Assembly: GCF_900188185.1 (NCBI RefSeq)
Contig: NZ_FZPA01000002.1
Location: 186,001 to 250,000, forward strand
DNA length: 64,000 nucleotides
Reading direction: 5' to 3'
Source of the DNA: Sphingopyxis indica
GTDB lineage: Bacteria > Pseudomonadota > Alphaproteobacteria > Sphingomonadales > Sphingomonadaceae
The notes under the pieces are model-generated. The model made no database searches, had not been told where the DNA came from, and saw nothing but the letters and a program-made list of their open reading frames with translations. The translations under genes were made by a program, and so were the position numbers. Of the stretch, positions 1 through 64,000 are shown in pieces (position 1 is the first letter of the stretch; each line of letters opens with the position of its first letter).

Positions 1-287
1 AGCGACCAATAATCGCGCGTCATCCGCCGCTTGCGATAGCCGAGCGCGGTGAGCCACAGGATCAGCAGCGCGCCGATCGTGCCGAGCGTATAGCCGTACC
101 AGCTGCCGCCATTGGGGCGCGGCTGAACGTCGATCAGCGAATAGCTGACGATGACGAGCAGGCAGAGGCCGCCCGAAATCTTCGCCCAGCGGAAATCGGC
201 GTAGCGCAGGAAGCCCTCGTGCCGGCTCTCGCGCACGCGCTCGGTCTGCGTGGCCTTGCTGCGGCGGCGCTTGAAAAGGGTCGCCAT
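1..287 (-). CDS. Membrane protein, partial (C-terminus outside window)
   Basis: The first 95 residues can be read from an ATG at 287, whose A is also the last base of the TGA of the upstream Fe-S flavoprotein gene, so the two are translationally coupled. The protein opens with a basic cytoplasmic stretch (KRRRSK), then has two hydrophobic segments at about residues 38-52 and 69-83, followed by another basic patch (YRKRRMTRDYW). It runs off the left edge. I do not recognise the family. Its position directly after a four-cluster ferredoxin fusion suggests a membrane electron-transfer partner, which is inference only. Confidence 0.7.
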   Translation of the reverse strand, partial: MATLFKRRRSKATQTERVRESRHEGFLRYADFRWAKISGGLCLLVIVSYSLIDVQPRPNGGSWYGYTLGTIGALLILWLTALGYRKRRMTRDYWS

Positions 288-2722
288 CAGCCGGCATCCT
301 CCTCGAGCCGGGCGATCGACAGGAACTCCTCGGGCGAGACGCGGATCGCGGCGCCGGTCGGGCAGGCGCGGACGCAGGCCGGACCGCCGGCGATCCCCTT
401 GCACATGTCGCATTTGACCGCGATCTTCTTGGGCTTTTCATCGCCCAATTGCTGCTTCGTCCATTTGGGCGACGGCTCGCCCGGCCCCGGGCCGCGGCCG
501 AGGAGCAGCCAGCTCAGCAGTCCCGGCTTGGGCGGCGGTGCGGCCTCCATACGGATCACGCCATAGGGGCAGTTGCGCATGCAATTACCGCAGCCGATGC
601 ACCCCGGTTCCATGAACACTTCGCCGTCGGGGCCGCGGTGGATGACGTTGGGCGGGCAATCGGCCATGCAGTGCGGATGCTCGCAGTGGCGGCAGCTCGT
701 GGGCACGTGCAGATGCGCGAAGGTCTTGCCCGCCTCGCGGTCGAGCCGCGACAGCCCCTCGTGACTGTCGGCGCACGCCTTTTCGCAATTGTCGCAACCG
801 ACGCACAGATTTTCGTCGATCAGCAGCGCGTCGGTCGCCTCGCCCAGCCCTTCCTTCATGATGAAGCCGGCGGTGTCCGAATAGAGGTCGACCGCGCTCG
901 AATAGCTCGCCTTGCGCGATTCGATGAAGTCGTTCATCGCGGCGCGCTCGGCGACCGCGGCCTCGGTGGCTTCGCGCACCTGCGGCCGCGCCGCGAGCAT
1001 CGCCTTGAAACCCGCGCCGGTCAGCTTGATCACCTCGCTGCCGACCGCGGCTTTCACTGTCGCATTGCGCTTTTCGCCGCTCAATACCGCCATTTCGCCG
1101 AAATAGCTGCCCGCGGGCAGGTAGCGCAGGAAGATAGGTTTGCCGCCGATGTCCTTTTCGACGACCATCGAGCCCGATCGGATGACATAGACGTCGTCGC
1201 CGTCGTCGCCCTCCTCGACCACCGCCTTGCCCGCCGGAACGCGGATCACCTCGGCCTCGTCGACCACGGGTGCGAGGTCCTCCACGGTCAGTCCGCCCTT
1301 GAAGATCTGCAACAGCTGGCGTTCGAGCGAGATGCGGTTGATCGCGCGCTTCGCCCCCGGCACCGCCGCCATCAGCTTGAGCGCCGCGGTGCGCGATAGT
1401 TCGACGAAAATGCTGTCCGCGCCCGCGCGGATCGTCGCGCCGCGCTTGCGCCCCGAAATCAGGCCGACCTCGCCAAATATCGATCCCTGCTCGATCGGCA
1501 CGGTGACGCCCGGCCCGACCTCGACCAGCGCCTCCCCCTCGGCGATGGCGAACAGCGACGACCCCGGCTCGCCCTTCTCGAACACCACTTCGCCCGCGCG
1601 GTAGAAGGCGACCTTCGAATCGAGCATGAATTCGCGCATCTGGAGCGGCGAGACGTCGGCGAAGATGCGGACGTGACTGCGCAGGAATTCCAGCCACTCG
1701 CTGACCGGCATGTCATAGGGCAGGCCGGCGAAGATCGCCGCCAGATCCTTTTCGTCGGCGGGGGTCAGCGCGTCGTTGCCATTGATGAACTCGGCGACGT
1801 CATAGCCCTGGTTCATGCAATGCTTGATCAGCGGATAGCCCGCGAGCGCGCCGATGACATAGATGCCGGGCACCGTCGTTTCGAAGGTTGGCGACAGCTT
1901 CGGAAAGGCTTCGCGGTCGGGGCCGGTGAACGCGATCCCCATCGCCTCGACGAAGGCGCGCGGCGCAACCGACCCCAGCCGCGCGACGATGGTGTCGCAG
2001 GCGATGCGCTCCTCGCCATTCGGCGTGTCGAGCGTCAGCCAGCCGTCCTCGACCAGCTTGGGCTGCGTTTCGGTGCGGATGTCGATCAGCCCGTTTTCGC
2101 CCGCGTCCATCAGGTCGGCGACATTCTTCGCCTTGGCGCGCGCGAAATCCTTTGACCGGTTGAGGATGGTCACGCGGTTGCCGAGCGCTTCCTCGGCGAC
2201 GCCCAGCGCATTTTCGATCCCCGCATCGCCCGACCCGACGACGGTGATGTGGCGGTCACGGAAATCCTCGGGGTCGTCGACCTGATAGATGATGTGCGGC
2301 AGCTCGTTTCCGGGGCAGCGCAGCCGGTTCGGATTGCCCTGCGTGCCGATCGCGAGGACGATCGTTTCGGCCGCGATCGTCTCGCCCTTCGCAGTCTTGA
2401 TGAGAAAGGCACCCTTGGCGCCCGACACCTCGACGACCTCGGCATTATAGAGGATGTTCAGCTTGTTCGCGGCGGCATCCTCGTCCCAATTGGCGAGGAT
2501 CGTCTCGCGCGCGCCCTCGCCGAAGCGGCAGTCCGACCGCAGGTCGAGCCGGTCGGGGGTCGCAAGCACGCGCTTGCCCTTCTGATATTTGAAGATGGTA
2601 TCCGACAGATGGTCGGTCTTTTCGAGCAGGACGTGGCTCAGCCCGAGCTGCGCGGCGCGCGCGGCCGCACTAAGGCCCGCCGGGCCCGACCCGATGATCG
2701 CGACCTTGACGGTTTCGCTCAT
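287..2722 (-). CDS. FAD/NAD(P) oxidoreductase - double cyclic-nucleotide-binding - 4x[4Fe-4S] ferredoxin fusion
   Basis: An 811-residue multidomain cytoplasmic redox protein. Residues 1-315 form a thioredoxin-reductase-like two-dinucleotide-binding flavoprotein, with GSGPAG at 11-16 for FAD and GSGDAG at 163-168 for NAD(P)H. There is no CxxC redox pair between them, so it is not a thioredoxin reductase in the usual sense. Two cyclic-nucleotide-binding domains follow at about 355-455 and 480-580, each with an FGE...RxAT phosphate-binding-cassette-like motif. The C-terminus holds 16 cysteines in four groups (640-650, 677-689, 708-718, 771-787), the pattern of four-cluster B-subunits such as DmsB/NrfC. 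The likely role is electron transfer from NAD(P)H to Fe-S clusters under nucleotide control. Substrate and acceptor are unknown. It is coupled to the membrane gene downstream. Confidence 0.85.
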   Translation of the reverse strand: MSETVKVAIIGSGPAGLSAAARAAQLGLSHVLLEKTDHLSDTIFKYQKGKRVLATPDRLDLRSDCRFGEGARETILANWDEDAAANKLNILYNAEVVEVSGAKGAFLIKTAKGETIAAETIVLAIGTQGNPNRLRCPGNELPHIIYQVDDPEDFRDRHITVVGSGDAGIENALGVAEEALGNRVTILNRSKDFARAKAKNVADLMDAGENGLIDIRTETQPKLVEDGWLTLDTPNGEERIACDTIVARLGSVAPRAFVEAMGIAFTGPDREAFPKLSPTFETTVPGIYVIGALAGYPLIKHCMNQGYDVAEFINGNDALTPADEKDLAAIFAGLPYDMPVSEWLEFLRSHVRIFADVSPLQMREFMLDSKVAFYRAGEVVFEKGEPGSSLFAIAEGEALVEVGPGVTVPIEQGSIFGEVGLISGRKRGATIRAGADSIFVELSRTAALKLMAAVPGAKRAINRISLERQLLQIFKGGLTVEDLAPVVDEAEVIRVPAGKAVVEEGDDGDDVYVIRSGSMVVEKDIGGKPIFLRYLPAGSYFGEMAVLSGEKRNATVKAAVGSEVIKLTGAGFKAMLAARPQVREATEAAVAERAAMNDFIESRKASYSSAVDLYSDTAGFIMKEGLGEATDALLIDENLCVGCDNCEKACADSHEGLSRLDREAGKTFAHLHVPTSCRHCEHPHCMADCPPNVIHRGPDGEVFMEPGCIGCGNCMRNCPYGVIRMEAAPPPKPGLLSWLLLGRGPGPGEPSPKWTKQQLGDEKPKKIAVKCDMCKGIAGGPACVRACPTGAAIRVSPEEFLSIARLEEDAG

Positions 2723-2894
2723 CGCACCGCCGCTCCGATCGCCGGCGGCGGCCTGTATCTGCGCGCGGGCATCCCAACCCCCATCGCCCTTCCCCCTCGG
2801 CGACCAATAACGGATGCGACCCGGACTTACGTCCTGAAAATACAGCTATGCCCTTGAACGCAAGGCGAGGTCAACCGGCGGTTTTGGCGCGGCG

Positions 2895-3668
2895 TCAGGC
2901 GAGTTCGAAGATCGCCGCGATGCGATCCGACGCGATCGGTTCGAAGCGCGACCAGCCGTCGGGGCCCAGTTTTTCGAGCGGGCGGAAGCGCGCCTTGTAC
3001 GCCATGCGCGCCGATCCCTCGATCCAGTAGCCGAGATAGACATAGGGCAACCCCGCCCGCGCGGCGCGCTGCACATGGTCGAGGATGATATAGGTGCCCA
3101 GCCCCTCGCGCAGCGGATGCTGCGTGTCGAAAAAGCTGTAGATCATCGACAGCCCGTCGCCCTGCCGGTCGGTCAGGCAGCAGCCGACGAGCCGGCCGCG
3201 GCTGCCGTCGCTCGTCGGCTCGCGATATTCGATCATATAGCTGTCGACCGGGGTCTGCTCGACCATGTCGGCGAAATCCTGCTCGTCCATGTCGGCCATG
3301 CCGCCGTTCGGGTGGCGCGTCGTCAGATAGGAGCGCAGCAGCGCATATTGTTCCTCGGTCGCCCACGGCCTGCACGCGGTGACGACGAGGTCGCGGTTGC
3401 GGCGGACGTTGCGCTTCTGCGACTGGCTGGGGGCGAAGTCATTCGCGCACACGCGCACCGACACGCACGCCGAGCAATCGGCGCAACTCGGGCGATAGGC
3501 GACCGACTGGCTGCGGCGGAAACCGATGCGCCCGAGCGCGTCGTTGAGGTCGTTCGCATTATTGCCGCCGAGTTCGGTGAACACCTTGCGCTCGGTCTTG
3601 CCTTCCAGATAGGGGCATGGCGCCGGGCTGGTCACAAAGAAGCGCGGGAAACGAAATGGTGCGGACAC
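2895..3668 (-). CDS. bpt: Aspartate/glutamate leucyltransferase (arginyltransferase family)
   Basis: A 257-residue Bpt-type aminoacyl-tRNA-protein transferase. It attaches leucine (or arginine) from aminoacyl-tRNA to N-terminal Asp/Glu of proteins, feeding the N-end-rule pathway that delivers substrates to ClpS/ClpAP. The N-terminal cysteine-rich region (CPYLEG, then [14 protein letters not shown]) and the C-terminal GNAT-like half with a conserved YLGYWI segment are family hallmarks. I chose the GTG at 3668 because GGAGG sits 10 nt upstream and the family normally starts just before a FxxTxxxxCPYL segment; an in-frame extension to 3725 exists but looks untranslated. clpA lies elsewhere in this window, consistent with a complete N-degron route. 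Confidence 0.92.
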
Positions 3669-3890
3669 GCGAGCTGGACCTCCGGATTGGCAACGCGCCC
3701 TCCCACGCGGGCGCCGACGCTTCACTGACAGCGACTATGCCGCGCGCCGTCAATGGTTCAAAGCCCATTTACCATTTTTCCCCGTCCCGATCTGAATCAG
3801 GCCCGAAATTTTCTGAATCGCCCGGTAACTTTTGTGCCGATTTGAATCGATTCGCGCCGGCGCTCGCGATCGGCGCGCGGAATCGGCGGC
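3669..3890. other. Intergenic gap between bpt and pyk
   Basis: This stretch lies between the pyk stop and the bpt start, both on the minus strand. It is less GC-rich than its surroundings and contains two copies of a GATTCAGA motif about 20 bp apart, which could be a promoter/operator region for bpt. No convincing ORF or terminator hairpin with a T-run was seen. Confidence 0.4.
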
Positions 3891-5345
3891 TCAGCTATAG
3901 CCTTTCAGCTCGTCGCCGGTCAGCGTCGCGACGTGGAGCACATTGGTCGATCCCGGCGTGCCGAAGGGAACGCCCGCCATCATCACCAGCTTCGACCCCG
4001 CCTGGCCGATGCCATGGCGCAACGCCATGCGCTTGCCCTTGGCGATCATCTCCTCAAAACTGCCGATGTCCTTCGTCGGCACGGCATGGGCGCCCCAGAG
4101 CAGCCCCATCCGCCGCGCCGCCTCGCGCTTCGGCGTCAGGACGAGGAGCGGCGCGCCGGGACGCTCGCGCGCGACCCGGCGCGCGGTCGAGCCCGACGCG
4201 GTGAAGCAGATGATCGCATCGGCGCCGATCGTCCCGATGATGCTCCCCGCCGCCTCGGCGAGCGCGTCGGCGGTCGTCGGATCGGGAAAGGTTTCGGTGA
4301 AATGGAGGCGGCGGAAATAATCGGGGTCGCTTTCGACCGAGCGCGCGATCGAATCCATCATCGTCACCGCTTCGACCGGCCAGGCGCCCGCCGCGGTCTC
4401 GGCCGACAGCATGATCGCGTCGGCGCCGTCGTAAACCGCGGTCGCCACGTCGCTCACCTCGGCGCGCGTCGGCGAGGGCGAGACGATCATCGATTCGAGC
4501 ATCTGCGTCGCGACGACGACCGGCTTGCCCATGGCCCTCGCGGTGGCGACGATGCGCTTTTGCAGCGGCGGCACCGCCTCGGGCGGCAGTTCGACGCCCA
4601 GGTCGCCGCGCGCGACCATCGCGGCGTCGGCTATCTCGAGAATTTCCTCCAAGCGCGCGACGCCCGCGGGCTTTTCGAATTTGACGAGCAGCGCCGCCTT
4701 GCCGCCGATCAGCCGCCGCGCCTCGGCGACGTCCTCGGGGCGCTGGACGAAGGAGAGCGCGATCCAGTCGACATGCTGTTCGAGCGCGAAAGAGAGGTCG
4801 CGGCGGTCCTTTTCGGTGAGCGCCGCGAGCGGCACGACGACATCGGGGACGTTGACGCCCTTGCGGTCCGAAATGCGGCCGCCGACCTCGACGAGGGTCT
4901 CGATGCGATCCGCCGTGACCTGCTTGACGCGCAGCACCAGCTTGCCGTCGTCGACGAGCAGCCGCGTCTCGGGCTCGAGCGCAGCGAACAGTTCGGGATG
5001 CGGCAGGTGGACGCGCGTCGCATCGCCCGGCGTCTTGTCGGTGTCGAGGACGAAGCTCGCGCCCTTCGCAAGCTCGGCGGGCCCGTCCTTGAAGGTGCCG
5101 ACGCGCAGTTTCGGCCCTTGCAGGTCGACGAGGATCGTCGACGGGCGGCCGGTTTCCTTTTCGAGCGCGCGGATCGCCGCGATCACCTTCGCATGGCCCG
5201 CATGGTCGCCATGGCTCATATTGACGCGGAAGGCGTCGGCGCCGGCGCGGTGCAGCGCCGCGATCATCTCCGGATTGGCACTCGCAGGGCCGAGCGTCGC
5301 CAAAATGCGCACCTTGCGCTGGCGGGGGGAAAAACTCTGGACCAC
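3891..5345 (-). CDS. pyk: Pyruvate kinase
   Basis: A 484-residue pyruvate kinase, the last step of glycolysis (PEP + ADP to pyruvate + ATP). Visible family motifs are the N-terminal RxxKILxTLGPA-like segment (KVRILATLGPAS), FRVNMSHG, the DLQGPKLRVG region, the catalytic lysine context LVKFEKPAG, the metal-binding ARGDLGVE, and the ATQMLESM segment. The C-terminal allosteric domain ends at a CFTASGSTAR-containing region. Length matches the family. The gene is divergent from the DUF1244 gene, with about 107 bp of shared promoter region. No neighbouring glycolytic genes are present. Confidence 0.97.
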   Translation of the reverse strand: MVQSFSPRQRKVRILATLGPASANPEMIAALHRAGADAFRVNMSHGDHAGHAKVIAAIRALEKETGRPSTILVDLQGPKLRVGTFKDGPAELAKGASFVLDTDKTPGDATRVHLPHPELFAALEPETRLLVDDGKLVLRVKQVTADRIETLVEVGGRISDRKGVNVPDVVVPLAALTEKDRRDLSFALEQHVDWIALSFVQRPEDVAEARRLIGGKAALLVKFEKPAGVARLEEILEIADAAMVARGDLGVELPPEAVPPLQKRIVATARAMGKPVVVATQMLESMIVSPSPTRAEVSDVATAVYDGADAIMLSAETAAGAWPVEAVTMMDSIARSVESDPDYFRRLHFTETFPDPTTADALAEAAGSIIGTIGADAIICFTASGSTARRVARERPGAPLLVLTPKREAARRMGLLWGAHAVPTKDIGSFEEMIAKGKRMALRHGIGQAGSKLVMMAGVPFGTPGSTNVLHVATLTGDELKGYS

Positions 5346-5452
5346 GATTGCTCCGCTTGCCTGTTTGCCGTTACGGTGAGCGTGGCATGGCGCGTCGCGC
5401 CCGCCAAGGCAACCGCCGTATAGCTATTCAATTCGGTAAAGGAGATGAAGCC

Positions 5453-5773
5453 ATGTCGTGCAGCGAGGATCGGGGCGACGGAACGGATGCGCTCGACACG
5501 CTCGACGATGCCGTCGCCGCCGCCGCCTTTCGCCGCCTCGTCCGCCTGCTCCGGCATCGTCACGACGCCGCGAACATCGACCTGATGGGGCTTGCCGGAT
5601 TCTGCCGCAACTGCCTCGGCGACTGGATCGCCGAAGCGGGCGGCATCGACAAGGAAACCGGCCGCGCGATCATCCACGGTATGCCGGCCGCCGAATGGAA
5701 GGCGCGCTATCACGTCACCGCGACCCCCGAACAGCTTCGGCGGATGGAAGAAAGCATGGCCAAGAATCCCTGA
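5453..5773 (+). CDS. DUF1244 domain protein
   Basis: A 106-residue cytoplasmic protein of the DUF1244 family (SMc04008-like), common in proteobacteria and of unknown function. The hallmark is the [15 protein letters not shown] segment with a CxxC pair at about residues 52-55, followed by a conserved KxxYH stretch near the C-terminus ([11 protein letters not shown]). The ATG at 5453 is preceded by AAGGAG at good spacing; the longer frame from 5348 is not needed. It is the first gene of a rightward run DUF1244-gapR-YbjQ-yebC. Confidence 0.88.
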
Positions 5774-5835
5774 CCCGGCTACGGACGCGCCGGGGCGATT
5801 CTCGCCAGACCACATCCAATCCAGCGGAGCATAAA

Positions 5836-6078
5836 ATGAGCGAAGCCACCACTGCCGACGAACAACTGCGCCTTTTCATCGAGCGCATCGAGCGGCTGGA
5901 GGAAGAGAAAAAGGGTATCGCCGACGATATCCGCGACGTTTACAACGAGTCCAAGTCGCAGGGTTACGACCCAAAGATCATGCGGCAGATCGTGCGCCTG
6001 CGGAAGATGCCGGTCCACGACCGCAAGGAAATGGAAGCGATCCTCGACGTGTATAAATCGGCGCTCGGTATCGACTGA
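5836..6078 (+). CDS. gapR: GapR-like nucleoid-associated protein (DUF2312)
   Basis: An 80-residue DUF2312 protein. The family member GapR of Caulobacter binds overtwisted AT-rich DNA as a clamp-like tetramer and supports replication and topoisomerase activity. The sequence shows the expected layout: a long N-terminal coiled-coil helix ([18 protein letters not shown]), the ADIRDVYNE-like core ([16 protein letters not shown]), and the conserved basic IVRLRKM segment followed by a short C-terminal helix. The length is typical for sphingomonads. It follows the DUF1244 gene by about 60 bp, and the pair is often found together in alphaproteobacteria. Confidence 0.93.
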
Positions 6079-6109
6079 CGCGGGGGCGCACCGGCAAGGA
6101 GACGGAAGG

Positions 6110-6427
6110 ATGTTCAGCACCACCACCAATGTCGTCGAGGGCCGTCCGGTCCGCGAATATCTGGGGATCGTCACCGGCGAGGTGATCGTCGGTGCGAACA
6201 TCTTCCGCGATCTGTTCGCGAGCATCACCGACATCGTCGGCGGGCGATCGGGCAAATATGAGGACGTGCTCGCCCGCGCGCGCAAGGAAGCGCTCGGCGA
6301 GATGGAGGCGGAGGCGGCGAAACTCGGCGGCAATGCCGTGGTCGGCGTCGACATCGACTATGAAGTGCTCGGCCAGAACGGGTCGATGCTGATGGTCTCG
6401 GCGAGCGGCACCGCGGTCGTGCTCTGA
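6110..6427 (+). CDS. YbjQ/UPF0145 family protein
   Basis: A 105-residue YbjQ-like protein (UPF0145, sometimes called heavy-metal-binding domain). These form small pentameric assemblies of unknown physiological role. Features seen are the N-terminal [16 protein letters not shown] segment, the central [11 protein letters not shown] loop and the [13 protein letters not shown] helix, followed by a [15 protein letters not shown] strand, all family hallmarks. An AAGGAG-like ribosome binding site precedes the ATG. The gene lies 31 bp after gapR and 73 bp before yebC in the same direction. Confidence 0.9.
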
Positions 6428-6500
6428 CGCCGCGGTTGTGCGCCGCACGCAGGCGCGCTAGGGGCGGCGCACGATTTTCCGCATCCGATGGAGGTAGGCC

Positions 6501-7247
6501 GTGGCCGGCCATAGCAAATTCAAGAACATCATGCATCGCAAGGGCGCGCAGGACAAGAAACGCAGCGCCCTTTTCTCCAAGCTCAGCCGCGAAATCACCG
6601 TCGCGGCGAAAATGGGCCTGCCCGATCCCGACGCCAATGCGCGTCTGCGCGCCGCGGTCAATGCCGCCAAGGCGCAGTCGATGCCCAAGGACAATATCCA
6701 GCGCGCGATCGACAAGGCCGCGGGCGGCGACGGCGACAATTACGAGGAAATCCGCTACGAAGGCTATGGCCCCGGCGGCGTGTCGCTGATCGTCGAGGCG
6801 CTGACCGACAATCGTAACCGTACCGCGACCAACGTGCGCACCGCCTTCAGCAAGAATGGCGGCAATCTCGGCACGTCGGGCAGCGTCAGCCACGGCTTCG
6901 ACCGCCTCGGGCTGATCAGCTATCCCGCCGCGGCCGGCGACGCCGACACCATCTTCGAAGCGGCGCTCGACGCGGGCGCGGACGATGTCGAATCGTCCGA
7001 GGACGGGCACGACATCTGGACCAGCATCGACAGCCTGCACGAAGTCGCGAAAGCGCTCGAAGCGAAGCTCGGCGAGGCCGAGGGCGTGAAGCTCGCGTGG
7101 CGCCCGACGCTGAAGAGCGAAGTCGGCGACGAAGCGACCGCGCAGACCTTGTTCAAACTGATCGACACCCTCGACGACGACGACGACGTCCAGGCCGTGT
7201 GGGGCAATTATGAGATCCCCGACGCGGTGATGGAGAAATTGGGGTGA
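6501..7247 (+). CDS. yebC: YebC/PmpR family DNA-binding regulator
   Basis: A 248-residue YebC/PmpR-type protein (TACO1 family). The family has been described both as a DNA-binding regulator and as an aid to translation of proline-rich motifs. The N-terminus [14 protein letters not shown] is diagnostic, followed by the conserved SKLSREI and [10 protein letters not shown] segments. The start is GTG at 6501, with GGAGG six bases upstream. In many proteobacteria yebC precedes ruvC, as here, supporting both assignments. The intergenic region to ruvC is filled by a paired palindrome. Confidence 0.95.
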
Positions 7248-7256
7248 CAAAGCCCT

Positions 7257-7344
7257 CCCCTCCCGCTTGCGGGAGGGGCCGGGGGTGGGCCGATGCACGG
7301 CGCGCCGCTTGCCCACCCCAAACCCCTCCCGCAAGCGGGAGGGG
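7257..7344. repeat. Paired palindromic repeat (family A) between yebC and ruvC
   Basis: Two near-identical 22-bp palindromes of the form CCCCTCCCGC[TT/AA]GCGGGAGGGG sit at 7257-7278 and 7323-7344, in inverted arrangement around a GC-rich core containing GGGGGTGGG and CCCACCCC. The same element recurs at six other places in this window. It could act as a transcription attenuator between yebC and ruvC, but its repetition points to a REP/BIME-like mobile repeat. Confidence 0.9.
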
Positions 7345-7352
7345 CTTCTGAC

Positions 7353-7823
7353 ATGATCGTCCTCGGCCTCGACCCCTCCTTGAGCTGCACCGGCTGGGGC
7401 GTGATCCGCGTCGAGGGCAGCCGGATCAGCCATATCGCCAACGGCCAGGTCAAGACCGACGCAAAGGCGCCGCTGCCGGGCCGGCTCGCGCATCTCGATA
7501 CTGTGCTCGCCGCGGTGATCGCCGATCATGCCCCGGCGTGCGCTGCGGTCGAGGAGGTGTTCGTCAACGACAATCCGCAATCGACGCTGAAGCTCGCGCA
7601 CGCGCGCGGGGTCGCGCTGCTCGCCTGCGCGCGCGCCGGCCTGCCCGTCGCCGAATATGCGCCGCGGCTCGTCAAGAAAGCGATCGTCGGCACCGGAGGC
7701 GCGGCGAAGGAGCAGGTGCAGGCGATGCTCCGCATCCTGCTTCCCGGCGCGAAGATCGCGGGCGCCGACGCCGCCGACGCGCTGGCGGTCGCCATCGCGC
7801 ATGCGCATCACCGTCCGCGCTGA
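7353..7823 (+). CDS. ruvC: Holliday junction resolvase RuvC
   Basis: A 156-residue RuvC endonuclease, which resolves Holliday junctions with RuvAB in recombination repair. The first catalytic acidic residue lies in GLDPSL near the N-terminus, the second in AVEEVFV, and the final acidic cluster in [11 protein letters not shown], giving the expected acidic tetrad. An [12 protein letters not shown] segment matches the family. The ATG at 7353 is only 8 bp after the repeat element; the upstream in-frame extension to 7293 is translated repeat and is rejected. ruvA and ruvB are not in the window. Confidence 0.95.
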
Positions 7824-7832
7824 TCGCGCGCG

Positions 7833-10800
7833 TCAGAAGGCGACGCTCAGCGACACGCGCGCCGAATAGTTGAGGTCGCTGTTCGCGCTCTTCTCGGCGC
7901 CCGCGGCGAGCTTCCACGTATAGTCCCAGCCCCCCGCGAGCAGCCGCAGCTCGCCCGTCCAGGCGTCGTCGAGCGCGTCGGGCGTGATCGTGAAGGGATC
8001 GCCGTCGGCGAAGCTCGCCTGCGTCACGCCGAGATCGCCCGAGAGCAGCGTCCGGCGCCCCGCCTCGACCTCGATCGTCAATGGGCGATAGTCGCGGTGT
8101 CGCGGCGCGAAGGCGTAAGAGACGGCCAGCGAGGTGATGCCCGACAGCGATGTGCTCGTCCGCTTGTCGACCGTCAGGTCGATCGCATCGCCGCCGCCGC
8201 TTTCGCTATAGCCGTCCTCCTGCAACCGATACCATTCGAGCCGCGCCTTGGGCTGGATCAGCAGCTGGCGCGACGCTTCAATGTCATAGGTGACGCCGCC
8301 CATTCCCGAAAAGAGCCAGCCCTTCCAGTCACCGTAGCTCGCATAGCTATAGTCGGTGTCGTTCGCGGTCACCGCGACCGTCCGCTCGCTCGCAAAGCTC
8401 ATCTTCGCGGCGCCGAGCCGCGCGAAGGCATAGAGAGGCCCTTCGCCATCGGTGCGCCAGAAGGCGGCGAAATCGTGCTGGGTCGTGTCGATCGACTGCG
8501 TGCCGCCATTGTTATCGACCGTCCCGCTGAGCCAGGCGTAGGAGCCGCCGACGAAGCCGATGCCGGTGCGCCACTCGGCGCCGCCCGACAGGCCCCAGCC
8601 GCTCGTCTTGTACGCGCTCGTGCCGGTCGCGTCGCGATTGCTGCGCCACATCACCGGCTCGAACCACGCCGCCATCTCGCCATCCTCGGTCACGTCGAAG
8701 ATCGAGTCGCGGTCCATCACATGCTGCGCGACGAGCCGCGACGCGCGCGTCGCGCTGTCGAACAGGCCGCCGGCATGGTCGGGCAGCATCTGCGACACCT
8801 GCGTCTGCAACGTGTCGCCGTCCATGATGTCGAGGAAGCTCTGCGCGATCACATCGTCCTCGACCGCCGCGGTCAGGATCGCGTCATAGGCGCTGCTGCC
8901 GGCACTGTTCAACCCGACCTCGTCGGCACTCTTGCGCCGGATGTCGAGCGTCAGCTGATTATCCTCGACGCTGACCGATCCGGCATAAATATAGGGAAGC
9001 TGTGTCGTCGTATCGTCGAATGTCGGGTCGCCTTCGATGGTCCCGGCGCTGAGGATCACATAGCTCCCCTCCGCGCCGACGAGCGAATTGATCGTCGCCG
9101 AAACGGTAGCGCCGCTCTCGAAAATCGCGGTGTCGGCGACGATCTGCGAACTCGTGCCGGTATCGCCGTCGATATAGGCGTTGAGCGTGCCGCCCGAACC
9201 GATCGTCAGCGATCCGACGGTGAAGGTCTTGACGCCGTCGGCGCCGAACGTCCCGCCGTTGACGACGATCGACGAGGCGTCGCCATTGGCGATCGTGCCG
9301 AGAAAGGTCGCGTCATCGGCGAGCGTCAGCGATCCCGCGAGCCCCGCGAAATCGAGCGTGCCGACGAAAGCGGCCTCGCCCGACAGCGCCGCGAGCGCCG
9401 CGCCATCGCCGAAATAGACCTTGCCCTTGTAATAGGCCTCACCCGACAGCAGCAGGCTGTCGTCGCCGTCGTTGAAAATCGTGTTGCCGACGATCCATCC
9501 GGCGTTGGCGGCCAGCGTATCGTCGCCCGAGCCAGTGACGATGTTGCCCGTGATCGCGGTATAGACCGTGGTGTCGGTTTCGCCCTCGTCGAGGTCGGCC
9601 TCGATCTCCTCACGCGTCGCGATGTCCGCATCGTTCATATATTGGGTGATGGTGACGTCGTCGGTCGCCGCCGACAGATTGATCGCGTTGACAACGTCGG
9701 TGCTCGACCCGGTCGCGGTGATGAAGCCGGTATTCTCGATCGTCGTCAGCGTCCCCGACAGGTCGAGGATGCCGTAGGCCGCGCCCTCGCCCTGCGAGTT
9801 GATCGTCGCCTTGATCGTGCCGCTGTTATAGAGCGTGCCGACTGTCACGCCCTCGTTGATCAGCAGCGCCGTTGCCGCCGAATCCTGCGTGACCGCGGCG
9901 ACCGTGCCGGTCACACCGATCCCGCCCGGCAGCTCGACCGTGCCGCCCTGCCCGCCGATCACGATGCCGAAAGCATCGGTCGAGCTGTAATTGGCGGTGC
10001 CCGTCACCGATCCCTCGATGAGCAGCGAATAGCTGCCGTCGCTCGCCGGGAGCGCACCGATCGTGATGTCCTCGTCGCCGCCGATCTGCATCGCAGGGCC
10101 GTTGCCGAAGGAATAGACCGAGCCCGTCCCTTCCTCGCTGTCGTCGATGCCGTCGCCGTCTTCGTCGTCATTATCCTCGTCGTCGTCGGCGGGCGGCGCC
10201 GCGACGACGATGCCGCCGTCGACATTGCCCGCGATCGACACCGCGGGCGCGCCGAGCCGCAGGTCGAAGCGCGAGACATAGACGGTGCTGTCGTCGTCAT
10301 AGGTGAAGGAGGTCGTCTGGCCGACGATTCCCTGCAGCCGCACCGTGCCGCCGACATCGCCGGTAATGTCGAGCGCACTCGCGCCGGCCCCGGTCACCGT
10401 CGTCGTTCCCTCCATCACGACGTCGCCGGTGACGTCGGCGACGCGCACGCCGACCGAATCGTCGCCGACGACCCGGATCGTCCCGTCCTGCACCAGCGAG
10501 CCGTCGAGCGTCGAGTCGATCACGATGCCGCCCGAGTTCAGGCCCTCCACGGTGATCGTGCCCATGTTCTCGATCGTCCCCGTTATCGCGCCACCCGCCG
10601 CGACGTGGATGCCATAGCGGTCGCTCGCCGATGCGAGCGCGCCGTCGGCGATACCGTTCGCATCCTCGTCCTCCGGCTCGAAATCCTCGAGGACCGAGAT
10701 GGTGCCGCTATTGGAAATGGTCGTGGTCACGCCGGGTTCGACCAATATGCCGGCCGCGCCGTCGCCTTCGCCCGCCGTGACCTGTCCGGGTTCGTCATCG

Positions 10801-11039
10801 CTATCGTCGCTGTCGTCGTCCTCGATCGTCACCTCATTGTCGCTGTCGACGGTGATCGCGGCGCCCGAGGCAACCGCGAGCTCGGCATCTTTCGCGATCG
10901 TAATGTCCCCGGCGGACGAGGTTTTGAGCGGCGTGCTGCTGTCGGCGCTGACCGTCGTGTCGGCGGCGGCGGGCGCCTGGGCGAGCGCCACGATGAGGGA
11001 AGAAAGACAGATTGTGCCGAACAGCCGACCCGATTTCAT
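7833..11039 (-). CDS. Autotransporter (type V secretion) with beta-barrel domain
   Basis: A 1068-residue outer-membrane autotransporter. The ATG at 11039 has AAGGA 6 nt upstream and opens a clear signal peptide (MKSGRLFG... ending near APAAA). The passenger (about 27-780) is rich in short repeats typical of a beta-helix and contains Asp/Glu-rich blocks, including one near residues 280-300 resembling thrombospondin-type calcium-binding repeats (DGDGIDDSEEG). The last about 290 residues form the translocator barrel, starting near MAAWFEPVMWRS and ending in a terminal phenylalanine, the Bam signal. No protease or adhesin motif was recognised in the passenger. The gene is convergent with ruvC (9-bp gap) and divergent from the sigma factor gene. 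Confidence 0.88.
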   Translation of the reverse strand: MKSGRLFGTICLSSLIVALAQAPAAADTTVSADSSTPLKTSSAGDITIAKDAELAVASGAAITVDSDNEVTIEDDDSDDSDDEPGQVTAGEGDGAAGILVEPGVTTTISNSGTISVLEDFEPEDEDANGIADGALASASDRYGIHVAAGGAITGTIENMGTITVEGLNSGGIVIDSTLDGSLVQDGTIRVVGDDSVGVRVADVTGDVVMEGTTTVTGAGASALDITGDVGGTVRLQGIVGQTTSFTYDDDSTVYVSRFDLRLGAPAVSIAGNVDGGIVVAAPPADDDEDNDDEDGDGIDDSEEGTGSVYSFGNGPAMQIGGDEDITIGALPASDGSYSLLIEGSVTGTANYSSTDAFGIVIGGQGGTVELPGGIGVTGTVAAVTQDSAATALLINEGVTVGTLYNSGTIKATINSQGEGAAYGILDLSGTLTTIENTGFITATGSSTDVVNAINLSAATDDVTITQYMNDADIATREEIEADLDEGETDTTVYTAITGNIVTGSGDDTLAANAGWIVGNTIFNDGDDSLLLSGEAYYKGKVYFGDGAALAALSGEAAFVGTLDFAGLAGSLTLADDATFLGTIANGDASSIVVNGGTFGADGVKTFTVGSLTIGSGGTLNAYIDGDTGTSSQIVADTAIFESGATVSATINSLVGAEGSYVILSAGTIEGDPTFDDTTTQLPYIYAGSVSVEDNQLTLDIRRKSADEVGLNSAGSSAYDAILTAAVEDDVIAQSFLDIMDGDTLQTQVSQMLPDHAGGLFDSATRASRLVAQHVMDRDSIFDVTEDGEMAAWFEPVMWRSNRDATGTSAYKTSGWGLSGGAEWRTGIGFVGGSYAWLSGTVDNNGGTQSIDTTQHDFAAFWRTDGEGPLYAFARLGAAKMSFASERTVAVTANDTDYSYASYGDWKGWLFSGMGGVTYDIEASRQLLIQPKARLEWYRLQEDGYSESGGGDAIDLTVDKRTSTSLSGITSLAVSYAFAPRHRDYRPLTIEVEAGRRTLLSGDLGVTQASFADGDPFTITPDALDDAWTGELRLLAGGWDYTWKLAAGAEKSANSDLNYSARVSLSVAF

Positions 11040-11270
11040 TGCGTAATCCTTGAAAATTGCTGGGGCGATGAACAGGCCGCGGATCGCCGCGACGCGCGGC
11101 GGGTTCGAACCAGGGACGGTCATTGAAGGCGGCCTGCTCATCGAGCGACAAACGGGGAGCGCGGCAAAACCCTTCGCGGGCGAGGCGATTTTTTTGTGCC
11201 CGCGCGTAAATCGGCCGTTCATCGCGGGCGACCTAGCGCTTGGGCGTTGCTGTCAGTCTGCGGGTCGCCG

Positions 11271-11918
11271 GTGTCGCTTCAGATATCTCTCTTCGCGCGC
11301 GAGGACGCGCCGGCCTGCGACGCCCCCGCCGCCCCCGCCCCCCTTTGCGATTCCGACGATCTCGACGCGCTGATGGCGCGCGTTGCCAGGGGCGACGCCG
11401 ACGCGTTCGGCGCGCTCGTCGATCGCTATAGCGCGCGCCTCTATCGCCTCGCGTGGCGCCTGCTGGGCGATGCACAGGAAGCCGAGGATGCGGTGCAGGA
11501 TTGCTTCGCGCGGCTGTGGCAGGGCGCGCCCGGCTGGCAGGCGCGCGGCGGCGGGCTCGCCACCTGGCTGCACCGCGTGACCGTCAACCGCTGCCTCGAT
11601 CGGCTGCGTCGATACCGGACCGTCGCCGACGAGGAAGCCGTCGCCGCAGTCGAAGACATATCGCCCGGTCCCGAGCGCCGGCTTGCGATGCACCGGCTGC
11701 AAAATGCGATCGAAGCCGCGCTTCATGCGCTTCCGCACCGCCATCGCGCCGCACTTGTGCTATGCTATCTCGAAGGCTTTTCGAACGCGCTGGCCGCGGA
11801 GATGTTGGGCCTGAACCTGAAGGCGATGGAATCGCTGCTCTTTCGGGCGCGGCGAAGCCTGCGCGAGCGATTGGAGCAAATGGGCGTGGCGGTCGAGGAT
11901 CTGGAGTTGCTGGCATGA
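11271..11918 (+). CDS. ECF-type RNA polymerase sigma factor
   Basis: A sigma-70 family factor of about 215 residues with only regions 2 and 4. Region 2 covers about residues 30-100 (DAFGALVDRYSARLYRLAWRL, then EDAVQDCFARLWQ) and region 4 about 140-205, with the HTH around LALAAEMLGLNLKAMESLLF-like residues and an RARRSLRERL end. The start is uncertain: GTG at 11271 is preferred because the stretch from the GTG at 11196 lacks family similarity. Its stop overlaps the start of the next gene (ATGA), which encodes a membrane-anchored protein that is probably its regulator. Confidence 0.88.
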   Translation: MSLQISLFAREDAPACDAPAAPAPLCDSDDLDALMARVARGDADAFGALVDRYSARLYRLAWRLLGDAQEAEDAVQDCFARLWQGAPGWQARGGGLATWLHRVTVNRCLDRLRRYRTVADEEAVAAVEDISPGPERRLAMHRLQNAIEAALHALPHRHRAALVLCYLEGFSNALAAEMLGLNLKAMESLLFRARRSLRERLEQMGVAVEDLELLA

Positions 11919-12637
11919 GCGGCCGGATCGAAGAAGCGAAGGACGCGGCCGCGGCGCGCGCGCTGTCGCGCCTGGCCGAACCCGCGGTGCCCGAGGGGCT
12001 CGCCGCGCGCATCAAGGCGCAGGCGACCGCGCTGCCGCAGGCGGCTGGTCAGGCTGCCGAACCCGTTGTGGCCGCACCAGAGGCTGCCTCCGCCCTCGCC
12101 TCGCCCCGTCCACGCCGCTGGCCGGCCTATGCCGCGGCGGCGTCGGTCGCCGTCGCCATCCTCGCCTGGGCCATGCTGCCGTCCCGCCCGCACGACGCGA
12201 CGCCGATTGCGCCGCAAGTCGTCGACAGCACCCCATCCTCTCCAGCCGAAGCGCCGAAAACTCCCGTTCAGATAGAGGCACCGGCTCCCGCCGCACCGGC
12301 ACCGAAGCTCGCCGAGCGGCAGAAACCCGCGAAAAAGACGGCGCCGGCGCCCGAACCGGTGCCCGCACCGCCCGCAGCCGGACCCGCGGCGGTCGAGCTG
12401 GCGACCAAGGCGCCCGAATCCGCCCCGCCTGCGCCGCCCGGCGAAAGTCCGCAGGAGCCCGAGCTTGCCCAGACCGGGCCGCAACTGCCCGCCGAGAACG
12501 ACAATGTCACCGGATCGGTTTATGGCCCGCCTGCGCCGACCGGGCTCGGCATCGCCGGATCGGCCGGCGCGCGCCCCGGTGCGCCGATGGGGGGACATCG
12601 GGGCGGGCCGCCGCCAGGCGGACCGGGGCCACGCTGA
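11915..12637 (+). CDS. Membrane-anchored Pro/Ala-rich protein, probable sigma-factor partner
   Basis: A 240-residue protein coupled to the ECF sigma gene by an ATGA overlap. Residues 1-65 are predicted cytoplasmic and helical (MSGRIEEAKDAAAARALSRL). One transmembrane helix follows at about 70-90 (WPAYAAAASVAVAILAWAML). The rest is a low-complexity Pro/Ala/Lys periplasmic tail ending in a Gly/Pro-rich segment. No zinc-finger anti-sigma motif (HxxxCxxC) is visible, so anti-sigma function rests on gene order and topology. The final part resembles proline-rich spacers rather than a folded domain. Confidence 0.75.
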   Translation: MSGRIEEAKDAAAARALSRLAEPAVPEGLAARIKAQATALPQAAGQAAEPVVAAPEAASALASPRPRRWPAYAAAASVAVAILAWAMLPSRPHDATPIAPQVVDSTPSSPAEAPKTPVQIEAPAPAAPAPKLAERQKPAKKTAPAPEPVPAPPAAGPAAVELATKAPESAPPAPPGESPQEPELAQTGPQLPAENDNVTGSVYGPPAPTGLGIAGSAGARPGAPMGGHRGGPPPGGPGPR

Positions 12638-12701
12638 TCGATCCCGCCGAAAAGGAACTCACGGGGATGTGTCTCCGTTAGGACAGCGAAAGGGAATGAT
12701 C

Positions 12702-12989
12702 ATGCCGAACCGCTTCCAACGCTTTCCCCTGCTCCCTGCGCTCGCCGCGTCGCTTGCGGCCGGCGCCGGTCTCGTCGCGCTGTGGCGGAAACACCGCAAT
12801 ACACGGACACCCGCGCCCGCGCCACGCCACGGCGCCGCCTTCGCGGACCACGAAACCGATCCCGAAAACGCCACCCAGACGCGCTCGGCCGGCCCCGGCG
12901 CGATGCGCGACGGGGCGCAGCGGCGCTGGGACAATGTCGACGAAGCGAGCGACGAATCCTTCCCGGCAAGCGATCCGCCGGCCTATTGA
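12702..12989 (+). CDS. Small membrane-anchored protein with DESFPASDPP motif
   Basis: A protein of about 95 residues with a short hydrophobic N-terminal segment (LLPALAASLAAGAGLVALW) that could be an anchor, then a charged linker. The C-terminus is NVDEASDESFPASDPPAY. That DESFPASDPP motif is found at the C-terminus of many small uncharacterised proteobacterial proteins; its function is unknown. I prefer the ATG at 12702, with AAGGGA 6 nt upstream, over the one at 12696. It lies 64 bp after the sigma-partner gene and may be in the same transcript. Confidence 0.7.
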   Translation: MPNRFQRFPLLPALAASLAAGAGLVALWRKHRNTRTPAPAPRHGAAFADHETDPENATQTRSAGPGAMRDGAQRRWDNVDEASDESFPASDPPAY

Positions 12990-13039
12990 CCCGTCGAAGC
13001 GGCGGGGGGCGAGCGTCCGCCCGCCCCCGGCCGCGCGGA

Positions 13040-15232
13040 TCAGCGTCCGACCGGCGCCGAAACCTCTGGCAGATTCTTCTTGGTCCAGTTCGACCGCTCG
13101 ATCACATAGGCGCGGATCGCTTCGGCATCGGCGGGCGTCAGCACCTTCGCAAAGCTCACCATGCCGCGGTCCTTCAGCGCGCCGTCGAGCAGCACGCTCT
13201 TCCACGCATCGGCATTGCCGAGCGTGCCCGAGACGCGCAGGTCGGGGGTGAAGCCGTTGCCGATCGCGCTGTCGCCGTGGCAGACTTGGCAATAGCGGCC
13301 GAAATGCGCCTTGCCCGCGGCGATCTGTTCACCCGTACCGATCGGAGCCGGCGGATTCCACGCGAGCTTGGTCGTCGGTGCCGGCGGCAGTTCGACCGAC
13401 CCGCCGAGCTTGAGCACGACGAGGCGCGGAATATTGGGCACCTTGCGCGCCGCGCCGCCGGCAATTCCTCCGGCGAGCGGGAAGGCCCCGCCCTTGCTGG
13501 TCATGAAGGCGACATATTGAACGCCGCCGACGCGGAAGGTTGATGGTGCGCCGACGATTCCCGACTGCATGTCGAGGTCGAGCAACTGCTTGCCCGTATC
13601 GGCGGCATAGGCGCGGAAGCGGCCGAGGCTGGTGCCCTGGAACACCAGATTGCCCGCGGTCGTCATCGTGCCGCCGTTCCACGCCGCGGGATAGTCGACG
13701 CTCCACGCCACCTTGCCCGCGCGCGGATCGAAGGCGACGAGACGGCCGGTGGTCGCGGCGATCGCCGCCTTGAACGCCGCGGCGTCGTCGGGGAGCATCG
13801 TCCCCGAAAGCGAGGTGCCGACATTGAAACCGAGCACCTTCCTCTTGTCGAGCTCGGTCATGTCCTGAAGATAGCCCTGCGGCACCTGCTGCGCGGGGAT
13901 ATAGACGAGGCCGGTCGCCGGGTTGAAGCTCATCGGATGCCAGTTGTGTGCGCCGAGCGCGCCCGGAATCGCGATGAACGGCTTGCCGGTCTTGTAATAG
14001 CGCGCCTCGGGGTTCTCGATCGGGCGGCCGGTCTTGAGGTCATAGCCCGTCGCCCAGTTGATCCCGTCGACGAAGGGTTCGGCACCGACCAGCTTGCCGG
14101 TCGTGCGGTCGATGGTGAAGAAAAAGCCGTTCTTCGGCGCATGGTAGAGCACTTTGGTCGGCCGCCCATCGACCTGCTGCTCGGCGAGGATGATCGGCTG
14201 GGTCGCGGTATAGTCCCACGTCTCGGCCGGGGTTTCCTGATAGTGCCATTTATAGGCGCCGGTGTTGGCGTCGAGCGCGACGATCGAGGAGAGGAACAGA
14301 TTGTCCCCGACCCCTTTCGAACGCGTGCCATGGTTCCACGGATTGCCGTTGCCGACCCCCAGATAGATCTGGTCGAGATCCTTGTCATAGACGATCGCGT
14401 CCCAAACGGTGCCGCCGCCGCCCGACGTCTTCCACTCACCCTCGTCGGACCAGGTCGGGGCCGCCTTCGATGCCAGTATGTCGTCGCTCGCCGCATTGTC
14501 GGGGCGCCCGTTCGGGTTGGGCACGGTGTAGAAACGCCATTTCTGCTTGCCGGTGTCGGCGTCATAGGCGGTGACGTATCCGCGCACGCCGAATTCGGCG
14601 CCGCCGTTGCCGATCAGCACCATATCCTTCACCACCCGCGGCGCGCCGGTGATCGTATAGGGCTGGCGCACGTCGAAGGTCTGCGTCGACCACAGCTCTT
14701 TGCCCGTCTTTTTGTCGAGCGCGATCAGGCGGCCGTCGATCGTGCCGACGAACAGCTTGTCGCCCCACAGCGCGACGCCGCGGTTGACGACGTCGCAGCA
14801 GGCGTTGACCGCGCGGTCGCCGGGGACCTGCGGGTCGAACGCCCATAATTTCTTGCCGGTCGCCGCGTCCCAGGCATCGACCTTCGACCAGGCGTGGCTG
14901 ACATAGAGCACCCCGTCGACGACGACGGGCGTTGCCTCCTGCCCGCGCGCATCGTCGAGGTCGGCGTACCAGGCGATGCCAAGCTCGCCCACATTCCTGT
15001 CGTTGATGTCGGTGAGCGGGCTGAATCGCTGCTCGTCATAGCCATAGCCGATACCGGCCCAGTCGTCGCCATTGCCGCCGGTCTTGAGCAAGGCTTCGCT
15101 CGCCTGCTCGGCGGGGTCGAGGGTCGAAACGCTGCTCGTCGCGTCGCCGTCGTCGGTGGTCGATGCGTTGCAACCAGCCAGAATCAGAGCCGCACCGCCC
15201 AGCAGCGCGGCACTCCACACCCGTTTCGCCAT
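13040..15232 (-). CDS. PQQ-dependent alcohol dehydrogenase fused to cytochrome c (lipoprotein)
   Basis: A 730-residue quinohemoprotein alcohol dehydrogenase. It oxidises alcohols in the periplasm with PQQ and passes electrons to a C-terminal haem. The start is a lipoprotein signal with LAGC at 18-21, so the enzyme is probably membrane-tethered, unlike the usual soluble type II enzymes. The PQQ propeller spans about 45-620, with the vicinal disulfide pair at C145-C146 and repeated W-docking strands. The cytochrome c domain has CQVCH at 648-652 and a likely axial methionine at 691. No PQQ biosynthesis genes are nearby. An 18-bp palindromic operator lies 23 bp upstream of the ATG. Confidence 0.93.
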   Translation of the reverse strand: MAKRVWSAALLGGAALILAGCNASTTDDGDATSSVSTLDPAEQASEALLKTGGNGDDWAGIGYGYDEQRFSPLTDINDRNVGELGIAWYADLDDARGQEATPVVVDGVLYVSHAWSKVDAWDAATGKKLWAFDPQVPGDRAVNACCDVVNRGVALWGDKLFVGTIDGRLIALDKKTGKELWSTQTFDVRQPYTITGAPRVVKDMVLIGNGGAEFGVRGYVTAYDADTGKQKWRFYTVPNPNGRPDNAASDDILASKAAPTWSDEGEWKTSGGGGTVWDAIVYDKDLDQIYLGVGNGNPWNHGTRSKGVGDNLFLSSIVALDANTGAYKWHYQETPAETWDYTATQPIILAEQQVDGRPTKVLYHAPKNGFFFTIDRTTGKLVGAEPFVDGINWATGYDLKTGRPIENPEARYYKTGKPFIAIPGALGAHNWHPMSFNPATGLVYIPAQQVPQGYLQDMTELDKRKVLGFNVGTSLSGTMLPDDAAAFKAAIAATTGRLVAFDPRAGKVAWSVDYPAAWNGGTMTTAGNLVFQGTSLGRFRAYAADTGKQLLDLDMQSGIVGAPSTFRVGGVQYVAFMTSKGGAFPLAGGIAGGAARKVPNIPRLVVLKLGGSVELPPAPTTKLAWNPPAPIGTGEQIAAGKAHFGRYCQVCHGDSAIGNGFTPDLRVSGTLGNADAWKSVLLDGALKDRGMVSFAKVLTPADAEAIRAYVIERSNWTKKNLPEVSAPVGR

Positions 15233-15254
15233 GTCTCTCTCCCTCGGCGCCTTA

Positions 15255-15272
15255 CTTGACGTTTACGTCAAG
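15255..15272. promoter_or_regulatory. Palindromic operator CTTGACGTTTACGTCAAG
   Basis: A perfect 7-bp inverted repeat around TTTA, 23 bp before the start of the PQQ dehydrogenase gene. Two further sites of the same design lie upstream of moxR (42207) and the crotonase gene (45036). The ACGTxxACGT core resembles operators reported for MerR-family LiuR-type regulators of acyl-CoA and branched-chain metabolism; that link is inference. Confidence 0.7.
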
Positions 15273-15331
15273 TCTGCGCGCAAAGGAGAGCCGGTGCAAG
15301 CGGGAAATGGGGGAGGGAGGCAATCCCCTAT

Positions 15332-15414
15332 CGTCACCCCGGACTTGATCCGGGGTGCACGAAGGTCAGCCCTGCGCTGGAAGTTCATGGATCCCGGATC
15401 AAGTCCGGGATGAC
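15332..15414. repeat. Paired palindromic repeat (family C)
   Basis: Two stem-forming halves read CGTCACCCCGGACTTGATCC... and ...CCCGGATCAAGTCCGGGATG, inverted relative to each other around a variable core. A second copy of the element lies at 22279-22351. This is a common sphingomonad intergenic palindrome. Here it sits between the PQQ dehydrogenase promoter and the map stop, so it might also serve as a terminator for neither gene. Confidence 0.85.
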
Positions 15415-15432
15415 GAAAAACAGTCGGGCTGA

Positions 15433-16275
15433 TCAACTTTGCCAGGGCGGCGCGTTCAGCCCCTTCGGACTCGCGGTGAAAATCTCGCAGCCGTCCTCGG
15501 TAATGCCGATGCTATGCTCGAACTGCGCCGAGAGCGAGCGGTCGCGCGTCACCGCGGTCCAGCCGTCGGACAGCATCTTCACGGCATATTTGCCCGTGTT
15601 GATCATCGGCTCGATGGTGAAGAACATGCCGGGGCGCAACTCGGGGCCGGTGCCGGGGCGTCCTGCGTGGACGACCTCAGGCGCGTCGTGGAACATCTGT
15701 CCGACGCCATGGCCGCAGAAATCGCGCACCACCGAATAGCGGTGGCGTTCGGCGTGACTCTGGATCGCGTGGGCGACGTCGCCCATCGTGTTGCCCGGCT
15801 TAGCCTGCTCGATACCGAGCATCAGGCACTCATAGGTCACATCGACCAGCCGCCGCGCCTTGATCGGCACCTCGCCGACGAGATACATACGGCTCGTGTC
15901 GCCGTGCCAGCCGTCGACGATCGACGTCACGTCGACATTGACGATGTCGCCTTCGCGCAGCGGCTTGTCGTCGGGGATGCCGTGGCAGACGACATGGTTG
16001 ATGCTGGTGCAGCAGCTGTGGGTGAAACCGCGATAGCCCAGGGTCGCGGGGATGCCGCCGCCCGCGAGCATCATCTCGCGCACCTTGTCGTCGATCGCGC
16101 CGGTCGTCACGCCGGGCTGGATGAAGGGAACGAGCGCGTCGAGGATCTCGGCCGACAGCCGCCCCGCCTTGCGCATCCCGGCAAAGCCCGCCGCATCGTG
16201 CAGCTTGATCGTGCCGTCGCGCACCGCGGCAGGGGCGCCGGCTTCGTCGGCGGTTACGGAGATATAGTTATACAT
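15433..16275 (-). CDS. map: Methionine aminopeptidase, type I
   Basis: A 280-residue type I methionine aminopeptidase, which removes the initiator methionine from nascent proteins in the cytoplasm. The metal ligands are visible in context: the histidine in NHVVCHGIP, Asp residues in VNVDVTSIVDGWHGDTSR, the catalytic histidine in FCGHGVG, and glutamates in FTIEPMI and FEHSIGI. I place the start at the ATG at 16275 (MYNYISV); the longer frame reaches into a repeat element. The N-terminal extension before the KMRKAGRL-like motif is about 30 residues, slightly long. Confidence 0.95.
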   Translation of the reverse strand: MYNYISVTADEAGAPAAVRDGTIKLHDAAGFAGMRKAGRLSAEILDALVPFIQPGVTTGAIDDKVREMMLAGGGIPATLGYRGFTHSCCTSINHVVCHGIPDDKPLREGDIVNVDVTSIVDGWHGDTSRMYLVGEVPIKARRLVDVTYECLMLGIEQAKPGNTMGDVAHAIQSHAERHRYSVVRDFCGHGVGQMFHDAPEVVHAGRPGTGPELRPGMFFTIEPMINTGKYAVKMLSDGWTAVTRDRSLSAQFEHSIGITEDGCEIFTASPKGLNAPPWQS

Positions 16276-16320
16276 GGGGCCAATATAGGTGCGGGGGCGG
16301 CAAAAAGCGAGGGTGGTAAG

Positions 16321-16451
16321 CCCCTCCCCTTCAGGGGAGGGGTTTGGGGTGGGGCCATCGGCCTTGCGCAAGGCCTGTAAGCCCACCCCGCTGCGACCAG
16401 GTCCGGCTTCGCCGTACCAAGTCTCGCTGCCCCTCCCCTGAAGGGGAGGGG
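16321..16451. repeat. Composite paired palindrome (family A variant, CTTCAG stems)
   Basis: Stem 1 is at 16321-16342 and stem 2 at 16430-16451, both CCCCTCCCCT-type with TCA/TGA centres. The core between them carries GCCCACCCCGCTGCGACC and AAGTCTCGCTGCCCCTCC, which recur in the copies at 26768 and 42002. The stem sequence differs from the GCTTGC type, yet compensating changes keep both arms paired, which is the signature of a structural element. Confidence 0.85.
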
Positions 16452-16464
16452 CGTGGCGATGACC

Positions 16465-16620
16465 CTATTCGGCCAGCTTTTTCAGCGCAGATTGCCGCTT
16501 CTTCATAACGGCCCGTGCAACCGTCAACTGCTGATCCAATTCCGTTGACGCCAAGGCGCGCAAGATGTCGCGGTCCTCGGCCATACGCATCATGGCGCCT
16601 TGAGCGTCTTTCTTAATCAC
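16465..16620 (-). CDS. Small ORF coupled to clpA (51 aa)
   Basis: A GTG at 16620 overlaps the clpA stop by GTGA and opens a 51-codon frame ending in TAG at 16465. The product begins VIKKDAQGAMMRMAEDRDIL and ends in a lysine-rich helix (MKKRQSALKKLAE). It looks entirely alpha-helical and charged, and no family was recognised. The exact overlap with clpA and sensible amino-acid composition argue for real translation by coupling. It ends 14 bp before the composite repeat. Confidence 0.55.
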   Translation of the reverse strand: MIKKDAQGAMMRMAEDRDILRALASTELDQQLTVARAVMKKRQSALKKLAE

Positions 16621-18953
16621 TCCGCCGCCTTCTCGGCCTTGCCCTTCGCCTTGCCCTTGCCCCCCTTGGGCGGTGCGGGGGTGATTTCGAAGGTCAGCGG
16701 GTTGCCGACCTTGGCATCCTCGCCCGCCTTCATCTTCACCTTGACCTCGCCGCCGTGGACGAGCTTGCCGAAGAGCAGTTCCTCGGCGAGCGGTTGCTTG
16801 ATCTTTTCCTGGATCAGCCGGCCCATCGGGCGCGCGCCATAGAGCTTGTCATAGCCCTTCGCCGTCAGCCACTGACGCGCCGGATCGTCGAGCTGGATAT
16901 GGACGTTGCGGTCGGCGAGCTGCAGTTCGAGTTCGAGGATGAACTTGTCGACGACGCGCGCGACGACCTCGGGCGGCAGATAGCCGAAGGGGACGATCGC
17001 ATCGAGGCGGTTGCGGAATTCGGGGGTGAAGAGTGACTTCACCGCTTCCTCCTGCACATCCTCGCGCGTCGACTGGCCAAAGCCGATCGATTCGCGCGCC
17101 ATGTCGCTCGCGCCCGCATTGGTCGTCATGATCAGGATGACGTTGCGGAAATCGACCGTCTTGCCGTGATGGTCGGTCAGCCGGCCATGGTCCATCACCT
17201 GCAGCAATATGTTGAACAGGTCGGGGTGCGCCTTTTCGATCTCGTCGAGCAGCAGCACGCAATGCGGATTCTGGTCGATCGCATCGGTGAGCAGCCCGCC
17301 CTGGTCATAGCCGACATAGCCCGGCGGCGCGCCGATCAGGCGGCTCACCGAATGGCGCTCCATATATTCGCTCATGTCGAAGCGCTGGAGCGGAATGCCG
17401 AGCAGGCTCGCGAGCTGCTTCGCCACTTCGGTCTTGCCGACACCGGTCGGGCCGCTGAACAGATAATTGCCGATCGGCTTTTCGGGATCGCGCAGCCCCG
17501 CACGCGACAGCTTGATCGCCGATGCGAGCACCTCGATCGCGGTATTCTGGCCGAACACGACGCGCTTCAGGTCGGTCTCGAGCGTTTCGAGCACCTTCTT
17601 GTCGTCGCTCGACACCGATTTGGGCGGGATGCGCGCCATCGTCGCGATCACCGCCTCGATCTCCTTCGCGGTGATCGTCTTGCGGCGCTTCGACGGCGGC
17701 ACCAGCATCTGCATCGCGCCGACCTCGTCGATCACGTCGATCGCCTTGTCGGGCAGCTTGCGGTCGTTGATGTAGCGCGACGACAGCTCGACCGCCGCGT
17801 TGATCGCGTCGCTCGTATATTTGACATTGTGGTGGTTCTCGAACGCTTCGCGCAGCCCGGCGAGGATCTTCTTCGTATCCTCGATGCTCGGCTCGATCAC
17901 GTCGATCTTCTGGAACCGGCGGAGCAGCGCGCGGTCCTTTTCGAAATGATTGCGAAACTCCTTGTAGGTCGTCGATCCGATGCAGCGGATCACCCCGCCC
18001 GAGAGGGCGGGCTTCAACAGGTTCGACGCATCCATCGCGCCGCCCGACGTCGCGCCCGCGCCGATCACCGTGTGGATTTCGTCGATGAACAGGATCGCGT
18101 GCGGCAGGCCTTCGAGCTCGGAGACGACCTGCTTCAGCCGTTCCTCGAAATCGCCGCGATAGCGCGTGCCCGCGAGCAGCGCGCCCATGTCGAGCGAATA
18201 GATCACCGCTTCCCTCAAGACCTCGGGCACGTCGCCCTCGACGATCTTGCGCGCGAGCCCTTCCGCGATCGCGGTCTTGCCGACGCCGGGATCGCCGACA
18301 TAGAGCGGATTGTTCTTGCTGCGGCGGCAGAGGATCTGGATCGTGCGATCGACCTCGGCGCCGCGGCCGATCAGCGGATCGACCTTGCCGCCTTTCGCCT
18401 TTTCGTTGAGGTTGACGGTGAACTGGTCGAGCGCGGTCTCTTTCTTGTTCTTGGCGTCCGACTTTTCCTTCGCTTCCTCCTTCTCCTCGGGCTCGGCCTG
18501 CGGCGAGGGCTTGCCGCCCTTGCCGACGCCGTGGCTGAGGTAGGACACGGCATCGAGCCGCGTCAGATCCTGCTGCTGCAGGAAATAGACGGCATAGGAT
18601 TCGCGTTCGGAAAACAGCGCGACGAGGACGTTGGCGCCCGTCACCTCATCCTTGCCCGACGACTGAACGTGCAGGATCGCGCGCTGGACGACGCGCTGGA
18701 AACCGCTGGTGGGGGAGGGGTCGCTGTGCCCCTCGACCTTCAGGCTGTCGAGTTCGGTGTCGAGATAGTGGACGACCGCCGATTGCAGGTCGTCGAGCGC
18801 GACGCCGCACGCGCGCATCACCTCGGCGGCGTGCTCGTCGTCGATCAGCGCATTGAGCAGATGCTCGAGCGTCGCATATTCGTGATGCCGCTCCGACGCG
18901 GCCTTCAGCGCATTGTGCAGGGTCTTTTCGAGGGACTCCGAAAAGGACGGCAT
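16617..18953 (-). CDS. clpA: ATP-dependent Clp protease ATP-binding subunit ClpA
   Basis: A 778-residue Hsp100 unfoldase that pairs with ClpP and, through ClpS, degrades N-degron substrates. The N-domain (about 1-150) has two Clp repeats starting MPSFSESLEKTLHNAL. AAA-1 carries GDPGVGKTA and ILFIDEIHTV; AAA-2 carries GPTGVGKTE, LLLDEIEKAHPD and an IGL/IGF-type ClpP loop region. A charged KEEAKEKSDAKNKKE linker precedes AAA-1. The ATG at 18953 has AAGGAG 8 nt upstream. clpS is not adjacent, but bpt elsewhere in the window fits the same degradation pathway. Confidence 0.97.
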   Translation of the reverse strand: MPSFSESLEKTLHNALKAASERHHEYATLEHLLNALIDDEHAAEVMRACGVALDDLQSAVVHYLDTELDSLKVEGHSDPSPTSGFQRVVQRAILHVQSSGKDEVTGANVLVALFSERESYAVYFLQQQDLTRLDAVSYLSHGVGKGGKPSPQAEPEEKEEAKEKSDAKNKKETALDQFTVNLNEKAKGGKVDPLIGRGAEVDRTIQILCRRSKNNPLYVGDPGVGKTAIAEGLARKIVEGDVPEVLREAVIYSLDMGALLAGTRYRGDFEERLKQVVSELEGLPHAILFIDEIHTVIGAGATSGGAMDASNLLKPALSGGVIRCIGSTTYKEFRNHFEKDRALLRRFQKIDVIEPSIEDTKKILAGLREAFENHHNVKYTSDAINAAVELSSRYINDRKLPDKAIDVIDEVGAMQMLVPPSKRRKTITAKEIEAVIATMARIPPKSVSSDDKKVLETLETDLKRVVFGQNTAIEVLASAIKLSRAGLRDPEKPIGNYLFSGPTGVGKTEVAKQLASLLGIPLQRFDMSEYMERHSVSRLIGAPPGYVGYDQGGLLTDAIDQNPHCVLLLDEIEKAHPDLFNILLQVMDHGRLTDHHGKTVDFRNVILIMTTNAGASDMARESIGFGQSTREDVQEEAVKSLFTPEFRNRLDAIVPFGYLPPEVVARVVDKFILELELQLADRNVHIQLDDPARQWLTAKGYDKLYGARPMGRLIQEKIKQPLAEELLFGKLVHGGEVKVKMKAGEDAKVGNPLTFEITPAPPKGGKGKAKGKAEKAAE

Positions 18954-19134
18954 GGGTCTTTCTCCTTGCGGGGACCGATCCGGGGAGAGGCGGCCCCCTC
19001 TAGGAACATAAGGTGGCGATGCCACCGCCCCGCCGCAAGGGAAAAGCGGTCGGCGGTGTGAAATTACGATGACAGCCTTGCTTCATGGTTAACGAAGGCT
19101 TGTCATTTTTCGAGCGGAACCCGGCGCAATCCAC

Positions 19135-19170
19135 AAAAAGACGGTCGCCGCAAGGGACTGCGGCGACCGT
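19135..19170 (-). terminator. Rho-independent terminator of the TonB-receptor gene
   Basis: A 12-bp perfect stem (ACGGTCGCCGCA, loop AGGGAC-type, then its complement) at 19141-19170 is followed on the minus strand by CTTTTTG. It lies 30 bp beyond the stop of the TonB-dependent receptor gene. Confidence 0.9.
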
Positions 19171-19199
19171 CACCATACTGATCGTCGGGAGGGAAGCGA

Positions 19200-22025
19200 T
19201 CAGAAATTGGCCGAAACGCCGAACTTCGCGGTCCAGCTATAATCCTCATATTGCAGCAGACGGCGGCGGCCCCCGAACTGCTGATAGGCGAAATAGGGGG
19301 CGTCGGTGACATTCACCCATTCGACGAAGACGCGCACGCCGGGCGTGACGCGATATTTGGCCGACAGGTCGAGCCGGAACTGGTCGGCGACGATCCGGTC
19401 TTCCTCGGCCACCCCGCCGATCTCGTCGAGATATTTGTCGCGATAGGTGCCGGCGGCGCGCAGCGACAGCGGTCCCTTTTCATAGCCGAGCACCGCGTTG
19501 AACGTGTTCTTCGACGAAGAGGGCAGCATGATCTCGCGCGGGTCCTCGATGTCGCCGTCGGCGAACACCGTGCCCTTCGCGTCGGTGTAGGTATAGTTGA
19601 ACTGCGCTTGCAAACCGTCGAACGGTGCGGGCAGGAAATCGAAAACCTGATTATAGCTGAATTCGAAGCCCTTGACCGTCGCCTTGTCGCCGTTGATCGC
19701 GGTCGTCGCCTCGTCGAGCGTCACGCCATTGTAGACGACGTCCTCGAGCGTCTGGTCGACGATGTAGTTCTTGACGTCCTTGTAGAAGACCCCGGCCGAG
19801 ACGGCAGCGTTGCTGCTGAAATAATATTCGGCGGCGAAATCGAGGTTCCAGGATTCATAGGGCTTGAGGTCGGGGTTGCCGAACTCGCCTTCATTATCCT
19901 CGATCACCGCGCGCGGCGCCAGCTTCGAAAGCTTGGGCCGCATCAGGCTCTTCGAACCGCTCGCGCGCAGCACGAGGTTCTGGACCGGTTCGTAGCGCAC
20001 CGTCAGGCTGGGCAACCAGTCGGTATAGCTGCGGCGGAAGGTCTGCGGGGTGATCAGCACATCCTCGTCCTGGATCACTTCGCCTGCATCGTCCTCGATT
20101 TCGGGAATGAAGGTCAGGATGTTGCCGGTGATGCGGTTCCTGGTGCGCTCCATGCGCACCCCGCCGATGACGCGCAGCGTGTCGCTGTCCCAGCGGCCGA
20201 GCAGATAGGCGGCGGTCACATCTTCGTCGACGCTGTAATCCTCTTCGGCCGACGCCGATTTGGTGTCGAGCGGGTCGAGTTCGAAACTGCCGATATTATC
20301 GTCGAAGAAGTCGCGGAAGCCCGTCTTCGACAGCGTCGGCTCGATGATCGCGAGATCATAATCCTGCTCGCCCAGGAAATCGGCGAGCGTGATGTCGCCG
20401 TCGAACCCCTTATAGATGTCGAAAGTGCCGTTGTAGGACTTGGTGCGCCAGCGCTGCTTCGCGCCCGCCTGGATGGTGAAGTCGCCATTGTCCATCGCGA
20501 AGCTGCGCGCGATGTCCGCTTTCAGCGCGAATTCCTCGTCCTCCGAGTCCGACAGCGTGGTGCGCTCGACCTTGTCGAATTCATATTCGGTCGGATCGAG
20601 GAAGGCCGCCTGCCCCGCGGTGATCGTGTAGGGGATGTGCATGTCGCGCGCATAGTTGAACGATACGCCGAAATCGTCGCCATTCTCGAACACGCGCTCA
20701 AAACCGACGGGGTCGATCGAGCCATGTTCGGTCTCGCTCGATTTCGCCCAGCTGCCCGAATATTCGAGCTTCCACGGGCCGGTTTCGGTCTTGCCGCCGA
20801 GAACGAGCGAGCGGATGCGCTGCCGCTCGAAGCGATCCTTGAGGTCGCGCTGGACCGAGATTTCCTGATCCTCGTCCTCCGACGAGAAACCGACTGCATC
20901 GGCGTTGCCGCCGCGCGGGCCTTCCTCCATTTCGAAAGTCAGCCGGCGGCGATATTCCTGATCGTCGAACTGGCTGTAGAGGCCGCGCGCATAAAGCGTC
21001 GTCGTGTCGGCCGGACGGAAATCGAGGGAAAGCGACCCGCTGATCCGTTTCCGCTCGACGTCATAATCGCGATATTCGACCGTGTCGGCATAAACGAGCC
21101 CGTCGTCGGTCGTATCCCAGCCGTCGACCTCCTGATTGTTGGTCGCGAACTTGCGGCGATAGAAGCTGAGACCGCCGGCGATGCCGAAATTGTCGCCGAG
21201 CTTCTTCGAGAAATCGACGCTCCCCTTCGGCGACACGCTCTCGGTCAGGTCGTTGTAGCTGCCCTCGGCCTTGACCGCGAACAGGTCCTTCTTGCGGTCG
21301 AAGGCGCTGGTCGTCTTGATCTCGATCGACCCGCCCACCGCGTCGGCGTCCATGTCGGGGGTCAGCGACTTCTTGACCTCGATCGATTCGATGATGTCGC
21401 TGCTGATCACGTCGAGCGCGACCGAGCGAACGTCGCTCTCGGGCGCCGGCAGGCGGACGCCGTTTACCGACGAGGCGTTGAGCTCGGGATCGAGGCCGCG
21501 GATCGAGACGAAACGGCCCTCGCCCTGGTCGTCGAGCACGTTGACGCCCGGCAGGCGGCGCAGCGATTCGGCGACATTCTGGTCGGGGAATTGCCCGATC
21601 GCGTCGCGGGTCAGCACATTTTCGACGCCGTCGGCGGCGCGCTGGCGCGACAGGGCGCTCGCCTGATTTGCCGCCTGGCCGATGACGAGAATATCGCCGC
21701 CGCCGGCGCCCGACAGCGCAATATTGACCGTGATCCGGCCCGTTTCGGGAACCTCGACCGTCTGGCGCACCGGTTCGGCGCCGACATAGGTCGTCTCGAG
21801 CGTATAGGTGCCCGCGGGAACGTCGGCGAAACTGTAGCTGCCGTCGCGCGCGGTCGTCGTCGCGCGCCCGAGTTCGACGATGCGCACATTGGCCGCCTGC
21901 AGCGAGCGCGTGCCCGACGCATCGGCGACATTGCCCGCAAGCTCGCCCGCGTGCGCGATCGTCGCGATGGAAGTCCCCGCCAGCAACAATGCCAGCCCGC
22001 GCGCGACGCCGAATCCCTTGACCAT
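19200..22025 (-). CDS. TonB-dependent receptor (Caulobacter/Xanthomonas type) with carboxypeptidase-regulatory-like N-domain
   Basis: A 941-residue outer-membrane receptor. The ATG at 22025 opens a signal peptide ending near TIAHA, followed by a carboxypeptidase-regulatory-like beta-sandwich (about 30-105: ADASGTRSLQAANVRIVELG). A plug domain (about 120-235, with LRRLPGVNVLDDQGEG and SIRGLDPELNASSVNG) leads into a 22-strand barrel ending SVNF-like (GVSANF). The overall pattern matches the TIGR01782 group, many of which import glycans or other complex nutrients. The substrate is not deducible here because no catabolic neighbours flank it. A strong terminator follows. Confidence 0.93.
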   Translation of the reverse strand: MVKGFGVARGLALLLAGTSIATIAHAGELAGNVADASGTRSLQAANVRIVELGRATTTARDGSYSFADVPAGTYTLETTYVGAEPVRQTVEVPETGRITVNIALSGAGGGDILVIGQAANQASALSRQRAADGVENVLTRDAIGQFPDQNVAESLRRLPGVNVLDDQGEGRFVSIRGLDPELNASSVNGVRLPAPESDVRSVALDVISSDIIESIEVKKSLTPDMDADAVGGSIEIKTTSAFDRKKDLFAVKAEGSYNDLTESVSPKGSVDFSKKLGDNFGIAGGLSFYRRKFATNNQEVDGWDTTDDGLVYADTVEYRDYDVERKRISGSLSLDFRPADTTTLYARGLYSQFDDQEYRRRLTFEMEEGPRGGNADAVGFSSEDEDQEISVQRDLKDRFERQRIRSLVLGGKTETGPWKLEYSGSWAKSSETEHGSIDPVGFERVFENGDDFGVSFNYARDMHIPYTITAGQAAFLDPTEYEFDKVERTTLSDSEDEEFALKADIARSFAMDNGDFTIQAGAKQRWRTKSYNGTFDIYKGFDGDITLADFLGEQDYDLAIIEPTLSKTGFRDFFDDNIGSFELDPLDTKSASAEEDYSVDEDVTAAYLLGRWDSDTLRVIGGVRMERTRNRITGNILTFIPEIEDDAGEVIQDEDVLITPQTFRRSYTDWLPSLTVRYEPVQNLVLRASGSKSLMRPKLSKLAPRAVIEDNEGEFGNPDLKPYESWNLDFAAEYYFSSNAAVSAGVFYKDVKNYIVDQTLEDVVYNGVTLDEATTAINGDKATVKGFEFSYNQVFDFLPAPFDGLQAQFNYTYTDAKGTVFADGDIEDPREIMLPSSSKNTFNAVLGYEKGPLSLRAAGTYRDKYLDEIGGVAEEDRIVADQFRLDLSAKYRVTPGVRVFVEWVNVTDAPYFAYQQFGGRRRLLQYEDYSWTAKFGVSANF

Positions 22026-22711
22026 GAAAGCCCCCTTTTTGAGTATCAATGGCGGGCTCGCTAGGGACGCTCGGTGACAGGGTGGCGTCGCACGGTTGAC
22101 AGGTTGATGACGCTTGAAGGTCATTTCGGTGACAAGGCGGCCAAGCCCATGCCGCAGCGCAGCATTTCGGCCGGTCGATTTGCAGCGGAGGGTCGGGGAG
22201 GCCGAGAAAAGACAGGCCTATTTCGCTGGAGATGGGCGCCGGTGTCGCGCTTCGGCCGGTTGCTGCCCTGTTGATCATCGTCACCCCGGACTTGATCCGG
22301 GGTCCATGACTTCGGCGCTGCGGTGGATCCCGGATCAAGTCCGGGATGACGAAAGAGAGCAGGCGACCGTCCGCTCCCCACCCCAAGCCGGACATCCGCC
22401 GCAAAAAAACCGCTGTCCTACATTGTCCGGCTGTGCCAGCCTTCGTCTCGGCTCTTTCGATAGGTGGATAAAAGCGGTCACGGCCCGGCTTTACGGATAC
22501 GGGCGCGAGCCGGCGTGGCATGTTCGCCGAACGCGACCCATCGGCGGCTGCACAAGGCTGAACTTTGCTGAACTTTGAAACGGCGAGGCGGACCCTGCCC
22601 GCGATAACCAAAGACGGCGATGGCAACTGGACACCCCGAAGCAGCCGTCGGCCGCCGACGCGCGATCGCGTCCTGCCGCATCGAAACACCGCCACAAAAG
22701 AAGGAAAGGTG
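22026..22711. other. Long intergenic region upstream of the TonB-receptor gene
   Basis: About 690 bp with no credible ORF on either strand. It holds the promoter side of the receptor gene, a family C palindrome (22279-22351), and a short tandem repeat of CTGAACTTTG near 22556-22576. Frames here encode HPGLDPGS-like peptides, which are translated repeat rather than protein. Confidence 0.6.
22279..22351. repeat. Paired palindromic repeat (family C), second copy
   Basis: Same arms as the element at 15332 (CACCCCGGACTTGATCCGGG and its inverted partner CCCGGATCAAGTCCGGGATG) around a different core. It lies in the intergenic region upstream of the TonB-receptor gene. Confidence 0.85.
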
Positions 22712-23055
22712 GGACGATTCTGTTGCCCGGCTCGTCCCCAGCCGCTGGTATCCGATTCTGTTGCCCGGTTCGGTCCGAACCGCGTTCTATTTGTCTAACC
22801 TTAGGCCGTGAGGCTTATCGGTTAGGCAGCAAGAGCGAGTGCTTCGTTATCGTTAGCACTTATAGGTTTGAGCCTTTTACGGGTTACTCAGCCCGGAAGA
22901 AAACATCGTCTTTGAACACACGTCGATCCTGGTTCGGCCCCGTCAGAAGCCCGCGCGCCCCTTCTGGCAAACGCGGGTTTGTGGTGGAGCCGCCGGGTAC
23001 TGCCCCCGGGTCCGCTGTGTCTATTCCACGACACCATTTATCCTCATAGCCGGCC
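22712..23055 (-). ncRNA. ssrA: Two-piece (circularly permuted) tmRNA
   Basis: Transfer-messenger RNA for ribosome rescue, on the minus strand. The tag frame GCTAACGATAACGAAGC... at about 22846-22811 encodes ANDNEALALAA followed by TAA. The coding piece starts at 22941 with GGGGCCGAACCAGGATCGAC, resembling the normal tmRNA 5' end. The acceptor piece lies upstream and ends CGGCTCC-ACCA at 22982. The 7-bp acceptor stem GGGGCCG/CGGCTCC pairs between the two pieces, and a T-arm-like CCGGGGGCAGTACCCGG precedes the 3' end. This acceptor-then-coding order is the permuted alphaproteobacterial form. Outer boundaries are estimates. A 16-bp direct repeat (CGATTCTGTTGCCCGG) lies at its 3' end. Confidence 0.93.
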
Positions 23056-23165
23056 GAAACCGGCACGACCCATATAGGAAGCCCGACCGCGCATGGAAAG
23101 AGCGCAAGCGGGCTTTTTGTCGCGGATACGCCACCGGCGCGGGGCGAGCCGCGCGGGCAAAGCGG

Positions 23166-23591
23166 CTATTTCCTGCGCAGTTCGTCGCGAATCTCGACGA
23201 GCAGGTCGACCTCGCTCGGCCCCGCGGGTGCCGGTGCGGCTTCCTCCTGCTTGCGCGTCATCCGGTTCACCGCGCGCACGAGCAGGAAGATGATGAAGGC
23301 GAGAATCAGGAAATTGATCACCGCGGTCAGAAAGGCGCCATAGCCGATCATCGCGACCCCCGCCTCTTTGAGTGCGGCATAGTCGCCTGGCGCGACACCC
23401 TCGGGAAGCGGGCCGAGGCGGATGAACTGGTTCGTAAAATCGGCACCACCGAAGATCGCGCCGACGATCGGCATGATGACATCTTCGGTCAGCGATTTGG
23501 TGATCGTCGCAAAGGCGCCGCCGATGATCACCCCGACGGCAAGGTCCATGACATTGCCCTTTGCGATGAATTCCCTGAATTCTGCCAGCAT
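23166..23591 (-). CDS. mscL: Large-conductance mechanosensitive channel MscL
   Basis: A 141-residue inner-membrane channel that opens under membrane tension to release solutes in osmotic downshock. It has the conserved N-terminal helix and TM1 ([24 protein letters not shown]...), a periplasmic loop, TM2 (about residues 77-100: [20 protein letters not shown]) and a charged C-terminal helix ([14 protein letters not shown]). The ATG at 23591 gives the canonical MLAEFREF start; the frame upstream to 23627 is unneeded. The gene stands alone and is upstream of ssrA on the same strand. Confidence 0.97.
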
Positions 23592-23712
23592 GTTAAAGCT
23601 CTCCTGCGCTTGGCTGCCGAGGCCCAAGGGTGCCGCGATGATTGCGCAAAGGCAAGCGGCATCCTATGTCCTGTATTGTTGCGGCAAAACGCCGCCGGAG
23701 GGAGATAAATCC

Positions 23713-24309
23713 ATGAGCTTTCGTTCCGCCCGCTGGATGATCGTGCCCGTCGCGGCAGTGTCGCTGTCCGCCTGCGGCATCAACAGCGTTCCGACCAAGG
23801 AAGAGGCCGCCAAGGCGCAATGGGCGAATGTCGAGGCCGCGTACCAGCGGCGCGCCGACCTGATCCCCAACCTCGTCGAAACCGCAAAGGGCGCCGCGCA
23901 GATCGAGCAATCGACGCTCGAAGGCGTGATTCAGGCCCGCGCCTCGGCGACGCAGGTCAAGCTGTCGCCCGACGACCTCGAAGACCCGGCCAAGGTGCAG
24001 GCATTCCAGCAGGCGCAGGGCAATGTGTCGAGCGCGCTCGGCCGCCTGCTCGTGACGGTCGAAAAATATCCCGACCTCAAGAGCCAGGGGCGCTTTGCCG
24101 ACCTGATGACCCAGCTCGAAGGCACCGAAAACCGCATCAACATCTCGATCCGCGACTATAACGCCGCGGTGCAGGATTATAACACGACGATCCGCACCTT
24201 CCCCGACATCATCGGCGCCAAGATCGTCCATGGCGCGAAGCCGATGACCCCGTACAAGGCGACCAGCCCCAACGCCAACGAGGCGCCCAAGGTCGACTTC
24301 GGGCAATAA
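23713..24309 (+). CDS. LemA family lipoprotein
   Basis: A 198-residue LemA-family protein. It has a signal/anchor segment with LSAC (about residues 16-19 after an IVPVAAVS stretch), suggesting lipidation, then the classic four-helix LemA domain starting WANVEAAYQRRADLIPNLVETAKG and ending NTTIRTFPDIIGA. The family's function is unknown, but lemA usually neighbours TPM-domain genes, as here. GGAG precedes the ATG at 23713. The next gene starts 1 bp after its stop, so translation is probably coupled. Confidence 0.93.
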   Translation: MSFRSARWMIVPVAAVSLSACGINSVPTKEEAAKAQWANVEAAYQRRADLIPNLVETAKGAAQIEQSTLEGVIQARASATQVKLSPDDLEDPAKVQAFQQAQGNVSSALGRLLVTVEKYPDLKSQGRFADLMTQLEGTENRINISIRDYNAAVQDYNTTIRTFPDIIGAKIVHGAKPMTPYKATSPNANEAPKVDFGQ

Positions 24310-24310
24310 G

Positions 24311-25150
24311 GTGGGCCTGAACGCCCTCACCCGCCCCTTCGCAGCAGTGGCGCTCTCCGTGGCGCTGCTGCTGCCGGGCGCACCCGCGGCGGCGCAGGAT
24401 TTTCCCAAGCTGACCGGCCGCGTCGTCGATCAGGCGGACATCATCCCCTCCGACAAGGAAGCGAGCCTCACCGCGCAGCTCGCCGAGCTCGAAAAGACCA
24501 GCGGGCACCAGCTCGTCGTCGCGACGGTGAACAGCCTCGATGGCAATGACGTCGCCGACTATGGCTACAAGCTCGGCCGCGCGTGGGGGATCGGCGGCAA
24601 GGCGGAGAATGACGGAGTCGTCTTCCTGATCGCCCCGAACGAGCGGCGGATGAACATCTCGGTCGGCTACGGGCTCGAACCGGTGCTGACCGACGCGCTG
24701 TCGGGCCGGATCATCCGCGACGACATCACCCCCAAATTCAAGGACGGCGACTATCCGGGCGGCATCCAGGCCGGGGTCGATGCGATCGCCGAGCAGATCC
24801 AGCTTCCGCCCGAAGAGGCCGCCGCGCGCGCGCAGGCCGCCGCCGCCGAAGAACGCGACCGCGCCGACGACGGCAATATCGGCGGGCTGTTCTTTCTGGG
24901 CTTCATCGTCTTTTTCTTTTTCATCCTGCCGATGCTCACCGCCTTCGGGCGGCGCGGCAAGCGCCATCGCCGTCACCGGCCGTGGGGCGGCGCGCCGATC
25001 ATCATCTGGGGCGACGACCATTGGGGCGGCGGTGGAGGCGGCGGCTCCTCGTGGGGGGGCGGCAGCTGGGGCGGCGGCGGTGGCGGCTTCGGCGGCTTTT
25101 CGGGGGGCGGCGGCAGCTTCGGCGGCGGCGGCGCCTCGGGCGGCTGGTAG
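24311..25150 (+). CDS. TPM-domain protein with Gly/Ser-rich tail (YgcG-like)
   Basis: A 279-residue protein with GTG start at 24311. A signal peptide (LLPGAPAAAQ) precedes a TPM domain at about 30-165 (VDQADIIPSDKEASLTAQLAELE, then GVVFLIAPNERRMNISVGYGLE). A transmembrane helix at about 194-213 (GLFFLGFIVFFFFILPML) is followed by a basic stretch and a tail rich in Gly, Ser and Trp. TPM proteins are periplasmic or membrane proteins of unclear role; some relate to photosystem II repair phosphatases. It lies in a cluster with lemA and a second TPM gene. Confidence 0.9.
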   Translation: MGLNALTRPFAAVALSVALLLPGAPAAAQDFPKLTGRVVDQADIIPSDKEASLTAQLAELEKTSGHQLVVATVNSLDGNDVADYGYKLGRAWGIGGKAENDGVVFLIAPNERRMNISVGYGLEPVLTDALSGRIIRDDITPKFKDGDYPGGIQAGVDAIAEQIQLPPEEAAARAQAAAAEERDRADDGNIGGLFFLGFIVFFFFILPMLTAFGRRGKRHRRHRPWGGAPIIIWGDDHWGGGGGGGSSWGGGSWGGGGGGFGGFSGGGGSFGGGGASGGW

Positions 25151-25162
25151 GAGATCGAAGCG

Positions 25163-25852
25163 ATGGCATTGAGGAAAGTCAGCCACGTCAGCGAAGCCGA
25201 TCATCAGCGCGTCACCGACGCAGTGGCGGCGGCCGAGGCGCACACCGATGGCGAGATCGTCACGGTGATCGCGCGGCAGTCGAACGATTATGACGATGTC
25301 GCGCTCGTCTGGGCGAGCGCCATCGCCTTTCTCGCCATGTCGCTCGTTGCGCTCTGCCCCGAATTCTTCCGCGCCAAATATGACTGGCTGACCGGCGGCT
25401 GGGGGCACGAACTCACCGCGAACGAATGGCTCGGGATCGTGATCGGGCTCGGCGCGCTCAAATGGATCGGCGTCTGGCTGGTCCTGCTGTGGCGCCCGCT
25501 GCGCCTCGCCCTGACCCCGCGCGCCGTCAAGGCCGGCCGGGTGCGCGCCCGCGCGATCGACCTGTTCAAGGTCGGCACCGAGGCAAAGACGCTCGGGCGC
25601 ACCGGCGTGCTGCTCTATGTCAGCCTGAAGGAGCATCGCGCCGATATCGTCGCCGACGAGGCGATCGCGTCCAAGGTCGCGCCGACGGTTTGGGGCGAGG
25701 CGATGGAAGCGCTGATCGACCGCATCCGCGCGGGCGAGCCCGGCGCGGGCATGGCGGAGGCGGTCACGCGCATGGGCGCCGTGCTCGCCGAACATTTCCC
25801 CAAGAGCGACGGCAATCCGAACGAATTGCCCGACCGGCTGATCGAACTGTAA
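25163..25852 (+). CDS. TPM-domain membrane protein
   Basis: A 229-residue second TPM-family protein, 12 bp after the first. It opens with VSEADHQRVTDAVAAAEAHTDGEIVTVIARQS, has two transmembrane helices at about 47-66 and 92-110, and ends in a TPM-like C-terminal half (RTGVLLYVSLKEHRADIVADEAI). It matches the shorter TPM partner usually found beside lemA and ygcG-like genes. Its TAA stop overlaps the first base of the 265-bp palindromic element, so the element begins exactly at the end of the gene. Confidence 0.9.
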   Translation: MALRKVSHVSEADHQRVTDAVAAAEAHTDGEIVTVIARQSNDYDDVALVWASAIAFLAMSLVALCPEFFRAKYDWLTGGWGHELTANEWLGIVIGLGALKWIGVWLVLLWRPLRLALTPRAVKAGRVRARAIDLFKVGTEAKTLGRTGVLLYVSLKEHRADIVADEAIASKVAPTVWGEAMEALIDRIRAGEPGAGMAEAVTRMGAVLAEHFPKSDGNPNELPDRLIEL

Positions 25853-26116
25853 TACCAAGATGCAATGATCGCAACCTATGAGGACGGCCTTCTGGCGGTT
25901 TCCGGCAAGGAACGGCCGAAGGGGGCGATGGGTTCATCGGTCCGAGGGCGTGACGCTGTCCGGGAGCCGCCAGAAGGCCGCCCGCAGGGTTGCCAGTCCC
26001 GTCCGCTGGACTTCGTCGCAACGTCGCGGCGATGAACCACATCGCCGCTTCCGCTGCTCCTCGCCAGCAAACGGGACTGGAAATCCTCATAGGTTGCGAT
26101 CATTGCATCTTGGTAT
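25852..26116. mobile_element. 265-bp palindromic element with perfect 33-bp terminal inverted repeats
   Basis: The ends at 25852-25884 and 26084-26116 are exact 33-bp inverted repeats beginning ATACCAAGATGCAATGATCG. Inside are further inverted pairs (GGCCTTCTGGCGG near 25886 with its complement near 25970, and CCAGTCCCGT near 26003 with ACGGGACTGG near 26071), so a transcript would fold into a multi-branched structure. No ORF is carried. It looks like a MITE-type or large REP-type non-autonomous element. No clear target duplication was seen. Confidence 0.8.
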
Positions 26117-26124
26117 AAGCCCTT

Positions 26125-26207
26125 CGTCATTGCGAGCGGCGAAGCCGCGCGGCAATCCAGCGTTGGCGCGCACCGCTCTGGATTGCGTCGCTTCGCTCGC
26201 AATGACG
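26125..26207. repeat. Palindromic repeat (family D, CGTCATTGCGAGCG)
   Basis: An imperfect palindrome with ends CGTCATTGCGAGCG and CGCTCGCAATGACG and inner arms GCAATCCAG/CTGGATTGC. This is a widespread bacterial intergenic palindrome, lying between the MITE-like element and the Nudix gene. Confidence 0.85.
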
Positions 26208-26220
26208 GATAGGAGATACC

Positions 26221-26766
26221 ATGACCCGCCCCTCCCCCGACACCCCCATCGAAACGCCGTGGGAAGGCCGCTTCATCACCGTCAGGCAACAGGGCACATG
26301 GGAATATGTCGCGCGCTCGCGCGGCATCCACGCCGCGGTCATCCTGCCGATCGACGACGCGCCCGACGGCCGGCACGTCATTCTGGTCGAGCAATATCGC
26401 GTGCCGTTGAAGGTCAACTGCCTCGAGCTTCCCGCGGGCCTCGTCGGTGACGAAACGAGCGGCGAGGCGGCGGAGATCGCGGCCGAACGCGAGCTGGAGG
26501 AAGAGACGGGCTATGCCGCCGCGCACTGGCGCACGGTGGGCGAATTCTACAGCTCGCCGGGGATGGTGAGCGAGAGCTTTACATTGCTCGTCGCGACCGG
26601 GCTCACCCGGATCGGCCCCGGCGGCGGAGTCAGCGGCGAGGACATCATCGTCCACCGCGTCCCGCTCGACGGCATCGCCGATTTCGTCGCGGCGAAACGC
26701 AAGGAAGGCTGCGGGATCGACGTGCGCGTCGCGATGCTGCTCGCGGGCGGGTTGCTAAACCTTTGA
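26221..26766 (+). CDS. Nudix hydrolase, ADP-ribose pyrophosphatase-like
   Basis: A 181-residue Nudix hydrolase. The complete Nudix box GX5EX7REUXEEXGU is present (GDETSGE, then AAEIAAE, RELEEETGY) at about residues 76-98. The N-terminal domain and the LVEQYRVP and LELPAGL segments before the box fit the ADP-ribose pyrophosphatase subgroup, which cleaves ADP-ribose and related nucleoside diphosphate sugars. It is a free-standing gene between two repeat elements. The exact substrate cannot be read from sequence. Confidence 0.9.
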   Translation: MTRPSPDTPIETPWEGRFITVRQQGTWEYVARSRGIHAAVILPIDDAPDGRHVILVEQYRVPLKVNCLELPAGLVGDETSGEAAEIAAERELEEETGYAAAHWRTVGEFYSSPGMVSESFTLLVATGLTRIGPGGGVSGEDIIVHRVPLDGIADFVAAKRKEGCGIDVRVAMLLAGGLLNL

Positions 26767-26767
26767 G

Positions 26768-26892
26768 CCCCTCCTCTTCAGAGGAGGGGTTGGGGTGGTG
26801 GCGCGCCAGCGCGCGGGAGGCCCCGCACCACCCCGCTGCGACTAACGCGCAAAGCGCGTAAGTCTCGCTGCCCCTCCTCTGAAGAGGAGGGG
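26768..26892. repeat. Composite paired palindrome (family A variant, TCTTCAGA stems)
   Basis: Stems at 26768-26789 and 26871-26892, each CCCCTCCTCT-type, flank a core with GGGGTTGGGGTGG, CACCACCCCGCTGCGAC and AAGTCTCGCTGCCCCTCC. It lies between convergent Nudix and rhomboid genes and may double as a bidirectional terminator. Confidence 0.85.
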
Positions 26893-26899
26893 GGAGCCG

Positions 26900-27535
26900 C
26901 TAGCGCGCGCCGAAGCGCCAGCGCAGCAGCGGGCGGGCGAGGACAAGGCCGGCGACAAAACCGCCGACATGCGCCCATATCGCGATCGAACCGAAACCGC
27001 CGCTCCCTGCGAAGCCGAGCAGCAATTGCACCCCGATCCACGCCGCGGCGAGCCACAGCGCGCGCACCCAATGGCTGGGAATCGGGCCGATCGCGCGCGT
27101 TTCGGACCGGCTGAAGATCAGCGCGAAGACCGCGATCAGCGCCGAAATCGCGCCGCTCGCGCCGATCATCGGCACCGCCGACTGCGGCCCCGACAGCCAG
27201 TGCGCAAGCGCGCCGGCATAGGCGCCCGCGACGAGCAGCACCGCGGTCGCCTTCGACCCCAGCGGCGCTTCGAGCTGACGCCCTATATAGAGCAGGACGA
27301 CGAGGTTGAAGGCGATGTGCAGCACGCCGCCATGCAGGAAGGCGGCGGTGAGCGGCGTCAGCGCGAAGGGCACGAACGTCCCCGGCGGCAGGACCAGTTC
27401 GCTCCCCGCGCGCGCCGGAATGAACCCCGCGCGCACGATCGCGTCGACCTGAAATCCCGTGATCGACAGCAGTATGAAAAGGACGACGCAGGCGAGCGCA
27501 TAGCCCGTGACCAGCGGCGCGGCCTGCGCTTTCAT
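26900..27535 (-). CDS. Rhomboid-family intramembrane serine protease
   Basis: A 211-residue rhomboid protease with six predicted transmembrane helices. Catalytic features are GASGAISAL (the serine in TM4, about residue 128) and the histidine in AHVGGFVAGL (TM6, about residue 189). The FLHGGVLHIAFNLVVL segment in TM2 supplies the oxyanion histidine and asparagine. Substrates are unknown. The gene is 13 bp downstream of greA on the same strand and probably co-transcribed. Confidence 0.93.
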   Translation of the reverse strand: MKAQAAPLVTGYALACVVLFILLSITGFQVDAIVRAGFIPARAGSELVLPPGTFVPFALTPLTAAFLHGGVLHIAFNLVVLLYIGRQLEAPLGSKATAVLLVAGAYAGALAHWLSGPQSAVPMIGASGAISALIAVFALIFSRSETRAIGPIPSHWVRALWLAAAWIGVQLLLGFAGSGGFGSIAIWAHVGGFVAGLVLARPLLRWRFGAR

Positions 27536-27548
27536 CGCCTGCCGTCCC

Positions 27549-28025
27549 TCAGAGGAACTCGATCTTCGTCACCAGATAATATTTGTCGCCCGCGGGCACG
27601 GTGACCTCGATCTCGTCGTCGACCTTGCGCCCGATCAGCGCGCGGCCGAGCGGCGAGTTGTAGCTGATCTTGCCCGCCTTGGCATCGGCTTCGGCCTGGC
27701 CGACGATCTGATATTTGACCGGCTTGTCGTCCTCGTCGGCGAGCGTCACGGTCGCACCGAACACGATGCGGTCGCCCGACAGCGTCGAGGGGTCGATGAT
27801 CTGCGCGCGCGACAGCTTGTCCTCGAGGTCGCCGATCGAGGCTTCGACCTGGCCCTGACGCTCTTTCGCGGCGTGATATTCGGCATTTTCGCTAAGGTCG
27901 CCGTGCGCGCGGGCTTCCTCGATCGCATCGACGATCTGCGGTCGCTCGGCCTTGAGAGCGGCGAGCTGCGCGCTCAGCTTCTCATAGCCTTCTGCCAGCA
28001 TCGGCACCTTTTCAACGCTTGCCAT
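27549..28025 (-). CDS. greA: Transcription elongation factor GreA
   Basis: A 158-residue GreA, which rescues backtracked RNA polymerase by stimulating transcript cleavage. The N-terminal coiled coil carries the acidic tip ([20 protein letters not shown]), and the C-terminal FKBP-like domain ends [10 protein letters not shown] chose ATG at 28025 ([10 protein letters not shown]), which matches the family start; an upstream in-frame ATG at 28046 adds seven residues. The order carB-greA-rhomboid on one strand suggests a common operon. Confidence 0.96.
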
Positions 28026-28121
28026 TATCCTGTTGTCCTTCGTCAATAATCCAGCACCAGCGAAGCTTCGCCGGGCGGCCAGGCCGCTGTTTCCGTCAAT
28101 GTCGGGGAGTGGAGCGGTGCC

Positions 28122-31100
28122 TCAATAATAGTCCTGAAGCGGCTTCACTTCAAGGGACCGTGCGCGCAGCGCCCCGATCGCCTCGGCCGCCGCCTCGCTC
28201 GCTGCGGCGGTCGTATAATAGGCGATGTCGGCGGCGAGCGCCGAAGCGCGGATCGACTGCGAATCCTGCAAGCTCTGCCATCCCTCGGTGGTGTTGAAGA
28301 TCAGCTGGACGTCGCCGTCCTTGATCCGGTCGACGATGTGCGGGCGCCCTTCGGCGACCTTGTTCACGCGCTCGACCGCGATTCCCTGCCCCGCCAGATA
28401 GTCGGCGGTGCCGCCGGTCGCGATCACCTGCCACCCCCAGTCGGCGAGCTTCCTCACTGCGGGCACGATGCGCGGCTTGTCGCTGTCCTTGACCGACACG
28501 AACAGCCGTCCGTCGGTCGGCAGGCGGTCGCCCGCGCCGAGCTGCGCCTTCGCAAAGGCAAGGTTGAAATCGCTGTCGATTCCCATGACTTCGCCGGTGG
28601 ACTTCATCTCGGGGCTGAGCACCGGGTCGGTGCCGGGAAAGCGCGCGAAGGGAAAGACCGCCTCTTTCACCGCAACATGCTTGATGTCGCGGTTGATCTT
28701 CGGCAGGTCGGCGAGCTTCTCGCCCGCCATCACCCGCGCCGCGATCTTGGCGATCGGCGATCCGACCGCCTTGGCGACGAAGGGCACCGTGCGGCTCGCG
28801 CGCGGGTTGACCTCGATCAGATAGACTTCCCCGTCCTTCACCGCATATTGCACGTTCATCAGCCCGCGCACGCCAAGCGCGCGCGCGAGCGCGTCGGTCT
28901 GGCGCTCGATCTCGGCGATGATGCCGGCGGGCAGGCTGTAGGGCGGGATCGAGCAGGCGCTGTCGCCCGAATGGACGCCGGCTTCCTCGATATGCTGGAG
29001 CACGCCCGCGACGACGACATCGGTTCCGTCGCACAGCGCATCGACGTCGACCTCGATCGCGTCGCGCAGATAGCGGTCGATCAGCACCGGCGAATCCCCC
29101 GACACCTGCACCGCGGTCTCGATGTAGTTTTCGAGCTGCGCCTGGTCGTCGACAATCTCCATGGCGCGGCCGCCGAGGACATAGCTCGGCCGGGTGAGCA
29201 CCGGATAGCCGATGCGCGACGCGACCGCGATCGCTTCCTCGCGGCTGCGCGCGATGCCATTCTCGGGCTGCTTCAGGCCCAGCCTGTTGACGAGCGCCGC
29301 AAAGCGTTCGCGGTCTTCGGCGAGGTCGATCGCGTCGGGCGAGGTGCCGAGGATCGGGATGCCCGCTTCCTCGAGCGCGCCCGCGAGCTTGAGCGGCGTC
29401 TGGCCGCCGAACTGAACGATCACCCCGGCGAGCGTGCCCTTCGACATTTCGACGTGCAATATTTCGAGCACATCCTCGACGGTCAGCGGCTCGAAATAGA
29501 GGCGGTCCGACGTGTCATAGTCGGTCGACACCGTCTCGGGGTTGCAGTTGACCATGATCGTTTCATAGCCCGCATCCTCGAGCGCGAAGCAGGCGTGACA
29601 ACAGCAATAATCGAACTCGATCCCCTGCCCGATCCGGTTCGGCCCGCCGCCGAGGATCACGACCTTCTTGCGGTCGGACGGATTGGCCTCATTCTCCGCC
29701 TCGCCAAAGCTCGGCGCTTCATAGGTCGAATAGAGATAGGGGGTCTGCGCCTGGAATTCGGCGGCGCAGGTGTCGATCGTCTTGTAGACCGGCCGCACGC
29801 CGAGCTTGTGGCGCAGCGCGCGCACCTCGGCCTCGGTAACGCCGCCGGTCATCGCCTTGACCGTTTCGTGGATCAGCCCGGTGCCGTGCGCGACGCCGCG
29901 CGCGCCATTGCGCAGATGCGCCGACTGGAGCGCCAGATAGGCGAGGCGCTTGTCCGAAAAGCCCATCGCCTTCAGTTTGCGCAGCCCCGCCGCGTCGCGC
30001 GGCAGGCCGTCCTTCATCACCGCATTTTCGGCGGCGACGATCTCCGCGATGCGCTCGAGGAACCACATGTCATAGCCCGCGATGCGGTTGATCTCTTCGA
30101 GCGCCAGCCCTTCGCGGATCGCCTGCGCGGCGTTGAGCAGCCGGTCGGGGGTGCGCCGCGCGAGCTCGCTCTTGAGCTGCTCGTGGCTCGCGCCGACCAG
30201 CCGGTCGACGAAGTTGAAGCCCGACAGCCCCGTTTCCAGCCCGCGCAGCGCCTTTTGCAACGATTCATGGATCGTGCGCCCGATCGCCATCACCTCGCCC
30301 ACCGACTTCATCGCGGTCGACAGCAGGGGTTCGGACCCCTTGAACTTTTCAAAGGCGAAGCGCGGGATCTTGGTGACGACATAATCGATCGTCGGCTCGA
30401 ACGACGCCGGGGTGACGCCGGTGATGTCGTTCATGATCTCGTCGAGCGTGTAGCCGACCGCGAGCTTCGCCGCGACCTTGGCGATCGGGAAGCCCGTCGC
30501 CTTCGACGCAAGCGCCGACGACCGCGACACGCGCGGGTTCATCTCGATCACGATCAGGCGGCCGTCCTTCGGATTGACCGCGAACTGGACGTTCGACCCG
30601 CCGGTTTCGACCCCGATCTCGCGCAGCACCGCGATGCTGGCGCCCCGCATGATCTGATATTCCTTGTCGGTCAGCGTCAGCGCCGGGGCGACGGTGATGC
30701 TGTCGCCGGTATGGACGCCCATCGGATCGACATTCTCGATCGAACAGATGATGATGCAATTGTCCTTGCGGTCGCGCACCACCTCCATCTCATATTCTTT
30801 CCAGCCGAGGAGCGATTCCTCGATCAGGACCTCGGTGGTGGGCGAGGCGATCAGGCCGCCGCGGACGATATGCTCGAACTCCTCGCGGTTATACGCGATG
30901 CCGCCGCCGGTGCCGCCGAGCGTGAAGCTCGGGCGGATGATCGCGGGCAGGCCGGTGCGTTCGAGCACCGCAAACGCCTCGTCGAGCGTGTGCGCGACGC
31001 CCGAGCGCGCGCTTTCGAGCCCGATCTTGTCCATCGCGTCGCGGAACTTCTGCCGGTCCTCGGCCTTGTCGATCGCCTCGGCATCCGCGCCGATCATCTC

Positions 31101-31454
31101 GACGCCATATTTCGCAAGCGTGCCGTCCTGCGCGAGCGCGAGCGCGGTGTTGAGCGCGGTCTGCCCGCCCATCGTCGGCAGCACCGCCCAGCCACCCGGA
31201 AACGCGGCGGTCTCCTTTTCGATGATCTTCGCGACGATCTCGGGCGTGATCGGCTCGACATAGGTCGCGTCGGCAAGGTCGGGATCGGTCATGATCGTCG
31301 CCGGGTTGGAGTTGACGAGGACGATGCGATAGCCCTCCTCCTTCAGCGCCTTGATCGCCTGCGTCCCCGAATAGTCGAACTCGCATGCCTGACCGATAAC
31401 GATCGGGCCGGCGCCGATGACGAGGATGGATTGGATGTCGGTTCTTTTGGGCAT
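28122..31454 (-). CDS. carB: Carbamoyl-phosphate synthase large subunit
   Basis: A 1110-residue CarB, which makes carbamoyl phosphate from bicarbonate, ammonia (from CarA) and two ATP for arginine and pyrimidine synthesis. Both ATP-grasp halves are intact (N-half from [21 protein letters not shown]-half from [15 protein letters not shown]), and the C-terminal MGS-like allosteric domain is present. The ATG at 31454 lies 3 bp after the stop of the inserted unknown ORF. The sequence just before it (GGAAC only) is a poor ribosome binding site, so carB may depend on coupling to that ORF. Confidence 0.98.
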
Positions 31455-31457
31455 TAT

Positions 31458-32237
31458 CTATTTAGTTCCAAAGATTTTGATTAACTCGGCCACCAGCTGA
31501 GACGCTAAAGCGCCGATCGCTTCTTTCTCATATCGCTTCGCCAAGAATGTCAGCGTTTCGACGAGCGCTAACTGCAGAAGATAAACGCGAGCACAACCTG
31601 CTCGGATTAGTTCTCGCCCCGCCTTCAGTTGGCCCAGAATCTGTTCTCGCAATCCAGGCGTCTGATCAATCGAATTTTCCTTCGATACTAGATCGATAAT
31701 CTCCGTCGATTTTTTGCTAAGGCTCTCAACCTGATTGTGGGAAAATTGGACTACTCGATCACTAGCGAACGCTCGGTCGCTGTGTTCCAACCGAAGTGCC
31801 TCTAACGCATCTTCGTCCATCTGACGCAAAGCCTCCATTGCGTCAAAAATGTAGTCCTCACCGTTACGGGCATAAGCGCAGAGAATGCGGAGAGAGGATC
31901 CATAACTCTTTAATTCGTCAAAACCCTCGCTCTTATCCTCATCACTGACCTCGTCCTTGAAGTAATAGGTGAAATTGTCGTCATTTACTGTCCAGTATCC
32001 GCCGGTGGCTGGGCTATGCTCCAAATCAGATATTGCAAAATACTCCAGCGCCTCCAGGACCGATTCAACCTCAGACGAATCAGCCCGAAAGGCGAATCTC
32101 TCCCAAATGAGGTCCGCAATTTTTTTCGCAGATCCCGCGCATCGACCGAGCTTCTTCGCTCGAATTGTTCGACGCCCGCTATCCTCCGCTTCAATTTGGA
32201 TCATGGCAGCAGCCAAATATTGCTCTAACGCGTTCAA
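31458..32237 (-). CDS. Unknown protein inserted between carA and carB
   Basis: About 259 residues; no family recognised. Base composition is visibly lower in GC than carA and carB on either side, and codon use includes many A/T-ending codons, which suggests recent acquisition. The start is uncertain: TTG at 32237 has a GGGGG stretch upstream and is preferred, ATG at 32204 is an alternative, and an open frame extends to 32291 inside the carA end. The protein looks soluble and helical, with an acidic middle (NDDNFTYYFKDEVSDEDKSE) and a C-terminal amphipathic helix pair ending AELIKIFGTK. It has no signal peptide or catalytic motif I can name. It sits 34 bp after the carA stop and 3 bp before carB. 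Confidence 0.8.
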   Translation of the reverse strand: MNALEQYLAAAMIQIEAEDSGRRTIRAKKLGRCAGSAKKIADLIWERFAFRADSSEVESVLEALEYFAISDLEHSPATGGYWTVNDDNFTYYFKDEVSDEDKSEGFDELKSYGSSLRILCAYARNGEDYIFDAMEALRQMDEDALEALRLEHSDRAFASDRVVQFSHNQVESLSKKSTEIIDLVSKENSIDQTPGLREQILGQLKAGRELIRAGCARVYLLQLALVETLTFLAKRYEKEAIGALASQLVAELIKIFGTK

Positions 32238-32271
32238 CTCAGCAGCCCCCGTAAGAGAAAAATACCAGCAA

Positions 32272-33531
32272 TCACTCCAACCCACCCACAAACTTCTCGA
32301 ACAGATAGAAGCTATCCTGCGGCCCCGGGCTCGCTTCGGGGTGATATTGCACGCTGAACGCCTTCTTCCCCGTGATCGCGATGCCGCAGTTCGATCCGTC
32401 GAACAGGCTCTTGTGCGTCTCGACCACGCCCGCGGGCAGCGTCGAGGCGTCGACAGCGAAGCCGTGGTTCATGCTGGTGATCTCGACCACGCCGTCTTCC
32501 GCGCGCTGCACCGGATGGTTCGCGCCGCGGTGGCCCTGGTGCATCTTCACCGTTTTTGCCCCCGCCGCGATCGCGAGCATCTGGTGGCCGAGGCAGATGC
32601 CGAAGATCGGCACGTCGCGCTCCAGCAGCCCCCGGATCACCGGCACCGCATAGGCGCCCGTCGCCGCGGGGTCGCCGGGGCCGTTCGACAGGAACACCCC
32701 CGCGGGTTCGAGCGCGAGCACTTCGTCGAGGCTCGCGGTCGCGGGCACCACGGTGACGCGTGCGCCGGCCTTCACCAGATTGCGGAAGATATTGTCCTTC
32801 GCGCCATAGTCGACCGCGACGACATGGGGGCGATCATCTCCCCTCCCGCTTGCGGGAGGGGTCGGGGGAGGGCCTGTTTCGGTGGAGGCGGAGGTCGACA
32901 TGCCCTCCCCTAGCCCCTCCCGCAAGCGGGAGGGGGACTGGTAGCCCTTGCCCAATTCCCATGTCCCCGCGTCCCAGTCGCCGATGTCGCCGCGGCTGAC
33001 CTCCTTCGCCAGATCCATCCCCTCGAGCCCCGGCCAGCCGCGCGCCATGGCGAGCAGCTCGTCGATATCGAACTTGCCGTCCGCGCTGTGCGCGATCACC
33101 CCGTTCGGCGCCCCCGCATCGCGGATGCGCCGCGTGAGCGCGCGCGTGTCGATGCCGGCGAGGCCGATCAGCCCTTGCGATTCCATCCATTCGGGCAGCG
33201 GCATATGGCTGCGGAAATTGCTGGGCGCGGTCGGCAGCTCGCGCGTGATCGCGCCGATCGCCGCACGCCGGTCGCGCTCGACATCCTCGGGGTTCGCGCC
33301 GACATTGCCGATATGCGGAAAGGTGAAGGTGACGATCTGCCCCGCATAGCTCGGATCGGTCAGTATCTCCTGATAGCCGGTCATCGAGGTGTTGAAGCAG
33401 ATTTCGCCGACCCCGGCGCCGGTCGCGCCATAGCCCTGCCCCCAGACGATCGTGCCGTCGGCAAGGACAAGGACGCCCGTTGCGCCGGCGGGCTGGGTTT
33501 CGGGCGTGGCTTTGGGCGTGGCGGGGGCCAT
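32272..33531 (-). CDS. carA: Carbamoyl-phosphate synthase small subunit, with translated repeat insertion
   Basis: A 419-residue glutamine amidotransferase subunit. The N-domain starts after ATG at 33531 (MAPATPKATP). The class I GATase domain has the nucleophile cysteine in FGICLGHQ and the His/Glu pair in SVQYHPEAS. Between the domains, residues about 199-231 read [13 protein letters not shown]... to ...PPASGRGDD; this stretch is a complete 96-bp family A palindromic repeat translated in frame. The insertion lengthens the linker by about 32 residues relative to typical CarA and leaves catalytic motifs intact. CGGAGC precedes the start. Confidence 0.96.
   Translation of the reverse strand: MAPATPKATPETQPAGATGVLVLADGTIVWGQGYGATGAGVGEICFNTSMTGYQEILTDPSYAGQIVTFTFPHIGNVGANPEDVERDRRAAIGAITRELPTAPSNFRSHMPLPEWMESQGLIGLAGIDTRALTRRIRDAGAPNGVIAHSADGKFDIDELLAMARGWPGLEGMDLAKEVSRGDIGDWDAGTWELGKGYQSPSRLREGLGEGMSTSASTETGPPPTPPASGRGDDRPHVVAVDYGAKDNIFRNLVKAGARVTVVPATASLDEVLALEPAGVFLSNGPGDPAATGAYAVPVIRGLLERDVPIFGICLGHQMLAIAAGAKTVKMHQGHRGANHPVQRAEDGVVEITSMNHGFAVDASTLPAGVVETHKSLFDGSNCGIAITGKKAFSVQYHPEASPGPQDSFYLFEKFVGGLE
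32840..32935. repeat. Family A paired palindrome inside the carA coding sequence
   Basis: Stems CCCCTCCCGC(TT/AA)GCGGGAGGGG lie at 32840-32861 and 32914-32935, exactly as in the intergenic copies. The element is 96 bp, a multiple of three, and has no stop codon in the carA frame, so it is read through. Confidence 0.93.
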
Positions 33532-33662
33532 TTTTGATGCTCCGGTCGGAAGGCTAAACGGCCGACCAACTAGTAAGCAAAAAAGTGATTCACAAGCTAT
33601 CGGATTATGAATCTTGTCGCTAAAGAGACTTCTTTCCGAAATGGCAGCGCATGGGGACACGC

Positions 33663-34115
33663 ATGATTCGCGATGACATCAAGGCTGCGCAGGTCGCCGC
33701 GATGAAGGCCGGCGACAAGGCGCGGCTGGGCACGATCCGGCTGATGCTGGCGAAGATCAAGGACCGCGACATCGAACTGAGGACCGGCACCGCGCCCGCC
33801 GACGACGATGTGCTGGTCACCGATGTCCTGCAAAAGATGGTCAAGCAGCGCCGCGAATCGATCGCGATGTACGAACAGGGCGGCCGCCAGGAACTCGCCG
33901 ACGCCGAAGCCGCCGAGGTCGCGGTGATCGAGGATTTCCTGCCCGCGCAGATGGGCGAGGACGAAGCCAAGGCCGCGATCGCGGCGATCGTCGCCGAACT
34001 CGGCGCAGCGAGCGTCAAGGACATGGGCCGCGTGATGGCGGCGGTGAAGGAACGCCACGGCAGCCAGCTCGACATGAGCAAGGCGAGCGCGTGGGTGAAG
34101 GGGGCTTTGGGCTGA
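33663..34115 (+). CDS. GatB/YqeY domain protein
   Basis: A 150-residue YqeY-like protein. The family shares the tail domain of GatB, the amidotransferase that corrects misacylated tRNA, but the stand-alone form has no settled role. Typical motifs are MIRDDIKAAQVAAMKAGDKARLGTIRLMLA at the start, EVAVIEDFLPAQM in the middle, and VKDMGRVMAAVKERH. The start ATG at 33663 is chosen over the upstream frame because it matches the family N-terminus. It is divergent from carA with about 130 bp between. Confidence 0.93.
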   Translation: MIRDDIKAAQVAAMKAGDKARLGTIRLMLAKIKDRDIELRTGTAPADDDVLVTDVLQKMVKQRRESIAMYEQGGRQELADAEAAEVAVIEDFLPAQMGEDEAKAAIAAIVAELGAASVKDMGRVMAAVKERHGSQLDMSKASAWVKGALG

Positions 34116-34143
34116 GCTTCCGGCAAGCGCTGTCCTCCCTTGG

Positions 34144-34211
34144 CCCTGCTCGCAAGCGGGAAGGGAGCAACGGCAGCGATCTTACTTCTCCCCTCCCGCT
34201 TGCGGGAGGGG
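34144..34211. repeat. Family A paired palindrome, one arm degraded
   Basis: The right stem at 34190-34211 is perfect; the left stem at 34144-34165 (CCCTGCTCGCAAGCGGGAAG) has mismatches, so this copy seems older. It lies between yqeY and the DUF559 gene. Confidence 0.8.
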
Positions 34212-34235
34212 TCGGGGGTGGGCATACGCCCTAGG

Positions 34236-34628
34236 ATGGACGGACAGTTTCAGCCCCGCGACACGCCGCGCGCCAGGGAGTTGCGCAACGCCGCCACGCC
34301 AGCCGAGCGAACGCTGTGGCGCTGCCTATCGCGACGAAAAGTCGCTGGTTGGAAATTCAGCCGCCAAATGCCCGTCGGCCCCTATTTTGCCGATTTCCTT
34401 TGCCGCGAAGCCCATTTGGTCATCGAACTGGACGGACATTCGCACGACATGCGCCAAACCCATGACGTACATCGCGACAATTGGCTGACGGAAAGCGGCT
34501 ACCGAGTCCTTTGCTTTACGAACAGCGATGTGATGGGAAATATAGACGGCGTGGTGCGCGAGATCGAGCGGCAGCTTGCCCATCTGCCCACCCCTAACCC
34601 CTCCCGCAAGCGGGAGGGGGACATATGA
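34236..34628 (+). CDS. DUF559 (VSR-like endonuclease fold) protein
   Basis: A 130-residue DUF559 protein. The family shares the fold of very-short-patch-repair endonucleases, and its role is not known. Motifs are RELRNAATPAERTLWRCLSR at the start, FRRQ-type FSRQMPVGPYFADFLC, and the acidic core HLVIELDGHSH with a following VLCFTNSDV. The start ATG at 34236 is just beyond a family A repeat. The last about 14 residues ([13 protein letters not shown]) are translated from the next family A repeat, so the natural stop has probably been replaced by the element. Confidence 0.88.
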   Translation: MDGQFQPRDTPRARELRNAATPAERTLWRCLSRRKVAGWKFSRQMPVGPYFADFLCREAHLVIELDGHSHDMRQTHDVHRDNWLTESGYRVLCFTNSDVMGNIDGVVREIERQLAHLPTPNPSRKREGDI

Positions 34629-34669
34629 CCGCGAACGTGACTCTTCTCCCCTCCCGCTTGCGGGAGGGG
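34598..34669. repeat. Family A paired palindrome at the DUF559 3' end, upstream of dnaG
   Basis: Stems at 34598-34619 and 34648-34669. The left stem overlaps the final codons of the DUF559 gene; the right stem ends 23 bp before the dnaG start. The frame of dnaG is open through the element but the true start lies after it. Confidence 0.9.
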
Positions 34670-34692
34670 TTGGGGGTGGGCATGCCACGCTG

Positions 34693-36579
34693 ATGACCCT
34701 CACCCCCCAATGGCTCGACGAACTGCGTTCGCGCATCACCCTGTCGACCCTCATCGGCCGCACGGTGAAGATCACCCGCGCGGGCCGCGAGTATAAGGCG
34801 TGCTGCCCCTTCCATAACGAGAAGACGCCCAGCTTCACGATCAACGACGAGAAGGGATTCTATCACTGCTTCGGCTGCGGCGCGCATGGCGATGCGATCC
34901 GCTGGATGACCGACCAGCGCGGGCTGTCGTTCATGGATGCGGTGAAGGAGCTCGCGGGCGAGGCGGGGATGGATGTTCCCGCGCCCGACCCGCGCGCGGC
35001 GAAAAAGGCCGAGGCGCAGGCGAGCCTGCGCGACGTGACGCAGGCGGCGGCGGAATGGTTCGTGCAGCAGCTCGACAGCGCGAACGGCGCGCCCGCGCGC
35101 GACTATTTGGCGAAGCGCGGCATATCGGAGGCGACGCGGCGCGCCTTCGGCTTCGGCCTTGCGCCAGGCAGCCGCACCGCACTCAAAGAGGCGCTCAAGA
35201 AATTCCCGACCGCGATGCTCGTCGAGGCGGGCATGCTGATTTCGGTCGACGACAAGGAGCCCTATGACCGCTTTCGCGGGCGCCTGATGATCCCGATCCG
35301 CGACGCGCGCGGGCGGGTGATCGCCTTTGGCGGGCGCATTCTCGGCGATGGCGAGCCTAAATATCTGAACTCGCCCGACACGCCCTTGTTCGACAAGGGG
35401 CGCACGCTCTTCAACATCGACAAGGCGAGCCCCGCGTCGCGGCAGACGAACCGCATCATCGTCGTCGAAGGCTATATGGACGTGATCGCGCTCGCCGAGG
35501 CGGGGATCGCCGACGCGGTCGCGCCGCTCGGCACCGCGCTGACCGAGAATCAGCTAGGAATGCTCTGGCGGATGGTGCCCGTCCCGGTCCTGTGCTTCGA
35601 CGGCGACGCCGCGGGGCAAAAGGCGGCGATGCGCGCCGCGACACGCGCACTCCCCCTCCTCCGCCCCGGCTTCAGCCTTGCCTTCGCGACGCTGCCGGCA
35701 GGGCAGGACCCCGACGACCTCGTCCGCGCGAAGGGTGCCGAGGGCTTTGCCGCGATCCTCGAGGAGGCGCAGCCGCTCGTCGAGCGCCTGTGGGCGCACG
35801 AGGTCGCGGCGGCGCCGCTGACGACGCCCGAGGAACGCGCGGCGCTCAAGACGCGGCTGCTCGCCCACGCCGATGCGATTCAGGACCCCGACGTTCGGCA
35901 CCATTATCGCGAGGCGTTTCGCGAACGGCTCGATGCGCTGTTCGCGCGCGCCCGGCCCGAGCGCGGCCCGCGCGTGCCGTGGGCGCCTTCGGGACACCAG
36001 CGCGGCGGCGGACGGCGCTTCCTTCCCGACCCGCGATTGCAACCTCCGGGGGCAGAAACGCGTTCGATCGGCGAAGCCGGCATCGCCGCGCCTTATATCG
36101 CGGCGCTGATCGGCGGATTGCTGCGCTATCCCGAAGCGCTGGCGCGGCACGAGGAGGAGTTGTCGCGGCTGACGATCGGCAATCCGGCCGACGCCGAATT
36201 GCTCGCGGCGATGCTTGACAACGCAATCGCTCAGGAAGGGCTTGATTGCGAGGGGTTGCTTGCCATATTGGAGCCGATGAAAGTGTATAATAGGGCGACG
36301 ACGCTGCTCAGAGCCGATGGAATGCACTTCTCGTTCACTCGACGGCTGGAAGACGGCGAAGGGGCCGATGCGGCGCGGGAAACCGCGCTTCGCGACCTCG
36401 ACGAATATATCGGCGTGCTGGTGACCCAGCCGGAAATCCGTGCGCGGCTCGCAGAAGCAACCGCGGATTATATGCGCACGATGGACGACGAAGGCCATGC
36501 GCGACAGCAGAAACTGCGCGCGATGGACGAGGATTTGACCCGCCGGCTGGCTGCGCTGACCGAAAACAGCCAGCGCTGA
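34693..36579 (+). CDS. dnaG: DNA primase
   Basis: A 628-residue DnaG primase that lays RNA primers at the replication fork. The N-terminal zinc finger has C38, H41, C59 and C62 (CPFH, CFGC). The TOPRIM core is visible as VVEGYMDVIAL followed by LCFDGDAAGQKAA, and a C-terminal helicase-binding domain follows about residue 460. Start ATG at 34693 gives MTLTPQWLDELRSRI, the family start. The gene is 36 bp before rpoD, the classic dnaG-rpoD arrangement. Confidence 0.97.
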   Translation: MTLTPQWLDELRSRITLSTLIGRTVKITRAGREYKACCPFHNEKTPSFTINDEKGFYHCFGCGAHGDAIRWMTDQRGLSFMDAVKELAGEAGMDVPAPDPRAAKKAEAQASLRDVTQAAAEWFVQQLDSANGAPARDYLAKRGISEATRRAFGFGLAPGSRTALKEALKKFPTAMLVEAGMLISVDDKEPYDRFRGRLMIPIRDARGRVIAFGGRILGDGEPKYLNSPDTPLFDKGRTLFNIDKASPASRQTNRIIVVEGYMDVIALAEAGIADAVAPLGTALTENQLGMLWRMVPVPVLCFDGDAAGQKAAMRAATRALPLLRPGFSLAFATLPAGQDPDDLVRAKGAEGFAAILEEAQPLVERLWAHEVAAAPLTTPEERAALKTRLLAHADAIQDPDVRHHYREAFRERLDALFARARPERGPRVPWAPSGHQRGGGRRFLPDPRLQPPGAETRSIGEAGIAAPYIAALIGGLLRYPEALARHEEELSRLTIGNPADAELLAAMLDNAIAQEGLDCEGLLAILEPMKVYNRATTLLRADGMHFSFTRRLEDGEGADAARETALRDLDEYIGVLVTQPEIRARLAEATADYMRTMDDEGHARQQKLRAMDEDLTRRLAALTENSQR

Positions 36580-36615
36580 TGAATTTGCGATTTGCCCTTT
36601 AGGCAGGAAGAATAG

Positions 36616-38625
<2,010 letters not shown>

Positions 38626-38629
38626 ACCT

Positions 38630-38709
38630 CCGTCGCCCCCGCGAAGGCGGGGGCCGCAGTCGGCCTTGCGCCACATCTCCAGCGGCCCCCGCCTTCGCGG
38701 GGGCGACGG
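38630..38709. repeat. Long inverted repeat after rpoD (family E)
   Basis: Arms CCGTCGCCCCCGCGAAGGCG (38630 on) and its inverted copy (ending 38709) flank a loop of about 27 bases. It lies between convergent rpoD and a membrane protein gene and could form a bidirectional terminator stem without a T-run. A shorter relative with the same CGCGAAGGCGGG core lies at 55923. Confidence 0.85.
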
Positions 38710-38716
38710 CTGATTT

Positions 38717-39274
38717 TCAGCGCCCTTCCCTGCTTGCCCGGTGGAACAGCGCTGCCGCGACCAGCCACATCGCCGCGAAAAAGCCGCAAAGCACAAGCGC
38801 GCCGGCGGTGCCGCGGGGCTCGTTTGCGGCCGAGGGTGCGGTCGCGATCGCAAGGGCGAGCAGTCCCTGCATCACGGCCGTGCCGAACATCGCGCGCGCC
38901 ATGCCGTCGGGACGGAGCCGTGCCGCGAACGCGCCGACCGCCGACGCCATAACGAGCAGGAAAAAGCTGAAATTGATCGGATTGTCCTCTCCCAATATGC
39001 CCACCGCCAGATTGATCCAGACCAGCAGGAAGGAGACCACAAGTGCGGTGGCGACGCCGCCTCGATAGGCGAGGCTCGGCCACAGGCGCGCTGTGCGTTC
39101 ATAAGCGAGAATGGGACCAAAGATCATAACCCCGGCCAGCAGAAAGGCGGCCGGCCCCCAATGCCAGTCGTCTCTGACCTGCATCATCACCGCCGGCGTC
39201 AGTAACAGCGCTGTCGCCATCCCCCAGCGCGCAGCGCGCCAGCCGTTCCACCCAATTCGCACTTTGCCGTCCAT
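38717..39274 (-). CDS. Unknown integral membrane protein
   Basis: A 185-residue protein with about five predicted transmembrane helices (near residues 17-32, 40-55, 72-92, 102-118 and 155-177) separated by short charged loops. It is not recognised as a named family. The gene is divergent from a membrane-anchored winged-helix regulator with 86 bp between them, an arrangement that often marks a regulator and its target. Confidence 0.8.
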
Positions 39275-39360
39275 GGACTTGCCTCCTTCGATATTTGCGG
39301 CTTTATCCTACGCTGCCGGCCGATGAACGGCATGAGCAGTTCGTGAGATTTTGCTGAAAA

Positions 39361-40434
39361 ATGGATCCGGGCCGCTATCAGTTCGACGATTTCACGGTCG
39401 ATCCCGCCGGCCGCAGCCTGTGCCGGTCGGGCGCTGCCGTCGAGCTCGGCAACCGCTATTTCGACGCGCTTTGGCTGCTGCTGCGCGAGCACGGGCGGCT
39501 CGTAACCAAGGACCGCTTCATGGCCGAGGTGTGGCACGGCGTGCCCGTCACTGACGAAGCCCTGACGCAGTGCATTCGCGCACTGCGCCGCCTGCTCGGC
39601 GACGATGCGGGAAACCCGCGTTTCATCGAGACAGTGCCCAAGCATGGCTATCGCTTCATCGGCGCGGTCGAAGTCGTAGAGGGTAACACTCGCGCCCGAG
39701 CGGCCTTCCAAATCTCCCCAAACCGATGGGCGGATGCGCTGAAAGCCGCCGCAGCGGCCACGATGGGCGGGGGTGTCGCCGGTGTGCTCGGCGGCCTGTT
39801 CTATGGCTTCGGCATCGGAATCGGGGCCCCGATGGGCGGCACGTCGGTCCTGTTCGTCCTGCTCGCGATCAACATGACTGTCGGGCTGACCGCCGGAGCC
39901 GGCGTCGGCGCGGGAATTGCGGCGGCGGAATTCGCGCCCGACCGGCGCTGGCAATGGACGGTGCTGGGCAGCGCGGTCGGCGGCCTGATGACCGGCGGCG
40001 CCGCAAGACTTGTCGGTCTCGATGCCTTCGCGCTGCTGCTCGGCCGGTCGCCGGGCGATATGACCGGCGCATCGGAGGGCCTGATATTGGGTGCGGCCGT
40101 CGGCTTCGCTGCTTGGGCGGCACGACGCCGCATGCTGACGCTGTCGGGGAGCGCCGCCCTCGGCGGGCTGGTCGCCGCCGCGGCGGGCATCGCCATTTCG
40201 CTTTCGGGCGGGACTTTTCTTGGCGGCAGCCTCGATTTCCTTCTCCGGCGCTTTCCCGAATCGCGCGTCCGGCTCGACGCGATCGGCGCGCTTTTCGGCG
40301 AGGAGGGTTTCGGGCTGGTCAGCAAGACCGCCACCTCGGGCATCGAATGCCTGCTCTTCGGGGCCTGCGTCGTCGGAGCGATGTTTTTCGCGCGCCCGGC
40401 AACGATCGGCGCAATGCGTCGCGGGGCGCTCTGA
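39361..40434 (+). CDS. Membrane-anchored winged-helix transcriptional regulator (CadC/ToxR-like)
   Basis: A 357-residue one-component regulator. Residues 1-100 form an OmpR/PhoB-type winged helix (YQFDDFTVDPAGRSL, then RLVTKDRFMAEVW, ALTQCIRALRRLLGD, FIETVPKHGYRFIG). The C-terminal half has several hydrophobic, glycine-rich segments between about 125 and 350 that look like transmembrane helices, more than the single pass of ToxR. It has no receiver domain, so signal input is probably through the membrane part. The divergent gene at 38717 is a possible target. Confidence 0.88.
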   Translation: MDPGRYQFDDFTVDPAGRSLCRSGAAVELGNRYFDALWLLLREHGRLVTKDRFMAEVWHGVPVTDEALTQCIRALRRLLGDDAGNPRFIETVPKHGYRFIGAVEVVEGNTRARAAFQISPNRWADALKAAAAATMGGGVAGVLGGLFYGFGIGIGAPMGGTSVLFVLLAINMTVGLTAGAGVGAGIAAAEFAPDRRWQWTVLGSAVGGLMTGGAARLVGLDAFALLLGRSPGDMTGASEGLILGAAVGFAAWAARRRMLTLSGSAALGGLVAAAAGIAISLSGGTFLGGSLDFLLRRFPESRVRLDAIGALFGEEGFGLVSKTATSGIECLLFGACVVGAMFFARPATIGAMRRGAL

Positions 40435-40744
40435 ACCGGGCAAAAGCTTGCCGCGATACTGCGTCGCGCAATTTTTCGCGCCTCTCTTTGAATCTTCATA
40501 TTTCTTCGTCACATAGCGCGCATCGGGGCGATGCGCGGGCTTCATCGCCCGTTCAGGCGCTACCCATCAAATGGCGATCATTCCCACCCATTGGGAATTG
40601 ATTCACGAGAAATGAGGGGCAGCCTGTCGAGGCGAGACGGGAAAAACCCGGAAATTCGAGGGGTTGCAAAAATTGGCACGGCCTTTGCGATGCTTCCGGC
40701 ATCGGTGCGGGACACTGCTCGCAGCCAAAGGGAAAGACGAAAAG
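40435..40744. promoter_or_regulatory. Regulatory region upstream of the PspC-like gene
   Basis: A 310-bp gap with no ORF. It contains a sigma-54 promoter (40674-40688) and, 77-93 bp upstream of it, an inverted repeat TTCCCA-N5-TGGGAA at 40581-40597 that could bind a sigma-54 activator dimer. A GCGATG/CATCGC pair lies further upstream near 40527-40549. Confidence 0.65.
40674..40688 (+). promoter_or_regulatory. Sigma-54 (-24/-12) promoter
   Basis: TGGCACG-GCCT-TTGC matches the sigma-54 consensus TGGCACGN4TTGC exactly, with correct spacing. It lies 56 bp before the ATG of the PspC-like gene, on the same strand. Confidence 0.85.
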
Positions 40745-41038
40745 ATGCAGAACGAAACCACCAATCTCTTCCGCCGCCGCGACACCTTCTTCGGGATCTG
40801 CGAGGCCGTGGGCCAGGACTTCGGCTTCAACCCGCTGTGGCTCCGCCTCGCGTTCATCGCGCCGCTCTTCTTCTTCCCCGTGCAGACCTTCATGGCCTAT
40901 TTCCTGCTCGGCGGCGTCGTGCTCGCCGCGCGCCTGCTCTTTCCGGCGCGCAAGGCCGAAGCCGCGCCCTCGGCGATGACCGCGATCGAAGGCGACGCAC
41001 CCGCCGAAAAGCGCGACGAAATGGCGCTCGCCGCCTGA
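40745..41038 (+). CDS. PspC-domain protein
   Basis: A 97-residue protein with a PspC-like domain: a cytoplasmic N-terminus (LFRRRDTFFGICEAVGQDFGFNPLWLRL) followed by two close hydrophobic segments (AFIAPLFFFPVQTFMAYF and LLGGVVLAARLLF) and a charged tail. PspC is a membrane part of the phage-shock envelope-stress response, which in many proteobacteria is driven by sigma-54 and PspF, as the promoter here implies. No pspA, pspB or pspF lies next to it, so it is a detached member or relative of the system. The ATG at 40745 follows AAAGACGAAA with weak SD. Confidence 0.85.
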   Translation: MQNETTNLFRRRDTFFGICEAVGQDFGFNPLWLRLAFIAPLFFFPVQTFMAYFLLGGVVLAARLLFPARKAEAAPSAMTAIEGDAPAEKRDEMALAA

Positions 41039-41133
41039 CATTATTGCCGGATTGCCGGGGCCGGCGGGCATCCCTCTCCCCGCTACGCCGCCCCGGCCTT
41101 TTTGCGGCCTTCCATCCGCGGGCCGCATCGAAA

Positions 41134-41175
41134 GGACCGGCTGGCCAGATAAGGCCCGCCGGTCCTTTGTCGCAT
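41134..41175 (+). terminator. Probable terminator after the PspC-like gene
   Basis: A stem GGACCGGC...GCCGGTCC-like (41134 to about 41165) is followed by TTTGTCGCATTTTT. The T-run is offset, so termination efficiency is uncertain. The remaining gap to 41321 holds no further ORF. Confidence 0.6.
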
Positions 41176-41321
41176 TTTTCCCCCGGCCCGTCCCCGACTG
41201 GCACAGCGACGACGCAATTCCGTCCGGCGCATAAACGCGACGTTTACGACGTTGGCCTAAAGCCATCCCTTGCCATTATCGCGCGCGGTCCGACCATGCT
41301 GCGACCAGTGAGGAAGAAGCG

Positions 41322-41993
41322 TTGAGCCAACCGATCCCGCTCCAGACCCCGACGCGCGGCGTCGCCGACCTGCTCGATGCACTCGTCGCCAGCGAGGGCA
41401 CCGGCGCGCATCCGCACGTCAAGTCGGGCGCGCTGTCGAGCGGCGCCGACGCGATGCGGAATCTGGCGGACGCCGTTCACTTTATCTGCCTGCTCCACGG
41501 CCGGTATCCAGGCGTGATCGACGGCGCCGCGCGCAAGGCGATCGACAGCCCGGCGCGCCGCTGGCTCGACGAGGCCGCGCAGGCCTTTGCGCAGGAACGC
41601 GCCTTCCTGTCGAAGATCGCCGCGGCGGTCGGCCCCGTCCCGAGCACGCCCGGGCAGGACCAGTGCGAAGCCGCGGTCGCCGCCCAGTGCAAGGCGCTCG
41701 ACATGCTCGCCGAATCCGATCGCCACGGCTGCGCGATCGGCGCTGCAATCGCCCTGACGCTCGACTGGCGCACGATCCGCGTGCTGCTCGACATCAGCGC
41801 CCAGCGGCTCGACCTGTCGCCGCAGCGCTGCGCCCTTCCCGACCTGCGCGACACCGCGCGCCTCGCCGCCGCCGTCGCCGACGGCCCCGCGACCGAGCGC
41901 GCGATGGGCTTCGGCGCGCAGCAGCTGATCGCGCAGCACAGCGGCCTGTGGGACCTCCTCGCCGCACGCGCCGCCGCGCGGGCGCATAGCTGA
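41322..41993 (+). CDS. Unknown cytoplasmic protein
   Basis: A 223-residue protein with a TTG start at 41322 preceded by GAGGAAG. It is helical, alanine-rich, with no signal peptide or membrane span. The middle region has FICLLHGRYPGVIDGAA and the C-terminal half has IGAAIALTLDWRTIRVLLDISA. I believe homologues exist in other sphingomonads, but I cannot assign a function. It stands alone before a composite repeat. Confidence 0.75.
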   Translation: MSQPIPLQTPTRGVADLLDALVASEGTGAHPHVKSGALSSGADAMRNLADAVHFICLLHGRYPGVIDGAARKAIDSPARRWLDEAAQAFAQERAFLSKIAAAVGPVPSTPGQDQCEAAVAAQCKALDMLAESDRHGCAIGAAIALTLDWRTIRVLLDISAQRLDLSPQRCALPDLRDTARLAAAVADGPATERAMGFGAQQLIAQHSGLWDLLAARAAARAHS

Positions 41994-42001
41994 CAAGATT
42001 T

Positions 42002-42156
42002 CCCCTCCCGCTTGCGGGAGGGGTAGAGAGGCTTGCGAGCTTGCTCGCTAGCCGCAGCGGGGTGGGCCAGCCACGCCGCGATCATGCCCACCCCGCTGCG
42101 GCTAGGTCCGGCTCCGCCGAACCAAGTCTCGCTGCCCCTCCCGCTTGCGGGTGGGG
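42002..42156. repeat. Composite paired palindrome (family A), large copy
   Basis: Stems at 42002-42023 and 42135-42156 (the latter with one mismatch). The core carries GCCGCAGCGGGGTGGG paired with CCCACCCCGCTGCGGC, then AACCAAGTCTCGCTGCCCCTCC as in the copies at 16321 and 26768. It precedes the moxR promoter. Confidence 0.88.
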
Positions 42157-42206
42157 TGCCAGCCCATGCTTGCGCCCTCCCCCTCCCGCCGCTATGCCGA
42201 TCCCGA

Positions 42207-42224
42207 GTTGACGTTCACGTTAAG
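42207..42224. promoter_or_regulatory. Palindromic operator GTTGACGTTCACGTTAAG
   Basis: Imperfect version of the operator seen at 15255 and 45036, placed 17 bp before the moxR ATG. Confidence 0.6.
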
Positions 42225-42241
42225 GGAAAGGTTCTCCGCCC

Positions 42242-43087
42242 ATGCGCTTCGAAGGCACCAGCGCCTATATCGCGACCGAGGATCTGAAGGTCGCGGTCAA
42301 CGCCGCGACGATGCTGCGCCGCCCGCTGCTGGTGAAGGGCGAACCAGGCACCGGCAAGACCGTGCTCGCCGAAGAGGTCGCGAAGGCGTTCGACGCGCCG
42401 CTGATCAGCTGGAACATCAAATCGACGACCAAGGCCCAGCAGGGCCTTTATGAATATGACGCGGTCGCGCGGCTGCGCGACGGCCAGCTCGGCGAAGAGC
42501 GCGTCCACGACATCCGCAACTATATCAAGAAGGGCAAGCTGTGGGAGGCTTTCACCTCGCCGCAGCTCCCGGTGCTGCTGATCGACGAGATCGACAAGGC
42601 CGACATCGAATTTCCGAACGACCTGCTTCAGGAACTCGATCGCATGGCGTTCCATGTGTACGAGACCGACGAGACGATCACCGCGAAGGAGCGCCCGATC
42701 GTCGTCATCACCTCGAACAATGAAAAGGAACTGCCCGACGCCTTCCTGCGCCGCTGCTTCTTCCATTACATCAAATTCCCCGACCGCGACACGATGGCCG
42801 AGATCGTCGAAGTCCATTTCCCGGGCATCCAGAAGACGCTGGTGAGCCGTGCGATGGATATTTTCTACGACGTGCGCGACGTCCCGGGGCTCAAGAAAAA
42901 GCCCTCGACGAGCGAGCTGATCGACTGGCTCAAGCTGCTGCTCGCCGAGGACATGCCGCTCGAAGTGCTCCAGAACCGCGATGTCGGCAAGGCGATCCCG
43001 CCGCTCCACGGCGCGCTGCTCAAGAATGAGCAGGATGTGATGCTGTTCGAAAAGCTCGCCTTCATGGCGCGGCGTCAGGGGAGCTAG
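42242..43087 (+). CDS. MoxR-family AAA+ ATPase
   Basis: A 281-residue MoxR-type AAA+ ATPase. Walker A is GEPGTGKT at 33-40, Walker B is VLLIDEIDKAD, and sensor I lies in IVVITSNNEKELPDAFLRRC. MoxR proteins act with von Willebrand A-domain partners as chaperones for metalloenzyme or complex maturation. The usual VWA gene does not follow; a GFA-family gene does, 3 bp later. The gene carries the same operator as the PQQ dehydrogenase, which would fit a role in maturation of, or co-regulation with, a quinoprotein, but this is inference. Confidence 0.93.
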   Translation: MRFEGTSAYIATEDLKVAVNAATMLRRPLLVKGEPGTGKTVLAEEVAKAFDAPLISWNIKSTTKAQQGLYEYDAVARLRDGQLGEERVHDIRNYIKKGKLWEAFTSPQLPVLLIDEIDKADIEFPNDLLQELDRMAFHVYETDETITAKERPIVVITSNNEKELPDAFLRRCFFHYIKFPDRDTMAEIVEVHFPGIQKTLVSRAMDIFYDVRDVPGLKKKPSTSELIDWLKLLLAEDMPLEVLQNRDVGKAIPPLHGALLKNEQDVMLFEKLAFMARRQGS

Positions 43088-43090
43088 GGG

Positions 43091-43519
43091 ATGGCCTATA
43101 CGGGAAGCTGCGCGTGCGGCGCGGTGCGCGTTGAAATCGCCAGCCCCGCACTTGCGGCACGCCAGTGCTGGTGCAGTCATTGCCAGAAACTCGCCGGTGG
43201 CGGCCCGATGCATAACGCCTTCTTTCGCACCGATGACATCATTCTCACCGGCGAGCTGGCGTCGAACAGCTACATCGCCGATAGCGGGACCGAGATACGG
43301 TGGTATTTCTGCCCGGCCTGCGCGACGCATGTGTTCGCGGGCGCCGATATCCGTCCGCATATGCGCGCCGTGCGCATCGGGATATTCGACCGTCCGCACG
43401 ACCTGAAGCCAGAGATGGCAATCTGGACGCAGGAAGCGCCGGCTTGGGCTGCGATCGACCCCGCTCTGGAACAATATCCAGCAGCGCCCCCTCCGCCGCC
43501 GGCTTTGCCTCAGAGCTGA
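43091..43519 (+). CDS. GFA-family (CENP-V-like) zinc protein
   Basis: A 142-residue protein of the Gfa/CENP-V fold. The zinc-binding cysteines are visible: [17 protein letters not shown] and [10 protein letters not shown]. The founding member was described as glutathione-dependent formaldehyde-activating, although most relatives are uncharacterised. Its start follows the moxR stop by 3 bp, so it is probably co-translated. Its last 10 bases overlap convergently with the chemoreceptor-like gene. Confidence 0.92.
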
Positions 43520-44907
43520 TAGGCGACCTCGACATCGCCCCAGCGGCGTCCGCCAATGACCGCGGGCATATAGACGTTGCGCACCGTGATATAGTTGATA
43601 CCGTCGCCCTCCTGCCGATAGACGGTCATGAAGAAGGGCGCAGTGCTACGCTTCGCCGCAGCGTCGGTCTCGTCGAACAGGATGCGGCCGTTGCGGCAAT
43701 GCGCGGTGTCATGCTCGATCTCGCCGGTCGGCGTGCGCGAGCAGTCGGTGATATGCGTCGGCAGAAAGCCGTTCATGTCGCCCGCCGACGACATCTTGAT
43801 TTCAGGATGGTTGGCAACGACGCGGTCGAACAGTGGTCGCCAGTTGGCGTCGGCCCAGTCGCAAAGCGTCGTACGGAAGCGCTCGGGGTTCGAGTTCGGA
43901 ACGCGCACATAATTGGTGTCGAAGAGCTGCTCCATCGTCAGCTCCCCCTTGGCGAGTGCGGCTTCGGCTAGGGCGACGAACTCGTCGCGAACTGTCGAAG
44001 CAAGGTCAACGATCGCCGAATCGCGCGGACTGACCCCTGCGGAGATCACCGCGTTGAACATGCGGTTCGACACATGCTCCATCGACAGGATCGAATCGCG
44101 CGTGGCGTTGAGGGTCGCGCCATTTTCGCGCACCGACGTCACGACGCGGTCCATCGCCTCGCGCACCTTGGCGCCATTGGCATGGACCATCGCGCTCGAT
44201 TGCGCGATGCGGTCGCTCTGATCGTCGAGCAGCGCGACGAGGTGCGTCGCGTCGTGCAAGGCATCAGTGATCGTTTCGAACTGCGCCTCGGCGCGGCTCG
44301 ATTGCTCGACCCCCGACTGGATCTCGGTGACGAGCCCGCTCGCTTCGGTCGCGAGACTGCCGATCGAGCGGCGAATTTCGTCGGTCGCGCCGCGCGTATT
44401 CTGCGCGAGCTTCTTCACCTCGGCGGCGACAACCGCGAAGGTGCGCCCGGCGTCGCCCGCGCGCTCGGCCTCGATCGCGGCGTTGAGCGCGAGCATGTTG
44501 GTGGTCTTCGCAATCTGCTCGATCGACTGGCTGACCTGCTGCACCTGCTCCATGACCGCGGCGAAGTTGGTGACATGGGTGCCGAGCCGTGCGACGAGGT
44601 CGATAACCGAACGGAATTCGGTGACCGCAGCGTTGACGCGTTCGGCCCCCGCGTCGAGCTGCTCGCACGCCCGCGCCGAAAGCAGCTTCGCCTCGTCGGT
44701 CGAATCGGCGATCTGGCGCTGGTCGGCCTCCAGGCTGACGACATAATCCTCGAGCCGTCCGAGTTCGGAAATCTGGCGGTCCATCTGGTCGGTCGCGCGC
44801 TTGATCCGGCCCGCGGCTTCGCTGCAGCCAACGGCGAGCTCGCCGCAGTCGCTCGCGACCGACTGGTCGAGCACTGGCTGCGCCGGATTGATCGGATCAT
44901 GTTTCAT
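43510..44907 (-). CDS. Soluble methyl-accepting chemotaxis protein-like signal transducer
   Basis: A 465-residue protein with no transmembrane segment. The conserved chemoreceptor hairpin tip is at about residues 140-185 ([20 protein letters not shown], then [15 protein letters not shown]). Long coiled coils flank it. The C-terminal about 170 residues form a separate domain (starting near [20 protein letters not shown] and ending DVEVAYQL) that may sense a ligand, an unusual C-terminal position. The ATG at 44907 is preferred over the in-frame start at 44949. It is convergent with the GFA gene. No che genes are nearby. Confidence 0.9.
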
Positions 44908-45035
44908 TGCGCCACCCACGTGATTTGATCGCGATGCTATGCCCGACATTGGTTAACCGGGCGTCAATGGACCGGCCTGCCGCACACAGTCCGCCCGGCC
45001 AAAGCGCTTGCACTCGTCCGGCGAATCGGCCACAA

Positions 45036-45053
45036 CTTTACGTGAACGTAAAG
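45036..45053. promoter_or_regulatory. Palindromic operator CTTTACGTGAACGTAAAG
   Basis: A perfect 7-bp inverted repeat around TGAA, 30 bp before the ATG of the crotonase gene. Third member of the set with 15255 and 42207. Confidence 0.7.
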
Positions 45054-45083
45054 GTAAAGCAGCTCGCGAGAGGATTCTTCCCC

Positions 45084-45887
45084 ATGACCGACATCCCGAC
45101 CTTCGACACGATCAGGCTCGACGTCGCCGACAACGTCGCGACGATCACGCTCAATCGGCCCGAGCGGCTCAATTCGATGCCGCCCGCGATGGCCGACGAC
45201 ATCCGCGCGGCGCTCGACTGGATGGGCGTGCTCGGCGCGCGCGCGCTGCTCATCACCGGCGAAGGCCGCGGCTTCTGTTCGGGTGCCGACCTCGCGGGCG
45301 ACCGCACCGCGTCGGCCGTCGGCGGCGGCGCGAACAGCCGCAAGGCGTTGCGCAACCATTACAACCCGATGCTGCTCGCGCTCGCCAACCTCGACATTCC
45401 GGTGGTCACCGCGATCAACGGCCCGGCGGCGGGTGTCGGATGCAGCTTCGCATTGTCGGGCGATTTCACCATCGCGGGCAAGAGCGCCTATTTCCTGCAG
45501 GCCTTCGTCAACATCGGGCTGATCCCCGACGGCGGCTCGTCGTGGCTGCTGCCGCGCCTCGTCGGCCTGCCGCGCGCCGCGCAGATGATGATGCTCGGCG
45601 AAAAGATCGGCGCCGAACAGGCCGCCGATTGGGGCCTGATCTACAAGGCGGTCGATGACGAGGCGCTGATGGACGAGGCGCGCGCGCTGGCGAAACGGCT
45701 CGCGAACGGCCCGACGGTGGCCCTCGGCACGATGCGCAAGGTGCTGCGCGGCGCCCTCACACAAAGCCTTTCCGACACGCTCGACGCCGAAGCGATGGGG
45801 CAATATGTCGCGGGCAACAGCGCCGACGCGATGGAAGGCATCATGGCCTTCCAGCAGAAGCGCAAGCCCGCGTTCAAGGGTCAATAA
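45084..45887 (+). CDS. Enoyl-CoA hydratase/isomerase (PaaG-like)
   Basis: A 267-residue crotonase-superfamily enzyme acting on acyl-CoA thioesters. The two oxyanion-hole segments are present (GFCSGADL and GPAAGVGCSFALSGD). At the position of the hydratase catalytic glutamate the sequence reads NIGLIPDGGSSW, with Asp, the pattern of isomerase-type members such as PaaG rather than classical hydratases. Substrate is uncertain; phenylacetate-like or fatty-acid intermediates are possible. The ATG at 45084 gives MTDIPTFDTIRLDV. The operator upstream resembles those of acyl-CoA catabolic regulators. Confidence 0.9.
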   Translation: MTDIPTFDTIRLDVADNVATITLNRPERLNSMPPAMADDIRAALDWMGVLGARALLITGEGRGFCSGADLAGDRTASAVGGGANSRKALRNHYNPMLLALANLDIPVVTAINGPAAGVGCSFALSGDFTIAGKSAYFLQAFVNIGLIPDGGSSWLLPRLVGLPRAAQMMMLGEKIGAEQAADWGLIYKAVDDEALMDEARALAKRLANGPTVALGTMRKVLRGALTQSLSDTLDAEAMGQYVAGNSADAMEGIMAFQQKRKPAFKGQ

Positions 45888-45946
45888 GCCCGAAACAAAC
45901 AAGACCCCGGCGCAAACCGGAGTCTCGACGAGTTCCTAAGGAACTG

Positions 45947-45979
45947 GGCCCCGGCCGTATCGGCCGGGGCCTGTTTTTT
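45947..45979 (+). terminator. Rho-independent terminator of the crotonase gene
   Basis: Stem GGCCCCGGCC-GTAT-... with its complement, followed by TGTTTTTT. The T-run overlaps the stop codon of the convergent HD-domain gene. Confidence 0.92.
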
Positions 45980-46580
45980 ATTCGGCCGGCTCTTCGGTCA
46001 TCACCTTTTTATAGATGCTCTGCTTCGGCCGCGCGCACAGCCGCATCACCATCGGCTCGAAAAAATCGAGCGGCAGCGTGTCATAGTCGGGATCGAAGGC
46101 GGGCTGATCGTATTTCTCGCAGAATTCGGCGCAGGCGGCGGCATAGGGATGGCCGGCGAACTGGTCGCGCATGTCGCGGTCGAGGCCGATATAGTGGAAG
46201 AAATAATGGCCCTGGAAGATGCCGTGATGCTGGACGATCCAATGATTCTCTTCCGACAGGAAGGGCTTGAGGATCGCCGCGGCGATGTCGGGGTGGTTGA
46301 AGGCGCCGAGCGTGTCGCCGATGTCGTGGAGCAGCGCCATCACGACATATTCCTCGTCGCGCCCGTCGCGATGCGCGCGCGTCGCGGTCTGCAGGCAATG
46401 CGTCAGCCGGTCGACCGGAAAGCCGCCGTAATCGCCCGCGAGCAGCTTCAGATGATCGAGGATGCGCGCGCCATTGTCCGGAGCAAACGCCTTCTGCTCG
46501 GCGGCGATGATGTCCCAGTCTTCCTGCGTGCCTTCGGTCATCGCGCGGAATTTGGCGCGTGGGTGCGTCATGTCGTTCAT
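45978..46580 (-). CDS. HD-domain protein (PhnZ-like)
   Basis: A 200-residue HD-domain protein. The metal-site residues are H61, then H85-D86 in ALLHDIGDT, and later histidines at 113 and 118-119, with a C-terminal aspartate. The 24-residue spacing between H61 and H85 equals that in PhnZ-type diiron oxygenases, so an oxygenase role is possible, but the later spacing differs and a phosphohydrolase is equally likely. No phosphonate genes flank it. ATG at 46580 (or 46571). Confidence 0.82.
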   Translation of the reverse strand: MNDMTHPRAKFRAMTEGTQEDWDIIAAEQKAFAPDNGARILDHLKLLAGDYGGFPVDRLTHCLQTATRAHRDGRDEEYVVMALLHDIGDTLGAFNHPDIAAAILKPFLSEENHWIVQHHGIFQGHYFFHYIGLDRDMRDQFAGHPYAAACAEFCEKYDQPAFDPDYDTLPLDFFEPMVMRLCARPKQSIYKKVMTEEPAE

Positions 46581-46646
46581 TTGCGGCTCTCCCGATTTTC
46601 CAGATCAGTCTAGGCCTTCCGTTGCACTTTGCAACCGGCGTGATCG

Positions 46647-47366
46647 TCATTCGGGCGCGTAGGTTACGCCATATTTGAGCGCTTCGTCGAGCGTCAGACA
46701 GCGGCGCGTCGACTTGTTCTCCTCGGTCGCCACCGCGCTCTGGCGATACATGATGTCGGTCAAGAGCTTGCGCGAAATGCCCATCCGGATCAGGAAATCA
46801 TTGTCCTCGCTCGCGAGCAGCGCCGAATCCTGCTCGATGTCACCGATCAGTTCGCGCGTCGCGTCGGTCCCCATCGCGACGCTCATGTCGATCGCGCCGC
46901 GGTCGCCGGTGCGCGTGAACATATGGACGATGAACAGCCCGCCGGGCTCGATCATCCGCGGCTGCCCGCCCATGAAGACGAAATTGCACGCGCTGAAACA
47001 CGCCCAGCCGCTGGGGATGCGGGTGCCGAGCCCGAAGTTCGAGCGGATGATCCGCCCCGCCGCATTGCCGGCGCGCGCATCGCCGCCAGGCGAGCGCAGC
47101 CAGATTTCGGACACGTCGGGATTGGCCTTGAGCGCGGCGGTCAGGCGATCGGGAAGGCCGGCATCGACCCGCCCTTCGGCCAGCATGACCTTCATATTGC
47201 CGCGCTTTTCAACGGTCAGCTTCATTTCGGGATAGGCCGACCAGTTGGGCTCGAGCGGACAGGTCGGGTTCGCCGGGTCCATCACCGTCGCACCCGTCAG
47301 GCCGGCCAGCGCGAGCGCGGCGACGAACAGGCGCGCAGGCTTAGGTCGCAAGGACATAGCGCGCAT
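46647..47366 (-). CDS. Periplasmic ClpP/crotonase-fold-like unknown protein
   Basis: About 239 residues. I chose the ATG at 47366 because AAGGGA lies 7 nt upstream; it overlaps the previous gene by 26 bp. A signal peptide (LFVAALALAGLTGA) precedes a domain with SPGGDARAGNAAG and WACFSACNFVFMGG, which resembles the COG3904 group of predicted periplasmic proteins with a serine-protease-like ClpP fold. A catalytic serine may lie in the SACNFVF segment, with a following histidine in FIVHMFTR. It is likely co-transcribed with the gene upstream. Confidence 0.78.
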   Translation of the reverse strand: MRAMSLRPKPARLFVAALALAGLTGATVMDPANPTCPLEPNWSAYPEMKLTVEKRGNMKVMLAEGRVDAGLPDRLTAALKANPDVSEIWLRSPGGDARAGNAAGRIIRSNFGLGTRIPSGWACFSACNFVFMGGQPRMIEPGGLFIVHMFTRTGDRGAIDMSVAMGTDATRELIGDIEQDSALLASEDNDFLIRMGISRKLLTDIMYRQSAVATEENKSTRRCLTLDEALKYGVTYAPE

Positions 47367-47922
47367 CGCCCGGTCCCTTGCACATGCGTTTGGACACACG
47401 CGTCTCTTCGCCCTCGACGATGATGAAATCATTGACCGTCATGCACCGGCGCCCATCCGATTCATCGTTTCTCGCGACGACGGTCGACGATCCGCTGACA
47501 TTCTCGCGCGTTTCGCTGGTCCAGCTCGACGATGCACCGACCTCTTCGCCGCGCACCACCTCCTCGGTCGCCGCCGCCGCCTGCTTCTGCTCTTCGGGAT
47601 CGAGGCGGCAGGCGATCGCGTCGGTCAGCGTGTCGCTGACCTCGCTGATCGGGACATAGCTATATACTCCGGCCTTGCTCGCCGCATCGCCGACGACATC
47701 GCGCAGCACGCCGCCCAGTATCCCGCGCCCGACGCTGCTGCCCGACTTGCCCTTGGGGCAGCCGCCATTGTCCTCGCCGTCATTCGAGCTTGGCGCAGGA
47801 GTAGTCGCCTGGCGCAAGATGCTTCCGAACTGCGCAGTCGCCGGAGTCGCCGTAAGCCCCGCAACCGCCGCCCACGCGGGAAGCCATAACCATCGTCGCA
47901 TCGCCTGCTCCAAAAAAGTCAA
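47341..47922 (-). CDS. Secreted surface-antigen-like unknown protein
   Basis: A 193-residue protein with a signal peptide (LPAWAAVAGLTATPATAQ). A glycine-containing segment (SVGRGILGGVLRDVVGDAA) and a C-terminal half with SSWTSETRENVSGSSTV, then a paired-cysteine segment (RRCMTVNDFIIVEGEE, RMCKGPGDARY) resemble the C-terminal part of 17-kDa surface-antigen proteins. The function is unknown. The start may be the ATG at 47901 (MRRWLWLP). Its end overlaps the following gene, so the two form an operon. Confidence 0.75.
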   Translation of the reverse strand: MTFLEQAMRRWLWLPAWAAVAGLTATPATAQFGSILRQATTPAPSSNDGEDNGGCPKGKSGSSVGRGILGGVLRDVVGDAASKAGVYSYVPISEVSDTLTDAIACRLDPEEQKQAAAATEEVVRGEEVGASSSWTSETRENVSGSSTVVARNDESDGRRCMTVNDFIIVEGEETRVSKRMCKGPGDARYVLAT

Positions 47923-48040
47923 TCTGTTGGCGACCCTTGTTTAGCCACGAAGCTACCCCCCGCAGTGATTTCGATCAATGGCGCAAAGATTGTCATGCTG
48001 ACAGGTTGAAATTGTTTTCGAAAGGGCTCAGACAGCGGCC

Positions 48041-48487
48041 ATGCTGTCGCAAAAGACCCGCTATACGATCCGTGCCTTCCAGCACCTTGCCGATCATTGG
48101 GGCAAGGGGCAGGTGCAGCTTGCGGACATTGCGGAGGCACAGAATATTCCGCCGAAATTCCTGACCGTGATCCTCTCCGAAATGGCGCGCGAAGGGCTGC
48201 TCATCTCGCAGCGCGGACGCGACGGGGGCTATCAGCTCGCGCTGCCTCCGATCGACATCAGCTATGGCGATCTCGTCCGGCTGACGCGGGGTTCGCTCGC
48301 ACTCGTCCCCTGTGCGAGCCGCAACGCGCACGAGACCTGCAAGAACTGCCTTCCCGAAGCCGAATGCCGGATGCGCAGCCTGATGTTGAAGGTGCGCGAC
48401 GACACCGCCGCTATCCTCGACAAGATATCGCTCGCCGACCCGATTCGCATGGAACCGGTGTTCGAAAAGGACGAGCTGGCACTCTGA
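48041..48487 (+). CDS. Rrf2-family transcriptional regulator
   Basis: A 148-residue Rrf2/IscR-type regulator. The N-terminal winged helix reads MLSQKTRYTIRAFQHLA, then LADIAEAQNIPPKFLTVILSEM and SQRGRDGGYQLA. The effector region has cysteines at 91, 100, 103 and 109 (CASRN, HETCKNC, AECRM), enough for an Fe-S cluster as in IscR/NsrR, so it probably senses redox, NO or iron-sulfur status. It is divergent from the surface-antigen-like gene. Targets are unknown; isc/suf genes are not in the window. Confidence 0.92.
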   Translation: MLSQKTRYTIRAFQHLADHWGKGQVQLADIAEAQNIPPKFLTVILSEMAREGLLISQRGRDGGYQLALPPIDISYGDLVRLTRGSLALVPCASRNAHETCKNCLPEAECRMRSLMLKVRDDTAAILDKISLADPIRMEPVFEKDELAL

Positions 48488-48634
48488 GGCTGGCACCGCG
48501 AACGAAAGCCGGGGCCGATTGATCCGTCGCCGGGGGCGGGCCGAACAACCGATAGCGCAACGGAATTCGCCGTCCCGCGTTTCGATGGGGTTCGAGCATA
48601 AATGTCTCGCTCGCGCGCCGAAGGGACGAAGGCC

Positions 48635-49150
48635 ATGGCGACACCCGACGGAATCGAAGAGCCTGCCGAAAAGGGCGGCTTATGGGACCGTCATGCCAGC
48701 CCGATCTCGATATTGTTGCTCGGCGCGCTGATGCTGGCCGCGCTTTCGGGGGTAGCCGGAGGACAACCGGGCGAGCGCCGGCTGGCCGACTTCGGCGAAG
48801 CAAAGCTGCTCGTCAAATCGCCCTCGGTCATCCGTAACGGCGAATTTTTCGAAATGGAGATCGCGGTCGAGGCGAAAACCGATCTCGACGCTCCGGCGAT
48901 CGAGGTCAGCCCCAGCCTGTGGCGTGACATGACGATCAACACGATGATGCCGGCCCCGGCCGAGGAGCTCTTCGAAAAGGGCGGCTATCGCTTCGCCTAT
49001 GACCGAATGCCCCGCGGGAAGCGCTTGCTGATCAAGATCGACGGGCAGATCAACCCGCCGCTCTTCGCCGGCACGCGCGGCGATATCGCGGTCTATGATG
49101 GCGAGCGCCGGCTGGGTGCGATGCCGCTGGCCATAGAGGTCCTCCCCTGA
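48635..49150 (+). CDS. Unknown membrane-anchored protein paired with DUF421
   Basis: About 171 residues. I chose the ATG at 48635, with AAGGGA 8 nt upstream, over the ATG at 48602, which lacks an SD. An N-terminal hydrophobic segment (ISILLLGALMLAALSG) is followed by an extracytoplasmic beta-rich domain (KLLVKSPSVIRNGEFFEMEIAVEA). I do not recognise the family. Its TGA overlaps the ATG of the DUF421 gene, so both are translated together and may act as a pair in the membrane. Confidence 0.8.
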   Translation: MATPDGIEEPAEKGGLWDRHASPISILLLGALMLAALSGVAGGQPGERRLADFGEAKLLVKSPSVIRNGEFFEMEIAVEAKTDLDAPAIEVSPSLWRDMTINTMMPAPAEELFEKGGYRFAYDRMPRGKRLLIKIDGQINPPLFAGTRGDIAVYDGERRLGAMPLAIEVLP

Positions 49151-49632
49151 TGGATATCGTGCTGCGCGCCACGGTCATGTTCGGCCTCCTCTACCTGCTC
49201 CTGCGCTTGCTCGGAAAGCGCGAGCTGGGGCAGATGACGCCGTTCGAATTCGTCATGCTGGTCGTCATGGGCGACCTGATCCAGCAAGGCGTGACCCACA
49301 ACGACTTCAGCCTGACCGGCGCGATGCTCGCGATTTCGACTTTCGCCTTCTGGGCGCTCGTGCTCAGCTGGATCACCTATCTCTTCCCGCGCGCCAAGGG
49401 ACTGCTCGACGGCGAGCCCCGCGTCGTGGTGCGCGATGGCCGTCTCGTCGAAGCCAATCTTCGCCGCGACCGGCTGACGCGATCCGAAATCGAGTCCGAA
49501 ATGCGGCTCGCCGGAATCGCCAGCCTCACGTCGGTCGAATGGGCCATCCTCGAACCGCAGGGCAAGATCAGCTTCATCAAAAAGGACGGCGGCCCATCAC
49601 GGCAGCGCGACGAAGAACAGTCGGCGACATAG
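49150..49632 (+). CDS. DUF421 (YetF-like) membrane protein
   Basis: A 160-residue DUF421 protein. About three transmembrane helices lie in the first 80 residues (VLRATVMFGLLYLLLRLLGKRELGQMTPFEFVMLVVMGDLIQQ), followed by the soluble DUF421 domain (EPRVVVRDGRLVEANLRRDRLTRSEIESEMR). Family members such as YetF affect spore or envelope properties in Gram-positives; in proteobacteria the role is unknown. It overlaps the gene before it by one base. Confidence 0.93.
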   Translation: MDIVLRATVMFGLLYLLLRLLGKRELGQMTPFEFVMLVVMGDLIQQGVTHNDFSLTGAMLAISTFAFWALVLSWITYLFPRAKGLLDGEPRVVVRDGRLVEANLRRDRLTRSEIESEMRLAGIASLTSVEWAILEPQGKISFIKKDGGPSRQRDEEQSAT

Positions 49633-49658
49633 GCGCGGCCGCTGCTTCGGCCCTTCGC

Positions 49659-50336
49659 TCAGCGCAGCGCTTTGCCGGCGCCGACCGGGTCGCCCGGCCA
49701 ACCATGCTCGCCGATCAGGGGGACGAAGACGACCGCGCCCAGATCGTCTTCGCGGAAATCGGACGCGCCGGTGCGCGTGACGCGCAGCAGCCGCTGCGAT
49801 CCCCCTTCGCCGACCGGAATGACGAGGCGGCCGCCGGGCGCCAGTTGGTCGAGCAGCGGACGCGGAACGCGGGGGCTGCCGGCGGCCACGAGTATGACGT
49901 CGAACGGCGCCGCATCCGCCCAGCCCCGCGTTCCGTCGCCCGTGCGCAGCGTCACATTGTGGCAACCGAGCGCGGCGAGCCGCTCGGCGGCCCGATCGGT
50001 GAGTTCCGGGTGCCGATCAATCGCGTGAACGGCGCGGCCCATGCGGCTCATCACCGCAGCGGCATAGCCGGAGCCCACGCCGACCTCCAGAACCCGATCG
50101 TCGGGGCCGATCGCCGCGGCTTCGATCATCAGCGCGACGATATAAGGCTGCGAGATCGTCTGCCCCGCCTCGATCGGCAGCGCCGTATCTTCATAGGCGA
50201 ATTCGACCATGTTTTCGGGCACGAACCGCTCGCGCGGCACCGCGCGCAGCGCGGCGAGCAGCCGGTCACCGCCGATGCCTCGAGCGACGATCTGATAATC
50301 GACCATGGCATCGCGGCGGCTCGCAAAGTCCGACAT
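49659..50336 (-). CDS. pcm: Protein-L-isoaspartate O-methyltransferase
   Basis: A 225-residue PCMT, which repairs isoaspartyl residues in damaged proteins using SAM. Motifs are the N-terminal MVDYQIVARGI, TISQPYIVALM, the SAM-binding VLEVGVGSGYAAAVM and DVILVAAGSPRVPRPL with LAPGGRLVIPVG. Start ATG at 50336 gives MSDFASRRDAM; longer frames upstream are unlikely. It lies downstream of the tRNA-Ala region on the same strand. Confidence 0.95.
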   Translation of the reverse strand: MSDFASRRDAMVDYQIVARGIGGDRLLAALRAVPRERFVPENMVEFAYEDTALPIEAGQTISQPYIVALMIEAAAIGPDDRVLEVGVGSGYAAAVMSRMGRAVHAIDRHPELTDRAAERLAALGCHNVTLRTGDGTRGWADAAPFDVILVAAGSPRVPRPLLDQLAPGGRLVIPVGEGGSQRLLRVTRTGASDFREDDLGAVVFVPLIGEHGWPGDPVGAGKALR

Positions 50337-50474
50337 CGCCCCCGCGTCAGACGCTGAGGCAGCGGCGCCGACCTCGCCCTGTTGTTCGCCGGCATGGCGC
50401 GACCTGCCGCCTCCGGACATGATGACTCTCCTCGCCGCCCACACCCTATGGAAAACCGCGCGAGACTCCCAAGG

Positions 50475-50626
50475 TTCCCTCTGTTCGTCCGATCGAACCG
50501 GTGACCTCTAATATGCCATGAGCAGCGCTCTGCCGTGCCGCAAAGGAAAATGGTGGAGCCTACCGGGATCGAACCGGTGACCTCTAATATGCCATGAGCA
50601 GCGCTCTGCCGCACCGCAAAAGAAAA
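50475..50626 (-). pseudogene. Two degenerate tandem copies of tRNA-Ala
   Basis: Units at 50551-50626 and 50475-50550 repeat the 3' half of the adjacent tRNA-Ala (the T-arm GGTTCGATCCCGGT and, in the first unit, the GGCTCCACCA end) but have lost the 5' acceptor strand and the anticodon pairing. The T-arm starts at 50643, 50567 and 50491, giving an exact 76-bp period equal to the tRNA length. The copies share differences from the intact tRNA, so one derives from the other. Confidence 0.8.
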
Positions 50627-50702
<76 letters not shown>

Positions 50703-50823
50703 GTGCCATTTCGTGCGATCGCTCTGGGTGATGCGATCGGGACGCCGCCTTTACCAGCGAACGCCCATGATGCAAGGGGCCAAATGCATCGCGCGATGCT
50801 TTTTTGGCCCCTCGCCGATACGA

Positions 50824-51144
50824 TCAGCTCTCGTCGTCTTCGTCGTCGCCGGTCGCGACACCAAGGTCGTCGTCGCCGCCCAGATCGACGTCGTTGTCGG
50901 GCGAATCGCTGTCCTCGTCGACATCGACGTCCAGATCCAGATCGTCGTCGCTCGACTCTTCCTTCGTCTTGGCGGGCTTGGCCGCCTCTTCGAACGGCAT
51001 CGGCTGCTTCGACTTGAGCACCGATTCGGGGATCCAGGCGTAGCCGCAATTGATGCAGGTTACCGGATCGTCGTTGGTCAGATCATAGAATCGCGTGGCG
51101 CATTTCGGGCAGCTGCGTTTCGTGCCCCATTCAGCCTTTACCAT
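50824..51144 (-). CDS. FYDLN-acid family protein (TIGR02300)
   Basis: A 106-residue alphaproteobacterial protein of unknown function. The N-terminus carries a zinc-ribbon-like pair of CxxC motifs ([18 protein letters not shown] and [10 protein letters not shown]) and contains the diagnostic FYDL segment. The rest is a low-complexity Asp/Glu-rich tail (from about residue 64). ATG at 51144 gives [10 protein letters not shown]. It is divergent from aroA, a conserved neighbourhood in alphaproteobacteria. Confidence 0.92.
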
Positions 51145-51269
51145 ATAAGCCTCGTAAACCTTTGGAAACGGGTGTAGAATTTCGGAAAACAAACGGCGCC
51201 TCGCGGCCGATCCGTCAAATCGGCGTGCGCCTTGCCAGATTGTCGGGCCGCTGTCAAAAGCCGCACGCC

Positions 51270-52598
51270 ATGAATGACCCGATCGCCACGCCGCGCGCCT
51301 TTTCCGCTTCCGCTCCACTCAAAGGTAGGATCGCCATTCCCGGCGACAAGAGCATTTCGCACCGGTCGCTGATGCTGTCAGCGCTCGCGGTGGGAAGGAG
51401 CCGGGTTACCGGGCTGCTCGAGGGCCATGACGTGCTCGCCACCGCGGCCGCGATGCGCGCGATGGGTGCGCAGATCGAGCGCCGCGAAGGTGGCGAATGG
51501 GTGATCGACGGCGTCGGTGTCGGCGGCCTGCTCCAGCCCCGCGAAGCGCTCGACATGGGCAACAGCGGCACCTCGACCCGGCTGCTGATGGGCCTCGTCG
51601 CGAGCCACCCGATCACCGCGACCTTCGTCGGCGACGCCAGCCTGTCGGGCCGTCCGATGGGCCGGGTGGTTGATCCGCTGAGCGCCATGGGCGCCGATAT
51701 TTCGGCCTCGCCGGGCGGCCGTCTGCCGCTGATGGTGCGCGGCCTCGCGCCCGCCATCCCGCTCTCCTATCGCCTGCCGATGGCGTCGGCGCAAGTGAAG
51801 AGCGCGGTATTGCTCGCGGGGCTCAACACGCCGGGCATCACCGAGGTCATCGAGCCGGTGCCGACGCGCGACCACAGCGAGCGGATGCTGCGCGGCTTCG
51901 GCGCCGACCTGACCGTCGATACCGACAGCGACGGGACGCGCCACATCCACATCCGCGGCGAGGCCGAATTGAAACCCCAAGTGATCGTCGTGCCGGGCGA
52001 CCCTTCTTCGGCGGCCTTTTTCATTGTCGCGGCGCTGATCGTCCCGGGATCGGAGGTGACGATCGCCAACGTCGGCCTCAATCCGACGCGCGCCGGGCTG
52101 GTTGCGGTGCTCCGCGCCATGGGCGGCGACATCGAGGAACTCGACCGCCGCGACGTAGGCGGCGAACCCGTCGCCGACCTGCGCGTCCGCCACAGCGCGC
52201 TGAAGGGCATCGACGTCGATCCGGCGGTCGCGCCGAGCATGATCGACGAATTTCCGATCCTCTTCGTCGCCGCCGCGCTGGCTGATGGGCAGACCACGAC
52301 GACCGGGCTCGACGAGCTGCGCGTCAAGGAGAGCGACCGGCTGGCGGTGATGGCGGCGGGACTGCGGGCGATCGGCGCGCGCGTCGAGGAACGCGAGGAC
52401 GGGCTGATCATCGACGGCAGCGGCGGCGATACTCTGCCCGGCGGCGCGACGATCGCGGGGCATCTCGATCATCGCATCTGCATGAGCTTCGCCGTCGCGG
52501 GGCTCGCCAGCAAAGCGCCGGTGACGGTCGACGATATCGCCCCGGTCGCGACGAGCTTCCCCAATTTCGAAGCGCTGCTCGCAGAGTTGCAGGCATGA
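51270..52598 (+). CDS. aroA: 3-phosphoshikimate 1-carboxyvinyltransferase (EPSP synthase, class II type)
   Basis: A 442-residue EPSP synthase of the shikimate pathway, joining shikimate-3-phosphate and PEP. The motif set GDKSIS, RDHSE, SAQVK and NPTR is that of class II enzymes typical of alphaproteobacteria. At the PEP-site loop it reads GNSGTSTR, with Gly at the position where the well-known Agrobacterium class II enzyme has Ala. The ATG at 51270 matches the family N-terminus. Its end overlaps the next gene by ATGA. It is first in an aroA-cmk-rpsA cluster. Confidence 0.97.
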
Positions 52599-52867
52599 TC
52601 GAGGGGCTGTCGGGCACCGCCGCGAATGTCATCGGGCTGGTCGGCACGGCCTGCGTGCTCGCAGCCTTCGCCTATATCAACCTGACCGCAAAGCCCAACG
52701 GAGTGCTGTTCAACGCCGCGAACCTGATCGGTGCGTTGCTGCTGATGATCTCGCTGCTCGTCCACTTCAACCTTGCCTCCTTCCTGCTCGAGATCGCGTG
52801 GGCGAGCATTGCGCTCTGGGGTCTCGCGCGGGCCCTCTACAAAAAGGATAATGGAGGCGCGGCATGA
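52595..52867 (+). CDS. Small membrane protein (CBU_0592-like)
   Basis: A 90-residue protein with three predicted transmembrane helices (about 10-29, 38-55 and 60-78: [59 protein letters not shown]). It resembles the CBU_0592 group of small membrane proteins of unknown function. It is coupled to aroA upstream (ATGA) and to cmk downstream (ATGA), so it is firmly part of this operon. Confidence 0.85.
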
Positions 52868-53496
52868 TCATCGCCGTCGACGGTCCTACCGCGTCGGGAA
52901 AGGGCACGATCGCCCGGGCGCTCGCCGCGCATTTTGGCTTGCCGGTGCTCGACACCGGGCTGCTCTACCGCGCGGTCGGCTATCAGACGCAGCTCAACCA
53001 TGGCGACGCCGACAAGGCCGAGGATGCCCTCGCCGCCTGCGATTTTCCCGACAGCCTGCTCGACGATCCGGCGCTGCGCTATGAAACGACCGGCGGGCTC
53101 GCGAGCCGCGTCTCGGTACATCCCGCGGTGCGCAAAGCGCTGTTCCAGCGGCAGGTCGATTTCGCGAACCAGCCCGGCGGCGCCGTGCTCGACGGGCGCG
53201 ACATCGGCACCGTCATCGCGCCGCACGCCGACGCCAAGCTGTTCGTCACCGCCAGCCCCGAAGAGCGCGCACGGCGGCGCCATGCCGAGATGCATTCGCG
53301 CGGGGTCGAGGTCGATTATGCGACCGTGCTCGCCGATATCCATGCGCGCGACGCGCGCGACAGCGGGCGCGCCGACGCGCCGCTGACGCAAGCGCACGAT
53401 GCGGACTTGCTCGATACGGGCGAAATGACTATAGACGCGGCCGTCCAACGGGCGATTGCGCTGGTTGAGGCACGGACAGGCCGCCGCTCCACCTGA
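52864..53496 (+). CDS. cmk: Cytidylate kinase
   Basis: A 210-residue (d)CMP kinase of pyrimidine nucleotide metabolism. The P-loop is DGPTASGKGT at 5-14, the nucleotide-binding segment is DTGLLYRAV, and the lid region has DGRDIGTVIAPHADAKLFVTAS. The start overlaps the preceding gene by ATGA. In proteobacteria cmk commonly precedes rpsA, as here. A hairpin with a T-run follows. Confidence 0.96.
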   Translation: MIIAVDGPTASGKGTIARALAAHFGLPVLDTGLLYRAVGYQTQLNHGDADKAEDALAACDFPDSLLDDPALRYETTGGLASRVSVHPAVRKALFQRQVDFANQPGGAVLDGRDIGTVIAPHADAKLFVTASPEERARRRHAEMHSRGVEVDYATVLADIHARDARDSGRADAPLTQAHDADLLDTGEMTIDAAVQRAIALVEARTGRRST

Positions 53497-53510
53497 GCGT
53501 CGGGCGTGAC

Positions 53511-53535
53511 GGGGCGCACTCGTCGCGCCTTTTTT
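53511..53535 (+). terminator. Rho-independent terminator after cmk
   Basis: A short stem GGCGC/GCGCC around ACTCGTC is followed by six T residues. It would separate cmk from rpsA, which then needs its own promoter in 53536-53670. Confidence 0.8.
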
Positions 53536-53670
53536 GCTTTGCCCGCTCCTCCTTCCTCGCCGCGTCTTTGCGGATGTTCCGTTTCGCATTCGGCGAACGG
53601 GACGGATCGGCCACAAGACCAGCGGAACCAACCGCTTGGCCGGAACAAATGAAGTAAGGAAGAACTCTCT

Positions 53671-55380
53671 ATGGCCTCTACGGCTTTTCCGACGCGCGAC
53701 GATTTCGCCGCGATGCTCGATGAATCGCTGGGTGGTGCCGAGGGCGGCTTTGAAGGCCGCGTCGTCAAGGGCACCGTAACCGGCATCGAAAACGACCTGG
53801 CAGTGATCGACATCGGCCTGAAGAGCGAAGGCCGCGTGCCGCTTCGCGAATTCGCCGCACCGGGCCAGAAGGCCGACCTCAAGGTCGGCGACGAAGTCGA
53901 AGTCTATGTCGACCGCGTCGAAAACGCCAATGGCGAAACCATGCTCTCGCGCGACCGCGCCCGCCGCGAAGCCGCGTGGGACCGCCTCGAAGAAGAATTC
54001 AACAAGGAAGCCCGCGTCGAAGGCGTCATCTTCGGCCGCGTCAAGGGCGGCTTCACCGTCGATCTCGGCGGCGCCGTGGCCTTCCTGCCCGGTTCGCAGG
54101 TCGACATCCGCCCCGTGCGCGACGTCGGCCCGCTGATGGACCTGCCGCAACCGTTCCAGATCCTGAAGATGGACCGCCGCCGCGGCAACATCGTCGTCTC
54201 GCGCCGCGCGATCCTCGAGGAAACGCGCGCCGAACAGCGTTCGGGCCTGATCCAGAACCTCGAAGAGGGCCAGATCATCGAAGGCGCGGTGAAGAACATC
54301 ACCGATTACGGCGCCTTCGTCGACCTCGGCGGCATCGACGGCCTGCTCCATGTCACCGACATGAGCTACAAGCGCGTCAACCACCCGAGCGAGATCATCA
54401 ACATCGGCGACACGGTCAAGGTGCAGATCATCCGCATCAACCGCGACACGCAGCGTATCAGCCTGGGCATGAAGCAGCTCGAAGCCGATCCGTGGGAAGG
54501 CGTCGCTGCCAAATATCCGGTCGGCGCGAAACTTACCGGCACGGTCACGAACATCACCGACTATGGCGCGTTCGTCGAACTCGAACCGGGCATCGAAGGC
54601 CTGGTCCACGTCAGCGAAATGTCGTGGGTCAAGAAGAATGTCCATCCGGGCAAGATCGTCTCGACCAGCCAGGAAGTCGAAGTCATCGTGCTCGAGGTCG
54701 ACAGCGAAAAGCGTCGTATCTCGCTGGGTCTCAAGCAGGCGCAGTCGAACCCCTGGGGCGCCTTCGCCGAAGCGCATCCGGTCGGTTCGGTCGTCGAGGG
54801 CGAAGTCAAGAACGCCACCGAATTCGGCCTGTTCGTCGGCCTGCCCGGCGACGTCGACGGCATGGTCCACATGTCGGACATCGCCTGGGGCATTTCGGGC
54901 GAGGAAGCGCTGCATCTCCACCGCAAGGGCGAGACGGTGCAGGTCGTCGTGCTCGACGTCGATGTCGACAAGGAACGCATCAGCCTCGGCATCAAGCAGC
55001 TTGAAAAGGGTGCGCCCGCGGTTGGCGCCGGCGCTGCCGCCGGTTCGCTCAAGAAGAACGAGACCGTCACGGTCACCGTTCTCGAAGTCCGCGACAACGG
55101 CCTCGAAGTGCAGGCCGGCGACGACGGCGCGACCGGCTTCATCAAGCGCGCCGACCTTGGCCGCGACCGCGACGAACAGCGCCCCGACCGCTATCAGGTC
55201 GGCCAGAAGTTCGACGCGATGGTCATCGGCTTCGACCGTTCGAAAAAGCCGAACTTCTCGGTCAAGGCGCTGCAGATCGCCGAAGAGAAGCAGGCGGTTG
55301 CGCAATATGGCTCGTCCGACTCGGGTGCGTCGCTCGGCGACATCCTCGGCGAAGCGCTGAAGGCGGGCAAGAAGGACTGA
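53671..55380 (+). CDS. rpsA: 30S ribosomal protein S1
   Basis: A 569-residue S1, which binds mRNA upstream of start codons and aids initiation on structured messages. Six S1/OB-fold repeats are visible, with ITDYGAFVDLGGIDGLLHVTDMS and ITDYGAFVELEPGIEGLVHVSEMS the best conserved in the middle. The start is preceded by AAGGAAGAA. It is one of the most highly expressed genes and is followed by a strong terminator. Confidence 0.98.
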   Translation: MASTAFPTRDDFAAMLDESLGGAEGGFEGRVVKGTVTGIENDLAVIDIGLKSEGRVPLREFAAPGQKADLKVGDEVEVYVDRVENANGETMLSRDRARREAAWDRLEEEFNKEARVEGVIFGRVKGGFTVDLGGAVAFLPGSQVDIRPVRDVGPLMDLPQPFQILKMDRRRGNIVVSRRAILEETRAEQRSGLIQNLEEGQIIEGAVKNITDYGAFVDLGGIDGLLHVTDMSYKRVNHPSEIINIGDTVKVQIIRINRDTQRISLGMKQLEADPWEGVAAKYPVGAKLTGTVTNITDYGAFVELEPGIEGLVHVSEMSWVKKNVHPGKIVSTSQEVEVIVLEVDSEKRRISLGLKQAQSNPWGAFAEAHPVGSVVEGEVKNATEFGLFVGLPGDVDGMVHMSDIAWGISGEEALHLHRKGETVQVVVLDVDVDKERISLGIKQLEKGAPAVGAGAAAGSLKKNETVTVTVLEVRDNGLEVQAGDDGATGFIKRADLGRDRDEQRPDRYQVGQKFDAMVIGFDRSKKPNFSVKALQIAEEKQAVAQYGSSDSGASLGDILGEALKAGKKD

Positions 55381-55408
55381 CCCTTCGCGCCACGACGAAG
55401 TGACGGAA

Positions 55409-55441
55409 AGGCCCGCCGAATGTCCCTCGGCGGGCCTTTTT
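55409..55441 (+). terminator. Rho-independent terminator after rpsA
   Basis: Stem AGGCCCGCCG with its complement around AATGTCCCT, followed by five T residues; 29 bp after the rpsA stop. Confidence 0.93.
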
Positions 55442-55577
55442 GCATCCGCGATATGTTTTTGATCGCTTCCTGATTCATGTTAGTCTCGCCCGCGCGTTGG
55501 GAGGGGTCTCACGCACGGGTGCCGGCAACGACCGGAGGCCGCATCGTCGCGATGCGCGTGACACAGAGGGGAAGCAC

Positions 55578-55856
55578 ATGATCCGGTCGGAACTGGTTCA
55601 AAAAATCGCGAGTGAAAACAGCGATCTACGCGTCGAAGAGGTCGAACGGATCGTCGACGCTTTTTTCGATTCCATCGTTGACCAGCTCGCCGCCGGCGGC
55701 CGCGTCGAACTGCGCGGCTTCGGCGCCTTCTCGACCCGCGCGCGCGAGTCGCGCACCGGTCGCAATCCGCGCACCGGAGCGCCGGTTGCGGTGAAGGCGA
55801 AAAACGTTCCCTATTTCAAGCCCGGCAAGGAAATGCGCGAGCGGCTGAACGATTGA
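55578..55856 (+). CDS. ihfB: Integration host factor subunit beta
   Basis: A 92-residue HU/IHF-family protein that bends DNA at specific sites in replication, recombination and sigma-54 transcription. It has the [11 protein letters not shown] start, the [28 protein letters not shown] core and the DNA-intercalating proline arm in [19 protein letters not shown] precedes the ATG at 55578. IHF often assists sigma-54 promoters such as the one upstream of the PspC-like gene. Confidence 0.95.
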
Positions 55857-55922
55857 ACGCCTGATCGGTTCGGAGTGGAACGGGTTCGGGTATCTTCTCC
55901 TCCGCTATTGAAAATGCTGGGT

Positions 55923-55942
55923 GCTCCCGCGAAGGCGGGAGC
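55923..55942. terminator. Hairpin between ihfB and the ABC permease gene
   Basis: A perfect stem GCTCCCGC-GAAG-GCGGGAGC lies between convergent genes. It has no T-run, so it may be a solo repeat (related to the arms at 38630) rather than an intrinsic terminator. Confidence 0.6.
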
Positions 55943-56011
55943 CTATCTCCGGTCGGAACGATTTCGAGCCGGCGGGAGATGGGTCCCAATCACGGACGAT
56001 TATGTTCCGCC

Positions 56012-56779
56012 TCAATTTTTGAGCCGGTAGCCCGTGCGGAACATCCAGAAGATGACGCAGAGGCACAGCGTCAGGAAAAAAGCGACTGCGCCCATGCTGA
56101 CGCCGATACCGACGTCGCCCTGCCCGAAGAAGGTCCAGCGGAAACCGCTGATCAGATAGACGACGGGGTTGAACAGCGTCACCGCCTGCCACGCGGGCGG
56201 CAGCATCGAAAGCGAATAAAAGGCGCCGCCGAGGAAGGTCAGCGGATAGACGACGAGCAGCGGGATCACCTGCAATTGCTCGAAACTCTGCGCCCAGATG
56301 CCGATGATGAAGCCGAACAGGCAGAATGTCACGGCCATCAACAGCATGAAGCCGACCATGAAGAGCGGATGCGCGACCTCTACGTCGACGAACAGATGCG
56401 CGGTCGCAAAGATGATCGTGCCGATGATCACCGATTTGGTCGCCGCGGCGCCGACATAGGCGATCACCATCTCGAGCGGCGACAGCGGCGCCGACAGCAT
56501 CTCGTAGATCGTGCCGGTCCATTTCGGCATATAGATGCCGAAGCTCGCATTGCTGATGCTTTCGGTGAACATCGTCAGCATCATCAGCCCCGGCACGATG
56601 AAGGCGCCATAGGGCACGTCGCTGACCGAACTCATCCGGCTGCCGATCGCCGAGCCGAAGACGACGAAATAGAGCGTCGTCGTGATGACCGGCAGCATCA
56701 GGCTGGTCCAGAAGGTGCGCCCGAAGCGCGCCATTTCGAAGCCGTAGATCGAACGGATCCCGCGCAGGTTCGAAATCAT
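56012..56779 (-). CDS. ABC-2 type transporter permease
   Basis: A 255-residue permease with six predicted transmembrane helices, of the YadH-like ABC-2 exporter group. An N-terminal amphipathic helix ([18 protein letters not shown]) precedes TM1. The [16 protein letters not shown] segment near the C-terminus is characteristic. The substrate is unknown. Its ATG overlaps the stop of the ATPase gene (ATGA), so the two form one exporter. Confidence 0.93.
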
Positions 56780-57720
56780 GCCGCGCGCTCCTCTTCCCGC
56801 TTCTCATGCACCAGCCCGACGAAGATGTCCTCTAGCGAGCTCTGCGTCGTGTTGAGGTCCTTGAAGCCGATGCCGAGGTCGCTCATCCGCCGCAGCAGCG
56901 ACGGCACCCCCGTCGCCTCGGCCTGGCTGTCGAATTCATAGACCAGCTCGTGCCCCTCGCCCGCCAGCGCGAGATTCCATTGCGCCAGCTCGTCGGGAAC
57001 GGTCGCGAGCGGCTCGGCGAGGTTGAGCGTCAGCGTCTTGCGCCCCAGCTTCTTGATCAGCGCATTTTTTTCCTCGACGACGATCAGCCGCCCCTTGCTG
57101 ATCACCCCGACGCGATCGGCCATTTCCTCGGCCTCCTCGATATAGTGGGTGGTCAGGATGATCGTCACGCCGCGTTCGCGCAGACCGCGCACCATGTTCC
57201 ACATGTCGCGGCGCAGTTCGACATCGACCCCCGCGGTCGGCTCGTCGAGGAACAAAATCTCCGGCTCGTGGCTCAGCGCCTTGGCGATCATCACGCGGCG
57301 CTTCATTCCGCCCGACAGCTCCATGATCTTCGCGTTGCGCTTGTCCCACAGCGACAGGTCGCGCAGCAACTGCTCGATATAGGCGGGGTCGCGCGGCTTG
57401 CCGAACAGGCCGCGCGAAAAGCTGACCGTCGTGATCACCTTCTCGAAGGCGTCGGTGTGCAGTTCCTGCGGCACCAGCCCGATCATCGAGCGCGCGGCGC
57501 GGAAGTCGCGGCTATGGTCGTGTCCTGCGACGGTCACGGTGCCGCCGCTCGGTGTGACGATGCCGCAGACGATGCTGATGAGCGTCGTCTTGCCCGCGCC
57601 ATTGGGCCCGAGCAGCGCGAATATCTCGCCCTTGTCGATCGTCAGGTCGATGCCGCTGAGCGCCTGGTGGCCGCTTTTATAGGTTTTCGCCAGGCCAGCG
57701 ATGGAGAGCACTGGTTGCAT
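56776..57720 (-). CDS. ABC transporter ATP-binding protein
   Basis: A 314-residue ABC ATPase. Walker A is GPNGAGKTT at about 38-46, the signature is LSGGMKRRV, Walker B is [12 protein letters not shown], and the switch histidine follows in [18 protein letters not shown]-terminal extension after about residue 230 fits the YadG/drug-exporter group. Start ATG at 57720 ([14 protein letters not shown]). It is partner of the permease downstream. Confidence 0.95.
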
Positions 57721-57811
57721 GGCGCCCTCCCTAGCCGAGCGACGCGCCGGGGTGAAGCCGCAAACAATCCTTGACCTCCTCGGGGTCATCCGCTTGACCG
57801 TCCCCCGGTGC

Positions 57812-57898
57812 GCGGACGTGGCGGAACCGGTAGACGCAGCAGACTTAAAATCTGCTATCCATATGGGTGTGCGGGTTCGAGTCCCGCCGTCCGCACCA
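57812..57898 (+). tRNA. tRNA-Leu (anticodon UAA)
   Basis: An 87-nt class II tRNA. The acceptor stem GCGGACG pairs with CGTCCGC, the anticodon loop CTTAAAA has TAA, and a long variable arm (TATCCATATGGGTG region) marks Leu. The T-arm is CGGGTTCGAGTCCCG and CCA is encoded. Confidence 0.97.
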
Positions 57899-57918
57899 GC
57901 GACGGGAGCAGCAGCGAT

Positions 57919-59412
57919 ATGACGGCAGGACGCATCGGCGCGCGGATTCTCGCTGCCGGATTGCTGGCGCTGTCGGCGACGAGCTGCGGTCTGTTCGGCG
58001 AGCGGGGGCCGGTGCGGATCGCGGCGATCGGCCCACTCTATCCCGCCGCCAACCCCATCCGCGGCGAGCTTTCGGCGACCAATGCGGCGCTGCTCGAAGC
58101 CACCGCGCAGGGGCTCGTCAGCTATGATTCACTCGGTCAGATCGACGTCGGACTCGCCGAACGCTGGACGGTCACTGCCGACGGGCGCAGCTATATCTTC
58201 CGCGTCCGCGAAGCCAAATGGTCGAACGGCGACAAGGTCGCGGCGGCTGAGGTTGCCGCCATCCTGCGCGGCTATCTCGGCCGGCGGAGCAAGCATGTCC
58301 TGAAGGACGATTTCCCCGAGGTCGAAACGATCAAGGCGATGACCGACACGGTGATCGAAATCCGCCTGTCGGTACCGCAGCCCCATTTGCTCGAGCTGCT
58401 CGCCCAACCGTCGATGGCGATCGTCAAGCGCGGCATGGGCTGGGGGCCGATGCGGCCGAAGAGGATCGGCGCGGCGATGCTGCTGACGCCCGTTCCCGAC
58501 CCGCTGGCCGACGACCCCGAAGAAGCCGAGGCGGCCGCGGCCGATCCGGCGGCCTCGATCGAACTCGTCGGCACCGACGCCCCCCGTGCGCTGGCGCGGT
58601 TCAAGAACGGCTATGCCGACGGCGTGCTCGGCGGGCGTTTTTCGACCCTGCCCTATTTCGTGGCGTCGAATATCGGACGCTCGCGGCTCGTCGTCGATCC
58701 TGTGCCGGGATTGTTCGGGCTTTCCTTCGTGCGTGCCGAAGGCTTTCTCGCCACCGATGCCAATCGCGAGGCGCTGTCGCGCGCGGTGCGGCGGCAGCGC
58801 CTGGTCGACGCTTTCGGGCTCGCCGAATGGCAACCGCAGGTGACGCTGCGCCCCGCGCTTTACGCCCGCGACGGCGGCCCGGTGCCGCTGCTTCCCGCCT
58901 GGGCCGACTATGACGACGCCTCGCGGGTCGCGCAGGCGAAGCGCGTCGTCGATGCGTGGAAGGCCACGGGGCGCGAAATCGAACCGCTGCGCATCGCAGT
59001 GCCCGATTCGCCCGGCGGGCGCATTCTCTATGCCTATGTCGCCGCCGATTTCGAACGCATCGGGGTGCCGAGCAGGCGCGTCGCCATCGACGCCGAGGCC
59101 GACCTGACGCTGATCGACGAGGTCACGCCCAACGACGACCCCCTTTGGGGCCTGCGCCGCCTGTCGTGCCGCACCGACACATTGTGCAACGGCGAGGCGC
59201 AGCGCAGGATCGACGAGGCGACGGCGGCGACCAGCCCGACCGATCGCGCGCGCCTGATCGGCGAGGCGGAAGCGATCCTCGGGCGCTACGCGCCCTTCAT
59301 CCCGCTCGCGACGCCGCTGCGCTGGTCGGTCGCATCGCAGCGCCTGTCGGGCCTCACCGCCAACGCGCGTGCGCAGCACCCATTGAATCACCTGCGCGAC
59401 ACTCCCAACTAG
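57919..59412 (+). CDS. Solute-binding (SBP family 5) lipoprotein
   Basis: A 497-residue extracytoplasmic substrate-binding protein of the peptide/nickel type (family 5). It has a lipoprotein-like signal with cysteine in [10 protein letters not shown] (about residue 23). The core shows [17 protein letters not shown] and the [25 protein letters not shown] region common to the family, and [13 protein letters not shown] near the end. No permease or ATPase of the matching importer class is adjacent, and the nearby ABC pair is an exporter, so this SBP is an orphan. The start is 20 bp after tRNA-Leu. Confidence 0.87.
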
Positions 59413-59454
59413 GGGGAAGCGTACGCATTCTGTGCGCTCAGAAAAAGGACGCCA

Positions 59455-59877
59455 ATGGCCCCTTCGACTCCCGATACCGACGCGATCTTCGATGCACTGA
59501 TCCCGAATCGCAACGACCCCGCCGCGCTGCGCAAGCGCGTCGAGACGCTGGAATTTCTGCTCGAACGCAGCTTCACCATCCCCGGCATCAACCGCCCGGT
59601 GGGGCTCGATGCGATCGTCGGCCTCGTCCCCGTCGTCGGCGACGTCGTGACCGCGGCGATGGGCGCCTATCTGATCTGGGAGGCGCGCAACCTCGGCATG
59701 CCGAAATGGAAGCTGTGGCGGATGATGGGCAATCTTGGCCTCGACACCGCGCTCGGCGCAATCCCGCTCGTCGGCGATGCCTTCGACCTGGTTTTCCGCT
59801 CGAACAGCCGCAACCTCAAGATCATCAAGCGCCACCTCGACAAGCATCATCCCGGCACGATCACGATCGACCAATAG
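59455..59877 (+). CDS. DUF4112 domain protein
   Basis: A 140-residue DUF4112 protein. The core GLDAIVGLVPVVGDVVTAAMGAYLIWEARNLGMP with two hydrophobic stretches, followed by DTALGAIPLVGDAFDLVFRSN, is characteristic; the repeated PxVGD motif is the family hallmark. It probably associates with the membrane. Function unknown. ATG at 59455. Confidence 0.92.
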   Translation: MAPSTPDTDAIFDALIPNRNDPAALRKRVETLEFLLERSFTIPGINRPVGLDAIVGLVPVVGDVVTAAMGAYLIWEARNLGMPKWKLWRMMGNLGLDTALGAIPLVGDAFDLVFRSNSRNLKIIKRHLDKHHPGTITIDQ

Positions 59878-60032
59878 CCACGGGCAGCAGCGCCACCGCC
59901 CGAACCGGTCGGGCCTGTCTTCGCGATGTCGAAAGATGGGAGGCTGTGTGTCGAACCAATATACTACTACATGGAATGATGCGCGATAACCCTATCCGGG
60001 GTCGATCATCGGACAATCGGGACGTTTCCGCC

Positions 60033-61481
60033 ATGAAGATGCTGATATCCATTCTCCTTGCCTGGCTTTTCCAATTGCCGCTATCCGCCGTCGCAAAGGA
60101 GCGCGCGGACCTGCTGATACGCCACGCGACGATTGTCGACGTCGCGGGCGCCCGGTTGATCGCCGACCAGACGGTCGCGACGCGGGGAGACGTGATCGTC
60201 GCAGTGGGCGGCGATGCCGAGGTCGCGAAGGCATGGACCGCCAGGCGCACGATCGATGGCGGCAATCGCTTCCTGATCCCGGGCCTTTGGGACATGCACG
60301 TCCATTTCGGCGGCGGCCCCGCGCTGGTTGAGGAGAATAAGGCGCTGCTGCCGCTCTATATCGCGCACGGCATCACGACGGTGCGCGACGCCTCCGGCGA
60401 CCTGCCGAACGAGGTGCTGGCGTGGCGCGGCGACATTGCGAGCGGCAGGCTTTTCGGCCCGACGCTGCTGAGCTCGGGTCCCAAAATCGAGGGCATCAAG
60501 CCGGTCTGGAAGGGCACGATCGAAACCGGTTCGAAAGCCGACGTCGATGCAGCGGTGGCGAGGCTGAAGGGGCTCGGCGTCGATTTCGTCAAGATCACCG
60601 ACAGCACGATGAAGCTCGACCTCTTCCTCTACGCGATCCGCAAGGCGCGCGCCGCGGGGCTGTGCGTCTCGGGCCATATCCCGCTCGCGCTGACGGTCGA
60701 TCAGGCGGTCGATGCCGGGATCAGCTCGATCGAACATATCGGCTATGCCTATAAGGCGGGGGTCAAGGACGAAGCGACGATCGCCGCCGACTTCGCGGCG
60801 GGGCGCATCGACCGCGCCGAGGCCTATCGCCGCATCGACGCGGGCTTCGACCCCGGAACCGCCATGGCCGCCTATCGCAAGCTCGCGGCGAAGGGCGTGT
60901 TCGTGACCCCGACGCTGAACGGCAGCCGCGTCATCGCCTATCTCGACCAGGACGATCACAAGACCGACGATTACCTCGGCCTGATCGGCCCCGGCCTGCG
61001 CGCGACCTACCAGTGGCGCGTCGACCGCGCCGCCAACGCCGACGCCGCCGGAATCGCCGCGCGCCACGCCGAATATGAACATGAGGCATCGGTGCTGCCG
61101 ATGCTGCAAAAGGCGGGCGTGACGATCATGGCGGGAACCGATGCGGGCTTCCTCAATTCGTACAACTATCCCGGCATCGCGCTGCATCAGGAACTTGCGA
61201 TCTTCGTCGACAAGGGGCTGACGCCGGCAGAGGCGCTTGCTTCCGCAACGCGCGCCGGTCCCGCGTGGTTCGGCAAGCTCGACCGTTATGGCGCGGTCGA
61301 GGCGGGCAAGGCCGCCGATCTCGTGCTGCTCGACCGCAACCCGCTCGAAGACATCGGCGCGACACGCGCGATCCGTGCCGTGGTGCTGCGCGGCGCCGTC
61401 TACGACCGCGCGGCGCTCGACAAGATGCTCGCCGACACGCGCTCCAAGGTCGCCGCGTGGGATGCGGCGGCGGCGAAGTAG
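60033..61481 (+). CDS. Secreted metal-dependent amidohydrolase
   Basis: A 482-residue amidohydrolase-superfamily enzyme with a signal peptide (SILLAWLFQLPLSAVA). The metal site is complete: H89-x-H91 in WDMHVHF, a likely carboxylated lysine K187 in DFVKITDS, H215 and H235, and D370 in MAGTDAGF. It resembles imidazolonepropionase-like or prolidase-like secreted hydrolases that act on peptides or amides. Upstream in-frame sequence is not coding. It is alone in its transcript, 156 bp after the DUF4112 gene. Confidence 0.92.
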   Translation: MKMLISILLAWLFQLPLSAVAKERADLLIRHATIVDVAGARLIADQTVATRGDVIVAVGGDAEVAKAWTARRTIDGGNRFLIPGLWDMHVHFGGGPALVEENKALLPLYIAHGITTVRDASGDLPNEVLAWRGDIASGRLFGPTLLSSGPKIEGIKPVWKGTIETGSKADVDAAVARLKGLGVDFVKITDSTMKLDLFLYAIRKARAAGLCVSGHIPLALTVDQAVDAGISSIEHIGYAYKAGVKDEATIAADFAAGRIDRAEAYRRIDAGFDPGTAMAAYRKLAAKGVFVTPTLNGSRVIAYLDQDDHKTDDYLGLIGPGLRATYQWRVDRAANADAAGIAARHAEYEHEASVLPMLQKAGVTIMAGTDAGFLNSYNYPGIALHQELAIFVDKGLTPAEALASATRAGPAWFGKLDRYGAVEAGKAADLVLLDRNPLEDIGATRAIRAVVLRGAVYDRAALDKMLADTRSKVAAWDAAAAK

Positions 61482-61685
61482 GCGGAAAGGTTGGATGATG
61501 GACGCGCCGGCCGTTTGGTTCGGGGTGGCCATAGCTTGGCATCGCCGCGTCGCGGCGCGCGTTGGAATGCCGACCTGGCACGCCGATTATCGCCGATGCT
61601 GTTGGCAATGGCGGCATTGGAGAGCGAAGCAAGGGGTCGTGTGGGACCGAAAGCTCTCCGGGGGCTGCGCACGAACCAGGCAGCG
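61482..61685. other. Intergenic gap between amidohydrolase and MFS genes
   Basis: About 200 bp between convergent genes. No ORF, no clear T-run hairpin; the sequence is GC-rich with no repeat family found elsewhere in the window. Confidence 0.5.
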
Positions 61686-63044
61686 TCAGCCGTTTTTTCC
61701 GAGATCGCGGGCGAAGGCGGCAAAGCCCGCGGTCAACAGGATTGCGGCCAGAGGCAGCGCCACGCCCGTCACCAGCGCGATCGAATAGCGCAGCGCGGCA
61801 TCATCGCCGAACAGGTGGTCGGTGAGCAGCGCGATCAGCATCGGGCCAAATCCGAGACCGGTCAGATTGACGACAAAGAAATAGAGCGCGGTCACGCGTG
61901 CGCGATACGCATTCGGCGTAATCAGCTGCAGCGCTACGGTTCCGACACCATGCATCGTCAGCATCGGAAAGGCGCAGGCGAGCATCGCAAAGGCCAGCAG
62001 CGCATCGGGCATCAGTGTCGCCGCGAGCAGCGGCGGGCCGCCGAGCAGGATCGACAGGCGCATCACGCGCAGATGCGCATCGGCGACGCCGCGGGCAAAG
62101 GTCCGGTCGGCGAGCGTTCCGCCCATCACCAGCCCGGCCGCACCGCCGATTGCCATGATGATGCCGAACCACAGCCCGGCTTGCGACACATCCATGCCAT
62201 AGGTGCGCGCGAAGAAGGTCGGCACCCATGCGATGACCCCGTACATGACGAGCCCGATCAGCGACATGCCGGCGAACAACGCGCCGAGCGCCGCGCGCTG
62301 CTGTTTCAGATGGGCGATAAAACCCGGGGCGGCCCGGTTGCCGGTATCCGCCTGACGCAGCCCGCGCCGCAACGGCTCGCGCACCGTCAGCAGCAGCAGG
62401 CAGACGAGGAGGCCCGGCGCGGCGACCCACAGGAAGATCGTCCGCCACGCCGCGACCGGCCCGATCAGCGGCAGATCGACCATCGGTGCAGCAAGCACCG
62501 ACTGGACGACAAAGGCGCCGAGGACCATCGCGACGCCCGAGCCGAGCGGCACGCCGATCGAATAGACCGCCATCGCCCGCGCCAGCCGGTCGCGCGGGAA
62601 GATGTCGCTGAGCATCGAATAGGCGGCGGGCGACAGCGCTGCCTCGCCCACCCCCACGCCCATACGCGCGGCGAACAGGGCCGCATAGCTGCCCGCGAAG
62701 CCGCAGCTCGCGGTCATCGCACTCCACAGCGCGACCCCCACGACGATCAGGTTGCGCCGGTTCCAGCGGTCGGCGATCCACGCGATCGGGAGCCCGAGCA
62801 GCGTGTAGAAGAGCGCGAAGGCGAGCCCGATCAGCAGGCTGACCGCCGTATCCGAAATGTCGAGCGCGGCGCGAATCGGCGCGACAAGAAGACTCAGGAT
62901 CATCCGGTCGACGAACGACAGCGTATAGGCGAGCAGCAGGACGCCAACGACATACCATCCATAGAGCGGACGGGGCCAACCCGGCGCTTCGCCATCCGTG
63001 CCGGAAACCGGTCCCGCCTGCGATCCGCCGTTCGCGGTTCCCAT
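61686..63044 (-). CDS. MFS transporter (spinster-like)
   Basis: A 452-residue major facilitator with 12 predicted helices. The loop 2-3 motif is seen as GLPIAWIADRWNRRNLIVVG, and the N-terminus contains AYTLSFVDRMILSLLV, typical of the spinster-like group common in sphingomonads near catabolic genes. Start ATG at 63044 is chosen because GGAGGGG lies 6 nt upstream; ATGs at 63050 and 63059 are in frame. It is divergent from a TonB-dependent receptor, so the two may import one nutrient across both membranes. Confidence 0.92.
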   Translation of the reverse strand: MGTANGGSQAGPVSGTDGEAPGWPRPLYGWYVVGVLLLAYTLSFVDRMILSLLVAPIRAALDISDTAVSLLIGLAFALFYTLLGLPIAWIADRWNRRNLIVVGVALWSAMTASCGFAGSYAALFAARMGVGVGEAALSPAAYSMLSDIFPRDRLARAMAVYSIGVPLGSGVAMVLGAFVVQSVLAAPMVDLPLIGPVAAWRTIFLWVAAPGLLVCLLLLTVREPLRRGLRQADTGNRAAPGFIAHLKQQRAALGALFAGMSLIGLVMYGVIAWVPTFFARTYGMDVSQAGLWFGIIMAIGGAAGLVMGGTLADRTFARGVADAHLRVMRLSILLGGPPLLAATLMPDALLAFAMLACAFPMLTMHGVGTVALQLITPNAYRARVTALYFFVVNLTGLGFGPMLIALLTDHLFGDDAALRYSIALVTGVALPLAAILLTAGFAAFARDLGKNG

Positions 63045-63113
63045 CGACATCCCCTCCATCGCCCGGTTGCGCCCGGTCTTGCGTCGCGGGTCGGCCTGCT
63101 ATATAGAAATACT

Positions 63114-63131
63114 TACTTAGCAAACTAAGTA
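63114..63131. promoter_or_regulatory. Palindromic operator in the MFS/TonB-receptor divergent promoter
   Basis: A perfect inverted repeat TACTTAG-CAAA-CTAAGTA in an AT-rich island, next to TATATAG-like -10 candidates on both strands. Position suggests a MarR/TetR-type repressor controlling both genes. Confidence 0.7.
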
Positions 63132-63194
63132 TATAGACGATCCTGTCAAGTATGAACGGGACGCGCGAAAAACATAACAGGTGGGAGAAGCGAG

Positions 63195-64000
63195 ATGGCA
63201 CAAATCGGAAGGACCCGGTCCGCCCTGTTTCTGACCGGAGCGGCGATCGCGGCTACGCCCGTCGCGGCGATCGCGCAGGACGCTGCCGAAGACATGAGCG
63301 GCGACATCATCGTCACCGCGCAGCGGCAGGAACAGCGACTTCAGGATGTCCCGGTGTCGGTCACAGCATTCGGCGCCGATCAGCTGCGCGAAAGCAGCAT
63401 CGAAACCGTGCAGGACATTGCGACGCGGACGCCGGGCCTCGCGATCACCGCGGTCGATCCGATCAACACCAATTTCGCGATGCGCGGTATCGGCAGCGCA
63501 CCGGGAATCAGCCAGAATGCCGGCGGCGATCCGTCGGTCGTCGTCTTCGTCGATGGCGTCTATGCCGGGCGCGGCGGCACCCCCGATCTCGATACGCTCG
63601 ACCTCGAGCGGGTCGAGGTGCTGCGGGGGCCGCAAGGCACGCTGTTCGGCAAGAATGCGATCGGCGGTCTCGTCCAGTTCGTCAGCCGCAAACCTGACGA
63701 CGAGACCAGCTTCTATTTCGACGGGACCTATGGCAACTATAGCCGCGTCGGCATAACCGCGCGGGGCAATCTGCCGCTCAGCGACAAAATCTTTCTGTCG
63801 GCGGGCGTCGCGCACAAGCAGCGCGACGGGTTCGAATATAATGAAACCACCGGCAATGACGTCAACGACCTCAACCTGACGACCGGCCGCCTCGCGCTGC
63901 GCTTCGTGCCGACCGACACGCTCGACATCATCCTGCGCGCCGATGTTTCGCATCAGGACCAGAAAGGCAATCCGCGCCACAATAATTGCGACGCGACCTT
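63195..64000 (+). CDS. TonB-dependent receptor, partial (C-terminus outside window)
   Basis: The first 268 residues of an outer-membrane receptor. ATG at 63195 follows GGGAGAAG. A signal peptide (ALFLTGAAIAATPVAAIAQ) is followed by a TonB-box-like DIIVTAQRQEQRLQDVPVSV and the plug domain (IATRTPGLAI, FAMRGIGS, VFVDGVYAGRGG, LERVEVLRGPQGTLFGKNAIGG). This is the ferric-siderophore/FecA-like sphingomonad group, often linked to aromatic or xenobiotic uptake. It runs off the right edge. Confidence 0.95.
   Translation, partial: MAQIGRTRSALFLTGAAIAATPVAAIAQDAAEDMSGDIIVTAQRQEQRLQDVPVSVTAFGADQLRESSIETVQDIATRTPGLAITAVDPINTNFAMRGIGSAPGISQNAGGDPSVVVFVDGVYAGRGGTPDLDTLDLERVEVLRGPQGTLFGKNAIGGLVQFVSRKPDDETSFYFDGTYGNYSRVGITARGNLPLSDKIFLSAGVAHKQRDGFEYNETTGNDVNDLNLTTGRLALRFVPTDTLDIILRADVSHQDQKGNPRHNNCDAT

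Follow-up and report, generated by a model that had tools for sequence, protein, structure and literature searches.

Variable genes between carA and carB in sphingomonads, including an apparently undescribed family of predicted two-part proteins

Introduction

The carA-carB intergenic region of Neisseria consists of long, variable, repeat-rich non-coding DNA. Two other bacteria have been described with an open reading frame (ORF) at this position. According to the available portions of the source, Xanthomonas citri carries the operon carA-orf-carB-greA-rpfE, in which the 444 bp ORF shares one base with carA and, as judged by RT-PCR, is transcribed together with the car genes (PMC4619228). The same portions cite a carA-orf-carB-greA arrangement for Pseudomonas aeruginosa, whose ORF is not similar to that of X. 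citri (PMC4619228). The available portions of two further papers (PMC6245113; PMC4997734) make no mention of a cargo slot between carA and carB. Likewise, we found no description of such a slot in sphingomonads, or of its protein families, in the literature searched, a scope that lacks most subscription journals.

Here we examine the carA-carB junction of Sphingopyxis indica within a stretch of 64,000 nucleotides (contig NZ_FZPA01000002.1, positions 186,001 to 250,000), hereafter termed the window, together with the equivalent junctions of related genomes. The explanation that best accounts for the observations as a whole is that this junction serves as a coupled, allele-swapping cargo slot, which in the window holds a recognition-type protein. 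We regard this explanation as about evenly poised between right and wrong.

Results

A gene placed between carA and carB in the window

The features of the window that are relevant to this junction, all of which lie on the minus strand, are as follows.

27549..28046, minus strand: greA ORF; carB-greA is the constant control junction
28122..31454, minus strand: carB, the neighbor on the downstream side, with its ATG 3 nt past the cargo stop
31458..32237, minus strand: slot cargo gene, 259 amino acids, TTG start, TAG stop, a member of the PASDR family (from the ORF list and homologues)
32234..32275, minus strand: 13-codon ORF (GTG to TGA) that overlaps the carA stop (GTGA) and the cargo start (TTGA) (from reading the sequence)
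32272..33660, minus strand: carA ORF, the neighbor on the upstream side, with a likely ATG start near 33531 and a stop that overlaps the 13-codon ORF

A first-pass annotation had pointed to a lower-GC ORF wedged between carA and carB with gaps of 34 and 3 bp, and had considered carB to be without a good ribosome binding site. Both descriptions hold. The cargo ORF comprises 259 codons plus TAG and, with the carA stop at 32272-32274 and the carB ATG at 31454, it is separated by 34 bp from carA and by 3 bp from carB. The GC content of the junction is 0.49 versus 0.64 for the initial 400 bp of carB. The TTG start of the cargo gene matches the start of a homologue, L131 (LNALEQYLAA versus MSTFAQYLAV). 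No Shine-Dalgarno consensus is present in the sequence preceding carB (...TTTGGAACTAAATAGATA, followed directly by ATG), and therefore coupling by re-initiation is plausible. A scan of positions 31300-32400 found no promoter-like site, and yielded three terminator-like sites (shuffled mean 0.9), of which one lies on the coding strand.

The same annotation had suggested that carB may be coupled to the cargo gene, and the sequence places this gene as if it were coupled to both neighbors, because its start and stop codons overlap or abut adjacent reading frames, as is the case for coupled operon genes. The ORF that opens at position -4, inside carA, is only 13 codons long in the window. If this short ORF is translated, then carA, the mini-ORF, the cargo gene and carB would form a chain with no untranslated stretch longer than 3 nt. 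The 13-codon ORF is possibly a coupling leader, or possibly the leftover of an earlier cargo gene.

The cargo gene is the sole long ORF of the junction, where the remaining ORFs are nested ones of 69-70 amino acids and antisense ones. A toxin-antitoxin partner gene is absent from the window junction, which thus does not hold the two adjacent genes of a type II system. Similarly, no integrase or transposase was found at this site, as the cargo gene is its only gene-sized co-directional ORF and carries no such Pfam match. A chance ORF can be ruled out, as homologues that are read in the same frame and share invariant residues occur in 17 genera.

A probably soluble protein with unequally conserved halves

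Database searches place the window protein in no known family. Nothing above the curated cut-off was obtained from Pfam, including no match to MarR, HxlR or PadR families in Pfam or NCBIfam, and searches of NCBIfam and PADLOC-DB 2.0.0 returned no match at E values up to 10. PHROG yielded two weak matches of unknown function (E 0.008 and 0.04). No relatives of the full protein on plasmids, phages or viral contigs were matched; the C-terminal fragment of homologue L144 gave one plasmid match and no phage match. The gene is present as a single copy in its own genome. A relative of solved structure was sought by PDB sequence search, and the best match (E 0.15) was unconvincing. Membrane segments usually exceed a hydropathy threshold of 1.6, and the maximum 19-residue hydropathy of the window protein is 1.46. 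A membrane anchor was rejected on this basis, and the protein is probably soluble.

Structure prediction and family alignments divide the protein into the following parts.

31842..32237, minus strand: hypervariable N-part, residues 1-132, predicted to be winged-helix-like (AlphaFold model and shuffled-baseline identity)
31731..31769, minus strand: motif region FASDRVVQFSHNQ, residues 157-169 (family alignments)
31464..31739, minus strand: more constant C-domain, residues 167-258, predicted four-helix bundle (model and pairwise identity)

The AlphaFold model of the window protein, built from a 14-row alignment (pLDDT 83.2, pTM 0.56), predicts an N-part of helices plus a two-stranded wing, followed by four helices spanning residues 167-258. 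A model of a second member, L134 (pLDDT 79.6, pTM 0.49), has its elements in the same order. The predicted N-part of L134 aligns best with MarR-type chains at Z 11.0 (rmsd 4.0, 91 residues aligned), and that of the window protein reaches a best Z of 7.1 (rmsd 2.9, 87 residues aligned), the latter score being below the trust level of the tool. Foldseek searches against PDB and viral libraries returned nothing at an E value of 0.001 or better. The structural scores of the window N-part and bundle may reflect only a common arrangement.

The two halves differ in how well they are conserved. Among 29 non-duplicate family members (406 pairs; duplicates L135, L137, L136, L139 and L013 excluded), the mean identity is 0.315 for the C-part and 0.236 for the N-part, where the window N-part carried 18 extra upstream codons, versus 0.225 (sd 0.040) for shuffled N-parts. 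Even the 12 pairs whose C-parts are at least 0.5 identical have N-parts with a mean identity of 0.25 and a maximum of 0.34, and members L130 and L132 share 75% of their C-part residues and 26% of their N-part residues. Diversifying pressure on the N-part would be expected to produce such a contrast, as would its exchange as a cassette between carA and the constant C-part. Two members of another slot family (L067 and L085) also appear, by eye, to carry unlike N-parts ahead of a common C-part.

Occupancy of the carA-carB junction in relatives

To see how widely this junction is occupied, 60 genomes of the genus were surveyed, of which 57 have a carB match and 53 have a measurable junction (the seven excluded have no carB match or only contig-edge fragments). 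The carA-carB gap ranges from 2 to 1596 bp with a median of 439 bp, and spans 200 bp or more in 49 of the 53 junctions and 124 bp or less in the other four. At least 288 of 298 family genomes matched a joined carA/carB query. For the 36 with both ends among the matches listed, the gap is at least 301 bp in 23, 52-101 bp in two and at most 2 bp in 11. Further junctions fetched regardless of gap, each with one end among the matches listed and two of them from the same genus, have 200 bp or more in 32 of 41 cases. Both family sets favor genomes with window-like carA or carB genes. Empty slots therefore exist, as evident by the four short genus junctions and the 11 family junctions of at most 2 bp.

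At the level of the class, 43 measurable pairs from 72 genomes include 26 with gaps of at most 20 bp, eight of 63-184 bp and nine of at least 235 bp, a last group that includes the window and one other family member. From these counts, the slot is concentrated in the Sphingomonadaceae, with scattered cases outside. The earlier statement that carA and carB are normally adjacent thus applies to a large share of the class, this genus being an exception, and its suggestion that relatives might carry other cargo at the same spot is borne out by the 49 genus junctions and the 32 further ones noted above.

Many of these inserts share the placement expected for coupled genes. When the longest co-directional ORF was chosen without a bonus for coupling positions, it starts at -4, which is 4 nt inside carA and the commonest start position, in 31 of 49 junctions. 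Its end falls between -9 and +17 relative to the carB start in 44, and 27 junctions combine this start with such an end. With such a bonus, 36 of 49 start at -4 and 30 end at +1. Mechanical clustering of the bonus-picked ORFs gave 24 clusters. Two of these clusters (seven ORFs) are antisense readings of FitAB or DUF559 genes, and some singletons may not be genes (the L056 ORF at +208 and the second ORF of L049).

Three nearby junctions served as controls. Across 26 genus genomes, carB-greA measures 95-100 bp in all 25 cases measured, whereas carA-carB in the same genomes spans 2-1540 bp, with 23 at 227 bp or more. The cmk-rpsA junction is 164-485 bp in 20 of 23 genomes and about 1.6 kb in three. 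The aroA-cmk junction is a 4-nt overlap in 15 of 22 genomes and holds inserts of 265-927 bp in the other seven. Therefore, although carA-carB is by far the most variable of the four junctions compared, it is extreme rather than unique.

One reading of this diversity is that the junction is simply permissive, such that every ORF compatible with carB translation is tolerated. The cargo would then be largely neutral or ORFan-like and lack a common role, and would vary under relaxed constraint, not selection. The existence of 24 mechanical clusters with few Pfam matches among 53 genus junctions fits this reading, as do the inserts at aroA-cmk. However, the ORFs opened at -4 in 43 junctions have a median length of 119 codons versus 30 in dinucleotide-shuffled junctions, and in 31 of the 43 the observed length was reached by at most five of 100 shuffles. 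Moreover, the slot is filled in 49 of 53 genus junctions, and the persistence of slot families across genera with invariant residues suggests that constraint acts on them. We consider a purely permissive junction fairly unlikely, and favor a coupled slot whose cargo is exchanged.

The aroA-cmk junction is a lesser insertion site in its own right (window 52599-52863; L220-L223). Among five inserts examined there, four (L220-L223) encode similar predicted secreted proteins, three of which start 4 nt inside aroA.

The PASDR family and its location

The family to which the window gene belongs appears to be undescribed and to reside mostly between carA and carB. Its consensus is PASDRxVxxxHNQ, in which Asp160 and Arg161 are invariant in alignments A1, A3 and A4; variants of the motif elsewhere in the family include AAGR (L123 and L126) and PATNR (L217). 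A search with the single window sequence matched nine of 298 family genomes, its own included. Profile A1, built from 11 sequences, matched 18 of 298 genomes in 17 genera. Nine of the A1 rows derive from the first nine genomes, the window's own among them, which therefore match by construction; the other nine matches are new. Examination of the surrounding ORFs revealed that all 18 matches sit between carA and carB. The window gene has the three properties used to define the slot family (an A1 match, the Asp-Arg of the motif and the carA-carB position), and the family as such rests on the other rows of A1 plus the nine further matches.

A closer alignment, used to scan named genomes, placed 13 of 13 loci at carA-carB, four of them on contigs already counted, judging by their equal lengths. 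The hosts range from Sphingomonas, Novosphingobium, Sphingobium and Sphingorhabdus to a Rhodospirillaceae metagenome assembly. In class-level searches, A1 matched four of 289 genomes and a C-domain profile six of 240. Besides the window, these matches are two genes between carA and carB (G414 and G466), one (G489) downstream of carA with another ORF intervening, on a contig that ends before carB, and two at unrelated loci (G473 and, weakly, G091). A gene with PATNR in place of PASDR (G354) was found by position alone. Members L048 and L088 were sampled from junctions, and so they are uninformative on where the family is located.

The C-part therefore has some relatives outside the slot, namely those in G473 and G091 and one on Bradyrhizobium elkanii plasmid NZ_CP126030.1 (L206 5386-6321), the last separated by 19 bp from a dCTP deaminase gene upstream of it. 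Genes for a nucleotide pyrophosphohydrolase and a uracil-DNA glycosylase are also near this plasmid gene. The C-terminal part of the G091 gene, which lies away from carAB (L227 5080-5628), weakly resembles the PASDR C-part, and its N-part resembles, by eye, the DUF1508-type start of L067, a hint of wider shuffling of N-parts and C-parts.

Two outcomes that would have spoken against the cargo interpretation of the first-pass annotation were not observed. An ordinary metabolic gene with homologues at many loci was considered, and no such matches occur among those examined. Nor is the same gene conserved at the junction throughout the family, because only 18 of 298 genomes carry it.

The strong association of the PASDR family with carA-carB could also mean that gene position reflects function. 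The protein might regulate carbamoyl-phosphate synthetase (CPSase) or the car operon, with the N-part binding DNA or RNA near carA, or the bundle binding CarA or CarB, and thereby tune the supply of carbamoyl phosphate. The resemblance of the predicted L134 winged helix to MarR-type chains would suit such a role, and the Bradyrhizobium plasmid relative likewise neighbors a gene for a pyrimidine enzyme. A regulator of a conserved operon, however, should conserve its recognition part, yet the N-part is precisely the part of the protein that varies, and few family genomes carry the gene. Furthermore, slot families that are unrelated to this one, including one that resembles lipoproteins, likewise occur mostly at carA-carB, and thus position alone does not imply a function connected with CPSase. 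We judge a regulatory role to be unlikely, and the coupled exchange slot to be the better account of the position of the gene.

Proposed exchange of cargo, and other occupants of the slot

If cargo is exchanged, then junctions whose flanks are nearly the same might hold different genes. For 16 pairs of occupied genus junctions whose carB 5′ DNA is at least 97% identical, 10 pairs share less than 10% of their cargo DNA and two share more than 50%. Unrelated cargo next to near-identical carB ends is the basis on which we propose exchange, although repeated independent gain and loss fits as well.

Five other slot families behave similarly with respect to location. A joined search of the 60 genus genomes gave 34 matches, 28 of them at carA-carB (five being the source loci of the queries), and the six matches elsewhere are weak (29-43% identity). 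Slot families are therefore rarely found elsewhere in the same genomes. This confinement seems to fit exchange via flanking homology better than it fits random landing.

The occupants are diverse in type. Among 68 slot representatives, Pfam recognizes RraB (7), DUF6680 (4), DUF1508 (1) and DUF695 (1), plus three further single matches with E values of 0.003-0.008. By eye, many other slot proteins are lipoprotein-like or combine a winged helix with a membrane helix. PADLOC revealed nothing convincing among the 68 proteins (19 models at E values of at most 0.1, each with one member, best E 0.0028). The locus is not devoted to conflict alone, because several cargo types are lipoprotein- or RraB-like.

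Genes of the kind that take part in conflicts are nevertheless present in relatives. Within 138 distinct junction loci, some of which had been picked because they have a large gap or a homologue (the incomplete L187 was excluded), antisense FitA/PIN pairs occur at eight and antisense DUF559 ORFs at 11. Pfam confirmed all junction copies tested (PIN 4 of 4, FitA RHH 2 of 2, DUF559 3 of 3). DUF559-like ORFs also lie between carA and carB, as seen by eye, in two other families of the class (L214 and L216). The first-pass annotation had proposed a niche for defense or addiction genes, and these elements agree with that proposal for the locus, but the window gene itself has neither a PADLOC match nor a partner gene.

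Remnants of the carB 5′ end, 12-39 codons in length, were found in eight genomes, seven of which have FitAB or DUF559 genes; the four shortest, at 12-16 codons, match carB weakly. These duplicated carB 5′ ends (L051, L052, L075, L091, L160, L162, L182 and L192) are located upstream of FitAB, DUF559 or a second cargo gene, as if insertion had rebuilt the start of carB. Conceivably, the 5′ end of carB is a homing target for DUF559 or toxin-antitoxin elements, with repair and deletion bringing or leaving other ORFs, so that the site would owe its variability to the elements and not to the cargo. This view is consistent with the numbers of such elements, with the seven of eight remnant junctions in which they follow the remnant, and with the DUF559-like genes of the two other class families, but most of the 138 loci, the window included, hold no element or remnant and DUF559 ORFs also occur elsewhere (e.g. 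window 34140-34625), so we deem this very unlikely.

Another junction, in a different family of the class, carries between carA and carB an antisense ORF judged by eye to be Fic-like from its motif, along with a small partner ORF (L218 342-1218, genome G378).

Separate observations concern repeats in the vicinity of the window genes. The carA coding sequence contains an in-frame palindromic repeat (window 32827-32947) with 50-nt arms that are 82% complementary, which adds about 33 residues, and a pattern search found similar inserts in 10 of 51 genus carA sequences examined. Copies of the same repeat flank a DUF559 endonuclease ORF (34140-34625, Pfam E 4e-35) located between a yqeY-like gene and dnaG (window 34131-34683). 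This ORF and its flanking repeats are possibly a small mobile unit.

Discussion

The position of the cargo, its diversity, the codon overlaps and the pattern of constant and variable protein parts are direct observations. To connect them, we propose that the slot ORF is transcribed together with the car genes and that its translation is coupled to that of both neighbors, often through a 4-nt overlap with carA and a stop that touches the carB start. Under such an arrangement, a nonsense or frameshift mutation in the cargo would lower carB translation, and for this reason cargo would mostly be exchanged and seldom lost. Exchange would proceed by homologous recombination via the conserved carA and carB genes, which would explain why cargo families stay at the locus.

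The occupant of the window would be a soluble protein of two parts, a hypervariable winged-helix-like N-part and a more constant bundle headed by the PASDR motif, although its folds and solubility are predictions. Because the constant C-part lies beside carB, it could be used as a homology arm, allowing the N-part to be swapped alone. The N-part would recognize a fast-changing target, for example nucleic acid or protein of a phage or another foreign source, whereas the C-part would serve as an invariant output or assembly module. This division into target recognition and output is the most likely one for the protein.

With its more constant C-domain and a recognition-type part whose identity has fallen to background, the PASDR family is a clear candidate for an arms-race protein. 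A conflict function for the window gene is plausible and is the weakest step of the explanation; it is suggested by hypervariability, patchy distribution, modular build, and the toxin-antitoxin and endonuclease genes in the slots of relatives. An even more specific version is that carA-carB is a dedicated, idiomorphic-like conflict locus, where modular recognition proteins of this and parallel families, toxin-antitoxin pairs and endonucleases replace each other as alleles and coupling keeps the slot filled. We regard this version as possible but rather unlikely. If true, immune specificities would be exchanged through housekeeping genes with no mobile element involved.

If the slot works as proposed, then an essential operon holds exchangeable small genes that are hard to lose by simple mutation, in a holding site that operates without integrases or transposons. 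The locus, short enough for PCR, could also be mined for new small proteins, and would allow a direct test of the idea that accessory genes are stabilized by coupling to an essential gene.

Among known systems, FitAB modules (VapBC-type) occupy the same slot in eight related genomes, but these consist of two genes antisense to carAB, whereas the window gene is single, co-directional and partnerless. Regulators of the MarR, HxlR and PadR type may share a winged-helix arrangement with the predicted N-part of the family. Unlike these regulators, the window protein has a separate four-helix bundle, the PASDR motif and a hypervariable N-part. The predicted C-domain aligns with PA2107 (Z 8.3, rmsd 2.8, 89 residues aligned), bAvd (Z 7.7, rmsd 3.0, 90 aligned) and an S23-family chain (Z 7.6, rmsd 3.3, 92 aligned), Z values that are common for helical bundles. 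Since bundles reach such scores by chance, we claim no relationship to YicC or bAvd.

At the level of the locus, Neisseria likewise has long and variable sequence between carA and carB, but this consists of non-coding repeats rather than coupled ORFs. The arrangements of X. citri and P. aeruginosa resemble that of the window in having a co-directional ORF between carA and carB, as far as the available portions of their description extend (PMC4619228), a resemblance that concerns gene arrangement. That description, in the same portions, gives one ORF per species, with no survey, hypervariability or locus-restricted families (PMC4619228). The carA-orf-carB arrangement is thus a known curiosity, and it is the hypervariable, locus-restricted slot of the sphingomonads, together with the PASDR family, that appears to be undescribed in the literature searched.
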